From positions 310,001 through 374,000 of the forward strand of contig NZ_QZMN01000002.1 in assembly GCF_003702705.1 (NCBI RefSeq): 64,000 bases of DNA, read 5' to 3'. The first letter of the stretch is position 1, and each line of letters starts with the position of its first letter. A program made the translations under genes and the position numbers. The notes beneath the pieces are model-generated. The model was not told the DNA's origin. It saw only the letters and a program-made list of their open reading frames with translations, and searched no databases. Shown here piece by piece: positions 1 through 64,000 of this stretch. The DNA is from Ornithinimicrobium cerasi. GTDB taxonomy: Bacteria > Actinomycetota > Actinomycetes > Actinomycetales > Dermatophilaceae.

Positions 1-1886
1 GCCTCCTCCTCGGAACGCTCGACGGCTGCCCGTTCTGCCGCCTCGCGCGCGTAGGCGTGGACGAGGTCGGCGTAGCCCCGGCAGCGGTCCACCAGCTCGG
101 CGTGCGTGCCGCGGTCGAGGACCCGCCCGTGCTCGAGGTAGACGACCTGGTCGGCGAGCGTGATGGTGGCCATCCGGTAGGCGACGACCAGGACGGTCAT
201 CCCGTCGCTGGCCTCGCGCAGCCCGGCGAGGATCGCCTGCTCCACCGAGGGGTCGACGGCGCTCGTGGCGTCGTCGAGCACGAGCAGGCGCGGCCGGCGC
301 CACACGGCGCGCGCCAGCGCGACGCGCTGGCGCTGGCCACCGGACAGCATGCCCCCACGCTCGCCGATCATGGCGTCCAGCCCGCCGGGCAGGGCACGCA
401 CGAAGCCCTCGGCCTGGGCGACGCGCAGCGCGGCCCACACCGACTCGTCCGAGGCGTCGGCGCCCAGCGTGACGTTGTTGCGGACGGTGTCGTCGAAGAG
501 GAACGTCTGCTGGGGCACGAGGGTGGCCACCGCGGGGATCTCCCCCTTGCCGAGGTCGCGCACGTCCGCGCCGTCCAGCGTCACCGCACCCCCCTCGACG
601 TCCACGAGACGCAGCGCCAGGTTGGTGAGGGTCGACTTGCCCGACCCGGTCGGGCCGACGAGGGCGGTCGTGGAGCCCGCCGGGACCACCAGGTCGACCG
701 CGTGGAGGGCAGGCTCCTCCTCGCCCTCGTGGCGGTAGGTCACGCCGTCGAGGCGCGACGCCGCCGGACCCCCGTCCCGACGGGCGCGACCCTCGCCGAA
801 CTCCAGTCCACCCCGCGCCGTGAGCACGTGCTGCACCCGGTCGTAGCCGACGACGGAGCGGGGGATCTCGGCGAGCACCCAGCCCAGCGCCCGGACGGGG
901 AAGGCCAGGATCGAGAAGAGGTAGGCCATCTGGACGACCTGGGCGGCGTCCAGGTCCCCCTGCGCCACCTGCCAGGTGCCGACGCCGAGGACGGCGAGCG
1001 TGCCCAGCGTCGGGATCGCCTCGATGACCGGCTCGAACGTGCCACGGGTGCGGCCGACCTCCACGAGGCTGTCGCGCAGCTCCAGCGTGCGAGTGCGGAA
1101 CCGGTCCGCCTCCTCGTCCTCGCGACCCATGGACTTGACGACGAGCGCGGCCTCGAAGGACTCGTGGGCCACCTGCGCCACCTCGGCCCGCAGCTCCTGC
1201 GCCCGGGTGATGCGGGGCGACATCGCGCGCTGGAAGACCAGGTTGGCCGCGAACAGGCCGGGGAAGACCAGCAGGCCGATGAAGGCCAGGAACGGGTCGA
1301 CGAGGATCATCATGCCGCCGGCGATCAGCAGCATGAAGATCACCCCGATCGCCATCGGCAGGGGGTTGAAGACCTGCCAGGTGGCCTCGACGTCCGCGTG
1401 CGCGTTGGAGAGCAGCTGGCCGGACGGGTGCCGGTGGTGCCAGGCGAGCGGGAGCCGGAGGTACTGCCGGGTGACCCCACGGCGGTACCGCGCCTGCAGG
1501 TTGAAGCCGGCGACCGTGGCGTAGACCCGCCGCAGGATCACCCCGACCACGTTCACGGCGAGCACGAGGGCGAGGAGGCCGAAGATCGCCCACAGGTCGG
1601 CGGCCGAGACCGAGCGCCGCCCGACGGCGGGCTCGATGACGGCGTCGGTGAGCCAGCCGATGGCCCCCGCCGTGCCGACCGTCGCCGCCGCCCACAGCAC
1701 CGAGCCCACGACCGCCAGCGCGAACGGGCGCCGCTCCACCCGGATACCTCCCCAGATGACCCTCAGCCCTCGGCGCAGCACCGCCCTGGTGGCGGGCTGG
1801 CGCGGGACCGGGGCGCTGACGACGGACACGGCGGGACCGACCTCTCCGGGGCTTGGGTGGGTGCGGGCGATCGCCCGACCATGCAT
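1..1886 (-). CDS. ABC exporter half (TMD-NBD fusion), 3' end cut by window edge
   Basis: Type IV ABC exporter subunit with a membrane domain fused to an ATPase; about 628 codons are visible and the C-terminus runs off the left edge. The six-helix membrane domain covers roughly residues 45-330. The ATPase shows Walker A GPTGSGKST near residue 410, Q-loop VPQQTF, signature LSGGQRQR near 512 and Walker B LLVLDDATSAVD near 535. Two catalytic positions deviate: the glutamate after Walker B is Asp (LDDATS, usual LDEATS), and the H-loop histidine is Tyr (VAYRMATI, usual VAHRLSTI). This is the pattern of the degenerate subunit of heterodimeric exporters such as TM287/288, so a partner subunit probably lies just left of the window. 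Start taken as ATG at 1886; in-frame starts further in are possible. Substrate unknown (lipid, peptide or drug). Confidence 0.9.
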   Translation of the reverse strand, partial: MHGRAIARTHPSPGEVGPAVSVVSAPVPRQPATRAVLRRGLRVIWGGIRVERRPFALAVVGSVLWAAATVGTAGAIGWLTDAVIEPAVGRRSVSAADLWAIFGLLALVLAVNVVGVILRRVYATVAGFNLQARYRRGVTRQYLRLPLAWHHRHPSGQLLSNAHADVEATWQVFNPLPMAIGVIFMLLIAGGMMILVDPFLAFIGLLVFPGLFAANLVFQRAMSPRITRAQELRAEVAQVAHESFEAALVVKSMGREDEEADRFRTRTLELRDSLVEVGRTRGTFEPVIEAIPTLGTLAVLGVGTWQVAQGDLDAAQVVQMAYLFSILAFPVRALGWVLAEIPRSVVGYDRVQHVLTARGGLEFGEGRARRDGGPAASRLDGVTYRHEGEEEPALHAVDLVVPAGSTTALVGPTGSGKSTLTNLALRLVDVEGGAVTLDGADVRDLGKGEIPAVATLVPQQTFLFDDTVRNNVTLGADASDESVWAALRVAQAEGFVRALPGGLDAMIGERGGMLSGGQRQRVALARAVWRRPRLLVLDDATSAVDPSVEQAILAGLREASDGMTVLVVAYRMATITLADQVVYLEHGRVLDRGTHAELVDRCRGYADLVHAYAREAAERAAVERSEEE

Positions 1887-1943
1887 TGTGTCACCGTTCC
1901 CGGGCACTCCCGCACCCGAGCCCACCGCGTGATGAGATGGGGT

Positions 1944-2588
1944 ATGCCGTCCGCACCCCTCCGCGAGCTCGTCGCCTCGACCGCGCTGCGCCTGGGCCCC
2001 GAGGCCCCCACCCTGTGCTCCCCCTGGACCGTGCAGGACCTGCTGGCCCACCTGGTGGCCCGCGAGTCCCGCCCCGACGTGCTGCCCGGTCTCGGGGCGC
2101 GCTCCGGCCGGCTGGCCGACCACACCGCGTCGGTGCAGCGCGACCTGGCCCGCGGCTCGACGCTCCCCGAGCTGGCCGAGCAGGTGCGGACCGGACCACC
2201 CCGGTGGTGGCCCACGCGGCTGCGCGTGCTCGACGACGCGGTCAACACCGCCGAGCTGGCCATCCATCACGAGGACATGGTCCGCGCCCAGGAGGGGTGG
2301 GAACCGACGGCGCTGCCCCCGGACGTGGAGGCCGCGCTGTGGCGGACGCTTCGCACGGGAGGACGGCTCTTCTACCGCAGCGCCCCGGTGGGCGTCGTCG
2401 TCGTGGCCGAGGGGCACGGGCGTGCCTCCCTGCGCCGCCCGCCGGCCGAGGCGGGCACCGTGGTGGTGCGGGGGCGGCCGCTGGAGCTGCTCCTGCACGC
2501 CTTCGGCCGGACGGACGTGGCCCGGGTCGTGGAGGAGGGTGACCCGGCCGACCTGGCGTCGCTGGCGGCCTCCCCCCGTGCCGCCTGA
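1944..2588 (+). CDS. TIGR03085-type metal-binding / maleylpyruvate isomerase-like protein
   Basis: Protein of 214 residues from the DinB-like, mycothiol-dependent maleylpyruvate isomerase superfamily, closest to the actinobacterial TIGR03085 family. Recognisable segments are the N-terminal WTVQDLLAHLVARESRPD, the central DDAVNTAELAIHHEDMVRAQ and the C-terminal GRPLELLLHAFGRTDVARV. His residues in the LLAHL and IHHED motifs are the expected metal ligands. Function is not established; relatives with known activity use mycothiol as cofactor. ATG at 1944 is preferred because the family motif begins directly after it; ATG at 1932 in the same frame would add four residues. The 3' end overlaps the next gene by 11 bases, suggesting co-translation. 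It diverges from the ABC exporter at 1886. Confidence 0.8.
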   Translation: MPSAPLRELVASTALRLGPEAPTLCSPWTVQDLLAHLVARESRPDVLPGLGARSGRLADHTASVQRDLARGSTLPELAEQVRTGPPRWWPTRLRVLDDAVNTAELAIHHEDMVRAQEGWEPTALPPDVEAALWRTLRTGGRLFYRSAPVGVVVVAEGHGRASLRRPPAEAGTVVVRGRPLELLLHAFGRTDVARVVEEGDPADLASLAASPRAA

Positions 2589-3159
2589 CGGCGAGGATCA
2601 GCTCGCCGCGACGGTCCTGGACGCCCTGGCTCGCACCTCCCGGCGCCCGGTGCTCGTGGGCCTGGACGGTCGCAGCGGCTCAGGCAAGACCGAGCTCGCG
2701 GAACGGCTGAGGGCCGGGCTCGTCAGCCGGGGACGGACAGTGACGGCGGTCCACCTCGACGACCTCTACCCCGGCTGGACCGGGCTGGCCGCCGGGGTGG
2801 GCGTCCTGCGCGAGCACGTCCTGGAACCCCTGCGCGCGGGGCGGGAGGCGGCATACCCCAGCTGGGACTGGACCGCGGACGCACCCGGGCCCCGTCGGGC
2901 GGTCGAGCCCGCCGAGGTGGTGGTCGTCGAGGGCGTGGGAGCCCTGGCCGGGGGCTGCGCGGACCTGCTGGACGTGCGGGTGTGGCTCGAGGCACCGACG
3001 GACGTGCGCCGGTCCCGGGCGCTGGGGCGTGACGGCGCGACCACCGCCCCCTGGTGGGACATGTGGGCCGCGCAGGAGGACCTCGTGCTGGCCGCCGGAC
3101 GCCCGGTGGCTGACGTGGTGGTCGACACCACCACGGTCCGGGTGGCTGGGACAGACTGA
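2578..3159 (+). CDS. Uridine kinase-like P-loop protein
   Basis: Small P-loop NTPase of 193 residues resembling uridine kinase/phosphoribulokinase-like proteins. Walker A is GRSGSGKT near residue 30. A switch motif HLDDLYPGW follows (uridine kinases have a similar DxFY element), then YPSWDW, and VVVVEGVGAL as Walker B. The R-rich lid segment RSRALGRDG lies near residue 150. It would phosphorylate a nucleoside or similar small molecule, but the substrate cannot be read from sequence. GTG at 2578 is chosen because it is in frame just before the P-loop domain and overlaps the upstream stop by 11 bases; no strong SD precedes it. The next gene begins 4 bases after its stop, so 1944-4396 probably forms one transcript. 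Confidence 0.75.
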   Translation: MPPDGEDQLAATVLDALARTSRRPVLVGLDGRSGSGKTELAERLRAGLVSRGRTVTAVHLDDLYPGWTGLAAGVGVLREHVLEPLRAGREAAYPSWDWTADAPGPRRAVEPAEVVVVEGVGALAGGCADLLDVRVWLEAPTDVRRSRALGRDGATTAPWWDMWAAQEDLVLAAGRPVADVVVDTTTVRVAGTD

Positions 3160-3163
3160 GGGC

Positions 3164-4396
3164 ATGAGCTCCTCCAGGAGAGGGTTCCGGACGGGCGGGC
3201 AACGGCTCTGGGAACCGGTCCGCGACCAGCTCGGCCCCGCCAGCGCCAGGGGTCGGCTGCTGCGGCTGCGGGCTCGCGCCTGGCTCATCGTCCAGGCGGC
3301 CTCCGGCGCGGCGCTGGCGTGGTGGGTCGCGCAGGACCTCCTCGGGCACCCCCTGCCGTTCTTCGCCCCGGTGACGGCGGTGATCTGCCTCGGGCTCACC
3401 TATGACGACCGGGTACGCCGGATCCTCGAGCTGACGATCGGCGTGGCGATCGGCATCCTCGTGGGCGACCTCTTCGTGCAGGTCTTCGGCTCCGGGGTGT
3501 GGCAGATCCTCGCCGTGTGCGTGGTGGCCATGTCGCTGGCCGTCCTGCTCGGCGCCGGGCAGCTGCTCATGATGCAGGCCGGGATCCAGGGGGTCATCAT
3601 CACCACGCTGGTCGCCGGTGAGGGTGAGGCCCTGGGCCGGTGGGTCGACGCCCTGGTCGGGGGTGGGGTGGCGCTCGCCATCGCCATGCTCGCGCCGATG
3701 CGCTCGACGACCGAGCGCCCGCGCGAGCGGGCGATCGACGTCGTGGGCCACCTGTCCCAGGTGCTGACCGACACCGCGCAGGGTCTGCGCAACCGTGACC
3801 CGGGCCGGACCCGGGGGGCGCTGACCACGGCGCGTGAGCTGTCCCGTGAGCTGGACGCCCTGCGGGACGCGACGGCCGAGGCCCGGGCGGCCGCCCGGCT
3901 CGCGCCGCTGCTGAACCGCTCGCACAAGGAGGACGTGCGGGAGGTCGGCGAGCTCCTGGGCCCCCTCGACCTGGCGATCCGCAGCGTGCGGGTGCTCGTG
4001 CGACGGGCCGAGATCGCGGTGCGTGAGGAGGAGTTCGTGCCCGATACCTACATCGACATGGTCACCGGGCTGGCCGAGGCGAGCGCCACCATCCAGGAGC
4101 ACCTGCGCAGCCGCACCCCGCTGGAGGCCGCCCGTGAGGACCTCGTCCACGTGGCCCGTGCCTCCACCTGGAGCCACTCGCGCGCCGGGCTCTCCGCAGA
4201 GGTGATGCGGGCCCAGGTGCGGTCAGCGGTGGTCGACCTGCTCGTCGTGTCGGGCATGACCACGGCCGAGGCGCGCCGTCGCGTACCGGAGACGCCGGAG
4301 GAGTTCGACCCGAGCCACCCTCCTGAGGAGGAGGACGGACCGGCCCGGTCGCGGGCGGAGCGGCCGGGGCGGCCGGGCCCGGCTCAGTCGTCCTGA
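3164..4396 (+). CDS. FUSC-family (aromatic acid exporter-like) inner membrane protein
   Basis: Membrane protein of 410 residues. Hydrophobic helices fill about residues 40-175 and include the FFAPVTAVICLGLTYDDRVRR segment region typical of the FUSC/ArAE (YccC-like) family, which is associated with efflux of aromatic acids and other small organic compounds. A charged, mostly helical cytoplasmic region follows (about 180-375) and ends in an acidic and proline-rich tail. Only one membrane bundle is present, as in many actinobacterial members, so it probably works as an oligomer. ATG at 3164 lies 4 bases after the upstream stop. The 3' end converges on and overlaps the PH-domain gene by 13 bases. 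Substrate unknown. Confidence 0.8.
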   Translation: MSSSRRGFRTGGQRLWEPVRDQLGPASARGRLLRLRARAWLIVQAASGAALAWWVAQDLLGHPLPFFAPVTAVICLGLTYDDRVRRILELTIGVAIGILVGDLFVQVFGSGVWQILAVCVVAMSLAVLLGAGQLLMMQAGIQGVIITTLVAGEGEALGRWVDALVGGGVALAIAMLAPMRSTTERPRERAIDVVGHLSQVLTDTAQGLRNRDPGRTRGALTTARELSRELDALRDATAEARAAARLAPLLNRSHKEDVREVGELLGPLDLAIRSVRVLVRRAEIAVREEEFVPDTYIDMVTGLAEASATIQEHLRSRTPLEAAREDLVHVARASTWSHSRAGLSAEVMRAQVRSAVVDLLVVSGMTTAEARRRVPETPEEFDPSHPPEEEDGPARSRAERPGRPGPAQSS

Positions 4397-4860
4397 CCGC
4401 CGGACGGCCGGTGGTGGTGCTGGACGAGCGCCGCCAACCGGGCCGCCTCGCGGCGCGCACGCTCCCCGTCCGCCCGCTGGATGGCCATGACGGCGACCTC
4501 CTCGGTGTCTGTCAGCTCGAGGACGGCCCACGGGTCGCCCCCGGAGAAGCCGACCCGGACGATCTGCTCCCACGCCAGGTCGTGGGTGCGGACCAGGTTG
4601 ACCACCCGCAGCCCCTCCGTCGACGGCTCGGCGCGGATCACGGCGTACCTCCAGAGGAAGGCGGCCCCCACCAGCCCGATCAGCGCGATGGCGACCCGGC
4701 TCACCAGGGACATCGTGGGGTCGGTGCCCAGCGGCATCGGCGAGAGGGCCGCCACCAGCACGAAGACGACGGCCGAGGCGAGGGCCATCGCCCTGGCCAC
4801 CCACGCCCCGGTCACCGGTCGGAAGGTGTCGTAGGGCCTCCGTGACGTCGTGGGGGTCAT
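4384..4860 (-). CDS. PH-domain membrane protein (CFP-6-like)
   Basis: Protein of 158 residues with two hydrophobic helices at about 20-40 and 48-68 followed by a bacterial PH-like domain (about 75-130). The domain contains a Trp-Ala-Val-Leu-Glu-Leu strand and the segment AWEQIVRVGF. It resembles the low-molecular-weight antigen 6 (CFP-6) family common next to housekeeping genes in actinobacteria. Function is unknown; the domain is thought to scaffold rather than catalyse. ATG at 4860 overlaps the pnuC stop by 4 bases (ATGA), so it is translationally coupled to the upstream pnuC-rpe-rsmB-fmt run. Confidence 0.75.
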   Translation of the reverse strand: MTPTTSRRPYDTFRPVTGAWVARAMALASAVVFVLVAALSPMPLGTDPTMSLVSRVAIALIGLVGAAFLWRYAVIRAEPSTEGLRVVNLVRTHDLAWEQIVRVGFSGGDPWAVLELTDTEEVAVMAIQRADGERARREAARLAALVQHHHRPSGGQDD

Positions 4861-5573
4861 GGCGCCAGGGTACGGTCCTCCACCAGTGGTGGCGGACCTC
4901 CCGTGGGGGCCTCGACGCGGGCGGCGCGGCGCCAGACGACGAAGCCCCAGAGGACGAAGACCCCGTAGACGGCGTAGAGGATCGCCGAGGGGTAGTAGCC
5001 CGAGTGCCACAGCAGCGGCACCCCGACGAGGTCCACGGCGATCCACACCAGCCAGAAGTCGACCCACCCGCGCGCCATGGCGTAGGTGGCCAGCATCGAC
5101 CCCACGAAGATCCAGGCGTCGGTCCAGTAGTACCAGCGGGGTGCCGGCCAGCCGGCGCCGACCTGGGCGAAGAGCCACTGGGACAGCACCACCAGGACGA
5201 CCGCCGCGAGGAGGTATGTCGTGCGCTCGGCCGCAGTCGCCCAGCGCGGCGTGATCGCGGGGGCACCCTTGGCCCGCCCGCGCCGGGAGCGGTTCCAGAC
5301 CCACCAGCCGTAGACGCTGGTGGCGATGAAGAAGACCTGGCGCGCGGCCTGGCCGAAGAGGCTGTGCTCCTGCGGGGTGGCGAACCACACCCCCATGAAG
5401 ACGGTGAAGAGCAGGGCGTTGCCCACGATGCCCACCGGCCACGCCCAGACCGTGCGGCGCATGCCCAGGACGGCGGAGGCCAGGCCGAAGACGTTCCCGA
5501 CGACCTCCCGCCAGGCGATGGTGTGTCCCATCACGGTGAGCTGGGCGTCGAAGAGGTCGTTCCAGACGGTCAC
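4857..5573 (-). CDS. pnuC: Nicotinamide riboside transporter PnuC
   Basis: Membrane protein of 238 residues with about seven helices and PnuC signatures: a Trp-Pro-Val-Gly-Ile-Val-Gly-Asn element near residue 45, FATSVYGWW-like ([11 protein letters not shown]) near 85, [23 protein letters not shown] split across two helices near 145, and [20 protein letters not shown] near 190. It takes up nicotinamide riboside (or a related vitamin) by facilitated diffusion; phosphorylation inside the cell traps the substrate. GTG at 5573 shares four bases (GTGA) with the rpe stop. No riboswitch-like leader is possible here because it is embedded in the operon. Confidence 0.9.
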
Positions 5574-6268
5574 GACCGCGTCCCCGGCGGGCGGGTGGCC
5601 GGGGTGGCCTCCCTGGCCCGGGACCGCAGCAGATCGATCCGGGCGGGCACGTCCTCGGCTCCGTAGACCGCGGAGCCGGCGACGAAGACGTCCGCCCCCG
5701 CCTCGACGCACCGCCCGATGGTGTCCAGGGACACCCCGCCGTCGACCTGCACCCAGATCTCGCCGCCGTGGCGCCGCACCGCCTGCCGGACCTCGCGCAC
5801 CTTGTCCATCTGGTCGACGAGGAAGGACTGCCCGCCGAACCCCGGCTCGACGGTCATGACGAGGACCATGTCGACCTCGGGCAGCAGCTCCTCGTAGGGG
5901 GCGAACGGTGTCCCGGGCTTGACCGCGAAGGCCGCGCGGGCACCCTCGGCCCGGATCGCCCGAGCGGTGCCCACGGCGTCCCGCACGGCCTCGACGTGGA
6001 AGGTCACCGACCGGGCTCCCGCCTCGGCGTAACCGGGCGCCCAGCGGTCGGGGTCCTCGATCATCAGGTGGCAGTCCAGGGGCACCGGGCTGACCCGTGC
6101 CAGCGCCTCGACCACCGGCAGGCCGAGGGTGAGGTTGGGGACGAAGTGGTTGTCCATCACGTCCACGTGCGCCCAGTCGGCGTCGCTGATGCGACCCAGC
6201 TCGCGCTCGAGGTTGGCGAAGTCCGCGGACAGGATCGAGGGGCTGATCTGCAGGTGCGGGTGCGACAT
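5570..6268 (-). CDS. rpe: Ribulose-phosphate 3-epimerase
   Basis: Pentose phosphate enzyme of 232 residues that interconverts ribulose 5-phosphate and xylulose 5-phosphate in a TIM barrel. Signature segments are [14 protein letters not shown] at the N-terminus, [16 protein letters not shown] (metal-binding His/Asp), [24 protein letters not shown] and [12 protein letters not shown]. Length is usual for the family, with a short extra tail. ATG at 6268 places the conserved strand directly downstream and leaves 5 bases to the rsmB stop. It is coupled at its 3' end to pnuC. Confidence 0.95.
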
Positions 6269-6273
6269 GCGGA

Positions 6274-7776
6274 TCACCCTAGGCGGCGCAGCAGGGCCAC
6301 GAACATGCCGTCCGTGTCGTGCCGGTGCGACCACAGCTGCGCCCAGAGCTCGCCCTCGGCGCCGGTGCCCCCGAGCACCTCCCCCGACCGGTCGCGCAGC
6401 CACGGCCGCACGTCGACCAGCTCCACGTCCGGGCGGCGCTTGAGGACGTCCCGGACGACGAGGGTCGTCTCGGCGATGTGCGGGGAGCAGGTGGCGTAGG
6501 CGACGAGCCCGCCGGGGCGGACGGCGTCGAGGGCCGAGCGGAGGAGGTCGCGCTGGAGCGGACCGAGCCCGCTCAGGTCGTCGGGGCTGCGTCGCCAGCG
6601 GGACTCGGGACGCCGCCGCAGGGCGCCGAGCCCCGTGCACGGCGCGTCCACGAGCACGCGGTCGTAGGCGGCCGGCTCCTGGGCACCCACCTCCCGCCCG
6701 TCGGCCACCGTCACCTCGACCCGGGCGCCGGCGGCCACGGCCGCGCGCAGGGTGTGCCGGACCAGCTCGGCCCGGTGGGGTGAGACCTCGTTGGCGCGCA
6801 GCGACGCACGGCGCGGCAGCGCCAGCGCGGCCAGCAGCCCGGCCTTGCCGCCCGGGCCGGCGCACAGGTCGAGCCAGCGCTCGTCCGGACCCTCCAGGGG
6901 TGCGTCGACGAGGGCCAGCGTCAGCAGCTGGGACCCGGCGTCCTGGACGGCCACCCGGCCGTCGCGGACGGCAGAGAGCACCCCGGGGTCCCCGGACGGC
7001 AGCGTCCAGGCCGTCGGGGCGACCGGGGACGGGACGGCTCCGGCGTCCTCCAGGGCGGCCGGGTCCACGAGCCCGGGCCGGGCGACCAGGGTGAGAGGGC
7101 CGGGGTCGTTGTGGGCGGCGAGCAGGGCGGGCAGCTCCGCGTCCGCCCCCGCCGCCGTGCTGCCGTGCGCGACGAGCGCGGCGCGAAGGGCACGGACGAC
7201 CCACTCCGGGTGCGAGTGCTCGAGGGCCAGCCGGGAGAGCGGGTCGGGGACGTCCGCCGTGACGGCCTGCACCCAGTCCTCGCGGCTGCGCTCGGACACC
7301 CGGCGCAGGACCGCGTTGGCGAAACCTCCGGCCCCCTGGCTCACGTGCTGGCGCGCGAGCGCCACGGTGGCGCTGACGGCGGCATGAGCCGGCACGCGCA
7401 TCCCGAGGAGCTGGTGCGCACCCAGGCGCAGCACGTCCAGGACCGGGGGGTCGATGCTCGCGGCGGCCCGGTCGGCGGCCACCGCGACGACGGCGTCGTA
7501 GAGGCCCTGCAGCCGCAGCGTGCCGTAGGTCAGCTCCGTGGCGAACGCCGCGTCCCGGCCCCGAAGGCGGGCCCGGCGCAGGGCGGCGGGGAGCTCGAGG
7601 TTCGCGTACGCCCCGTCGCTGCCGACGGCGCGCAGGACCTGGTAGGCCACGTCGCGGGCCGGGTCACCCTGCCTCGACCGTTCGGCCGGCCGCTGGGCGG
7701 ACCGTGGCCGGGGCCCCCTCCGCCCGGTCCCGTCAGGACCTCGGCCCTGCCCGCGCTCACCCGCCAAGTCGCTCAC
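6274..7776 (-). CDS. rsmB: 16S rRNA m5C967 methyltransferase RsmB
   Basis: Protein of 500 residues with an N-terminal NusB-like RNA-binding domain (about 35-180) and a C-terminal Rossmann methyltransferase. The SAM loop is [14 protein letters not shown] near 305. Catalytic motif IV is [15 protein letters not shown] near 385, and motif VI is [15 protein letters not shown] near 440, giving the two active-site cysteines of this family. It methylates C5 of cytosine 967 (E. coli numbering) in 16S rRNA. The first 30 residues are a basic, Gly/Arg-rich extension common in actinobacteria. The start overlaps the fmt stop by 20 bases. Confidence 0.93.
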
Positions 7777-8695
7777 CCTCCTCCGGACGCACGCCCCGAG
7801 CCCAGTCCGCCGCGGGCATGTCCTTGCGCCCGTGGGGGCGGACGGTCCCCAGCCTCACCGGCGTCGTGGCGGTGCCGACGAGGACCTCCTTCCTGCCCGC
7901 GTGCAGCTGCCCCGGCCCCAGGCGCGGCACCGTCCCCCCGTCCTCGACCGGCCGCACGGGGTCCAGCTTGAGCCGTTCCCCCCGCCAGGTGGTCCACGCG
8001 CCGGGGGCCGGGGTCATGGCGCGCACCAGCCGGTCGACCGCGAAGGCCGGGCGTGCCCAGTCCACCCGCGCGTCCGCGACCTCGAGGCGGGGGGCGTGGC
8101 TGACGCCGTCGGCCGGCTGCGGGGCGGGGACCAGGGTGCCCGCCTCGAGCGCGTCGAAGGTGGCCACGAGGAGCTCAGCCCCGGACACCGCCAGCCTGCC
8201 CAGCAGGTCACCGCTGGTGTCGCGCGGCCGGACCGACTCGGTCAGTCGCCCCAGCACCGGCCCGGTGTCCAGTCCCTCCTCCAGGACGAAGGTGACCGCC
8301 CCCGTGACGTCGTCACCGGCCAGCACCGCGTGCTGCACCGGGGCGGCGCCCCGCCACGCGGGCAGCAGCGAGAAGTGGAGGTTGACCCAGCCGTGCGGCG
8401 CGAGCGCGAGCAGGTCGGGCGGCACCAGGGCGCCGTAGGCGACCACCGCGCACCCGTCGGGCCGCAGCGCCTCGAGCTGGGACCGCACGCCCTCGTCGCG
8501 CAGGCGCTCCGGGGCCAGCACGGGCAGGCCGGCGGCCTCGGCCACCGCGCGCACCGGCGAGGACCGGGTATGCCGTCCCCGTCCCGAGCGGGCGTCGGGA
8601 CGGGTCAGCACTCCGACCACCTCGTGCCCGGAGGCCAGGAGCGCCTCCAGCGACGGGACGGCCACCTGGGGCGTGCCCGCGAACAGGACCCTCAC
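7757..8695 (-). CDS. fmt: Methionyl-tRNA formyltransferase
   Basis: Enzyme of 312 residues that formylates the initiator methionyl-tRNA with 10-formyl-tetrahydrofolate. It starts [16 protein letters not shown], the usual N-terminal strand. The catalytic segment [18 protein letters not shown] (residues about 105-122) and [10 protein letters not shown] near 140 provide the Asn-His-Asp triad, followed by a C-terminal OB-like domain. In actinobacteria fmt usually follows priA directly; here the oligopeptide transporter cassette and an insertion sequence lie between them. The gap to the ABC ATPase gene upstream is 28 bases (8696-8723). Confidence 0.95.
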
Positions 8696-8723
8696 GTCAT
8701 ACCCCCGCCGGCGCGGACGGCGG

Positions 8724-10526
8724 TCAGAAGGTGTCCTTCTCGTCCGAGATGGTCCCGCGGAACTCGCTGATGTCGTCCACCTGAAGCTCGGCGATCTCCT
8801 CCCCCTGGGCGAGGAGCAGCTCGTGGCGTTCGCGACGGCGGCGCTCCTGCTCGATCGGGTCGGGGACGGGGGCCGCCGCGATGAGGCGCTGGGTGTACTC
8901 CTCCTGCGGGTTCTCCATGATCTGCTCGCGGGGACCGGCCTCGACGACCTTGCCGTTCTGCAGGACGACGACCTTGTGCGCGAGCAGGTCGATCACCGCC
9001 AGGTCGTGGCTGATGAAGAGGCAGGCGAAGCCGAACTGGTCCTGCAGCTCGGCGAAGATCTTCAGCACCCGCGCCTGTACCGACACGTCCAGCGCCGAGG
9101 TCGGCTCGTCCGCCACGAGCAGCTCGGGGTCGAGCGTCAGGGCGCGGGCCACGCAGATGCGCTGTCGCTGACCGCCGGAGACCTCGTGGGGGTAGCGGTT
9201 GTAGACCTCCCGCGGCAGCTGCACCGCCTCGAGCAGGTCGTAGACCCGCTGCTGGCGGCTCTTGCGGTCACCGACCTTGTGGACCACCAACGGCTCGGCG
9301 ATGCAGTCCCCGATGGGGAGCCGGGGGTTGAGCGAGGCCGCGGGGTCCTGGAAGATGACGCCGATCCGCTTCCGCAGGCTCTTCAGCTGCCCGCGGTTCA
9401 TCGAGATGACGTCCTCGCCGAGCAGCTTGAAGTCGCCGCTGGCGGCCGGGATGAGACCCAGGGCGCAGCGTCCGATGGTCGACTTGCCGGAACCGGACTC
9501 GCCAACCAGCCCGACGATCTCCCCCTTGCGGACGTCGAAGCTCACGTCGTCCACGGCGCGGAACGGGGGCTTGCCCAGGCGCTGGTACTCGATGACGAGG
9601 TTGCGCAGCTCGATCGCCATCGGCGCCTGCGCGTCGACCTCCTCACGGACGCGGATGCCCATCTGGCCGCGTCCGGCGCCCATCCTCGGGACCGATCCGA
9701 GCAGCATCCGGGTGTACTCGTGCTGGGGGCGCAGCAGCACCTCCTCCACCGTGCCGCGCTCGACGATCTCACCCTTGAACATCACCGCGACGCGGTCGGC
9801 CATGTCGGCGACGACGCCCATGTTGTGGGTGATGAGCAGGATGCCCGTGTTCAGCTTGTCCTTGAGCGAGCGCAGCAGGTCGAGGATGTCCGCCTGCACC
9901 GTGACGTCGAGGGCGGTCGTGGGCTCGTCGGCGATGATGACCTTGGGGTCGCAGCTGATGGCCATGGCGATGACGACCCGCTGGCGCTGACCGCCGGAGA
10001 GCTCGTGCGGGTACTTCTTCATCTGGCGCTCGGGCTCGGGGATGCCGACCATGCCGAGCAGCTCGACGGCGCGGTCGTGGGCCGCCTGGCCACGGGCGAC
10101 GGCGTGCAGCTCCATCGACTCGATCATCTGGGTGGCGATGGTCAGCACCGGGTTGAGCGCGGTCATCGGCTCCTGGAAGACCATGGCCACGTCGTTGCCT
10201 CGCAGCCGGCGCATGTTTCGCTCGGACAGCCGACCGACGTCCTTGCCGGCCACGTTGACCGCCCCGCCGATCCGGGCGTTGCTCGGGAGCAGGCGCATCG
10301 CCGTCATCGAGGTCACCGACTTGCCCGAGCCGGACTCGCCGACGAGCGCGACGACCTCACCGGGGCGGACGCGAAGGTCTACACCCTTGACGGCGTGGAC
10401 GCTGCCGAACTCGGTCCTGAACCGGACGTCGACGTCGTCGAAGGCGAGCACGACCTCCTCGCCCTCGAGCGGCGTGCCGGAGCCGGTGTAGGTCTGGTCG
10501 CCGTAGTTGTCCGTCGTCGTGGTCAT
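8724..10526 (-). CDS. Oligopeptide/dipeptide ABC importer, fused double ATPase (DppD-DppF type)
   Basis: Cytoplasmic energy subunit of 600 residues holding two complete ATPase domains in one chain, replacing separate D and F subunits. Domain 1 (about 25-280) has Walker A GESGSGKS, signature LSGGQRQR and Walker [13 protein letters not shown]. Domain 2 (about 315-560) has [17 protein letters not shown] and [12 protein letters not shown]. Each domain is followed by the oligopeptide-transport extension. All catalytic residues are present in both. The ATG at 10526 overlaps the permease stop by one base (TGATG). It drives import of peptides captured by the lipoprotein at 13476-15350. Confidence 0.93.
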
Positions 10527-11647
10527 CAGTCGGCGGTCCTGTTCTGACGGGGGTCGAAGGCGTCGCGCAGACCGTCTCCGAGGAAGTTCACGGCGAGGGC
10601 GATGGCCAGGATGATCATGCCGGGCCACCAGAAGAGCCAGGGCCGGGACTGGAAGCTGTTCTGGTAGGTGGAGATGAGCAGCCCGAGCGAGGTGTCCGGC
10701 GCACGCACCCCCCAGCCGAGGAAGGACAGGGCTGACTCGGTCAGGATGGTCGCGGCGATCGCCAGGGTGGCGCTGACGATGATCGTCCCGACCGTGTTGG
10801 GCAGGATGTGCTTGAAGATGATCCTGCCCGAACCGGTGCCGATGGCCTCGGCGGCGGCCACGAATTCGCGCTCGCGCAGCGAGAGCACCTCGCCGCGCAC
10901 CAGGCGGGCCAGGCCGGTCCAGCCGATCACCGAGAGCAGGAAGGCGAGCGGCCAGATGCCGCCGTTGGCCATCTTGCCGAAGACCGCCGCCAGGACAAGG
11001 GCCGGGATGACGATGAACAGGTCGGTGATGCGCATCAGGATCGCCTCGATCCACCCGCGGTAGAACCCCGCGACGGCGCCGATGATGGTGCCGATGATGG
11101 TGGAAAGGAGGCCCACGGTGAAGGCCACGATCAGCGAGCGCTGGGTGCCACGCATGGTCAGGGCGAAGTAGTCCTTGCCCGCGTTGTCCTGGCCGAACGG
11201 GTGCTCGCCCAGCGCGGGCGGCCAGAGCTCAAGCGTCGGCCGACCCTGGTCCAGTACCAGTCCGCCGCGCCAGTACTCCTTCTCCCACCACCCCGGGAAC
11301 CACCCGTAGCCGATGGAGCTGAAAGCGAAGACCGTGATGACGACCAGACCCGCCAGCGAGACCATAGCCCCACGGTGACGCAGGAAACGGCGACGCACGA
11401 GCTGGCCCTGGGAGTACGACTTCTGCGACAGGTCGAGTGGCTTCTCGACCGAGTAGGTGGTCGCGTCTCCGTCGGCGCCCGCGCCGTCTGCGCGGTCCGT
11501 GACGTCGTCCATCCGGTCGGGGTCCTGGGGCGCGGCCTTGTCCTGCTGGTACGGGACGGGCGAGAGGCCCTCACGGCCGCTGCCGGGCGTCCTGGGCAGG
11601 TCCTGGTCGGGTCGGTCGTCACCTGGCGGGGTAGGCCGGTCGCTCAT
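10526..11647 (-). CDS. Oligopeptide ABC importer permease (DppC/OppC type)
   Basis: Inner membrane permease of 373 residues. About 95 residues of charged, proline-rich cytoplasmic leader precede the first helix, and the canonical BPD transporter domain begins near residue 175. The EAA loop reads EFVAAAEAIGTGSGRIIFKHILPN near 280, where the ATPase docks. The segment EHPFGQDNAGKDYF matches the periplasmic motif GTDxxGRD of this family. ATG at 11647 has an AAGGA SD about 8 bases upstream. The gap to the upstream permease is 55 bases. Confidence 0.92.
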   Translation of the reverse strand: MSDRPTPPGDDRPDQDLPRTPGSGREGLSPVPYQQDKAAPQDPDRMDDVTDRADGAGADGDATTYSVEKPLDLSQKSYSQGQLVRRRFLRHRGAMVSLAGLVVITVFAFSSIGYGWFPGWWEKEYWRGGLVLDQGRPTLELWPPALGEHPFGQDNAGKDYFALTMRGTQRSLIVAFTVGLLSTIIGTIIGAVAGFYRGWIEAILMRITDLFIVIPALVLAAVFGKMANGGIWPLAFLLSVIGWTGLARLVRGEVLSLREREFVAAAEAIGTGSGRIIFKHILPNTVGTIIVSATLAIAATILTESALSFLGWGVRAPDTSLGLLISTYQNSFQSRPWLFWWPGMIILAIALAVNFLGDGLRDAFDPRQNRTAD

Positions 11648-11702
11648 ACGGAGGTCCTTCGGGTGCGGGCGGGCGTCAGGTAGCGTCGGGTCACGGGCAC
11701 GC

Positions 11703-13223
11703 TCACCGCCGGATCCGCGGGTCGAGGAAGGCATAGGCGATGTCGGCCAGCATGTTCATGATCACGGCGGCACCGCCTGCCACCAGGTAGTACCCCATGA
11801 CCGGCGCGGGATCCACGGTGTTGAGGCCGTCCCGGAACACCGCGCCCAGACCCTTCCAACCGAAGATCGTCTCGGTGATCACCGCACCACCCAGCAGGCT
11901 GGCGAAGTCGAAGGCGACGATGGTGGTGATAGGGATCAGCGCGTTGCGCAGCGCGTGCTTGGAGTACACCACCCGATCCGACAACCCCTTGGATCGCGCG
12001 GTGCGGATGTAGTCCTGGTTGATCGTCTCCAGCATGGAGGCGCGTGTGTAGCGGCTGTAGCCGGCGATCGAGACCAGGGTCAGGACCATGGTCGGCAGGA
12101 TGAGCTGGACGCCCCAGTCGAAGATCTCCGCCCAAAAGGTGTCGTCGAACTGCGGGATGCCGGAGCCGATGGTGGAGATGGGGCGCGGCTTGATCTCCAG
12201 GAACGCGCCCCAGTTGCGCAGCAGGCGGTCCATGAAGACGAGGAAGCCGAACGCCACCCCGGTGCCGATCGTGACGAACATCGAGAGCTTTCGCTCGAAC
12301 CCGCCGAAGAACCAGCCGATCGCGCCGGAGACCACCACGGTCGCCGCGAGCAGCCCGAGGATGACCAGCCACCCGGAGGGGTCGGCCATGATCGGGGCGG
12401 TCACGAAGTAGGCGACCAGCCCGGCGGCGACCGTGACGAGGCCTGCTACGACGATCTTGCGCTGGGAGAGCCCGACGGTGAGGGTGAGGAAGAAGGCGAG
12501 GGCGAGGAGCGCGCCGACGAGGATGAGCGGCAGGCCCAGGGCGGGCCGGCGCCACCAGCCGACCTGGTCGAAGGCGAAGACCGCTCCGAACACGGCGGCG
12601 CCGGTCACGAGGAAGGTCAGCGCCTGCCGTCGGATGTCGCCGCCGAGGACGGAGGCCACCAGGAGCGCGAAGACCAGCGCGACCACCGCCATGGCTGTCG
12701 TCGACAGGGCCGGGTCCGCGATCCAGTTGTTGAAGCGGATCGCGCCGAAGTCCTTCAGCAGCACGGCCGCCCAGAAGACGGGCAGGGAGAAGAAGAGGAA
12801 GGCGAGGAAGGTGATGCTGTAGTCGAAGCCGGAGTACTGCCGGATGGCGGACAGCACGCCGAGCGCGATGCCGATGACGATGGCGAGGATCACCGACAGG
12901 GTGACCAGGCGCAGGCTCGCCCCCGCGGCGTTGACGATCATCGTGTTGACGTTGGCCCCGTTGCGCGTCGTGCCCAGGTCGCAGCTCAGCACCAAGCACT
13001 TGCTCGCCCCCACCAGCCAGGTCAGGTAGCGCTGCCACCAGGGCTGGTCGAGGTTCATGTTCGCTCTGCGCGCCGCGATGAGCTGGTCGCGGTTCTCCGC
13101 GTTGCTTTCCCGCAGGTCAGCGAGGGGGTCACCGGAGTTGATGGTCGCGAAGAACATCAACGCAGATCCCATGAGCAGGACCACCGAGGAGATGGCGATC
13201 CTGCGAACAATGAACTGAAGCAC
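11703..13223 (-). CDS. Oligopeptide ABC importer permease (DppB/OppB type) with a large membrane insertion
   Basis: Inner membrane permease of 506 residues, against about 310-340 for typical DppB. The N-terminal part (1-165) and C-terminal part (370-506) align with the family: FDYSITFLAFLFFSLPVFW near 134, SRYTRASMLETINQDYIRTA near 390 as the EAA region, and a C-terminal FLDPRIR. Residues about 170-350 are extra and hydrophobic, predicting about five to six additional helices, where normal members have about 40 residues. No stop or frame break occurs, so the insertion is translated. Start is GTG at 13223 with GGAAGG upstream. A strong hairpin lies between this gene and the binding-protein gene. 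Confidence 0.9.
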   Translation of the reverse strand: MLQFIVRRIAISSVVLLMGSALMFFATINSGDPLADLRESNAENRDQLIAARRANMNLDQPWWQRYLTWLVGASKCLVLSCDLGTTRNGANVNTMIVNAAGASLRLVTLSVILAIVIGIALGVLSAIRQYSGFDYSITFLAFLFFSLPVFWAAVLLKDFGAIRFNNWIADPALSTTAMAVVALVFALLVASVLGGDIRRQALTFLVTGAAVFGAVFAFDQVGWWRRPALGLPLILVGALLALAFFLTLTVGLSQRKIVVAGLVTVAAGLVAYFVTAPIMADPSGWLVILGLLAATVVVSGAIGWFFGGFERKLSMFVTIGTGVAFGFLVFMDRLLRNWGAFLEIKPRPISTIGSGIPQFDDTFWAEIFDWGVQLILPTMVLTLVSIAGYSRYTRASMLETINQDYIRTARSKGLSDRVVYSKHALRNALIPITTIVAFDFASLLGGAVITETIFGWKGLGAVFRDGLNTVDPAPVMGYYLVAGGAAVIMNMLADIAYAFLDPRIRR

Positions 13224-13380
13224 GGGGGCTTACCTTCCTCGGAGAGCCACAGCTGCGTGGCTCGGTGACCGGGAGACTCTAGCCGACTCCCTGGTGAAGT
13301 GCCATCGCGTCAGGGTAGGCCGGTCGGGACTGGTCTGACCGCTTGCCGCGCCGTAGCCGCCGGCGTTTCCCGCTGGTCGC

Positions 13381-13420
13381 GCCACGGGGCGGGAGGGCGG
13401 TAGCCCTCCCGCCCCGTGGC
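13381..13420 (-). terminator. Long perfect hairpin between binding-protein and permease genes
   Basis: An 18-bp perfect GC-rich inverted repeat (13381-13398 with 13403-13420) with a 4-base loop GGTA lies 56 bases after the stop of the substrate-binding protein gene and 157 bases before the permease start. No T-run follows on the minus strand. It may stop most transcripts after the lipoprotein gene, or shield that mRNA from 3' decay, giving more binding protein than permease. The rest of 13224-13475 holds nothing else I recognise apart from the SD of the permease gene. Confidence 0.75.
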
Positions 13421-13475
13421 GGTGAGCGGCCCGGGTGACGGAGTCACCGCGGACGGTGCGGGATGACCGGGTCGA

Positions 13476-15350
13476 TCAGTTGGCGCGGACCCACTGCTCG
13501 GCGTTCCACGACACACCCGTCTGGGTGGAGTTGTGGCGGACGTTCTCGAGCGTGTTGTCGTAACCGACGACACCCGGGTGCGCGAACACCGGGATGCCGA
13601 ACAGGTCGTCCCACAGGAGCTTCTCGATGATCTTGGTCTGCTCCAGGTGGACTGCGGGATCGGTGGAGGCGGCGAGAGTGTCCCAGGCAGCGTCCACTTC
13701 CTCGTTGCTGTACTTGCCGTAGTTCTGCGGACCGTCGGTCTGGTAGATGCCCGCACCGGAGGCGATCTGGCCCGAACCGGCCCACGCGAACAGGGCGACC
13801 TCGTAGTCACCGGTGTCCAGCGGACCGCCGGGCTCGAACATCTTCGGGTCGGCCGCGTCCGTGATGTTGAAGCCCGCCTCGTCGCAGGAGGACTTGATCG
13901 CGGCGACCTGGTCGGTGCGGCGCTGGTTGGGCGCCGAGTAGGCGATCCTGACCTCGACCGGCGCGGTGAGGCCGGCCTCCTCCAGCTTGGCCTTGGAAGC
14001 CTCGATGTCGGCGGTGTCGTAGCGGCCGTCGTAGGCCGCGTCCACAACCTCCTGGTAGTCGGGCATGAAGTTGAACTTCTCCCGCAGGTTCAGGACCTCA
14101 GCCTCGGGGTTGATGGGCTGGATCAGGTTCTGGACGATCTGCTGGCGCGGCACGCACAGGGCGAATGCCTCGCGGGCGGCCAGGCCACCCTCGTCGTTGG
14201 AGAACACACCAGTGCCGTGGTTGAAGTCCAGGTGCTCCCAGGTCATCTCGTCGCCCTTGAGGATGCCGATCGTGTCGGACATGCCCTCCAGCTGGGTGAC
14301 GGTGTCAACCGTGGCCTGCGGCTCGATGACGTTGATGTCACCGTTCTGCAGGGCCTGGACCTGGGCCTCGGGGGCCACGAACCGGAACGTCAGGTTGGCC
14401 GTGGCCGGAGCCGGGCCGAAGAACGACTCGTTCGGCACGAGCCCCAGGGACTGGCCGGACTCCCAGGTGGAGCCCTCGAGGGTGTAGGGCCCCGAGGACG
14501 GCACGAGGGACTCGTCGGAGATCTGGTAATCCGGGAAGAGCCAGCCGGTGTTCCAGAACTCGGCCACGGTGGCCACCGTCTCGGCGTCACCGTCGAGGAT
14601 GGCCTGCGCAAGAGCATCGGGCTCAAGGCCGGCTTGCTCTGCTGCCACATGGGACGGCAACGCGCTGCTGATCAGCAGTTCCCAGTCCGGGTAGGGCTCG
14701 GGATAGGTGACCGTGAAGGTCTTCGACCCCGGCTCGGTCTCCGGCGCCTCGGTGACGTACTGCGCGGTGGTGCCGACGGGGTTGAAGCCCAGCGCCTCAG
14801 CGCCGCCCATGGACTCGGGGTTGGTGGAGACCCAGTCCAGGAGGTAGTCATTGGCCGTTACGGGCGTGCCGTCAGACCATACGGCCTCGTCGGAGATGGT
14901 GTACTCGACGGTCAGCGGGTCGTCCGAGGTCTTCTCGTAGGAACCGAACCACTCGTTGGGGTAGATCGTGCCATCGGTGCCCCAGTACCAGAAGCCACTG
15001 AACAGTTGGTTGTTGACGACCGAGTTGTACGTGGAGTTCGTGTCCGCGGTCACGCCGTTGTAGGCGTTGTACTCCTCGGCGCCGCTGGAGAAGGTGACGA
15101 CGTCGTCCTTCGGGGTCACGTCGCCGAGGTCGGCCTTGGCGGTGTCGCCCTCGGCGCCGGTCTCGCCACCGGCGGCGTCGGAGGTGGCTGAGCCGTCGTC
15201 GCCGCCTGTCTCCTCGCCCGTGTCGTCACCGGTCTCGTCGGCCGCGGGCGCCGAGGTGGTGTCCTCGGTCGTCTCGGGGTCGGACGTGCAGCCGGCCAGG
15301 ACGAGGGCTCCGGCCGCCACTACGGCCATGGTCGCGCGCCTGATCTTCAA
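13476..15350 (-). CDS. ABC transporter family 5 substrate-binding lipoprotein (peptide importer)
   Basis: Secreted lipoprotein of 624 residues. The signal peptide has an n-region KIRR, a short hydrophobic core and lipobox LVLAGC, with Cys at about residue 21. An acidic, Thr/Gly-rich linker follows (about 22-75), then the SBP_bac_5 domain to the C-terminus, including VEYTISDEAVWSDGTPVTA. It captures peptides for the permease/ATPase genes downstream. The start codon is TTG at 15350: GGAGGA stands 3-4 bases before it, and only this start gives the basic n-region; the in-frame ATG seven codons later would remove it. A candidate sigma-70-type promoter lies at 15438-15467. Confidence 0.93.
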   Translation of the reverse strand: MKIRRATMAVVAAGALVLAGCTSDPETTEDTTSAPAADETGDDTGEETGGDDGSATSDAAGGETGAEGDTAKADLGDVTPKDDVVTFSSGAEEYNAYNGVTADTNSTYNSVVNNQLFSGFWYWGTDGTIYPNEWFGSYEKTSDDPLTVEYTISDEAVWSDGTPVTANDYLLDWVSTNPESMGGAEALGFNPVGTTAQYVTEAPETEPGSKTFTVTYPEPYPDWELLISSALPSHVAAEQAGLEPDALAQAILDGDAETVATVAEFWNTGWLFPDYQISDESLVPSSGPYTLEGSTWESGQSLGLVPNESFFGPAPATANLTFRFVAPEAQVQALQNGDINVIEPQATVDTVTQLEGMSDTIGILKGDEMTWEHLDFNHGTGVFSNDEGGLAAREAFALCVPRQQIVQNLIQPINPEAEVLNLREKFNFMPDYQEVVDAAYDGRYDTADIEASKAKLEEAGLTAPVEVRIAYSAPNQRRTDQVAAIKSSCDEAGFNITDAADPKMFEPGGPLDTGDYEVALFAWAGSGQIASGAGIYQTDGPQNYGKYSNEEVDAAWDTLAASTDPAVHLEQTKIIEKLLWDDLFGIPVFAHPGVVGYDNTLENVRHNSTQTGVSWNAEQWVRAN

Positions 15351-15437
15351 TGTTCCTCCTAGTGAAAGGCTCGGGTCGGAGCGCGGCCGGGGCGGCCGAC
15401 ACCCAGGGTCGACGCCGAGCCGGGGGGTTGCTCACCG

Positions 15438-15467
15438 AACATAGGCACGACGACGGCCGCAGGTCCA
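15438..15467 (-). promoter_or_regulatory. Candidate promoter for the peptide importer operon
   Basis: On the minus strand TGGACC (15467-15462) and TATGTT (15443-15438) are separated by 18 bases. Each matches 4 of 6 positions of the -35 and -10 consensus. It would give a leader of about 80 bases before the TTG start. The rest of 15351-15540 shows no other clear signal. Confidence 0.45.
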
Positions 15468-15534
15468 GCGCTGTGTCCACACGGTGACTCGATCGTTACG
15501 CATTCGAGACTTGCCCGGCGCACCCCCGGACCCG

Positions 15535-15540
15535 CCTAGG
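15535..15540. repeat. Target-site duplication, left copy (CCTAGG)
   Basis: Six-base palindrome directly outside the left terminal repeat, identical to 16630-16635 on the right. It matches the NCTAGN target preference of IS481. Confidence 0.9.
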
Positions 15541-15566
15541 TGTACCCGGCCAGGAGGTTGGTGACA
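15541..15566 (+). repeat. Left terminal inverted repeat of the IS481-type element
   Basis: 26-bp end starting TGTACCCGGCCA. It matches the right end at 23 of 26 positions, with mismatches at positions 6, 13 and 14. Confidence 0.9.
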
Positions 15567-15585
15567 GTGGGGTGTTGACGTGAGA

Positions 15586-15643
15586 AGGACCTCCGAGTGA
15601 GGTGTGGCTTGTCAAGAGTCACGACCCAGAGCCCGGAGGTCCT
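15586..15643 (+). promoter_or_regulatory. Hairpin that can mask the transposase ribosome binding site
   Basis: AGGACCTCCG at 15586-15595 is perfectly complementary (10 bp) to CGGAGGTCCT at 15634-15643, which contains the GGAGG SD of the transposase. A likely promoter -35 TTGACG sits at 15575-15580, so a transcript started inside the element near 15610 would lack the left arm and leave the SD free. Read-through transcripts from outside would contain both arms and hide it. This is the logic known for IS10 and IS50; here it is inferred from complementarity only. Confidence 0.55.
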
Positions 15644-15644
15644 C

Positions 15645-16634
15645 ATGCCCCACGCTAATGCCCGCCTGACCGTTCGTGGTCGTCTGCTACTCGTGCGTCG
15701 TGTCCGAGAGCAGGGCTGGGCCGTCGCTCACGCCGCCAAGGCGATGGGCATCTCGCGCCAGTGCGCCCACCGGTGGTTGGCCCGCTATGACCAGCACGGT
15801 GTCGCCGGCCTGGGTGAACGCTCCAGCCGTCCGCACAGCACCCCGCGCCGCACTCCGCCGCAGGTCGAGGAGCAGATCCTGGCCTGCCGAGACCAGCACC
15901 GGCGCGGGCAGGACTGGATCGCCGGCGAGCTCGGCCTGGCCCCGCGCACCGTGGGCCGGGTGCTGCGTCGCGCCGGCGTGCCACACCTGTCCTGCCTGGA
16001 CCCGATGACCGGTGAGGTCATCCGCTCCTCCAAGGCCACCGCGGTCCGGTACGAGCGCGAGCGGCCCGGGGAGCTGGTCCACGTGGACGTCAAGAAACTG
16101 GGCAAGATCCCCGACGGTGGCGGGTGGCGCGCCCACGGCCGGGCGGCGACCGTGGCCCACAGACACAAGGCGGCGCGGGTCGGGTACGACTACGTGCACT
16201 CGATGGTCGATGACCACTCCCGCCTGGCCTACTCCGAGATCCATGACGACGAGAAGGTCGACACCTGCGCCGGCTTCCTGACCAGGGCCGCGGCCCACTG
16301 CGCCGACCACGGCATCCCCAGGATCGAGCGGGTGATGACCGACAACGCCTTCGCCTACCGGCACGGGCGCGCGTTCGTCGACGCCGTCGCCGCGATCGGT
16401 GCGGTGCAGAAGTTCATCAAGCCGCACTGCCCCTGGCAGAACGGCAAGGTCGAGCGGTTCAACCGCACCCTGCAGACCGAGTGGGCATACCGGTACGTCT
16501 TCACCTCCAACCAGGCCCGACGTGACGCCCTTGCGCCCTGGCTGAACTCCTACAACACTGAACGACGCCACAGCGCGCTCGGCGGACTCCCACCGACCAG
16601 CCGTGTCACCAACCTGATGGCCGAGTACACCTAG
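15645..16634 (+). CDS. IS481-family transposase (DDE)
   Basis: Transposase of 329 residues, the usual length for IS481. An N-terminal helix-turn-helix is visible (AAKAMGISRQCAHRWLARYD, about 27-46), then a second DNA-binding region RTVGRVLRRAGVPHLS, then an rve integrase core. Catalytic acidic residues fit D in LVHVDVKKLG (near 145), D in VMTDNAFAYRHGRAF (near 230) and E in WQNGKVERFNRTLQTEWAY (near 280). The frame is intact, so it is probably functional. ATG at 15645 has GGAGG 5 bases upstream, in the arm of a hairpin. Its TAG stop lies outside the element, in the target duplication. Confidence 0.93.
   Translation: MPHANARLTVRGRLLLVRRVREQGWAVAHAAKAMGISRQCAHRWLARYDQHGVAGLGERSSRPHSTPRRTPPQVEEQILACRDQHRRGQDWIAGELGLAPRTVGRVLRRAGVPHLSCLDPMTGEVIRSSKATAVRYERERPGELVHVDVKKLGKIPDGGGWRAHGRAATVAHRHKAARVGYDYVHSMVDDHSRLAYSEIHDDEKVDTCAGFLTRAAAHCADHGIPRIERVMTDNAFAYRHGRAFVDAVAAIGAVQKFIKPHCPWQNGKVERFNRTLQTEWAYRYVFTSNQARRDALAPWLNSYNTERRHSALGGLPPTSRVTNLMAEYT
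16604..16629 (-). repeat. Right terminal inverted repeat of the IS481-type element
   Basis: Reverse-complement partner of 15541-15566. It overlaps the 3' end of the transposase gene and encodes its last residues (VTNLMAEYT). Confidence 0.9.
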
Positions 16635-16635
16635 G
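16630..16635. repeat. Target-site duplication, right copy (CCTAGG), carries two stop codons
   Basis: Six-base palindrome directly outside the right terminal repeat. Its TAG on the plus strand (16632-16634) ends the transposase, and its TAG on the minus strand (16633-16631) ends priA. Confidence 0.9.
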
Positions 16636-18811
16636 ACGCGGCTTCCGCGACGTCAAGGACGAGGCGGACGGAGTCCTCCGTCTTCCGTGCGCTGCGGGTC
16701 GCCCGGACGGCCCTCACCGCCGGCGCCAGGGTCCCGGCGGCCCCCTCCCTGACGACGGCTGCGCGGCGACCGTCCGGCCCTGCGGGCGAGGCTGCCCCGA
16801 GCACGACCTGACCCGCGGCCCCCAGGGCCTCGACGACGTCACGCACCCCCGACCCCGGGCCGCTGACGGTGACGTGGCGTCGCACCGGCGGGAGCCCGAG
16901 CGTCGTCCGCTCCGCCAGCTCGCGGGCGGCCAGGGAGACGGGGTCCCACCGCACCAGAGCCTCCACCGCGGGGACCCCGGCGTGCGCTGGAACCCCGCAC
17001 AGGACGACCCCCGGGCGGGGACCGTCACCCCCGGGGCTCCTGACCAGGGCGGCGGCGGACAGCCAGCGGCGGTGGGCCTCCACCGAGGCGTCCAGGGCGG
17101 CACGGTCCAGCAGCCGCCACCCGTCCAGCAGCACCACGGCGCGGTAGCCCTCCTCGGCGACCGGTTCGGCACCGGGGGTGGCGACGACGAGCGCCGGGGC
17201 GTCCGGCACGCGGGCGACCACGTGCTCGCCGCCCGAGCGGACCACGCGCGCCCCGGGGAAGGCCCGGCCCAGCTCCTCGGCGGTGCGCCCCGCCCCCACG
17301 CCCGCCGCTCGCAGGCGTGGCGAACCGCAGCTGCGGCAGCCGGCGCCGCGCGGCAGGCCGTCGCCGCACCACCGGCAGGTCGCGGCCGCGGCCGCCCCGG
17401 GAAGGCCGACAGGGCCCTCGCACCGCGGGCAGCGGGCGGGGGTCCGGCACCCGGGCTCGGCACAGGTGAGGGACACGACATACCCCTGCCGGGGAACCTG
17501 CACGAGGACGGGTCCGAGCGTCAGACCGTCCCGCAGCGCGCGCCAGGCGGTCGAGGGGATCCGCGCCGTGCGGGCCGCCGGGTCCCGCTCCTCCGCCCGC
17601 CCCTCCCCCGCGACGGTCACCCTGGGGGCGCAGCTGCGCACGACGGCCCGCGGCGGCTCGATCCGGGCCACCACCCCGGCGGCGGCCCAGGCCTCCAGCT
17701 CGACGCTGCGGGCGTAGCCGCCCACCAGGAGGGCCGCCTCCTCGTGCCGGGCGCGCTCGAGCAGGACCTTCCGGACGTGGGGGTAGGGGGCGCGGGGCTC
17801 CTGGTGGAGGTCGTCACCGTCGTCCCAGCAGACGAACAGACCCGGGCGCACGACCGGCGCCCACGCGGCGGACCGGGTGCCCACCGCGACCCGGGCGTGA
17901 CCGCGGAGGAGGCTGAGGAAGGCCCGGTAGCGTGCTTCCGGCCCGAGGTCGGCGGTCAGCCGCGCGCACACCCCCTCCCCGGCCTCGGCGGTGACGGCGT
18001 CGACCACCCGGTCGACGTCGCGGTGGTCGGGGACGACGACCACCGCCCCTCGACCGCCCCGCAGCGCCGCACCCACGGCGGCCCCGACGGCGGCCGGCCA
18101 GTCGGTCCCGGGACCGCGGGCCGGCAGCGCCGTCCACGCGGCGGCCGGCGACTCACCCGCCTCGGTCCGTCGCAGGAAGGCAGGCCCCGCCGGGTAGGGG
18201 TCCCACGGCACCGCGACGAGAGAGCGGTCGGTGGGAGCGGCCTCCGGGCCGGTCGCCGCAGGCGACGGCGTCCCGGTCGACGGAGGCACCTGCGGGTCGG
18301 TCGACGGGTCGCCCGCCCGTGGCGGCACGCCACGCTCGGCCCGGGCGTGCCTCGGGGGGATCGCCAGCCGCAGCACGTCGGGCAGCGTCCCGCCGTAGTG
18401 CTCCGCCACCGACGTGGCGGCCGCCAGCACCGCCGGGGTCAGCACGCCCTCGGGGCTCACGACCGACCGCAGCGGGGCCAGTCTCCCCGGGTGGTCGGGC
18501 TCCGCGCGCCGCTCGAGCAGGAACCCGTCGTGGTCCCGCCCGGCGAAGCGCACCCGGACCCGGCAGCCGGGCCGGGCGTCGACGTCGAGGTCGGCGGGGA
18601 CGAGGTACTCGAAGGGACGGTCGAGGTGCGCCAGGCCGGTGTCCACGAGGACGGCCGCGACCGGGTCGACCTCCGCGGCCGGGCGCTCGGACTCCGTCTT
18701 CCGCCGTCGTGACCGGGTGCCGGGCGGGGTGGGTGCGGGAGCCGGCACGAGGGCGAGCTGCCCGGTGGCCTCCCCCGACCCGTCCGGAGGGGTGCCCGCA
18801 CCCCCGCTCAC
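16631..18811 (-). CDS. priA: Probable primosomal protein N' (PriA), helicase motifs degenerate
   Basis: Protein of 726 residues, actinobacterial PriA type, involved in replication restart. An N-terminal 3'-DNA-binding domain starts near residue 40 ([17 protein letters not shown]). The zinc-binding region near 445-500 has eight cysteines in CxxC-like pairs (CPRCEG, CRWCGDG, CRSCGS). The Walker A position reads [14 protein letters not shown] without the GKT/S motif, and the DEAD-like box reads CWDDGDD, so ATP hydrolysis is doubtful, as known for actinobacterial homologues. GTG at 18811 shares GTGA with the metK stop. The TAG stop at 16633-16631 is provided by the IS target duplication; the original site had the same stop, so the protein is complete. 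Confidence 0.88.
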
Positions 18812-20022
18812 AGCGCCGCGCGCAGCTCCTCGACGCGGTCGAGCCGTTCCCACGTGAACCCGTCGACCAGCCCCTCGGCCTCCCGGCGTCCGAAGTGCCC
18901 GTAGGCGGCCGTGGGCTGGTAGATCGGGCGCAGCAGGTCGAGCTCGGCGACGAGGGCGGCCGGTCGTAGGTCGAAGACGGTCGTGATGGCCGCCTGGATG
19001 CGGTCGACGGGCACCGTCTCGGTGCCGAAGGTCTCCACGTAGAGGCCGACCGGTCGGGCCGTCCCGATGGCGTAGGCCACCTGGATCTCGCACCGGCGTG
19101 CCAGCCCGGCGGCCACCACGTGCTTGGCGACCCAGCGCATGGCGTAGGCCGCGGAACGGTCCACCTTGGAGGGGTCCTTCCCCGAGAACGCCCCTCCCCC
19201 GTGCCGGGCCATGCCGCCGTAGGTGTCCACGATGATCTTGCGCCCGGTGAGGCCGGCGTCGCCCATCGGCCCGCCGATCGTGAAGACCCCGGTGGGGTTG
19301 ACGAGCAGCCGGTAGCCGTCGGTCCGCAGCTCCAGACCGGCGTCGTGCGCCTTGGCCAGCACGGGACTGATGACGCGCTCCCGGATGTCCGGGGTCAGCT
19401 GCTCGGGCAGCGAGATGTCCGACGCGTGCTGGGTGGACAGCACGACCGTGTCCAGCCGGACCGCCCGGTCACCCTCGTAGGCGATGGTCACCTGGGTCTT
19501 GCCGTCGGGGCGGAGGTAGTCGAGCTCGCCGCTCTTGCGGACCGAGGCGAGCCGCTCGGCCAGCCGGTGGGCCAGGTAGATCGGCAGCGGCATCAGCTCG
19601 GGGGTGTCGTCGCAGGCGTAGCCGAACATCAGCCCCTGGTCACCCGCCCCCTGCACGTCGTAGGCGTCTGCGCCGGAGTCCTCGCGGCTGGCCAGGGCAG
19701 TGTCCACACCGACGGCGATGTCCATGGACTGCTCGCCGATCGACACCTCGACGCCGCATGTGCGACCGTCGAAGCCCTTGTGCGAGTTGTCGTAGCCGAT
19801 CGCCAGGATCGTCTCCCGCACGATGCGGGGGATGTCGGCGTAGCCGGAGGTGCGCACCTCGCCCGCCACGTGCACGAGGCCGGTCGTGACCAGGGTCTCC
19901 ACGGCGACGCGCGACTGGGGGTCCTGGCGGAGGAGCTCGTCGAGGATGCCGTCGCTGATCTGGTCGCAGATCTTGTCGGGGTGACCCTCGGTGACGGACT
20001 CGGACGTGAACAGGCGGGCCAT
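18808..20022 (-). CDS. metK: S-adenosylmethionine synthetase
   Basis: Enzyme of 404 residues that forms SAM from methionine and ATP in the cytoplasm. Signatures: [20 protein letters not shown] at the N-terminus, [12 protein letters not shown] near 125 and [19 protein letters not shown] near 280. Length is typical. ATG at 20022 has GGAGA 5 bases upstream. The 131-base gap to coaBC contains a -10-like TAGACT at 20068-20063, suggesting its own promoter. I saw no SAM riboswitch in the 131-base leader region. It is coupled to priA by a 4-base overlap. Confidence 0.96.
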
Positions 20023-20062
20023 GGATCTCCTCGGGTGGCAGCGGCTGCTGACTGACCCCGGC

Positions 20063-20068
20063 AGTCTA
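20063..20068 (-). promoter_or_regulatory. Candidate -10 box for metK
   Basis: TAGACT on the minus strand, 40 bases before the metK ATG. The same box precedes efp, aspS and pyrG in this window. No convincing -35 is visible. Confidence 0.4.
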
Positions 20069-20153
20069 CGACCCGGCCCCGACAGACCCAGGGGCCGCGG
20101 TCGGCCGTCGCCGGGGTCTCCCACGGGTGCGTGCGGGGTGCGGTCGAACGGGC

Positions 20154-21404
20154 TCAGACGAGCTCGGGCGCCACCGCGTCCCACACGGCGGCGGCCACCA
20201 GCGCCTTGGTCGCCGGTCCGACGGTCACCACCTCGTCGGTGCCGGGACGCAGCAGGTGGACGGTGTTCTCGTCCTGCCCGAACGCCTTGTCGTCCCCGAC
20301 GTCGTTGGCCACCAGCAGGTCGCAGCCCTTGCGCCGCAGCTTGGCCCGGGCGAGCGTCAGGACGTCGCCGGAGGCGTCCCCGGTCTCCGCCGCGAACCCG
20401 ACCAGGTAGGGGGTGCGAGCTCCTGCCCGGCGGGCCACGAGAGCGGCCAGGACGTCGGGGTTGCGGACCAGCTCCACGACGGGCGCGCTGTCGTCCCCCT
20501 CGTCGTCGTGCGTCTTCTTGATCTTCGTGACGGCGTACGTCGCCGGCCGGAAGTCGGCGACCGCGGCCGCCATGACGACGGCGTCGACCCCTCCCCCGTC
20601 CAGGACGGCACTGAGCGCGGCCTCGAGCTCGCGGGCCGACCCGACGGGGACGACCTCGCACCCGTCCGGGTCCGGGAGTGCGACGTTTGCCGCCACGAGC
20701 GTGACGCGCGCGCCGCGCAGGGCCGCCTCAGCGGCGACGGCATACCCCTGCTTGCCGGAGGAGCGGTTGCCGAGGAAGCGCACCGGGTCGAGCGGCTCCC
20801 GCGTGCCACCCGCCGAGACCACGACATGACGGCCGGCGAGGTCCCGTGGGGATGCGGCCCCGTCCGGAGGACCTCCGGGTCCGGGGACGGCCGCCAGCGC
20901 GGCGGTGACGATCTCCTCGGGCTCCGGCAGGCGCCCGGGACCGCTGTCCCGACCCGTCAGCCGACCGGTGGCCGGCTCGATGACCGTGACCCCGCGCGAG
21001 CGCAGGAGCTCGACGTTGGCGACGGTGGCGGGGTGCGACCACATCTCCGTGTGCATCGCCGGGGCCAGGACGACCGGGCAGCGGGCCGTGAGCAGCGTGG
21101 TGGTGAGGAGGTCGTCGGCCAGCCCGTGGGCGGCGCGCGCGAGCAGGTCGGCCGTCGCCGGGGCGACGAGGACGAGGTCGGCCTCCTGGCCGAGCCGGAC
21201 GTGGTTGACGGCCGGCACCTCGTCCCAGACCTCGCTCGTCACCGGCCGGCCGCTGAGGGCCTCCCACGTCGGCGCGCCGACGAAGCGCAGCGCCGCCGGG
21301 GTGGGCACGACGGTGACGGCGTGACCGGCCTCGGTGAGCAGCCGGAGCACGAGGGCGGCCTTGTAGGCGGCGATGCCGCCGGACACCCCCAGGACGACGC
21401 GCAT
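20154..21404 (-). CDS. coaBC: Bifunctional phosphopantothenoylcysteine decarboxylase/synthetase
   Basis: Enzyme of 416 residues for two steps of coenzyme A synthesis. The flavin-dependent decarboxylase domain (about 1-180) begins [14 protein letters not shown] and contains [12 protein letters not shown]. The synthetase domain follows, with [28 protein letters not shown] split near residue 195, [10 protein letters not shown] near 280, and KIKK near 295. ATG at 21404. The rpoZ stop is 14 bases upstream, so it belongs to the gmk-rpoZ-coaBC transcript. Confidence 0.95.
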
Positions 21405-21418
21405 GCCGGGGGTGGTCG

Positions 21419-21682
21419 TCAGCTCTCGGGGCTGCTCAGCTGCAGCTTGCCCTGGTCGACCTCGTGCAGGGCGATGGACAGCGGCTTGTCGGTCGCGTCG
21501 GCCTCGACGAGGGGACCGACGTACTCGAGCAGCCCCTCGGACAGCTGGGCGTAGTAGGCGTTGATCTGGCGGGCCCGCTTCGCGGCGTAGATCACCAGGG
21601 CGTACTTGCTGTCCGCACGCTCGAGCAGGGAGTCGATGGGCGGGTTGGTGATGCCGTCCGGGTGGGCGATGGTGCCGGTCAC
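21419..21682 (-). CDS. rpoZ: RNA polymerase omega subunit
   Basis: Small RNA polymerase subunit of 87 residues that helps fold and latch beta-prime. It has the actinobacterial omega pattern [35 protein letters not shown] and a C-terminal [12 protein letters not shown] at 21682 is preferred because family members begin at this point; AAAGGA stands about 11 bases upstream. An in-frame TTG at 21715 would add 11 residues but overlaps gmk. It starts 4 bases after the gmk stop. Confidence 0.93.
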
Positions 21683-21686
21683 GTTG

Positions 21687-22271
21687 TCACGAATCCTTTG
21701 CGGGGTGGGGGTCAACCATCAATGATACGAGTTCCTCGGCCGCCCGGGCGACATCGTCGTTGACGATGGTCGCGTCGAACTCGTCCGCGGCGGCCAGCTC
21801 GGTGCGGGCCGTGGCCAGCCGGGTCTCCCGCTCCTGCGGGGTCTCGGTGCCCCGCCCGACGAGGCGGTGCACGAGCTCCTCCCAGGACGGCGGCGCCAGG
21901 AAGACGAAAAAGGCGTCGGGCAGCGAGGCCCGGACCTGCCGGGCCCCCTGCAGGTCGATCTCCAGCATGGCCGGACGGCCCTGCGCCAGGGCCTGGAGCA
22001 CCGGGGCACGGGGGGTGCCGTAGCTGGCCCGTCCGTGCACGACCGCCGACTCCAGCAGCTCGCCCTCGTGCTCGAGGCGGGCGAACTCGTCTTCGTCGAC
22101 GAAGAAGTAGTGCTCCCCGTGCACCTCCCCGGGCCGCGGCCGCCGGGTCGTGGCCGAGACCGACAGCCAGATCTCCGGGTGGTGCTCGCGCACGTAGGCG
22201 GCGACGGTCCCCTTGCCGACCGCCGTCGGACCGGCCAGCACCACGAGGCGTCGACCCGCCGCGCCGGTCAC
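21687..22271 (-). CDS. gmk: Guanylate kinase
   Basis: Nucleotide kinase of 194 residues converting GMP to GDP. The P-loop GPTAVGKGT lies near residue 14. The GMP-binding segment covers [21 protein letters not shown], with its Tyr/Arg residues near 40-55, and the lid has RRL-like HRLVGRGTE. Core and length fit the family. GTG at 22271 is the first conventional start before the P-loop. A CTG at 22328 overlapping the mihF stop would add 19 proline-rich residues and cannot be excluded, since no SD stands near the GTG. Confidence 0.93.
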
Positions 22272-22324
22272 CTGGCCGGGCGCGGCGGGGAGCTCACCCG
22301 GGGGCAGGGGGGCTGGGGTGCCGA

Positions 22325-22642
22325 TCAGCGCTCGCCGAAGCGCTCGAGCAGATGCGCGACCTGGTTGGCGCCGAGACCTCGCACCCGACGGCTCTCGGAG
22401 ATCCCGATGTCCTCCATCATCTGGCGGGCCCGCACCCGTCCGACACCGGGCATGGACTCCAGCAGGGCCGAGACCTTCATCTTGCCGATGACGTCGTCGG
22501 TGCGACCCTTCTCGATGACGTCCTTGAGCGAGCCCTGCGCGTTCTTCAGCTGGTTCTTGACCACCGCACGCTTCCGGCGCGCGTCGGCGGCCTTGGCGAG
22601 CGCCTCGGCGCGCTGCTCGGGCGTCAGCTGGGGAAGGGCCAC
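22325..22642 (-). CDS. mihF: Mycobacterial-type integration host factor (mIHF)
   Basis: Nucleoid-associated DNA-binding protein of 105 residues specific to actinobacteria. The basic helix has [11 protein letters not shown] near residue 25. The H2TH-like part [20 protein letters not shown] and [17 protein letters not shown] form the core. The family is known from mycobacteria and Streptomyces (sIHF), where it bends DNA and affects topology. GTG at 22642 has GAGGAG 8 bases upstream. The stop lies 53 bases before the chosen gmk start. A promoter at 22706-22735 suggests independent, strong expression. Confidence 0.93.
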
Positions 22643-22705
22643 GGTCGAACTCCTCGATGGTCTCGGGATGGGCGTGGGACGGCGTCGCACGCACGCTCAC
22701 AGGCG

Positions 22706-22735
22706 AACCTAGCGACTTGCGCACAGGTCTGCCAA
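22706..22735 (-). promoter_or_regulatory. Internal promoter for mihF-gmk-rpoZ
   Basis: TTGGCA (22735-22730) and TAGGTT (22711-22706) on the minus strand with an 18-base spacer, in the 108-base gap between pyrF and mihF. Among the better -35/-10 matches noticed in the window. Confidence 0.6.
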
Positions 22736-22750
22736 CCCTGGGTGCGACGC

Positions 22751-23596
22751 TCAGCGCGCCCTGGCCAGCGCCTCGCGCAGCTCCTCGGACCAGCGGCTGA
22801 CCCGGTCGCGCAGCGCCACCGCGTCCGGACCGGCCGACAGCACGCCGCGGCTGACCGGGACCAGCACCCGCTCCGTCATGCCCGCGAAGGTGCGGGCCAC
22901 GTCCTCGGCGCCCGCACCCTGTGCCCCCACGCCGGGTGCCAGGACCGGCGCGGCGGCAGCCACGACGTCGACGCCCAGCTCGCCCGGGGTGGCCCCCAGG
23001 GTGGCGCCCACCACCAGCCCCACGTCGCCGAACGGGACGAGGCCGGCGTTGTCGCGGGCGACCTCGGCGACGACCCGGGCCGCCACGCTCGGCTGCCCGA
23101 CGAGCTGGACGTCGCGTCCCTCCGGGTTGGAGGTCAGTCCCAGCACCCACACCCCGCGGCCACCCCGGCGGGCGAGCTCGACCGCGGGTCGCAGCGAGCC
23201 GTAGCCGAGGTAGGGGCTGAGCGTGACGGAGTCGGCCGCCAGGGGACGACCCTCGGCGAGGTACGCCTCCGCATACCCGGCCATGGTGGAGCCGATGTCG
23301 CCGCGCTTGACGTCGAGGACCGAGAGCAGGCCGCGGTCCCGGCACCCGGCGAGCACCTCCTCGAGCACCGCCACCCCGGCGGCCCCGTGCCTCTCGTAGA
23401 AGGCGGACTGCGGCTTGACCGCCGCGCACCGGCCCTCGGCAGCCTCCAGCACGGCCTCCCCGAGGCTGCGCAGCCCGTCGGGGGTGTCCGGCAGCCCCCA
23501 GCGAGCGAGGAGGTCGGCGCTCGGGTCCAGCCCGACGCAGAGGGGTCCGTGCTCCTCCATCGCCGCGGCCAGGCGGGTGCCGAAGTGCGGTCTCAT
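22751..23596 (-). CDS. pyrF: Orotidine 5'-phosphate decarboxylase (type 2)
   Basis: Final enzyme of UMP synthesis, 281 residues, of the longer type 2 form found in actinobacteria. The substrate-side strand is [16 protein letters not shown]. The catalytic block [16 protein letters not shown] near residue 95 has the Asp-Lys-Asp set, followed by [10 protein letters not shown] and the C-terminal GVGAQGAG phosphate-binding loop. ATG at 23596. The stop is followed by 108 bases holding a promoter for mihF. It lies 11 bases after the pyrD-like gene. Confidence 0.95.
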
Positions 23597-23607
23597 GACA
23601 GGGCTCC

Positions 23608-24471
23608 TCAGGTGCTCTCGGGCGGACGGGGACCGCCCCGGGTGTGGGGGTGCGGCGCGTGCGCGGGTCGTCCCGGCTCCAGGGCCGACCGCACCGCCCA
23701 GAGGAGCAGCGGGTCGGCCCACAGCGCGGTGCCGAGCTGGACGGCGCAGGCCCCGGCGTCGACGGCCGCGAGGGCGCTCGCGGCGTCGTGGACGCCGCCG
23801 GCGGCGACGAGCGGCGCTCCCGGCCAGCGCTGCTCCGCCGCCGCCGCGCGCAGCTCGCGCAGACCGCTCAGGCACAGGGCGGCCGTGGAGGGCCCGGACC
23901 ACCAGCGGCCGGGCCCGAGCGGCACCTGGGCGCTGACGACCACCGCACCCGCTCCCCCGGCGACCGCGGCCCGGGCGCGGGCCACGAGGTCAGGGGCCAC
24001 GATGGACAGCCGGGCGAGGAGCAGCTGGCCCCGGGGTGCCGCCTCGCGGACGCGGGCCATGCTCCGCAGGACCTGCTGGTCGTCCGCCGTCCTGAGGTCG
24101 ACCTCGACCGCGGCGACGGCCGAGCCCACGCTGCTCCGCCGCAGCCGGTCGAGCACCGAGGCCAGGTCCTCGGGGCTCTCCCCCCGCAGGGCGACGCACA
24201 CGGACAACCCGCGGGCGGTGGCCCAGCCCAGCAGCTCCTCGGCGGCGCCCACGCCCACAGCGCGCGCGTCCTGGTGGTCCACCCCGCCGACGCCGAGGCC
24301 GTGGACCACCGTGCGCCCGGTGCGGCGGCGGCGGGCGCCGGCCGCCACCGGACCGGCCACGAGCGGGACGCCGGCGAGGTCACCGAACCGGGCGAGGGCC
24401 CGCGGGTCGCTCACCGCTCCCGGGCCGAGCCAGACGCGGGGCAGGCCCTGACGGTCGCTCGTCGTCGTCAT
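23608..24471 (-). CDS. Divergent dihydroorotate dehydrogenase-like protein (PyrD position)
   Basis: TIM-barrel protein of 287 residues in the operon slot of class 1B dihydroorotate dehydrogenase. The C-terminal phosphate-binding region is recognisable ([20 protein letters not shown] then AVQLGTALW). However, the strand that carries the catalytic Cys in class 1B enzymes (usual ELNISCPN) reads [12 protein letters not shown], the Lys of VKLSP reads LLARLSI, and the NT of the FMN/orotate site reads VVSAQV. Activity as a dehydrogenase is therefore doubtful. ATG at 24471 overlaps the upstream stop by four bases (ATGA). It may need the PyrK-like partner, or it may have been repurposed; a class 2 PyrD elsewhere in the genome would explain the loss. 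Confidence 0.7.
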
Positions 24472-25270
24472 CGCGGGGGTGCCTCGACAAGCCACTCACC
24501 GGGCACGACGGGCCCCTCCAGGCACGGGCGGACCACCGTGGTGGACCGGTCCAGGGTCACCTCGAGGTCGCAGGCGCCGCACAGCCCGGTGCCGCACACC
24601 ACCGGTCCGGCGAGGTCGAGGGCCGCCACCCGCACCACCCGTCCACGCCTCAGGGCGGCGGCGGCGACGGTGCGCAGCACGGGGATCGGGGCGGCGGCGT
24701 AGACGACGGCGGGGTCGACGCCCGGGTCGCCGAGGGCCCGCTCGAGCGCCGCGGGCAGGTCCTCGGGCAGGGTGAGGACGACGCTGCGGGCGTGCCGGCG
24801 CAGGTGCACGAGGTCGAGGTGGAGCTCGGGGTCGGAGGCGCTGAGCAGCACGTGCGCGGGGCAGCCGCGCTCGCGCAGCACCTCGACGAGCCAGCGCAGC
24901 GGGACCGCGCCCCCCTCGTGCCCCACCAGGAGCGCCGGCACCGGCTGGGCGGGAGGGGCGAAGCCGCGGCCGAGCGGGCCGAGCACCCGCAGCACCTCGC
25001 CCGCCTGGGTCTCCCGGGTCGCGGGCAGCAGCAGCACGACGCCGGTGCCGTGGACCGGGTCGTCGTGCACACCGGCGAGCCAGTGGACCTGCGCGAGCAC
25101 CGAGCCGCACCGCGGGTCCACCGGCACGACCACCAGCTGCCCGGGGCGCGCGCCCGCCCAGGGCGACGGCCCGGGGACCTGCAGGGACACCACGTCGAAG
25201 GCTCCCGCCGGCCGCACCGCGGTGACGACCGCCTCGACACCCGTCCGCAGGAGGGCACCCCGCTCCGCGT

Positions 25271-25274
<4 letters not shown>
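24468..25274 (-). CDS. Dihydroorotate dehydrogenase electron transfer subunit-like (PyrK)
   Basis: Ferredoxin-reductase-fold protein of 268 residues. The C-terminal [2Fe-2S] cysteines are intact: CGTGLCGAC with a fourth Cys about 16 residues on in [19 protein letters not shown] matches the FAD/NAD hinge. The FAD-binding RPxS motif expected after PGQ is not visible (GQLVVVPV then AQVHWLAGV), and the GGxGxAPL motif is altered to [10 protein letters not shown]. In class 1B enzymes this subunit passes electrons from dihydroorotate to NAD. GTG at 25274 shares GTGA with the carB stop. Confidence 0.75.
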
Positions 25275-28673
<3,399 letters not shown>

Positions 28674-28687
<14 letters not shown>

Positions 28688-29852
28688 GGTGGTCCCTCTC
28701 CTGCTGGTGGGTGGTGAGCAGCTCGACGAAGCGGTCGAAGAGGTACTCGGCGTCGTGCGGGCCCGCGGCCGCCTCGGGGTGGTACTGCACGCTGAAGGCG
28801 GGTGCGTCCTCGCAGCGCAGGCCCTCGACGACGTCGTCGTTGAGGGCCACGTGCGAGCAGCTGACCCGGCCGTAGGACGTCTCGACCGGCTCGTCGGTCG
28901 GGATCCCGGCGGGCCACCCGACGGCGAAGCCGTGGTTGTGGCTGGTGACCTCCACCTTGCCGGTGGAGCGGTCCAGCACCGGCTGGTTGAGGCCCCGGTG
29001 GCCGAACGGCAGCTTGTAGGTGCCGAGCCCCAGCGCCCGTCCCAGCAGCTGGTTGCCGAAGCAGATGCCGAAGAACGGGATCCGCTCGTCCAGCACGCGG
29101 CGCAGCAGCTCCACCTCGTGGTCGGCCGTCGCCGGGTCGCCCGGCCCGTTGGAGAAGAAGACACCGTCGGGTCGGAGGGCGGCGACGTCCTCGAAGCTGC
29201 TGGTCGCGGGCAGCACGTGGACGCGCACGCCCCGCGCGGCGAGGAGGGCGGGGGTGGTCTCCTTGATGCCCAGGTCGAGCGCCGCGACGGTGAAGCGCAC
29301 CGGCGCCCCCTCCGGCGGGGACACGACGTAGGGCTCCTTCGTCGAGACCTCCGCGGCGAGCGCCGAGCCGACCATGACGGGCGCGGAGGTGACGGCGCCG
29401 AGCAGCTCGTCGACGGGGGCCCGGGCGGCGTCGCCGGAGAAGATGCCGACGCGCATCGCACCCCGGTCCCGCAGGTGGCGGGTCAGGGCGCGGGTGTCGA
29501 CACCGCTGATCCCGACGACCCCCGCCTCGCGCAGGGCCTGCTCGAGGTCACCCTGCGAGCGCCAGTTCGAGGGCCGGATCGCGGGGTCGCGGACGACGTA
29601 GCCGGCGACCCAGATGCGTCGGCTCTCCATGTCCGCGCTGTTGACCCCGGTGTTGCCGATGTGCGGTGCCGTCATCACGACGACCTGACGGTGGTAGGAG
29701 GGATCCGTGAGGGTCTCCTGGTAGCCGGTCATGCCGGTGGAGAAGACCGCCTCGCCGACGGTCCGGCCGACGGCTCCGTAGGCCGCTCCGTGAAAGGTGC
29801 GCCCGTCCTCGAGGACCAGGATGGCCGGCTCGTGTCCTCGCGCTGTCGTCAC
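28674..29852 (-). CDS. carA: Carbamoyl-phosphate synthase small (glutaminase) subunit
   Basis: Glutamine amidotransferase of 392 residues that supplies ammonia to CarB. The N-terminal CPSase domain begins [17 protein letters not shown]. The class I amidotransferase part has the nucleophile segment [16 protein letters not shown] near residue 265, [10 protein letters not shown] near 310 and the catalytic His/Glu in [11 protein letters not shown] near 360. GTG at 29852 with GGAGGAG close upstream is chosen because homologues begin here. An in-frame GTG at 29930, overlapping the pyrC stop, has an almost identical SD and would add 26 charged residues. The carB start overlaps its 3' end by 14 bases. 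Confidence 0.95.
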
Positions 29853-29865
29853 TGCTCCTCCTCCC
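29828..29865. repeat. Direct repeat copy B around the carA start
   Basis: 38-bp segment nearly identical (34 of 38, differences confined to a 4-base block) to 29906-29943. It contains the carA GTG start and its SD. Confidence 0.85.
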
Positions 29866-29905
29866 TGGTCGCGTTCCTCGGCGCTCCGGGCCTCGCTCGT
29901 CCCTC

Positions 29906-29943
29906 GCTCGTGTCCTCGGCCGGTCGTCACTGCTCCTCCTCCC
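29906..29943. repeat. Direct repeat copy A around the pyrC stop
   Basis: 38-bp partner of 29828-29865, offset 78 bp. It contains the last codons of pyrC and an alternative in-frame carA start (GTG at 29930). Confidence 0.85.
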
Positions 29944-31245
29944 CCCAGACCAGCCCCTCGCGGGCGGTCACCCGGCCGCGGAGCATGGTCAGGTGGACCG
30001 CCCCGGTGAGCTCGCGCCCGTGCCAGGGGTTGTTGCGGGACAACGACCTCGACCGGGCCGCGTCGACGGTGACGACGCGGGTCGGGTCGACCAGCGTCAG
30101 GTTGGCGGGGGCTCCGGTCTGCACGCCGCGGCCCTGGCTGGTCAGGCCGGCGATCCGCGCCGGGGCGGTGGACATCACCCGGGCGACGTCCGCCCAGCCC
30201 ATGCGGCCTCCGGTCACCATCGTGCTGGTGACCACGGCCAGGGCTGTCTCCAGACCGAGCATCCCGAAGGCCGCGTCCACGAACGCGTGCTCCTTGTCCT
30301 GCCGGACGTGCGGCGCGTGGTCGGTGGCGACCGCGTCGATGGTGCCGTCCGCGAGCGCCTCGCGGAGCACCTCGACGTCCTCGGCGGGACGCAGCGGCGG
30401 GTTCACCTTGAAGGTGGGGTCGTAGTCGGAGAGGAGGTCCTGGGTGAGCATCAGGTGGTGCGGCGTCACCTCGGCGGTGACGGCGACGCCCTGGGCCTTG
30501 GCCCAGCGCAGCACCTCGACGCTGCCCGCCGTGGAGACGTGGGCGACGTGCACCCGCGACCCGGTGTGGCGGGCCAGCATGACGTCGCGCGCCACCACCA
30601 CCTCCTCCGCGACCGAGGGCCAGCCCGGCAGCCCCAGCCGGCCGGAGAGCTCACCCTCGTGGCAGCAGGCGGTGCCGTCCGCCAGGCGGGGGTCCTGGCT
30701 GTGCTGGGAGATGACCCCCCCGAAGGCCTTGACGTACTCCAGCGCTCGACGCATGAGGCGGGCGTCCTGGACGCAGCGGCCGTCGTCGGAGAACACGCGC
30801 ACGCGGGCCCGCGACCGGGCCATCAGCCCCAGCTCGGCCAGCTCCTCCCCCCGCAGGCCCTTCGTGACGGCCCCGACCGGGTGGACGTCGACGTAGCCGG
30901 CTCGGCGGCCGAGGTCGTGCACCCGCTCCGCCACCTCGGCGTTGTCGGTCACCGGGTCGGTGTTGGCCATCGCCAGGACCGCCGTGAACCCGCCGAGGGC
31001 GGCCGCCTGGGACCCGGTCGCGACGGTCTCGGCGTCCTCCCGGCCGGGCTCGCGCAGGTGGGTGTGCAGGTCGACGAGGCCGGGGAGCAGGACGAGGCCG
31101 TCGGCGTGCAGCTGCTGGGTGCCCCCGGGTGCCTGGGTGGCGGCGTCCGGGCCGGTGGCCACGACCGTGCCGTCGACGACGAGGACGTCCCGGGAACCCT
31201 CCCCGAGGACGTCGGCTCCGCGGATGAGAAGTGCGGGCTGCGTGC

Positions 31246-31249
<4 letters not shown>
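29927..31249 (-). CDS. pyrC: Dihydroorotase
   Basis: Zinc amidohydrolase of 440 residues that cyclises carbamoyl aspartate to dihydroorotate. Metal site: [10 protein letters not shown] near residue 62. Further conserved points are [10 protein letters not shown] near 185, [10 protein letters not shown] near 235, EVTPHHLML near 260 and [10 protein letters not shown] near 307. Class I length. GTG at 31249 shares GTGA with the pyrB stop. The 74-base spacer between its stop and the carA start carries a 38-bp repeat of its own 3' end. Confidence 0.95.
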
Positions 31250-32790
<1,541 letters not shown>

Positions 32791-32891
32791 TAAAGGATGG
32801 TGCTCGGTGGCCGTCACTGTACTGCACCGGCAGCAGCGACCCGCTCCCGGCCCGGGCCCGACCCAGCCCGGGGTTGGACTACCGTCTGAGC

Positions 32892-34568
32892 GTGACACTC
32901 CTGCCCGGCCTGGCCGTGCTGCGCGGCTACCAGCGCGGGTGGTGGCGACCCGACCTGGTCGCCGGCGCGACGGTCGGCGCCATGCTCATCCCCCAGTCGA
33001 TGGCCTACGCCGAGCTGGCCGGGATGCCGCCGGAGTACGGCTTCTACGCCGTCCTCGCACCGCTGGTGGTCTACGCGCTGGTGGGGACCAGCCGGCACCT
33101 GGGGGTGGGGCCGGAGCCCGGGACGGCCATCCTCGCGGCCACTGGTGTCGGGGCCATCGCCGCCGGGGACCCGGCCCGCTACCTCGTGCTCATGTCCGGC
33201 CTGGCCCTGGTGGTCGGTGCCGTCGCCGTGCTGGGCTCGCTGGCGCGCCTGGGGTTCATCGCGTCGGTGCTCTCCAAGCCGGTCCTGGTCGGCTACATCA
33301 CCGGGATCGGGCTGACCCTGCTCTCCAGCCAGATCGCGGCGTTCACGGGAGTGCCGATCGAGGCGGGACGCTTCTTCCCGAGGGTGGCCGAGCTCCTGCG
33401 CGGCCTGGACGACGTGGACGCGGCGACCCTGGCCGTGGGGGCCGGGTCGCTCGCCGTGGTGCTGGGGCTGCGCCGCTGGGCCCCGCAGGTCCCCGGCGCC
33501 CTCGTCGCGGTGGGCTCGGCGACGCTGCTCGTGTGGGCCCTTCCCGGGGTCGCCCCGGGGGTGCCGGTGGTCGGGGCCGTCCCCCAGGGGCTGCCGTCGC
33601 CGGCCCTGCCCCCCGTCAGCCTCCGGGACGTGCTCGCCCTCGTCCCGGTCGCCCTCGGCATCGTGCTCGTCGGCTTCACCGACAACGTCCTGACCGCCCG
33701 GTCGATCGCCGCCCGCCACGGCTACCGGATCGACCCGAACCAGGAGCTCTTCGCGCTGGGCGTCACCAACCTGTCCTCCGGCGCCCTCCAGGGTTTCCCG
33801 GTCTCCTCCAGCGCCAGCCGGACCGCGGTGCCGGCCGCGCTGGGGAGCCGCACCCAGGTCGTCTCCCTCGTGGCGGCGGCGCTCGTCGTCGCCACCCTGC
33901 TGTTCCTGGGGCCGGTGCTGGGGCAGATCCCCCGCGCCGCGCTGGCGGCGGTGATCGTGGCGGCCGCCTTCGCCATCATCGACGTCCGCGGCTACCGCGC
34001 GCTGTGGCGGGTGAGCCGGTCCGAGGCGCTGCTCGCCGTGGCCGCCGCCCTGGGGGTCGTCGTCTTCGACGTCCTCGTGGGCGTGCTCCTGGCCGTCACG
34101 CTGTCCGTCGTGGTCGCGCTGGGGCGGATCGCCCGGCCGCACGACGCGGTGCTCGGCGACCAGCCCGAGCTGGACGGCTGGGTCGAGGTCGACGCCTACC
34201 CCGGGGCGCGGATCGAGCCCGGCCTGCTCGTCTACCGCTTCGACGCGCCGCTCTTCTTCCTCAACACCGACCGGTTCCGGACCAGGGTGCTGGACACGCT
34301 GGAGCGCAACCCCGGGGACGAGGAGTGGCTGGTGCTCGACTTCGAGGGCGTCGGGGGCCTGGACGCGACCGCTCTCGACGGGCTGACCGACCTGACGGGC
34401 TCCCTGGCCGGGCTGGGCCTGAAGCGGGTCGCGGTCGCCCGGGCCAACGACCAGGTGGTCCGGCGGCTGCGCAAGGTGCACCTCCTCGCCCCGGAGGGGC
34501 CCCTGCACCACTACCCGACGATCAACGCCGCCGTCCGCGACTTCCGGTCGGCGCGGGGCACCGGCTGA
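32892..34568 (+). CDS. SulP-family anion transporter with STAS domain
   Basis: Inner membrane transporter of 558 residues with about 10-12 helices (about 20-425) and a cytoplasmic STAS domain (about 440-550). SulP signature region: DLVAGATVGAMLIPQSMAYA near 22 and GMPPEYGFYA near 47. FPVSSSASRTAV near 300 is the substrate-contact half-helix, and the STAS Asp-Phe-Glu-Gly-Val region lies near 480. Members carry sulfate, bicarbonate or dicarboxylates; the substrate is not decidable here. GTG at 32892 follows a TACCGT -10-like box by 6 bases, so the mRNA may be leaderless. It is transcribed against the pyr operon and ends 27 bases before the nusB stop. Confidence 0.9.
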   Translation: MTLLPGLAVLRGYQRGWWRPDLVAGATVGAMLIPQSMAYAELAGMPPEYGFYAVLAPLVVYALVGTSRHLGVGPEPGTAILAATGVGAIAAGDPARYLVLMSGLALVVGAVAVLGSLARLGFIASVLSKPVLVGYITGIGLTLLSSQIAAFTGVPIEAGRFFPRVAELLRGLDDVDAATLAVGAGSLAVVLGLRRWAPQVPGALVAVGSATLLVWALPGVAPGVPVVGAVPQGLPSPALPPVSLRDVLALVPVALGIVLVGFTDNVLTARSIAARHGYRIDPNQELFALGVTNLSSGALQGFPVSSSASRTAVPAALGSRTQVVSLVAAALVVATLLFLGPVLGQIPRAALAAVIVAAAFAIIDVRGYRALWRVSRSEALLAVAAALGVVVFDVLVGVLLAVTLSVVVALGRIARPHDAVLGDQPELDGWVEVDAYPGARIEPGLLVYRFDAPLFFLNTDRFRTRVLDTLERNPGDEEWLVLDFEGVGGLDATALDGLTDLTGSLAGLGLKRVAVARANDQVVRRLRKVHLLAPEGPLHHYPTINAAVRDFRSARGTG

Positions 34569-34595
34569 GCACCGCGGCCCGGTGCCCGGGAGCGC

Positions 34596-35009
34596 TCAGA
34601 CGAGCGTGGGCTTGATCTCCAGGACGCGGGCGAGCAACCCGTTGACGAACCGCGGCGAGTCGTCGGTCGACATGTCCTGCACCAGCGCCACCGCCTCGGA
34701 GATGGCCACCCCGTCGGGCACCTGGTCGTTCCACACGATCTCCCACGTGCCCAGCCGCAGCGCCGCCCGGTCCACCGCCGCCATCCGCTCCAGGGCCCAG
34801 CCCTGCGAGTAGGTCGTCAGCGTCTCGTTGATCTCGCCCCAGTGCTCGAGCACCCCCCGGACCAGCTGCACGGCATACTCGGGGAGCGGGTGCTGGGTGG
34901 TGGGGGCGGCGATCCGCTCCTCGAGCAGGGTGCCGACGTTCACGCCCCGCTGCTCCGCCTCGAACAGGAGCTCCAGGGCACGCTTGCGCGCCTTGGTGCG
35001 GGCGGCCAC
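34596..35009 (-). CDS. nusB: Transcription antitermination factor NusB
   Basis: All-helical RNA-binding protein of 137 residues that joins NusE/S10 on boxA RNA to allow full rRNA transcription. Characteristic pieces: ARKRALELLFEAEQRG at the N-terminus, LVRGVLEHWGEINETL near 50, and VAISEAVALVQDMSTDDSPRFVNGLLARV at the end, containing the conserved FVNG. GTG at 35009 lies one base after the efp stop, so the two are co-translated. Confidence 0.95.
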   Translation of the reverse strand: MAARTKARKRALELLFEAEQRGVNVGTLLEERIAAPTTQHPLPEYAVQLVRGVLEHWGEINETLTTYSQGWALERMAAVDRAALRLGTWEIVWNDQVPDGVAISEAVALVQDMSTDDSPRFVNGLLARVLEIKPTLV

Positions 35010-35010
35010 G

Positions 35011-35571
<561 letters not shown>

Positions 35572-35643
35572 AGGTGTCTCGTCTCCTCGGGTATGACGTG
35601 CGCGGGGCCGGGCGGACGGGCCTGCCCGCGCCAAACCTGGGCA

Positions 35644-35649
35644 AGTCTA
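35644..35649 (-). promoter_or_regulatory. Candidate -10 box for efp-nusB
   Basis: TAGACT on the minus strand, 72 bases before the efp start. The same hexamer occurs before metK, aspS and pyrG. No clear -35. Confidence 0.35.
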
Positions 35650-35697
35650 CCGGCGTCCGGGACTGCGGCCTGCATCGTTCCGCGCGAGAGTGTGCTG

Positions 35698-37359
35698 ATG
35701 AAGTGGACCCGAGCACTCGCCCTGCCGGCCGCCGCCGTCGCGGCCGTCGCCGTCCGTGACCTCACCCAGAAGCAGCACGCGATCCTGCACAACTTCCCGG
35801 TGCTCGGCCACGCGCGCTACCTGCTGGAGAAGGTCGGTCCGGAGCTGCGGCAGTACATCGTCACCGACAACAACGACGAGCGACCCTTCAGCCGCGACCA
35901 GCGTCGGTGGGTGTACGCCTCCGCGAAGCGGCAGAACCCCTACTTCGGGTTCGGCACCGACAACGACGTCGAACGCAACGAGGGGTACGCCGTCATCAAG
36001 CACCGCACCTTCGCCGACGTCCAGCCGGCGGTGCACCCCAACGTCGGGGAGGAGACGCCGCTTCCCTGCGCCAAGGTGCTGGGTGCGCCCCGCGGTCGTC
36101 GGCACGCCTTCCGGCCCGCGTCCACCATCAACGTGTCGGCGATGAGCTACGGGGCGCTGTCCGGCCCCGCGGTCGAGGCGCTCAACCGCGGCTGCGCTCT
36201 CGCGGGTGCCCTCCACAACACCGGTGAGGGAGGGATCTCGGTCCACCACCGTCACGGTGCGGACCTGGTCTTCCAGATCGGCACCGCCTACTTCGGCTGC
36301 CGCGACGGGCGCGGTCGCTTCGACCTCGAGCGGCTCAAGGACCTCGTGGCGGCCGACCCGGTCCGGGCGATCGAGGTGAAGCTCTCCCAGGGCGCCAAGC
36401 CGGGTCTGGGCGGCCTCCTGCCCGCCGCCAAGATCAGCGAGGAGATCGCCCAGATCCGCGGCATACCGCTGGGTGAGGACTGCCACTCCCCCTCCCGGCA
36501 CGCCGAGTTCTCCGACGTCGACTCGATGCTGGACTTCGTCGAGCTGCTCGCGGCGGAGACGGGGCTGCCCGTGGGGATCAAGTCGGCCGTGGGCCAGGAC
36601 GACCTGTGGCAGGACCTGGCGCGGATGATGAGCTCCGGCGACCGTGGCGTGGACTTCATCGCCGTGGACGGCGGCGAGGGCGGGACCGGCGCCGCGCCGC
36701 TCATCTTCAGCGACTCCGTCTCCCTGCCCTTCCGGCTCGGCTTCCCGCAGGCGTATGCCGCGTTCGCCCGGGAGGGGATCGCCGACCGGGTCGTGTGGAT
36801 CGGCGCCGGAAAGCTGGGGCTGCCCGAGAACGCCGCCGTGGCGTTCGCCCTCGGCGTCGACCTCGTCAACGTGGCCCGCGAGGCAATGATGTCCATCGGC
36901 TGCATCCAGGCCCAGCGCTGCCACGACGACCGGTGCCCCACGGGGGTGGCCACGCAGAACGCCTGGCTCACCCGCGGCCTCGACCCCGACACCAAGTCGG
37001 AGCGGGCGGCGAACTACCTGCGGTCCTGGCGCCGGGAGATGCTCAAGGTCGCCGAGGCGTGCGGGGTCCAGCACCCGGGGCTGATGGGCGGCGACATGGT
37101 GGACATCCTGCTCGGCACCCGGCTGGCCACACCGTTGTGGCAGACGGTCGGTTACGACGACCCGGGCTGGGGCCTCCCGTCCCGGCAGCAGCAGGAGGAC
37201 ATCAGGCGGCTCATGGTCGGGGCGCCGGAGGGCGGCTCGGCACCCCCGTCCGCGACCGCGGTGGACGCCCCCGACGAGGGCCGGGAGGAGGGGGCGCCGA
37301 GCAGCGGCGACGGTCCTGCACGGGACTCCCGGATCGAGGACTCCGCCACGCCCGGCTGA
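35698..37359 (+). CDS. FMN-binding glutamate synthase family protein
   Basis: Protein of 553 residues with an N-terminal hydrophobic segment (about 6-20), then a Glu_synthase FMN barrel. The core resembles the synthase half of GltB: NVSAMSYGALSG near 145, a Gly-rich GEGGISVHHR element near 175, KLSQGAKPGLGG near 230, VDGGEGGTGAAPLIF near 325 and the iron-sulfur cysteines in GCIQAQRCHDDRCPTG near 405. It lacks the glutaminase and GXGXG domains, so true glutamate synthesis from glutamine is unlikely. Such stand-alone proteins are of unsettled function. The last 50 residues are acidic and low-complexity. ATG at 35698. It converges on aroB with a 17-base gap. Confidence 0.88.
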   Translation: MKWTRALALPAAAVAAVAVRDLTQKQHAILHNFPVLGHARYLLEKVGPELRQYIVTDNNDERPFSRDQRRWVYASAKRQNPYFGFGTDNDVERNEGYAVIKHRTFADVQPAVHPNVGEETPLPCAKVLGAPRGRRHAFRPASTINVSAMSYGALSGPAVEALNRGCALAGALHNTGEGGISVHHRHGADLVFQIGTAYFGCRDGRGRFDLERLKDLVAADPVRAIEVKLSQGAKPGLGGLLPAAKISEEIAQIRGIPLGEDCHSPSRHAEFSDVDSMLDFVELLAAETGLPVGIKSAVGQDDLWQDLARMMSSGDRGVDFIAVDGGEGGTGAAPLIFSDSVSLPFRLGFPQAYAAFAREGIADRVVWIGAGKLGLPENAAVAFALGVDLVNVAREAMMSIGCIQAQRCHDDRCPTGVATQNAWLTRGLDPDTKSERAANYLRSWRREMLKVAEACGVQHPGLMGGDMVDILLGTRLATPLWQTVGYDDPGWGLPSRQQQEDIRRLMVGAPEGGSAPPSATAVDAPDEGREEGAPSSGDGPARDSRIEDSATPG

Positions 37360-37376
37360 GGCCGGTCGGGCACCAC

Positions 37377-38468
37377 TCAGCTCACGGCGACGTGGGCTGC
37401 CCGCAGCAGCGCCTCGTCCGGCGCCTCGAGCCGGGTCGGGCGGGCCAGGCCCTCCAGCACGACGAACCGCAGCGTGTCGCCGCGGGACTTCTTGTCGCGG
37501 GCCATGGCGGCGCGCAGGTCCGGCCACCGTGCCGCCCCGCCGGGGTAGGAGGTCGGCAGCCCCACGGCCGTCAGCACGGTGCGGTGCCGGTCCAGCAGCC
37601 CCCGGTCGAGGAGCCCGGCGCGGTGGGCCAGCTCGGCGACGAAGACCATGCCCACCGCCACCGCGTCACCGTGCCGCCAGGTGTAGTCCTCGACCAGCTC
37701 GACCGCGTGCGCGAACGTGTGCCCGTAGTTGAGGATCTCGCGCAGCGACGCCTCGCGCAGGTCGGCTCCGACCACGTCCGCCTTGACCTGCACGGCGCGG
37801 GCGATGAGCTCGACGGCGAGCGCGGGGTCGGCCGTGGGGTCGGTGGCCCGGCCCGGGTCCGCCTCCACCAGCTCGAGGATGACCGGGTCGGCGATGAGGC
37901 CGCACTTGAGCACCTCGGCCAGCCCGGAGACGTAGTCGGCCCGCGCCATGCCCGCGAGCCAGGTCGGGTCGCAGATGACGGCGCGCGGCGGGTGGAAGGC
38001 GCCGACGAGGTTCTTGCCCTCGGCGGTGTTGATGCCGGTCTTGCCGCCGACGGCCGCGTCGACGACCCCGAGGAGAGACGTGGGCAGCAGCACGGCGTCG
38101 ACGCCCCGCAGCCAGGTCGCGGCCACGAAGCCCGCCAGGTCGGTGACCGCACCCCCGCCCACCCCGACCACGAGGTCGTCGCGGGTGAAGCCCTCCCTGC
38201 CCAGGGTGGACCAGAGGCCGGTGAGCACCTCGGCGGTCTTGGCCCCCTCGGCGTCGGGCACCGTGACCGGGACCACCCGCGCGCCCGCGCCCTCCAGCAC
38301 CGAGGACGCCCCGGCGACCGGCCCCTCACGTCCGGGCTGCGCGACGAGCAGCACACGCCGGCCCGCCCGTCCGTGGCGGGCCAGGTGGTCGAGCGCGCCG
38401 GGGCCGACGTGCACGTCATACCCGGGCTCGCCGCGCACCTCGATGGTGCGGGCCGCAGGCACGCTCAC
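37377..38468 (-). CDS. aroB: 3-dehydroquinate synthase
   Basis: Shikimate pathway enzyme of 363 residues that converts DAHP to 3-dehydroquinate with NAD and zinc. Motifs: VGVGGGAVTDLAGFVAATW near 110, LPTSLLGVVDAAVGGKTGIN near 137, GLAEVLKCGLI near 190, and the metal-binding NYGHTFAHAVE near 255 with RHGDAVAVGM near 277. All expected ligands (Glu, His, His) are visible. GTG at 38468 shares GTGA with aroK. Confidence 0.95.
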   Translation of the reverse strand: MSVPAARTIEVRGEPGYDVHVGPGALDHLARHGRAGRRVLLVAQPGREGPVAGASSVLEGAGARVVPVTVPDAEGAKTAEVLTGLWSTLGREGFTRDDLVVGVGGGAVTDLAGFVAATWLRGVDAVLLPTSLLGVVDAAVGGKTGINTAEGKNLVGAFHPPRAVICDPTWLAGMARADYVSGLAEVLKCGLIADPVILELVEADPGRATDPTADPALAVELIARAVQVKADVVGADLREASLREILNYGHTFAHAVELVEDYTWRHGDAVAVGMVFVAELAHRAGLLDRGLLDRHRTVLTAVGLPTSYPGGAARWPDLRAAMARDKKSRGDTLRFVVLEGLARPTRLEAPDEALLRAAHVAVS

Positions 38469-38974
38469 CGGTGCTCCCCCAGCCCGGCCAGGATCTCGTC
38501 CACGACCTCCTCCGGGGCGCGGGAGCCCGTCGGCACGGTGAGAGCGGCGAGGGCCTCGTAGGTCGGCCGGCGAAGGGTCATCAGGCGGGTCCACGCCGCC
38601 CGCGGGTTGACCAGGAGCAGCGGGCGCGAGGTGTCGAAGCCGACCCGGGAGGCCGCGTCCGCGATCGTCACGTCGAGGAAGACGACGCGGTGGCGCGCGT
38701 CCCGGAGGGCCTCGGCGACCTCGGGCTGCATCACCGCTCCCCCGCCCAGGGAGAGCACGCCCGGGTCCTCGCCGAGCGCGCGGACGACGACCTGCCGCTC
38801 GAGCACCCGGAACGCGGCCTCGCCGTCCTGGACGAAGATGTCGCTGATCGGACGGCCTGCCTCGCTCTCGACGGCGGCGTCGGTGTCGGTGAACGGCACG
38901 CCCAGTCTCTCCGCGAGCAGCGCGCCCACGGTCGACTTGCCCGCGCCCGGCGGTCCGATCAGCACGACGCTCAC
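38465..38974 (-). CDS. aroK: Shikimate kinase
   Basis: P-loop kinase of 169 residues that phosphorylates shikimate at O3. It has Walker [10 protein letters not shown] at residue 7-15, DTDAAVE near 33 (Mg/shikimate Asp), FRVLE Arg near 58 and the [12 protein letters not shown] glycine triplet near 77. A lid Arg lies in SRPLLL near 117. GTG at 38974 overlaps the aroC stop by four bases. It is coupled on both sides within aroE-pilD-aroC-aroK-aroB. Confidence 0.95.
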
Positions 38975-40236
38975 GGCGCCACCTCCCCGGTGGCGGGGGT
39001 GCGCAGGTGCTGCGGCACGGCGGCGAGGTATGCCGCGTGGTTGCGGGCCACCTCGGTCACCGAGTCGCCGCCGAACTTCTCCAGGACCGCGTCGGCCAGG
39101 ACGAGCGCGACCATGGCCTCGGCGACCACCCCGGCGGCGGGCACCGCGCACACGTCGGAGCGCTGGTGGATCGCGGTGGTGGCCTCGCCGGTGGCCGTGT
39201 CGACGGTGCGCAGGGCGCGGGGCACGGTGGAGATGGGCTTCATGGCGGCCCGCACCCGCAGGACCTCGCCGGTGCTCATCCCGCCCTCGGTGCCGCCGCT
39301 GCGCAGGGTGGTGCGCCGGACCAGCCCGGCCCCGTCGGTCTCGATCTCGTCGTGGGCCTCGCTCCCCCGGCGGGCGGCGGTCCGGAAACCCTCCCCCACC
39401 TCCACCCCCTTGATCGCCTGGATGCCCATCAGGGCAGCGGCGAGCCGCGCGTCCAGGCGCCGGTCCCAGTGCACGTGCGACCCCAGCCCGGGCGGGAGCC
39501 CGTAGGCCAGCACCTCCACGACGCCCCCGAGCGTGTCGCCGTCGCGGCGGGCCGCGTCGACCTCGGCGACCATCGCGGCGGACAGCTCGGGGTCGAGGGT
39601 GCGGACGGGGTCGGCGTCCACGAGGTCGACGTCGTCGGGGGTGGGCAGGTCGTCCGGGCCGGGGGCGTCGGTGCCCAGGTCGGGCACTCCCGCCCGGCCG
39701 ATGCTCACGGTGTGTGACACCAGCCGTACCCCTACCGCCTGCTCGAGGAAGGCGGCCGCGACCGCTCCCAGCGCGACGCGGGCCGCCGTCTCGCGGGCGC
39801 TCGCGCGCTCGAGGACCGGGCGGGCCTCGTCGAAGCCGTACTTGGTCATCCCGACGAGGTCCGCGTGGCCGGGCCGGGGGCGGGTGAGCGGCTTGTTGCG
39901 GGCCAGCTCCTGGGGGGCGCCCACGTCGTCGGCCCGACGGAGCTCGACCGCCTCCACGGGCTCGGGGCTCATGACGGCCTGCCACTTGGCCCACTCGGTG
40001 TTCTCGATCTGCAGGGCCAGCGGTGAGCCCAGGGACAGACCGTGGCGCATCCCGCCCAGGAAGAGCAGCCGGTCGGCCTCGAAGGCCATCCGCGCCCCGC
40101 GTCCGTAGCCGAGCCGGCGCCGTGCCAGCGCGCCCTCGACGTCGGCACGCTCGACCCGGACCCCGGCGGGCAGGCCCTCCATCACCGCGGTCAGGGCAGG
40201 CCCGTGGGACTCCCCGGCGGTCAACCATCGCAGCAT
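38971..40236 (-). CDS. aroC: Chorismate synthase
   Basis: FMN-dependent enzyme of 421 residues forming chorismate from EPSP. Motifs: [11 protein letters not shown] at residue 5, [12 protein letters not shown] near 40 (signature 1), [28 protein letters not shown] in pieces near 125, and [19 protein letters not shown] near 365 (signature 3). Slightly long, with an actinobacterial tail. ATG at 40236. A 62-base gap separates it from the prepilin peptidase gene. Confidence 0.96.
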
Positions 40237-40298
40237 GGGCAGATTGTTCCACGGGGCGACGGACCTTCGGGACGGGCTCCGGCGGCCTCGTCACCGGG

Positions 40299-41021
40299 TC
40301 AGAGCAGCGAACCCAGGAGACCGGGTGCCGTCAGCAGGCCGACGAGGGCGCCGACCATCATCGGCGGCCCGTAGGCGAAGTGACCCTCCCACCGGACCCG
40401 GCGGCCGACGAGCAGCACGACGGCGACGAGACCACCCACGAGGAAGCCGGCGTAGATGCCCGCCACGGCCTCGGACCAGCCGAACCAGCCCAGGGCGGCG
40501 CCGAGGACGACCGCCAGCTTGACGTCTCCCAGCCCCAGCGCCAGCGAGCCGCGGGCCAGCGAGAGGAGCGCGAGGGCGAAGTAGAAGCCGCCCGCGGCCA
40601 GCCCGGCGAGCACTGCCCGCAGCCACGGGTCGAACCCGCCCCCGACCACCGCCGCGAGCGTGATGCCGGCGGCCAGGAAACCCATGGTGGGCCACATGAT
40701 GCGGTCGGGGAGGCGGTGGACGTCGAGGTCCATGGCGGCCAGGCAGACGCACGAGAGGACCACGAGCAGCAGGGTGCCGGTGAGCACACCGGCGACCCAC
40801 GCCGAGCCGACCGCCTCGTCCTCGACGAACCAGAGGCGGTGCACGACCAGGCCGGCCACGATCCCCAGGGCGAGGGGCACCCACCAGCGACGTCCCGGGA
40901 GGGGCTCGTCCACCTCGTCCGGCTTGCGGTAGGTCACCTCCGCGAGCCACCGGGCGACGGGGATGCCCAGCAGGGCGCCCACCACCGCGACCAGCACCGG
41001 CACCACGACCTCGGCGTTCAC
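40299..41021 (-). CDS. Type IV prepilin peptidase (A24), short form
   Basis: Aspartic membrane protease of 240 residues with about seven to eight helices. Catalytic aspartates are in AAMDLDVHRLPD near residue 97 and the GxGD motif GLGDVKLAVV near 165. The N-terminal methylation/zinc domain of PilD is absent, as in TadV/FppA-like forms, so the first ~80 residues are helices only. It would cleave Flp or type IV pilin-like precursors encoded elsewhere. GTG at 41021 shares GTGA with aroE; position between aroE and aroC is common in actinobacteria. Confidence 0.85.
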   Translation of the reverse strand: MNAEVVVPVLVAVVGALLGIPVARWLAEVTYRKPDEVDEPLPGRRWWVPLALGIVAGLVVHRLWFVEDEAVGSAWVAGVLTGTLLLVVLSCVCLAAMDLDVHRLPDRIMWPTMGFLAAGITLAAVVGGGFDPWLRAVLAGLAAGGFYFALALLSLARGSLALGLGDVKLAVVLGAALGWFGWSEAVAGIYAGFLVGGLVAVVLLVGRRVRWEGHFAYGPPMMVGALVGLLTAPGLLGSLL

Positions 41022-41866
41022 CCGGGACCCCCCGCCGCGGCCAGCGCCGCCCTCATCGCCTCCACCGGGCCATTCTGCCCCGTCATCAGCTCGACCTGGC
41101 GCACGGCCTGATGGAGCAGCATGCCGGTGCCACGGACGACGGAGGGTGCCTCCGGCCCGAGCGCCCCGACAGCGCGCGCGAACGGGCTCGGCCACGGTGC
41201 GTAGACGACGTCCATCACGACGCTCGGGTCCTCGTCCCCGAGCCTCAGCCGCGGGGCGGGCGCGTCCGCGGGGAGAGTCGAGACGACGACGTCCACCCCC
41301 GCGGCGCCGAGGTCGAGCGCGCCGTCTGCGAGCCGACGGACCGGCACCGACATGTCCAGCCGCGCGACCAGGTCCTGGGTCCTGCGCCGCGGACGGTCCC
41401 GGAGCAGGAGCGTCACCTCGGTGGCGCCGAGCTGCGCGAGGGCCAGGAGGGCAGAACGGGCCGTGGCACCTCCGCCCACGACGATCGCCCGGCGCACCGA
41501 CGGCGCACCCGCCTCGACCAGCGCCGCACGCAGGCCGGCGACGTCGGTGTTCTCGGCCCACCACCCGGTAGGCGTGCGCAGGAGCGTGTTCGCGGCACCC
41601 GTCATGCGGGCAGACGTGCCACTGCCCTCGGCCAGGGCGAGCGCCTCCTCCTTGCCCGGCGCGGTCACCGACAACCCGGCCCACTCGGGGCCGAGGCGGG
41701 CCACGTGGTCGGCGAGGCCACCGGCCGGGACGTCCTGCCGGTCGTAGGACCAGCCGGTCAGCCCCAGCGCGTCGTAGGCCGCCAGGTGCAGGACCGGGGA
41801 GAGCGAGTGTGCCACCGGGGAACCCACGACCGCGGCCCGGCGGGCGGCAGCCGGGGCGCTCAGCAC
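41018..41866 (-). CDS. aroE: Shikimate dehydrogenase
   Basis: NADP-dependent enzyme of 282 residues. The shikimate-binding SLSPVLH motif (AHSLSPVLHLAAYDALGL) lies near residue 17, VTAPGKEEAL near 65 carries the catalytic Lys, AENTDVAGL near 105 the catalytic Asp, and the Rossmann loop VVGGGATARSALLAL near 128. NGPVEAMRAAL closes the fold. GTG at 41866 overlaps the mltG stop by 7 bases; GTG at 41890 in the same frame is an alternative adding 8 residues. Confidence 0.93.
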   Translation of the reverse strand: MLSAPAAARRAAVVGSPVAHSLSPVLHLAAYDALGLTGWSYDRQDVPAGGLADHVARLGPEWAGLSVTAPGKEEALALAEGSGTSARMTGAANTLLRTPTGWWAENTDVAGLRAALVEAGAPSVRRAIVVGGGATARSALLALAQLGATEVTLLLRDRPRRRTQDLVARLDMSVPVRRLADGALDLGAAGVDVVVSTLPADAPAPRLRLGDEDPSVVMDVVYAPWPSPFARAVGALGPEAPSVVRGTGMLLHQAVRQVELMTGQNGPVEAMRAALAAAGGPG

Positions 41867-43110
41867 TGGTCGGGGTTGTCCGCGCACCACTGCTGGAAGA
41901 GGGCGACGTTCTCCTGGTGCCCGGCGAAGTCGGTCGCGAACCGGGTCTCACCCGTCGACGGGTCGACCGTGACGAAGTAGAGCCAGTCCCCCTCCTCGGG
42001 GTTCATCGCCGCCCGGATCGCCTCCTCGCCAGGGCTGTTGATCGGCCCGACCGGCAGCCCGGCGTTGGCGTAGGTGTTGTGGGGGTCGGGGTTGGCGCGC
42101 TGCTCGTCGGTGGTCCCGGCCAGACCCCGCTCCTGGTAGATGAAGTGGACGGTGGAGTCCATCTGCAGGAAGCCGTTGGTCTCCGGGTTGGGCTGGAGCC
42201 GGTTCTCCACGACCTGGGCCACCTTCGGCAGGTCTTCGGAGAACATCCCCTCGCCCTGGACGATGCTGGCCTTGATGATGATCTCGCGCAGCTCCGGCCC
42301 GTCCGCGATCCCCAGCTCCTCGTACGTCCGCCTGCCGGTGTCGACGAGCGTCTGCAGCTGCTCCTGGGGGGTCGCGTCCGGGGAGAACTCGTAGGTGCTG
42401 GGGTAGAGGAAGCCCTCGAGCTCACCCTCGGCCGCGTCAGGCAGGTCGAGCGCCGACGGGTCGACCGCCTCGTAGTCGGCCACGTCGTTGCCGGTCGCCT
42501 CGGCGAGGACCTCGAAGGTCTCGGAGACCCAGAGCCCCTCGCGGACCGTCACCCCGTCGATCTCGCGGTAGTTCCCGTCCAGGAGGCGGGACAGGGCGGC
42601 CTGGGAGCTCATCTGCTCGGCCATCCGGTAGGTGCCCGGCTGGATGCCAGCGGAGCGCGGGTCCGCCTGCAGCACGGCGGTGAAGGCGCCGGCGCTGGCG
42701 ACGACGTCCTCGGAGACGAGGATCTCGGCGATCTGGCCGCCACCGGCGCCCTCCGGGATCTCGACGACCACCTCCCCGGTGCCGGCCCCCTCGTAGTCCT
42801 GGGCGGTCGGCTCGCCCCCCATGGAGATCTGCGGCAGCAGTCCGTCGAGCGAGCTGACGGCGAAGAAGGTCGCCACGAGCACCAGCCCGGCGGCGAGGAT
42901 GAGTGCCAGGACCTTGGCCACGGGGTTGCGCCGCTTGCGTCGGCGGGGGCGGAACATCTCCGGCTCCGCCGGGTCCAGCACGTCGTCGGCCAGCGACTCG
43001 TCGTGCTCGGAGTATCGGCGCAGGCCGAGGACGTCGTCGTCGAAGGTCGACCTGGCGGAGGTGCCTCGGACGTCGTGCTCGTCCCAGTCCTCGTGAGGAG
43101 GATGGCTCAT
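41860..43110 (-). CDS. mltG: Endolytic murein transglycosylase MltG
   Basis: Membrane-anchored lytic transglycosylase of 416 residues that cuts nascent peptidoglycan. An acidic cytoplasmic region (1-58) is followed by a basic patch RPRRRKRR and one helix near 65-90. The extracellular part has LysM-like and YceG domains. The catalytic segment reads IIKASIVQGEGMFSEDLPKVA near 290; the retained Glu is the expected catalytic residue. Later parts include GLPVGPINSPGEEAIRAAMNP and YFVTVDPSTGETRFA. ATG at 43110 lies 7 bases after ruvX. Confidence 0.94.
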   Translation of the reverse strand: MSHPPHEDWDEHDVRGTSARSTFDDDVLGLRRYSEHDESLADDVLDPAEPEMFRPRRRKRRNPVAKVLALILAAGLVLVATFFAVSSLDGLLPQISMGGEPTAQDYEGAGTGEVVVEIPEGAGGGQIAEILVSEDVVASAGAFTAVLQADPRSAGIQPGTYRMAEQMSSQAALSRLLDGNYREIDGVTVREGLWVSETFEVLAEATGNDVADYEAVDPSALDLPDAAEGELEGFLYPSTYEFSPDATPQEQLQTLVDTGRRTYEELGIADGPELREIIIKASIVQGEGMFSEDLPKVAQVVENRLQPNPETNGFLQMDSTVHFIYQERGLAGTTDEQRANPDPHNTYANAGLPVGPINSPGEEAIRAAMNPEEGDWLYFVTVDPSTGETRFATDFAGHQENVALFQQWCADNPDQC

Positions 43111-43117
43111 CCGTGTC

Positions 43118-43642
43118 CTATCTCGTGCCGGACCGGGGGGTCCGGGGCTTGCGCGCCTTCAGGGGAACGCCGGCGGGACGACCGGCGCGTCGGGCATCGA
43201 GCGCCGCCTGGAGGATCAGGACGGCGGCGGCCTGGTCGACGACGCCGCGCTGGCGTCGGCCGGGGACACCGCTGCTGCGCAGCGCCCGGTGCGCGTCCAC
43301 GGTGGTCAGCCGTTCGTCCCAGAGCCGCACCGGCACCTCCAGGTGTCGCTGCAACGCTTTAGCGTACAGACGCGCCCGGCCTGCGGCCAATCCCTCCTCG
43401 CCGGAGAGGGACCGGGGCAGTCCGACGACGACGCCGACGGCGCCTCGGTCACGGACCTCCTCGGCGATGCGGACGAGGTCCGAGCCGTGCTCCTGGTCGC
43501 GGCGCAGCGTGTCCACGGGGGTGGCGATGAGGCCCTCCGGATCGCTCGCCGCCAGACCCACACGTACCTCGCCGACGTCGACGCCCAGCAGGGCACCGCG
43601 CGCAGGTGACGGCCCGTCCGGGGGGATCGTGCTGGTGCTCAC
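43118..43642 (-). CDS. ruvX: Holliday junction resolvase-like protein RuvX (YqgF)
   Basis: RNase H-fold nuclease of 174 residues. Conserved acidic sites appear in GVDVGEVRVGLAASD near residue 20, VVVGLPRSLSGEEG near 72 and the C-terminal VDQAAAVLILQAALD near 135. Family members act in 16S rRNA 5' maturation. GTG at 43642 is 6 bases after the alaS stop. It is in the usual alaS-ruvX-mltG order. The C-terminal tail is basic. Confidence 0.94.
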   Translation of the reverse strand: MSTSTIPPDGPSPARGALLGVDVGEVRVGLAASDPEGLIATPVDTLRRDQEHGSDLVRIAEEVRDRGAVGVVVGLPRSLSGEEGLAAGRARLYAKALQRHLEVPVRLWDERLTTVDAHRALRSSGVPGRRQRGVVDQAAAVLILQAALDARRAGRPAGVPLKARKPRTPRSGTR

Positions 43643-43648
43643 CCCGGG

Positions 43649-46348
43649 TCAGCCGCGCAGCGCGTCCTCGACGGCGCGCAGGGCGGCGCCGGTCTGGGCG
43701 GGGTCCTGGCCACCCCCCTGAGCGAGGTCGTCCTTGCCCCCACCTCCTCCGCCGAGCACCTGCGCGGCGACGCGCACGAGCGCTCCCGCCTTGACGCCGC
43801 GCCCGCGGGCCGGCTCGTTGGTGGCGACGACCACGACCGGCCGTCCACCGGAGGAGCCGGTGAGGGTCACGACCGACGGGCCGTCGTCGCCCAGGCGGGA
43901 GCGGAGGTCCGTGACCAGGGCGCGCAGGTCGTCCGCGCCCGCGCCCTCCCCGAGGTCGGACCCCAGGAAGCGGACTCCGGCCACGTCGCGGGCCTGCTTC
44001 ACCAGCCCGGCCGCCGACGCGACAGCCTGCTGCGAGCGGGCGCGCGCGATCTCCCGCTCGGCCTCCTTGAGCCGGGCGAGCAACCCGGCGACCCGGTCGG
44101 GAAGCTCGTCCGGACGGACCTTGAGGGCATCGGTGAGCTGGTTGACGATGACGTTCTCCCGCGCGAGGTGCTGGTAGGCGTCGGCGCCCACGAGCGCCTC
44201 CACCCGTCGCACGCCGGAGCCGATCGAGGCCTCACCCATGATCTTGACCAGGGAGAGCTGGGCGGAGTTGAGCACGTGCGTGCCGCCGCAGAGCTCCAGC
44301 GACCAGGGGCCGCCGACGGAGACCACCCGCACCACGTCGGGGTAGCGCTCGCCGAAGAGGGCCATCGCCCCCATCTCGCGGGCCTGGGCCAGGGGCATCT
44401 GCTCGGCCGTCACCTCGAGGTCGTCCATGAGCCGCTCGTTGATGCGCGACTCCACCGCCGCGAGCTCGTCGGGGGCCAGCGCGCGGTTGGCGCGGAAGTC
44501 GAAGCGCAGCCGCCCGGGCGCGTTCTCCGAGCCGGCCTGGGTCGCGGTGTCGCCCAGCGTCTCCCGCAGGACCTTATGGACGAGGTGCGTCGCCGTGTGG
44601 GCCCGCGAGACCGCGGCCCGGCGCAGCGTGTCGATCTGGGCGGTCGCACGCTCGCCCACGGTCACCCCGCCCTCGAGCAGGCGACCCCGGTGGACGACGA
44701 GACCGGGCAGGGGTCGCTGCACGTCCGTGACCTGCACGACGGCCCCGCCGTCGAGACGGATGACACCGTGGTCGGCGAGCTGGCCACCGGCCTCGGCGTA
44801 GAACGGCGTGCTGCCGAGCACGAGCTCGATCTCGGCACCACCGTGCTCGGCGTCCGCGGGAGAGGCCTCGAGGCGGTCGCGCTCGACCCCGCCCGAGAGC
44901 AGCCCGACGACGGTGGCGTCGCCCGACATCGCGGCATACCCGGTGAACTCCGTTCCCGTTCCGAGCCGGTCGGCGACGGCGCGGTAGGCGGTGGTGCCGC
45001 CGTGCCCGTGCTTCTTGGCCCGGGCGTCCGCCTTGGCGCGCTGGCGCTGCTCGGTCATGAGCGAGCGGAAGGCGTCCTCGTCCACGCTCAGCCCCTGCTC
45101 GGAGGCCATCTCCAGGGTCAGGTCGATGGGGAAGCCGTAGGTGTCGTGCAGCTGGAACGCCTCGGTCCCGCCGAGCACGCGGACGCCGGCGCGCTTGGCG
45201 CGCTGCACCGCTGTGTCGAGGATCGTCGTGCCGCTGGCCAGGGTGCGTCGGAACGCCTCCTCCTCCGCGTAGGCCGTCTCGGCGATCCGCCCCCAGTCCT
45301 GCTCCAGCTCGGGGTAGGAGGAGCGCATGACGTCCTTGCTGACCGGCAGCAGCTCAGGCAGCGCCGCCCGCGAGCTGTCCAGGCCGAGCAGCCGCATCGA
45401 GCGCACGGCCCGGCGGAGCAGCCGCCGCAGCACGTAGCCACGCCCCTCGTTGCCCGGGGTGACCCCGTCCCCCATGAGCATCAGGCCGGACCGCACGTGG
45501 TCGGCGACGACCCGGAAGCGGACGTCTGCCTCGTGGTCGGCGCCGTAGGTGTGCCCGGTCATCTCCTCCGCGCGCTCGATGACGGGGTAGACCTCGTCGA
45601 TCTCGTAGAGGTTGTCGACCCCCTGCAGGAGGTAGGCGACCCTCTCCATCCCCATGCCCGTGTCGATGTTCTTGCGCGGCAGCTCGCCGGCGATGTCGAA
45701 GTCGGTCTTGGACCGCACCGCCGACAGCTCCTCCTGCATGAACACCAGGTTCCAGATCTCCAGGAACCGGTCCTCGTCGACGACGGGACCACCGTCGGGC
45801 CCGTGCTCGGGGCCGCGGTCGATGTAGATCTCGCTGCAGGGACCACCAGGCCCCGGCACGCCCATGTGCCAGTAGTTGTCCGCCAGGCCGCGACGCTGGA
45901 TACGGTCCTGCGGCAGCCCCGCGACGCGGTGCCACAGGTCCGCGGCCTCGTCGTCGCCGTCGAGCACGGTGACCCAGACGGAGCCGGGGTCGAACCCCAG
46001 GAAGCCGTCCCGCTGGGAGCCGGTGACCAGCTCCCACGCGTGGCTGATCGCCCCCTCCTTGAAGTAGTCGCCGAAGGCGAAGTTGCCGTTCATCTGGAAG
46101 AAGGTGCCGTGCCGGGTGGTCTTGCCGACCTCCTCGATGTCGAGGGTGCGGACGCACTTCTGCACGCTGGTCGCGCGGGGCCAGGGCGCCGTCTCCTGGC
46201 CGAGGAAGTAGGGCTTGAACGGCACCATCCCGGCGTTGACGAAAAGGAGGTTGGGGTCGTCGTGCACCAGCGGTGCGCTGGGGACCACGGCGTGGCCCTT
46301 GCTCTCGAAGAACGACAGCCAGCGACGGCGGATCTCGGCGGTTTCCAT
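43649..46348 (-). CDS. alaS: Alanyl-tRNA synthetase
   Basis: Class II synthetase of 899 residues. The aminoacylation domain starts [13 protein letters not shown]. It carries [13 protein letters not shown] near 38, [14 protein letters not shown] near 66 and [17 protein letters not shown] near 230. The editing domain has [16 protein letters not shown] near 590 and the zinc-type CGGTHV near 685, and a C-Ala domain ends with a glycine-rich stretch. Complete, with no T-box leader seen. ATG at 46348; a -10-like TAGAGT sits at 46386-46381. Confidence 0.96.
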
Positions 46349-46434
46349 GGTCTCCTCGGCAGGTACGTGCGGACTGACCTACTCTAGCCGCCGCACCGTC
46401 GGGTCCCCCGCGCGTCGACCTGCCGTCGGGCGGA

Positions 46435-46471
46435 CCGGGGCCCGGAGGGTTCCACTCCCTCCGGGCCCCGG
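46435..46471 (-). terminator. Rho-independent-type terminator after the multicopper oxidase gene
   Basis: A 15-bp perfect inverted repeat (46435-46449 with 46457-46471) with a 7-base loop, starting 18 bases after the oxidase stop codon. No T-run, as is usual in very GC-rich actinobacteria. The remainder of 46349-46488 holds the alaS leader only. Confidence 0.75.
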
Positions 46472-46488
46472 TCGTCAGCGACGGACCG

Positions 46489-49400
46489 TCAGGGTGTGGT
46501 GACCGTCGCCGTGTTCGACCACCCTGACTGGTGCGTGTCGTTGTAGGCCAGGACCCGGTAGTAGTAGGTCTGGCCCCTCGCGAGCGCCTGGGTCAGCGTG
46601 GTGGTGGGGGTGGACACCGTGGCGTTGACGACGTTCAGGGAGAAGTTGGACGTCGTCGACCGCTGGACCAGGAACCCGGTCTCGTTGGTCGCGTTGTCCG
46701 TCCACGTCACCGTCACGTCGGCCCGCTTCTTGCCCGCCGCGACGGCGCTCGCCGTGACGTTGCTCGGCGTGGCGACCGTGGTGAGGGACGGCTGCCCGGC
46801 ACCACCGCGGCTGTCGAGGGTGAGGGTCGGGAAACCCCCGCCCGGCGGGATGTTGTTGAACGCCGGGTTGGAGTAGTCCCACACATCGCCGACGGTGTTG
46901 ATGGCGTACACCTGGTACTGGTAGACGGTGTTGGTGTTGCCGATGCGGTCGGTGTAGGTCCGGGGGCCGGTACCGGACCCGACGCCGCTGTCCGCGTAGG
47001 GGACCACCCCGAGCCGCTCGGACGGCACCGTCGCGAGCGTCGACCAGGGACCTGTGGTCCCGGCGCGGCGCTCGATGACGAACCCCGTCTCGTTCTTCGA
47101 GGTGTCGGTCCACACCAGCTCGTAGCGCCGCTGGTTCCCGTTGCCCACCCGGGTGAAGGTGAGCCCGGTCGGGGCGGTCGGCGCGATCCCGACGATCTGG
47201 GCGTGCATCATGTCCATCTCCTCGTGGCTGAGGATGTGGCAGTGGAGCACGTACTCCCAGCCGAAGTTGACGTAGTGGTTGACCACGTCGATCGGCTCGC
47301 CGTCGGGGTTGAAGGCGAAGATCGGCAGACCCGCGGCCTCCTGCGCCGTCGTGTTCTCGATGTAGGCACCCTCGGGCATCGACGGGTCGAGCAGCCTGAT
47401 GCTGTTCGGCAGTCCGCCCCAGGCCTGCGGGACCGGCGGGATGATCGCGCGCAGGGCGACGATCGTGTCCTCCAGCGGGCTGATCCGGACCGTGTCCTTC
47501 CAGCCGAGCTCGGTCGGGTCCGGCTTGCGGATGATCCCGTCCCAGCCCACCCGGTTGAGCAGCTGCACGTCGTACAGGTGGAAGTGGATGGGGTGCGTGT
47601 CCACCCCGTTGTGCGTGAACTTCCAGATCTGCGTGCCGTCGTCCTGGGACGCGATGGGCGTGGCCTGGACGCCGGGCGGCAGCTCCACGCCGTCGATGAT
47701 CTCGGTCGGCGGGAAGGTGTACGGGCTGAGGATCATGTTCTGCTGCCCGGCCTGGGCGTTGGGCGTCTCGACCCCGAGGAAGCCGCTCATCCGGCCGTAC
47801 TCGTGCTCGAACGCCTCACCCATCTCGTCCTGGATCATCTTGGGCTTCATCGAGAGCGTCAGCCGCTGCCCCGGGGTCGAGGTGGCGTAGGGCGCTCCCG
47901 GCGTGCCGTCGTCGACGAGCCGGTCGAAGGTGATCGAGGTGTCGTAGATCTGCGCCAGACCCGCGGACGGTCCGTTGTTCTGGAACGTCGTGCCGTAGGC
48001 GCCGTTGTAGGCACCCTGACCCACGATGATCGGCTTCTGCCCGGACTCGAACACGCCCTGACCGCCGCTGGCGACGCTCTTGAACGCGGTCTGCAGCCTG
48101 GCCAGGTCGTACGGCGCGGCAGGGGCCGTGTCGGCGACCTTGATCTGCATCACGGTCCGGGTGTTGGGGCCGTACCCTGCCAGGGTGGACGGCGCGCCGC
48201 CGGAGCCCCGCAGGTCCGCGTTGCCCGTGTAGTAGTCGTACCTCGGGTCACGGGCCGGGAACGCCGCCGGGGCGTCGTTGTACAGGATCAGCGTCTGCCC
48301 GGCGTACGGGGACAGGTCCACGACCACGTCGTGCCGCTCGGCGGGCGCCACCAGCAGCGAGTGCTTGTCGACGTTGCCCGCGTTGAACACGGTGGGGTCG
48401 TTGACCCAGGTCGTGGGTTGTGGCGGGACCACGGTCGGCGTGGGCACGAACCCGCCCTCGGTGCCGATGTGGATCCAGCTCGGACCCGCGGTGTTCGCCA
48501 ACGGCGTCGGGAATACCGTGGTGTCCTCGAGGGCCGCTGCGACCTCGTCGGGGTTCAGCGCCACCTCTGTGCAGGCCACGTCCGTGACCTCCGGTGCGGG
48601 GGCGGGGTTGGTCTGGTCGCAGACGTTCCCGTCGGCGTCGACCGCCTGGTACAGCGAGAGGTTGAAGAACCTGTCGTTGGCCGCGTTGAGCACCCGGAAG
48701 CGGTAGGCCTTCGGGTCTACCGTCAGCGTCGGGTAGGCCACGCCGTTGACGACGGGGGTGTCGTTGAAGGACTCCATCCCCATCGACAGGTAGGGCGTCC
48801 CCGGCATCTTCGGCGGCTCGCACCACGTGAGGTCCGGGTCGCAGTTCGGGTCGTAGTACGGGTTGTCGATCGGGCCGTGGTCGATGCTGTTCGTCGGCGG
48901 CCAGAACCACGGGCCGTAGGCCCACCGGCCGTAGGCGTTCACCCCGGAGGCGTCGCCCGGGTTCTGCGCCGGCGAGTAGACGTGCGGGACCCACAGGTCG
49001 CCCTTGTCGCCCCACCGCGCGCTGTCCCACGTCTCGTCCTGCACGTCCAGCTGAGCCTGGTCGGGGACGAACGTCTTGTCCTGCACCACCAGCTCGATGG
49101 TGTCATCGGCGGGAGGCAGGACGCCTGTGTTGACCAGCGCCTCCTCGGTGGCGTCGGTGATGATGTACGGCGCCGCCTCACCGGCATACACGTTGAGGCG
49201 GGTGATGCCCCAGGCGTGGTCGTGGTAGAACATCAGCCGCGCGCTCTGGGCGTTGGTGTAGAAGAACGTCTGGGCGCCGGGGCCCGGGTCGGGCATGTCC
49301 GGCACGTTCTCCACGCTGACACCCTCGGGGTACTCCGTGGTCTCCCCTGCGGGCGTGATCCACTGGTGGGGGGTCCCGTCGGAGATCCACGGCGTGATGC

Positions 49401-50877
49401 CACCGTGCAGGTGCAGGGTGGCGCGGTTCTCCGCGTAGCACATGTTCATCGCCACGTGGTCAGCCTTGTCGATGCCGCTGCAGACCGGATTCTGGGGGTC
49501 GGCTGCGGTGGGGTCCATGGTGTGGCCGTCGGCGGTCAGGCCCGACCCCATGACGGTGGTGTCGGTGGGGATGAACAGGTTGCCGGCGGCCCCCGTCGGC
49601 AGCAGGTTGCGGAAGAGGATCCGCACCGGCTTGTCCTTGGCGGTGACGATGGCCGGGCCGAGGTAGTTGGGCTGCGTCACGCCGCGTGCCGGCGTGCCGT
49701 TGGGCAGCAGGATGGGCGACCCGTCCACGCCCGTCAGTGCCACCCCGTCACCGGGGACGACCGAGGTGTCGAGCTGCACGTAGCCGCGCAGCTTCGTGGC
49801 GGGCAGGTCGGTGTGCATCTTCTGCTCGTACTCGACCAGCGCGATCTCGTAGTAGCTGGACCCCGGGTAGGTCGTCGTGTCGGCGACGGCCGCGGGGATG
49901 CTCGGGCCGGTCTCGGCGCCCACCTGCGGCAGCTCGTCGACGAACTTCCGGATGCCGGTACCGTCCACCACCACCTGGTTCGTGCCGGAGGTGTCCTGCA
50001 CCTGCGCCCCGAAGGAGTACGTCCTGAGCTGGGGATACACCGGGTAGTCGGTCGAGCCGAGGGTGATGGCACTGTCCTGGAGCGGCTGAGCTGCCGGGTA
50101 GTGCAGCACGTCGGTCCCGGTGCCGGTGTCGACCGGGATCCCCTGGCCGTAGAACGCGAGCCGGTCACCGGGCTGCACCGGGAGGTTGGCGACCCCGAAG
50201 ACGGCCTTCTCGCTGACGGCAGGGTCCGCGAGCGCCGGCACGGCGAGCGGTCCGCTGTCGAACATCACTGTGAACTCGTTGGCGACGCCGGTGGGCCGCA
50301 GCACGTAGGCGTGGAAGACGTTGCCGGCCGACGGGAAGTCGCTCTGCCCCGCGCCTGCCTGGTTCCAGGTCTCGAACGCGGTGAGCATCCCGGCGGGCAG
50401 CTCCTGCGGCAGGACGACGAGCACGGGTGCCAGCTCCCCCACCTGGACCGGGAAGTCGGTCGCGTAGGCGCGGTCCTGCAGCGGGTTGCCGACCGGCACC
50501 GTCGCCCCCACGAGCTCCGGGAGCGGGCTGTTGGCGTAGTTGGGGTGGCTGAAGTAGTGCGGGGCCCCGTCGATCAGCGGAGCTGCGGCAGCCTCCACCA
50601 TCAGCGGGTTCAGAGCACCGTCCTGCAGGGCCCGTGCCGCGGCGGCGTCCCGGTCCTGCTGGGTGATCCGCTTCTCGGCCTTCTCCTTGACCTTGTCAGC
50701 CTTCTTCTCGTAGTTCTTCCTCAGCTGGTCGGCCTGATCGCCGGAAGGAGCGGCGACGACGCCGCTCGCGGACGTGCCACTCACGCCGGGTGGTCCGGCG
50801 GTGGCGGTGACGTTCCCTGCCCCCACGGACAGGACGGCGAGGGTCGCGAACGCGACCATGCCGGGGCGCATCTTCAT
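46489..50877 (-). CDS. Giant secreted multicopper oxidase with fibronectin type III domains
   Basis: Secreted protein of 1462 residues, far longer than three-domain laccases (about 500). A signal peptide (about 1-30) is followed by a charged coiled-coil-like stretch (about 45-85) and cupredoxin domains. All copper-site motifs are present: HLHG near 487, FYHDHAWG near 550, HPIHFH near 1093 and the type 1/trinuclear HCHILSHEEMDMM near 1210. Two fibronectin type III domains (about 1230-1330, 1365-1460) end the chain and may hold it to the surface or to carbohydrate. The copper sites are split by about 540 residues, which points to extra cupredoxin domains. Large oxidases of this kind include manganese oxidases, but the substrate cannot be read here. 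ATG at 50877 has AGGGAG upstream; GTG at 50895 is an alternative. Confidence 0.88.
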   Translation of the reverse strand: MKMRPGMVAFATLAVLSVGAGNVTATAGPPGVSGTSASGVVAAPSGDQADQLRKNYEKKADKVKEKAEKRITQQDRDAAAARALQDGALNPLMVEAAAAPLIDGAPHYFSHPNYANSPLPELVGATVPVGNPLQDRAYATDFPVQVGELAPVLVVLPQELPAGMLTAFETWNQAGAGQSDFPSAGNVFHAYVLRPTGVANEFTVMFDSGPLAVPALADPAVSEKAVFGVANLPVQPGDRLAFYGQGIPVDTGTGTDVLHYPAAQPLQDSAITLGSTDYPVYPQLRTYSFGAQVQDTSGTNQVVVDGTGIRKFVDELPQVGAETGPSIPAAVADTTTYPGSSYYEIALVEYEQKMHTDLPATKLRGYVQLDTSVVPGDGVALTGVDGSPILLPNGTPARGVTQPNYLGPAIVTAKDKPVRILFRNLLPTGAAGNLFIPTDTTVMGSGLTADGHTMDPTAADPQNPVCSGIDKADHVAMNMCYAENRATLHLHGGITPWISDGTPHQWITPAGETTEYPEGVSVENVPDMPDPGPGAQTFFYTNAQSARLMFYHDHAWGITRLNVYAGEAAPYIITDATEEALVNTGVLPPADDTIELVVQDKTFVPDQAQLDVQDETWDSARWGDKGDLWVPHVYSPAQNPGDASGVNAYGRWAYGPWFWPPTNSIDHGPIDNPYYDPNCDPDLTWCEPPKMPGTPYLSMGMESFNDTPVVNGVAYPTLTVDPKAYRFRVLNAANDRFFNLSLYQAVDADGNVCDQTNPAPAPEVTDVACTEVALNPDEVAAALEDTTVFPTPLANTAGPSWIHIGTEGGFVPTPTVVPPQPTTWVNDPTVFNAGNVDKHSLLVAPAERHDVVVDLSPYAGQTLILYNDAPAAFPARDPRYDYYTGNADLRGSGGAPSTLAGYGPNTRTVMQIKVADTAPAAPYDLARLQTAFKSVASGGQGVFESGQKPIIVGQGAYNGAYGTTFQNNGPSAGLAQIYDTSITFDRLVDDGTPGAPYATSTPGQRLTLSMKPKMIQDEMGEAFEHEYGRMSGFLGVETPNAQAGQQNMILSPYTFPPTEIIDGVELPPGVQATPIASQDDGTQIWKFTHNGVDTHPIHFHLYDVQLLNRVGWDGIIRKPDPTELGWKDTVRISPLEDTIVALRAIIPPVPQAWGGLPNSIRLLDPSMPEGAYIENTTAQEAAGLPIFAFNPDGEPIDVVNHYVNFGWEYVLHCHILSHEEMDMMHAQIVGIAPTAPTGLTFTRVGNGNQRRYELVWTDTSKNETGFVIERRAGTTGPWSTLATVPSERLGVVPYADSGVGSGTGPRTYTDRIGNTNTVYQYQVYAINTVGDVWDYSNPAFNNIPPGGGFPTLTLDSRGGAGQPSLTTVATPSNVTASAVAAGKKRADVTVTWTDNATNETGFLVQRSTTSNFSLNVVNATVSTPTTTLTQALARGQTYYYRVLAYNDTHQSGWSNTATVTTP

Positions 50878-51024
50878 CGAGGCTCCCTCACGCACATGGA
50901 ACGGCTGGGGTTTGAGGCGGGCGTAATCACGTCACGGGTTTGGCGTCCCTGCCCGCCACCGTCCCTACGAGCGACGGTAGTACTCACCCGCGTAGCACAA
51001 CACCCGTACGTCGTTTTTAATCAG

Positions 51025-51040
51025 TGTGAGACGGCTCACA
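51025..51040. promoter_or_regulatory. CRP/GlxR-type operator upstream of the multicopper oxidase
   Basis: Perfect palindromic half-sites TGTGA-N6-TCACA (TGTGAGACGGCTCACA). It lies 148 bases before the oxidase start and overlaps the rarA stop codon. It matches the CRP-family consensus, also used by actinobacterial GlxR/Crp. An AT-rich patch (ATTAAAAACG on the minus strand) follows. The alternative reading is a weak rarA terminator with a 6-bp stem. Confidence 0.5.
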
Positions 51041-52424
51041 CAGACGTTCCCCTGACGATGCGACGCAGCTCGGCCCAGCGCGGCCCAAGACGCTCCTCCC
51101 AGCCGCGACCCGTCGGGCGGTAGTAGTCCACGTCCGCCGCGAGGAGGTCGTCGGGGAGGTACTGCTGCGGCCCGACGCCCGACGGCTCGTCGTGGGTGTA
51201 GCGGTAGCCGTCCCCGTGCCCGAGCCGCGCGGCCCCGGCATACCCGGAGCCGCGCAGGTGGGCGGGGACGGGACCGCCCCGCCCTGCCCGCACATCGGCG
51301 ATCGCCGCGTTGATCGCGGCGTAGGCCGCGTTCGACTTGGGCGCGAGCGCGTTGTGCACAACCGCCTGGGCGAGGATGATGCGCGCCTCGGGCATGCCGA
51401 TCTGGGCCACCGCGTGCAGCGCCGCGACCGCGGTCTGGAGAGCCGTCGGGTCGCCCATGCCGACGTCCTCGCTGGCGGCGATGACGATGCGCCGCGCGAT
51501 GAACCGGGGGTCCTCCCCCGCCTCGAGCTGGCGGGCCAGGTAGTGCAGGGCGGCGTCGACGTCGGACCCGCGCATCGACTTGATGAAGGCGCTCGCGACG
51601 TCGTAGTGCTGGTCCCCGGCCCGGTCGTAGCGGACGGCCGCGTGGGCCATCGCCTGCTCGACGTGCGCGAGGGTGATCTCGGCGACGCCCTCCTCGGCCC
51701 CGGCCGCCCGGGCGTCGGCCGTGACCCCGGCCGCCGCCTCGAGCGTCGTCAGGGCGCGCCGCGCGTCACCCCCGGCCATCCGGACGAGGTGCTCGGTGGC
51801 CTCCTCCGGCAGGGTGAACTCCCCCGCCAGTCCGCGCTCGTCGACCAGCGCCCGCGCCACCACCGCACGGATCTCCTCGTCCTCCAGCGGCCCCAGCCGG
51901 ACGAGGACCGAGCGGGACAGCAGCGGCGCGATCACCGAGAACGACGGGTTCTCGGTGGTGGCGGCCACGAGGATCACGAGACGGTTCTCCACGCCGGGCA
52001 GCAGCGCGTCCTGCTGCGCCTTGGTGAAGCGGTGGATCTCGTCGAGGAAGAGGACGCTCTGGCGCCCGTGGAGCGAGCGTTCCTGCACAGCCTGCTCCAT
52101 CACCGCGCGGACGTCCTTCACCCCTGCGGTGACGGCGGACAGCTCGACGAAGCGACGGTCGGAGGCGGTCGCGACAAGGTGGGCCAGGGTCGTCTTGCCG
52201 GTGCCCGGGGGGCCCCAGAGGATTGCCGAGAGGGGGCCGGCGAGCCCGCCCGACCCCTCGATGAGCCGTCGCATGGGCGAGCCGGGCAGCAGGACGTCCT
52301 GCTGACCTGCCACCTCCTCCAGACCGCGCGGCCGCATCCGCACGGCCAGCGGCGGACGGAGGTCACCCGGGCCGACAGGGCCGTCGCCGGGCACGCTGAA
52401 CAGGTCTGCACCGCCGGAGGACAC
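51036..52424 (-). CDS. rarA: Replication-associated recombination protein RarA (MgsA)
   Basis: AAA+ ATPase of 462 residues that acts at stalled replication forks. The Walker A segment [16 protein letters not shown] lies near residue 70, Walker [24 protein letters not shown] near 120 (with the characteristic His-Arg), sensor 1 ATTENPSF near 155 and an Arg finger in [11 protein letters not shown] near 170. The C-terminal tetramerisation part contains [18 protein letters not shown]. Start is GTG at 52424. It diverges from the kinase-like gene with 69 bases between them. Confidence 0.94.
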
Positions 52425-52493
52425 GAGCCGAGGCTACCCGGCTGCCTGGGCCCCCGAGCATGATCCCGTCGCCGCCCTGCCCCTGCGGTTACC

Positions 52494-53726
52494 GTGGTGA
52501 TCCCCGCCGTTCCCCTCGACCGGTGGGTGAGGAGGTCGGATGTGGGTAGGGACTGGCGGGAGCGGTCCAGGCGTGTCGGCGGCGCCGTGCTGCGGCGCGC
52601 ACGCCGGGGCCTGACCGCCCCCGCGCCGCCGGCTCCCCCCGTCACCACACCTCAGCAGCGGCAGGACGCCCGGGTCGAGGAGGCCCTGGCGGCCGTCGGC
52701 GCGGTGGAGGCCTCGGACGCCGGCTTGCCAGCGACGACGTCGCCCGTCGCGCTGCTCGCGCTCGACCGGGTCGTCCGCCGGCCCGACCTGCCCGCACGGC
52801 TCACTCACCTCGTCCCCGCCTCGCTGCGCGGCAGCTGGGAGGGTCGTGCCGGCGTCCGTCCCCTCGAGGCCCCCGTCGCCGCGGACGCCGTGGTGCTGGC
52901 CAAGTTCGACCTGGGGTCGCGGGTCAAGCTCCGGGCGGGGTATGCCGAGGCGGGGCTGGCCCTGGCCGTGCAGCCGCGGCGGGCCGACGGTACGTCGGGG
53001 GTGACCGGCGCGGCCCGCTCGGCCGAGATGGTCAACCGGCACGTCCCCGGCCTCGCGCCCACCCTGCACGCGGTGGGGACCCTGGACGGGGGGTACGACT
53101 GGCTCGTCGAGGACTGGGTTGAGGGCGAGCCGCTCGTCAGCGATCATCGGCTCGCGGCCCACCTCGACCCGCTCCTGGAGCGGCTCGCCGAGCTGCACCG
53201 AGGTCACGGCGTCCGCCACGCACGACCGGCCGAGGTGTGGGGGGAGAGCTTCCTGCAGCAGTGGGGAACGGTCCGGGATGAGGGTCTGGTCAGCGACGCG
53301 GTGGGCGGGGCCGTCGCCCGCCTCGTCGCCGCCGACCGCCTGCTCCGGGTCTCCTGGACCCACGGTGACCTCGCGGCCTCCAACGTCCTCCTGACCGACC
53401 GCGGTCTCGTGGTCATCGACTGGGAGCACGCCGCCGAGCGACCGGTGATGTACGACGGTGCCCGCCTGCACCTGTTCGCCGCCGACCCCGCACGGACCGT
53501 CGGACGGATCCGCGCCCTCTGGGGCGGGGAGCCGGCCAGGTCCACCTACCCGCCCGAGCAGGAGCTCGCGATCCTTCACGCCCGCCTCGTCTGCAACGCC
53601 CCCAGGCGGCTGGCCCGGCTCGCGGACCACCCACGCCGGGAGATCTACGTCCGGCAGCTCGCACGTCAGACGGACCTCCTGGCCGGCCTGCTCGAGCTGC
53701 CCCCTGGACCTCTGCCGACCGCGTAG
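52494..53726 (+). CDS. APH-fold phosphotransferase of unknown substrate
   Basis: Cytoplasmic protein of 410 residues with an aminoglycoside-phosphotransferase/choline-kinase fold in its second half. The Brenner motif reads THGDLAASNVLLTD near 285, with catalytic Asp and Asn, and the metal-binding DFG-equivalent is VVIDWEHAAERP near 305. The N-terminal 100 residues are basic and proline-rich with no known domain. Kinases of this fold phosphorylate sugars, choline or antibiotics, but nothing in the neighbourhood points to resistance. GTG at 52494 is the first in-frame start after the rarA divergence; GTG at 52539 is also possible. Confidence 0.75.
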   Translation: MVIPAVPLDRWVRRSDVGRDWRERSRRVGGAVLRRARRGLTAPAPPAPPVTTPQQRQDARVEEALAAVGAVEASDAGLPATTSPVALLALDRVVRRPDLPARLTHLVPASLRGSWEGRAGVRPLEAPVAADAVVLAKFDLGSRVKLRAGYAEAGLALAVQPRRADGTSGVTGAARSAEMVNRHVPGLAPTLHAVGTLDGGYDWLVEDWVEGEPLVSDHRLAAHLDPLLERLAELHRGHGVRHARPAEVWGESFLQQWGTVRDEGLVSDAVGGAVARLVAADRLLRVSWTHGDLAASNVLLTDRGLVVIDWEHAAERPVMYDGARLHLFAADPARTVGRIRALWGGEPARSTYPPEQELAILHARLVCNAPRRLARLADHPRREIYVRQLARQTDLLAGLLELPPGPLPTA

Positions 53727-53771
53727 GGGCGCCCGGGGCGGTGGTGACCTCTGGCCGTCGATGCCGGGACC

Positions 53772-53897
53772 TTGGTCCCTACTACTGATCGTCGTACTCA
53801 GGCACAGTAAACGTCATGGAACCTCGGCCACGGGGTTCTGGGCCGGCCTTCCCCGACCGGCCCCAACCCACGATCCGGGTTCTCACCCGGAGGAGGA
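53772..53897 (+). promoter_or_regulatory. Structured leader of the unknown membrane protein gene
   Basis: In the 176-base gap 53727-53902: a possible -35 TTGGTC (53772-53777) with weak -10 TACTCA (53795-53800); a 7-bp hairpin GGGCCGG/CCGGCCC (53840-53863); and a second hairpin CCGGGT-TCTC-ACCCGG (53875-53890) ending directly at the strong SD AGGAGGA (53891-53897). The leader may modulate translation. Confidence 0.4.
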
Positions 53898-53902
53898 TTC
53901 TC

Positions 53903-54661
53903 ATGACACAGCGCCTTCGCCTCGTCGGGATCATGCTCATGGTCTTCGGCCTGGTCTTCTTCGGCGGTTCCGCCGTCGCCTTCAGCATGTACCAGGACGG
54001 CGCGCACTCGCTGCAGAGCTTCAGCGAGGTTCAGGGCGTCGAGCTCGACTACAACGACCAGGGCCAGCTGGTCGACCGTGGCGACACCGCGGCGGCCGAG
54101 GGCATCATGGCGATGCTCGAGGACGAGTGGGGCTACCCGGTCTCCGACCGTGAGATGGACCCGAACGACCCGCTGGTGAACACCGCGAGCGAGTACATGT
54201 ACCAGATGGCCGTGGTCACCCACCACGTCATCGACGGCACCTACGAGGTCACCCTGACCGAGGACCAGGTCGTCGACGCCGACGGCAACGCGCTCACCGA
54301 GCTCGCGATCAACGGTGAGACCGTCCCCGTCCCCGACCCGTTCCCGGCCGACGGCTGGACCTTCGAGGTCAACGGTGACGGCCGCTACTGGAACGACTTC
54401 GACCGGACCAACCCGGTCGACGCCGCCGCCCGTCCGATGATCTGGACCGGCACCGTCCACGGCCTGGTCGGCGAGCTCGGTGTCGGCACCGTCACTGCCT
54501 CCGCCCTCAAGCTGGCCCTCGGCTTCACCGCCCTCCTCGCCGGCCTCGGCGCGATCAACCTGCTGACGGGTGCGGGCCTGTTCTGGGCCGCCGGTCCCCG
54601 CAAGGCCGCCGAGCTGCCCGCGGCCCCGGTGGAGCAGCCCGAGCTGGAGCGCATCGGCTGA
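53903..54661 (+). CDS. Unknown two-helix membrane protein
   Basis: I do not recognise a characterised family. The 252-residue protein has an N-terminal helix (about 7-28), an acidic extracytoplasmic region of about 165 residues with many Asp and Glu, one more helix pair region around 195-232, and a short acidic C-terminal tail. The overall plan (N-helix, acidic domain, C-helix) resembles small actinobacterial membrane proteins sometimes mislabelled as LigA-like; that is from memory and not a firm assignment. ATG at 53903 follows a very strong SD (AGGAGGA), and composition is less arginine-rich than its neighbours, suggesting high expression. A terminator follows at 54685-54714, so it is monocistronic. 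Confidence 0.7.
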   Translation: MTQRLRLVGIMLMVFGLVFFGGSAVAFSMYQDGAHSLQSFSEVQGVELDYNDQGQLVDRGDTAAAEGIMAMLEDEWGYPVSDREMDPNDPLVNTASEYMYQMAVVTHHVIDGTYEVTLTEDQVVDADGNALTELAINGETVPVPDPFPADGWTFEVNGDGRYWNDFDRTNPVDAAARPMIWTGTVHGLVGELGVGTVTASALKLALGFTALLAGLGAINLLTGAGLFWAAGPRKAAELPAAPVEQPELERIG

Positions 54662-54684
54662 CGATCACCAGCTGTCCCCCGGAT

Positions 54685-54714
54685 GAGCCGGGTGCGGAGT
54701 CCCGCACCCGGCTC
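54685..54714 (+). terminator. Terminator after the unknown membrane protein
   Basis: 13-bp perfect stem GAGCCGGGTGCGG/CCGCACCCGGCTC with a 4-base loop AGTC, 24 bases after the stop at 54661, followed by TCTGGC. Confidence 0.8.
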
Positions 54715-54784
54715 TCTGGCGTGCGGGGCCGCTCGCCTCGGCCTCGAGGGCTGAGCCGGTCCGCGGCGCTACCCTGACCCGGGT

Positions 54785-55636
54785 ATGCCGTCACGCCCCG
54801 ACCCCCCGTCCTCCGCCCCCGCGTCCTCGCGCCTGCGCGAGGTGTCCCGGGCCGAGCTCGTGGCCACCGGCGGGAACGACCCCTGGCTGCGCTGGGCCGT
54901 GCCCGACCCCGTCCCCCACGCCCTGCTGCAGGACGGGGTCGCCGTCGTGCAGAGACGTGGGCACCGTCCGGGCTTCTGGGTGGTGCCGCTGCGGCCAGGG
55001 TCGCCGCCGGGGTCCCCGCCCGCCGGTGGGGCGCTGGCCCAGGAACGCGCCCGGGTGGTCACCGTCCTGCAGTCGTTCGTCACCGCCGGACTGCTGGCGG
55101 ACTGGGGCGCAGCGTCGGCGACGGTGCCGCAGGAGCACGCCACGGCGGCGCGCTCGGTCCTGCCCCTCACCGACCAGGGCGGTGACTGGGAGTGGATGTG
55201 GACCACCACCGCACCACGCCCGGACCCCCGGGAGGCCCGCCTGGTCGAGCTGGACGACCGCCGGGACGCCGAGGAGCTGCTCGCCTTCGCGCAGGCCCAC
55301 AACCCCCGCGTGTGGACCACTATCGGGGAGGGCCAGGTCGAGCGCTGGGTCGGGGCTCGCGGCGACCGGGGCGAGCTCGTGGCCGTCGGCGGAGCCGAGC
55401 TGGAGGCGACCGGGGTGCCCCACCTTGCCGGCATCCTGACCGCCACCCATGCCCGCGGTCAGGGCTGGGGAGAGGTCGTCTCCTCAGCCCTGACCCGTTG
55501 GGCGGTGGACCGCGACGGGGTGTGCACGCTCGGCATGTTCAGCGACAACGCGACGGCCCGCCGTCTCTACCGGCGGCTGGGCTACGTCACGGCGCGGGCG
55601 TGGCACTCGCGGATGCTCAGCCCTGGCGCGGGTTGA
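54785..55636 (+). CDS. GNAT-family N-acetyltransferase
   Basis: Protein of 283 residues. The second half is a GNAT domain: [22 protein letters not shown] carries the acetyl-CoA loop (RGQGWG) near 225, and [16 protein letters not shown] near 252 is motif B. The first half may be a degenerate GNAT copy. Substrate unknown. ATG at 54785 lies 9 bases after a TACCCT -10-like box (54770-54775), so the message may be leaderless. It converges on aspS with a 20-base overlap. Confidence 0.8.
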
Positions 55637-57443
55637 CCTCCTCCGCCCCCTGGGGGGCAGCCGCACCCTTCTCCGGCTCGGCGTCGACGCCGGCCTCCTT
55701 GCGCTGCTCGGCCGTGATGGGGGCCGGGGCCGCGGTGAGCGGGTCGAAGCCGCCGCCGGACTTGGGGAAGGCGATGACGTCGCGGATGGAGTCCGTGCCG
55801 GCCAGCAGAGCCACGATCCGGTCCCAGCCGAAGGCGATCCCGCCGTGCGGCGGCGCACCGTACTTGAACGCCTCCAGCAGGAAGCCGAACTTCTCCTCCG
55901 CCTGCTCGGGAGAGAGGCCCATCAGCCCGAACACGCGCTCCTGCACGTCCCGCCGGTGGATACGGATGGACCCGCCGCCGATCTCGTTGCCGTTGCAGAC
56001 GAGGTCGTAGGCGTAGGCCAGCACGGCGCCCGGGTCCGACTCGAGGGAGTCGACATACTCGGCCTTGGGCGAGGTGAAGGCGTGGTGCACCGCGGTCCAG
56101 GCGCCCGACCCGACGGCGACGTCGCCCGCGGCGACCGCCTCGCCGGCCGGTTCGAGGAGCGGCGCGTCGACGATCCAGAGGAAGCTCCAGGCGTCCTCGT
56201 CGATCAGCCCGACGCGCCGGCCGATCTCCAGGCGGGCCGCGCCGAGGAGGGCGCGCGAGGTCTTCGTCGGGCCGGCAGCGAAGAAGACGCAGTCACCCGG
56301 ACGCGCGCCCACGTGGGCGGCGAGGCCCTGACGCTCGCCGTCACCGAGGTTCTTCGCGACTGGTCCGCCGAGCTCACCGTCCTCGCCGACCGTCACGTAG
56401 GCCAGGCCCCTGGCGCCACGCTGCTTGGCCCACTCCTGCCACGCGTCGAACTGCCGCCGCGGCTGCGACCCGCCGCCGGGCATGACGACGGCACCGACGT
56501 ACTCCGCCTGGAAGACCCGGAACGGGGTGTCCGCGAAGTAGTCGGTGCACTCGGTGAGCTCGAGGTCGAAGCGCAGGTCCGGTTTGTCCGAGCCGTAGCG
56601 GCGCATCGCCTCCGCGTAGGTCATGCGCCGGAACGGCGTGGTCAGCTCGATCCCGCGGACCGCCCACACCGCCCGGGCGACGGCCTCGCCGAGCTCGATG
56701 ACGTCGTCCTGCTCGACGAAGCTCATCTCGATGTCGAGCTGGGTGAACTCCGGCTGCCGGTCGGCGCGGAAGTCCTCGTCGCGGTAGCAGCGGGCGATCT
56801 GGTAGTAGCGCTCCAGCCCGGCAACCATCAGCAGCTGCTTGAAGAGCTGCGGGCTCTGCGGCAGGGCGTACCAGCTGCCCGGCTGCAGACGGGCCGGGAC
56901 GAGGAAGTCGCGGGCGCCCTCGGGCGTCGACCGGGTCAGCGTCGGGGTCTCCACCTCGACGAAGTCGCGCTCGGCCAGGACACCCCGCGCGGCCGCGTTG
57001 ACCCGGGAGCGCAGGCGCAGGTTCTGCCCGGCGGCGTTGGCGCCGGGCCGGCGCAGGTCCAGGTAGCGGTGGCGCAGGCGGGCCTCCTCACCGACGCTGA
57101 CGCGCTCGTCGATCTGGAACGGCAGGGGTGCGGACTCGCTGAGCACCTCGATGTCGACCGCCACCACGTCGACGGCACCGGTGGGCAGGTCGGGGTTGAC
57201 GTCCTTGTCCGCGCGGGCGGTCACCTCGCCGACGACCTTGACGCAGTACTCGTTGCGCAGGTCGTGGGCGCTTCCGGTGAGGACCTCGTCGCGGGCGACG
57301 ACCTGGACGACGCCGCTGGCGTCACGCAGGTCGACGAACGCCACGCCGCCGTGGTCGCGCCGCCTGGCCACCCAGCCGGTGAGGGTGACGGTGGTGCCGA
57401 CGTGCTCGGGTCGCAGGGTGCCGGCCTCGTGCGTGCGAAGCAT
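55617..57443 (-). CDS. aspS: Aspartyl-tRNA synthetase
   Basis: Class II synthetase of 608 residues, bacterial type. The N-terminal OB domain (about 1-105) starts LRTHEAGTL. Motif 2 is [22 protein letters not shown] near 220. The bacterial GAD insertion covers about 290-420, and motif 3 is [15 protein letters not shown] near 535. The tail is Pro/Glu-rich. Whether it is discriminating or also charges tRNA-Asn is not decidable here. ATG at 57443 has GAGGAG 6 bases upstream. The leader carries a candidate T-box riboswitch. Confidence 0.96.
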
Positions 57444-57645
57444 GGGGTCTCCTCTCGGGTCGGTTCCGACAGGGACGGGTGCCCTGGCGGAGGGCAGCCC
57501 TGAAAGGTGTGGGCGGGGGCCAGGTCGCGGTGCCACCACACCTTCGCCGAGGAGTTCTCGGCCTCTCGTCGGTCCGCCGCACGCGCGGTGCACGGGCGGG
57601 CCCGCAGGTCCGGCGGGTCGTCACTCCGCCCCGTGCACGGGAGCC
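57444..57645 (-). ncRNA. Candidate T-box riboswitch leader of aspS
   Basis: The minus-strand leader shows the T-box core GGTGGCACCGCG (57537-57526). Its UGGC (57535-57532) would pair with the GCCA 3' end of tRNA-Asp (discriminator G). Upstream is a stem III-like hairpin GCCGAG/CUCGGC (57562-57546). A short stem I has its lower helix at 57638-57630 with 57596-57588, and its internal loop holds AGUGA (57625-57621) and GAC (57619-57617), an Asp codon as specifier. AAGGTGTGG (57543-57535) can also pair with CCACACCTT further down, giving an alternative structure. Uncharged tRNA-Asp would raise aspS expression. Confidence 0.75.
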
Positions 57646-57651
57646 AGTCTA
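57646..57651 (-). promoter_or_regulatory. Candidate -10 box for aspS
   Basis: TAGACT on the minus strand. Transcription from about 7 bases further would begin just before T-box stem I, so the leader would be about 195-200 bases. GTGCGA stands 18 bases upstream as a weak -35. Confidence 0.5.
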
Positions 57652-57719
57652 GGACGCGCCGGGCTGCCGTCGCACCACCGTTCCCGGCGCGCGGGGCGCA
57701 GGTCTGGCAGGGTGCGGGT

Positions 57720-58508
57720 ATGACGCTCGTCCAGGGGGACCTGCCCGGCACCGACCACCGGGCGCGGCGTGGTCCCCTGCTCCGGCTGGCGGCCGCGGCG
57801 GCGCTGGTGCTGGGATGGGTCGTGCACCTGGTGGCCTCCTTCGGCGGCGGGTACGAGAGCGTGCCGTGGGCAACGCTCGAGCACGAGCAGCACCGGGTCA
57901 CCTCCGTCTCCGTGGTGACCTCCGACCCCTGGCCGTCGGGTCCGTGGTGGACGGTGACGGAGCCGCGCGGCACCAGGCTCACCGACCGCTCCGACCTCGC
58001 GGACGGCAACCCGTGGCAGGTGGTCTACACCGTGAGGGACGGGCAGCGGCTTCGGGTGGCCGACCCCCAGCACGGCGCGTTCGGACCGCCCAGCTCCACG
58101 AGCGGCTGGAGCTCCGAACCCTCCGGCGAGGAGCTGCTGGACGCCCTCCTCGCGCGGGACCTGCCCGCCGTCGGGACCGGGATCATGCCCTCCGCCTGGC
58201 GCGTCAGCGCGGTGAGCGGGCTCGCCCTGGCGCTCGGCACGCTCGTCCTCGTGGTGGCCGGGCCCCGGCCGGTGCACGGCAACCGGTGGTTCTGGTTCTG
58301 GATCGTCCAGCTCCCCGCGGCCCTGGGGGTGCTCGCGTACGCGGTCTACGAGCTCGGGGGGCGCGGCCACGCCCGGGCCGCCGCCGAACCGGAGCGACGG
58401 GAGGGCGGCGGGTGGGGCTTCCTGCGTCTCCTCGCCGGCTACGTCGTCATCGGCCTCGTCGTCAGCCTGCTCGCCATGCTGCTCGGCACCACCGTCGTGC
58501 CCCTCTGA
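57720..58508 (+). CDS. Unknown four-helix membrane protein
   Basis: I do not recognise a family. The 262-residue protein has one helix near 22-44, an extracytoplasmic domain of about 110 residues rich in Trp, Ser and Pro, then three helices near 160-180, 188-208 and 236-258, with a charged loop between the last two. No catalytic motif is visible. ATG at 57720 is preferred; upstream sequence in the same frame belongs to the aspS leader. It diverges from aspS and converges on the NUDIX gene (10-base gap). Confidence 0.7.
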   Translation: MTLVQGDLPGTDHRARRGPLLRLAAAAALVLGWVVHLVASFGGGYESVPWATLEHEQHRVTSVSVVTSDPWPSGPWWTVTEPRGTRLTDRSDLADGNPWQVVYTVRDGQRLRVADPQHGAFGPPSSTSGWSSEPSGEELLDALLARDLPAVGTGIMPSAWRVSAVSGLALALGTLVLVVAGPRPVHGNRWFWFWIVQLPAALGVLAYAVYELGGRGHARAAAEPERREGGGWGFLRLLAGYVVIGLVVSLLAMLLGTTVVPL

Positions 58509-58518
58509 CCGGGGCCGG

Positions 58519-59121
58519 TCAGCCCCGCCGGGCGTGCAGCGCCAGCACGGCCAGCATCATCGGGCCGTTGCGCACCTGCCCGCCCAGCACGGCGGACACG
58601 GCGTCCTCCAGGGAGACCCAGCCGCACGGCATACCCGCCTCCTCGTGCTCCCGCTCGTGCCGGTCCGCGTGGGGGACGTCGGTGAGCCCGGTCGCGAGGT
58701 AGACCGTGATGACCTCGTCGAGCCCGCCGGGAGACGGCGTGAACGACACGAGCTCCTCCCAGTCCGCGGCCACGAGGTCGGCCTCCTCGGCCAGCTCGCG
58801 CTGCGCGGCGAGCACGGGGTCCTCCCCCGGGACGTCCAGCAGCCCGGCGGGGATCTCCCAGTCCTCGGCGGCCACCGGGTGGCGGTACTGCCGGATGAGG
58901 AAGATCTCGGGCACGCCGCGGTCCTCGCGCAGGGCCAGGATCGCGACCGCGCCGGTGTGCGCGACGTACTCGCGGACCACCTGCCCCTCGCCCAGCCGCA
59001 GGGTGTCTCGCCGCACGTCCCACACCCGGCCGCCGAAGACCGTCTCGCTGGCGACCACGTCGGCCCGCCCGGGCAGGTCGCGCAGCTCGGCAACCGGGAG
59101 GCGGGGGGCGTCCAGGCTCAT
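58519..59121 (-). CDS. NUDIX hydrolase, ADP-ribose pyrophosphatase type
   Basis: Enzyme of 200 residues. The Nudix box reads GLLDVPGEDPVLAAQRELAEEADLV near residue 95-119 in two pieces, with the REx2EE metal ligands intact and Ala-Asp in place of the usual Thr-Gly. The upstream EIFLIRQYRHPV and EIPAGLL are typical of ADP-ribose pyrophosphatases. It would split ADP-ribose to AMP and ribose 5-phosphate. ATG at 59121, 28 bases after the pyrG stop; pyrG-NUDIX adjacency is also seen in mycobacteria. Confidence 0.9.
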   Translation of the reverse strand: MSLDAPRLPVAELRDLPGRADVVASETVFGGRVWDVRRDTLRLGEGQVVREYVAHTGAVAILALREDRGVPEIFLIRQYRHPVAAEDWEIPAGLLDVPGEDPVLAAQRELAEEADLVAADWEELVSFTPSPGGLDEVITVYLATGLTDVPHADRHEREHEEAGMPCGWVSLEDAVSAVLGGQVRNGPMMLAVLALHARRG

Positions 59122-59149
59122 CGGGTATGCCGTGCGGAAGGTCCGCCGG

Positions 59150-62128
<2,979 letters not shown>

Positions 62129-62132
<4 letters not shown>

Positions 62133-63757
62133 CGGGCCGACCTCGACCGCAGGCCGCGCCAGGCCGCGGGGGCGAGCAGCCGCAGGCCGGCGGCCGAGCC
62201 GAGCAGCACGAGGGCTCCCCCGCCGGCGGCGCGGAGCAGGCTCGCGCCCCACCCGCCGTCGTCGGTCGGCAGGACCAGCTCCCGCAGCACCAGGGCCACC
62301 AGCGCACCGGCCAGGACGCCGGCCCCGGCGCGGGTCGCCCCCCGGACGGCCGAGCTGCCCCACACCGAGCGCACCTCCCTGACCAGCAACCCGCCCGCCA
62401 ACGTCATGCCGACCGAGGAGCCCGCCGCGAGCACGGCCAGCGTGGTGCCCACGTCGGTGCCGTTCCGCAGGAGGGCGAGCGGGAGCGCCGCCGCGACGGC
62501 CCAGCCCAGGGAGGCGGCGGCCGCGGCCCTGCCGGGCGAACCCACGGCATACAGGGCGCGCGTGGCGACGGCGAGCAGCGCGTAGCCGAGCAGGCCGGGG
62601 GCCAGCAGCGCGAGGGTGAGGGGCAGGGCGTCCAGGGCCTCGCGTCCCGCGCCTGCCGACCCGGCGTCGAGGAGCACGAAGAGCTGGCCCACCTCGCGAC
62701 GCACCGCCACGAGCGCCACCGCGGCGGCGACGGCCGCGACCACGGCCCCGAGGAGGGCACCCCGCAGCACCCGGGTCGCCTCCCCCGGGGCGGCGGTGAG
62801 CCGCGGGAACGCGGCCGTGGCCAGGGGCACCACGAGCACGGCGTAGGGAAGCAGGTAGGCGGTCTGGGCGTAGGTCCACACGTTGATGCCGGCGACCCCG
62901 TCGCTGGCGTTGGTGAGCAGGAGCACGACCACGGCCGTGAGCTGCTGGGCGGCGACGACGGTGACGCCGGCCAGCACGAGGGCGCCGGCCCGACGGCCGG
63001 TGCCGTCGGGGAAGCGCCACGTCGGGCGCCAGCGGATCCCGAGACGGCCGGCCGGGACGAGCAGCGGCAGGCTCAGCGCGGCGACGCCCAGCGTGGTGCC
63101 CCCGGCGAGCAGCCACAGGGCCGAGGGTGGCAGCGACCCGACGGGCCGGGTCGGGTCGTGGGCCGCGCCGAACGCGAGGTAGATCCCGATGACGACCACG
63201 CTGGAGAGCAGCGGTGCGAGCGCCGCGGCCAGGAAGCGGCGGTGGGCCTGCAGGACCCCGCTGAGCACGATCCCCACCCCGTAGAGCACCACCTGCGGGG
63301 CGAAGAGGACCAGCATGAGGCGCCCGGCGTCCTGGACCGCCCCGGGGTCGCACCCCTCGGGCGACCCGAGCAGCCACGCGGTGACGGGACCGGCCGCGAG
63401 GGCGACGAGGACCGCGAGCGGCAGGAGCACCGTGACGGCCCAGGTGGCCAGGGCCGACGCGGTGCGGTCGGCCGCGCCCTCGTCGCCGCGCTGGAGGTGG
63501 CCGGCCACCAGCGGGACCGCCACCGCGGCCAGCGCCCCGCCCGCAGCCACCTCGAAGAGCACGTTGGGCACCGTGTTGGCCGTCGCGTATACCTGGCCGA
63601 CGCAGGTGGCACCGACCGCCTGCGAGAACACCACCCACCGGACCAGGCCGACGGCCCGGGCGGCCAGGGTCACGACCGCCACCAGGCCCGCCGCCGCCAC
63701 CAGCCCGCCCGGGGCGAGCCGTCCGCTGGGCCGGGGACGGCCCGCGTCGACGCTCAC
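62129..63757 (-). CDS. MurJ/MviN-like lipid flippase
   Basis: Polytopic membrane protein of 542 residues with about 13-14 helices of the MOP superfamily. The first helices contain ARAVGLVRWVVFSQAVG, where MurJ has an RxxGxxR pattern, and NVLFEVAAGGALAAVAVPL, which resembles the PNxLRxLxAEGA region. It is shorter than the huge mycobacterial MviN and lacks a pseudokinase domain. Together with the GT4 enzyme and WecA/MraY-like transferase it may flip a lipid-linked saccharide. GTG at 63757 overlaps the upstream stop by four bases. Confidence 0.85.
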
Positions 63758-64000
63758 GCCGGTCGGCCCCAGCGGTCGAGGGCGCGCAGGACGGGCGTCG
63801 CGTCGATGACACGGCTGAAGCTGACCCGCTCGCTGGCGAGCACCAGACCGGCCACCAGGGCCAGCGCCGCCGCCCGGCCCCGAGGCCCCAGGGTCTGGGC
63901 TGCGGCCAGCCCGACGGCGGCGCCGAGGGGGTTGGCGCCGGTGTCGCCGAGCATCGACCGCCCACGCAGGTCGTCCGGCAGCACCGTCAGGCCCGCGCCG
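63754..64000 (-). CDS. Polyprenyl-phosphate sugar-1-phosphate transferase-like (WecA/MraY family), 5' part outside window
   Basis: Only the C-terminal 81 codons are visible. RSMLGDTGANPLGAAVGLA is the GD(T/A)G-type loop of the WecA/MraY family, which loads sugar phosphate onto undecaprenyl phosphate. Two more hydrophobic segments and a final FSRVIDATPVLRALDRWGRP follow. The gene starts beyond the right edge; its stop overlaps the flippase start (GTGA). Confidence 0.75.
   Translation of the reverse strand, partial: GAGLTVLPDDLRGRSMLGDTGANPLGAAVGLAAAQTLGPRGRAAALALVAGLVLASERVSFSRVIDATPVLRALDRWGRPA

Follow-up and report, generated by a model that had tools for sequence, protein, structure and literature searches.

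The leader of aspS in Ornithinimicrobium cerasi reads as a tRNA-Asp-sensing T-box, and the step under its control is most likely the translation of aspS; we put the probability of this reading at about 0.88. We read it as a new T-box variant for this tRNA, probably acting on translation. The reading is carried by the identity of the T-box bulge and of the specifier, by the antisequestrator, by covariation in stem III and P1, and by conservation. The window, which is the whole analysed stretch of 64,000 nucleotides, encodes on its minus strand a bacterial-type aspartyl-tRNA synthetase (NF001750, 827 bits; TIGR00459, 682 bits), which is preceded on the same strand by a leader of about 200 nt (from about 57640 down to 57444). 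In 5' to 3' order the leader consists of P1, P1a, P1b, a conserved block, stem III and the antisequestrator with A1, the bulge UGGCACC and A2. All parts named in the initial annotation lie on the minus strand within 57444-57651: the T-box core GGTGGCACCGCG, the UGGC, the hairpin resembling stem III, the very short stem I, and AGUGA with GAC after it. The features are as follows.

55617 to 57443, minus strand: aspS, ATG start at 57443, assigned by protein profiles.
57646 to 57651, minus strand: TAGACT, a -10-like hexamer recognised by eye, which would put the transcript start near 57640.
57631 to 57638, minus strand: 5' strand of P1, GUGCACGG, pairs with 57588-57595 and closes the specifier hairpin.
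57612 to 57630, minus strand: P1a, the ultrashort stem I, GGCGG, loop AGUGACGAC, CCGCC; a hairpin around UGACR.
57620 to 57622, minus strand: specifier GAC (Asp) with U and G on either side, complementary to the anticodon GUC.
57617 to 57619, minus strand: second GAC, the choice of the initial annotation, not the specifier.
57599 to 57611, minus strand: P1b, a hypervariable insert separating P1a from the 3' strand of P1; its length and sequence vary between leaders.
57588 to 57595, minus strand: 3' strand of P1, CCGUGCAC, assigned by the strand-swap test of P1.
57567 to 57588, minus strand: conserved block CCGCGCGUGCGGCGGACCGACG, recognised by conservation, with a possible IIA/B-like pseudoknot drawn by inspection.
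57546 to 57562, minus strand: stem III, in which three of six pairs are changed on both sides in the 30-sequence core alignment.
57536 to 57544, minus strand: 5' strand of the antisequestrator helix A1, AAGGUGUGG, from the core alignment.
57529 to 57535, minus strand: T-box bulge UGGCACC, conserved; its UGGC is predicted to read the 3' end of tRNA-Asp, which it fits.
57513 to 57528, minus strand: upper helix A2 (GCG/CGC) and loop, invariant in 30/30 core sequences.
57504 to 57512, minus strand: 3' strand of A1, CCACACCUU, from the core alignment; by folding, the CCU in it is able to pair with the Shine-Dalgarno sequence.
57449 to 57456, minus strand: Shine-Dalgarno sequence GAGAGGAG, read from the sequence.

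TAGACT or TAGAAT occurs near the same place in 18 of the 21 aligned leaders of the genus. A consensus promoter scan of the window leader revealed no site, and no intrinsic-terminator-like site was found in it. A GTG at 57593 opens an in-frame ORF of 658 amino acids (55617-57593, minus strand), which crosses the leader into aspS, so that an automatic gene caller might pick the wrong start for this gene.

The core motif GTGGNACCGCG has 31 matches in the genome and its reversed pattern 64; since the reversed control is the commoner one, the motif by itself is no evidence. The fold energy of the leader (57504-57640) is ordinary as well (z -0.94 against shuffles). It is the position and the conservation by which chance is excluded. 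At 19 of the 23 genus loci examined (L013-L035) and at 5/5 named Ornithinimicrobium/Serinicoccus loci (L043-L047, including three records identical to G017, G019 and G008) the core lies 89-111 nt upstream of aspS; it was found before aspS in none of 75 named loci from other genera (L048-L122). The core covariance model R2 detects exactly one copy per genome in 27 of the 32 genomes of the genus and no copy in G009, G013, G016, G021 and G023. In four of these five genomes (L032-L035) aspS starts with GTG and the core is absent from the leader. A T-box-type leader before aspS, as proposed in the initial annotation, is thereby confirmed as a real feature of the sequence. The Rfam T-box model RF00230 gave no match, neither at the window leader (1401 bases searched at E up to 1, and 321 bases at E up to 10) nor in the whole genome at E 0.001. 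According to the initial annotation the T-box was to be given up if the model match and the conservation in the aspS leaders of relatives were both missing. Only the match is missing, while the specifier (as UGACG) and UGGC are kept in 21/21 aligned leaders; hence the assignment stands.

Structural comparisons were made on 48 elements, which comprise 21 leaders of the genus (L013-L031, L044, L046), six further leaders of bacterial-type aspS (L155-L159 and L161, of which L158 belongs to the genus) and 21 leaders of archaeal-type AspRS genes. The second copy in genome G282 (L177, ORF broken by TAG), the repeats L178 and L179, and L185-L198 were excluded. The core alignment comprises 30 sequences and was scored without the pseudoknot; its helices account for 510 cells, of which 97.6% are paired, compared with 37-49% in slid controls; 33 cells are changed on both sides versus 11.0 ± 3.1 in shuffles, and the same is true for 5 pairs versus 2.2. 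All cells of A1 and A2 are paired. A1 contains two pairs changed on both sides; A2 never varies and is therefore uninformative with regard to covariation.

In the strand-swap test, for which 37 of the 48 elements could be used (in the other 11 the landmark string was not found), the own strands of P1 pair with -12.0 kcal/mol versus -9.4 ± 0.5 kcal/mol for swapped strands, and 0/500 swaps were as good. For the 21 elements of the genus the values are -13.3 versus -11.9 kcal/mol, with the observed value reached by the best of 500 swaps, and for the 16 elements from outside the genus -10.3 versus -8.3 kcal/mol, where the best of 500 swaps likewise reaches the observed value. The hairpin P1a is formed in 48/48 elements by 22 different stems of 3-7 pairs; at least four Watson-Crick pairs are present in 42 of the 48, versus a mean of 12 and a maximum of 20 when the 3' flank is shuffled. 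We infer a possible IIA/B-like pseudoknot in the conserved block; the score of a free pseudoknot search was matched in 298/480 shuffles, and its anchor was missed in some rows (e.g. L015, L031 and L162). A K-turn-like layout was seen by eye in L168 and its relatives and in none of the leaders of the genus.

The initial annotation had named the GAC that follows AGUGA as the specifier, located in an internal loop. Both assignments had to be corrected; the annotation had also passed over the missing stem II S-turn, the closing helix P1 and the related elements before a second AspRS in other genomes. Of the 21 leaders, 15 have GAC at 57617-57619, 4 have GCC and 2 have GAU, and UGACG is kept in all of them, although the placement pattern itself required UGACG; therefore the overlapping upstream GAC at 57620-57622 is the specifier. 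The loop that carries it is apical, measuring 9 nt in 40 of the 48 elements and 6-10 nt overall. The proposed specificity for Asp was borne out by the GAC specifier and by UGGC, which fits the discriminator of the genome's own tRNA-Asp (anticodon GUC, anticodon loop CUGUCAC, discriminator G): the C of UGGC stands opposite G73. The gene of this tRNA (L153:1469-1544) adjoins tRNA-Glu, and its final CCA is not encoded, CCG being found instead. Across the 48 elements the specifier is followed by a purine (39 G, 9 A) and preceded by U, which stands opposite A37, both having been required by the search pattern. The base before UGAC, opposite C38, is G in 35, C in 12 and A in 1 of the elements. The loop sequence GUGACG would be able to pair with U33-C38 of tRNA-Asp by five Watson-Crick pairs and one G-U pair.

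From this layout we infer binding of the tRNA, the direction of the response and control at translation. Uncharged tRNA-Asp would make two contacts by base pairing, one between its anticodon GUC and the GAC in the apical loop of the ultrashort stem I, the other between its unoccupied 3' end (G73-CCA) and the UGGC of the bulge. The latter contact would stabilise the antisequestrator and keep the 3' strand of A1 off the Shine-Dalgarno sequence, so that the synthetase is made. Charged tRNA would be unable to make the second contact; the Shine-Dalgarno sequence would be masked and translation would drop.

The folding data differ between the two groups of leaders. In the leaders of archaeal-type AspRS genes the 3' strand of A1 can pair with the Shine-Dalgarno sequence in 21/21 cases (e.g. 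CCUCCAGG with CCUGGAGG), and the predicted cost of opening the latter is 11.2 kcal/mol with this strand free and 4.6 kcal/mol when it is held (control difference 0.55 ± 1.3 kcal/mol in 100 shuffles of five leaders). In the window the opening costs are 10.1 kcal/mol without and 9.9 kcal/mol with the antisequestrator. The cost changes by more than 1 kcal/mol in 8 of the 21 leaders of the genus, the window not being among them. On another measure such a change is seen in 8 of 25 leaders of bacterial-type aspS. From this measure L159 and L161 (no recognised Shine-Dalgarno sequence) and L167, L169 and L175 (A1 string not found) were left out. When the fold is started at the A1 strand, a more favourable measure that was chosen after the opening costs had been obtained, pairing between A1 and the Shine-Dalgarno sequence is optimal in 14 of the 21 leaders of the genus and at most 3.1 kcal/mol from the optimum in 18, including the window (-26.8 versus -29.9 kcal/mol). 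The platform is longer in the window's genus than in the archaeal-type leaders. Masking that depends on A1 is predicted throughout the archaeal-type relatives and is less clear in the genus. Control at translation thus has good support in the former and is only likely for the aspS of the window.

The two modules by which T-boxes are known to grip the tRNA were not recognised. The stem II S-turn pattern was found in 0/48 elements versus 19/21 control loci (30 RF00230 loci, 9 of which were dropped because of an unreadable core); the pattern was modelled on ileS and recovered few of the matches with a long stem I either, being present in L185 and L187 only. Therefore, the limited space is the stronger argument against a stem II. 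From the specifier hairpin to the bulge there are 75 nt in the window and 49-50 nt in L167, L169 and L175, and this stretch must also house stem III and the A1 strand. These three are the shortest members, in which there is hardly room for the pseudoknot either. A long stem I with the elbow-binding double T-loop motif is absent, the specifier hairpin of the window being only 19 nt long, and no conserved motif was found in P1b among the leaders. On the sequence we read this combination, an ultrashort stem I and no stem II S-turn that can be recognised, as a structural T-box variant.

Related elements occur in other actinobacterial families. Model R1 identified elements in 23 of 396 genomes across the order, R2 in 23 of 394 across the class and, at a stricter E of 0.001, in 2 of 296 across the phylum, both of which had already been found; strict filters were used in these scans and weak matches were lost. 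Within the family of the window, four genera (g1, g18, g96, g98) have the short element before a bacterial-type aspS; it precedes an archaeal-type AspRS gene in families f9, f12, f14, f15, f16, f18, f41 and f52 as well as in three other genera of f1. In the other families the elements mostly stand before a second, archaeal-type AspRS (AspRS2), which is to be expected for a sensor of tRNA-Asp. All eight downstream proteins that were scanned (seven with the short element and one with a long-stem T-box) match NF003483 above the cut-off. The matches in f22, f29, f31, f33, f49 and f58 look by eye like long-stem T-boxes, mostly upstream of archaeal-type AspRS genes. The T-box L188, in another family, appears by eye to precede serS, with UCC as its apparent specifier.

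A set of 33 genomes was selected by presence or absence of the element. Of these, 20 encode an archaeal-type AspRS over the cut-off, and all 20 also contain the split match by which the bacterial type is recognised. No archaeal-type AspRS over the cut-off was found in nine genomes with the element on bacterial-type aspS, nor in four members of the genus without the element. In a tree of the cores the leaders of bacterial-type aspS and of AspRS2 are intermixed with low support. Genome G282 contains two copies of T-box plus archaeal-type AspRS gene, L174 (C1:42478-42574) and L177 (404187-404283), the second of which has a TAG inside the reading frame. That Actinomycetales can have extra AspRS genes has been described earlier (PMC4206432), and the excerpts of that paper which we used do not mention a T-box.

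A conserved coding sequence, i.e. an N-terminal extension of AspRS, or a chance motif in a G+C-rich genome could account for the pattern without any RNA switch, and the in-frame ORF across the leader as well as the frequency of the core motif alone would fit. The distance from the core to the start codon, however, falls in all three frames (10, 8 and 3 of 21 leaders), the helices covary, and the core recurs before a different class of AspRS, which leaves these explanations with a negligible probability. The coding extension in particular was ruled out, as the frame is not conserved among the 21 leaders. It is quite unlikely that the T-box of the genus acts outside translation initiation, on RNA stability or through Rho-dependent termination. 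This has to be considered because the predicted folds leave the Shine-Dalgarno sequence paired with and without the antisequestrator, as the nearly equal opening costs in the window and the masking in only 8/21 leaders of the genus indicate. Against it stand the lack of an intrinsic-terminator-like site in the window leader, the folds started at A1, in which pairing with the Shine-Dalgarno sequence is favoured or close to the optimum in most of the genus, and the AspRS2 relatives, which all look translational.

Another reading is a class III T-box of the usual kind, like that of Nocardia ileS, with a stem II and S-turn that diverged past recognition, e.g. in P1b or the conserved block. A short stem I and an apical specifier are indeed class III features in the excerpts of PMC10482949 used here, and the S-turn pattern, made for ileS, passed over most long-stem matches. 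Nevertheless, this reading is unlikely in view of the difference between elements and controls in the S-turn search, of the little room between hairpin and bulge, and of P1b being devoid of a conserved motif. Going beyond the T-box reading preferred here, we tentatively suggest, and regard as doubtful, a fifth T-box architecture which contacts the tRNA neither by the elbow nor by a stem II clamp and in which the codon-anticodon contact is lengthened beyond three pairs. The leader may in addition have moved between AspRS genes of the two types, the archaeal-type one being a second copy and the bacterial-type one the only AspRS of its genome. If it is true that neither known tRNA-gripping part is present, the leader would be a natural test of the minimal RNA for reading a tRNA, and with a conserved group of this kind the minimal requirement would be directly testable on small natural RNAs. 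Moreover, one kind of sensor precedes genes for two classes of AspRS, and regulators of an essential gene escape the T-box model of Rfam.

The following comparison draws on excerpts of the papers cited. There, the published T-box classes retain the elbow-binding motif, the stem II S-turn or both (PMC10482949), and class III, which has a short stem I, is described as requiring stem II (PMC10482949, PMC7583486). Within these excerpts the combination of a short stem I with no S-turn was not found described, provided that the absence of the S-turn holds. In the open-access full texts searched we recognised no description of an actinobacterial T-box for Asp; such elements may be listed in TBDB, for which Actinobacteria were scanned with a class II model of its own (PMC7778990). 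The aspS element resembles the class III T-boxes of ileS in Nocardia farcinica and Mycobacterium tuberculosis in its short stem I without elbow motif, the specifier in an apical loop, the likely sequestration of the Shine-Dalgarno sequence and the actinobacterial host (PMC10482949, PMC7583486). In contrast to these, its loop has mostly 9 nt instead of the described 5-6 nt, no S-turn was found, and it is specific for Asp. The lack of a stem II domain is shared with class II, e.g. glyQS of Bacillus subtilis, which unlike the aspS element keeps a long elbow-binding stem I, is glycine-specific and acts on transcription (PMC10482949). The T-box on a second AspRS and GatCAB in Clostridium acetobutylicum, set beside our element by description only, likewise controls an extra AspRS (via PMC4206432); it belongs to a Firmicute and reads two codons according to the cited title. 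The long-stem Asp T-boxes (L185, L187, L190 and others) share with the aspS element the UGGC antisequestrator, a GAC specifier by inspection and an AspRS downstream, but have a long stem I, and RF00230 finds 2/2 of those tested (L185 and L190, below the gathering score) versus 0/10 short elements.
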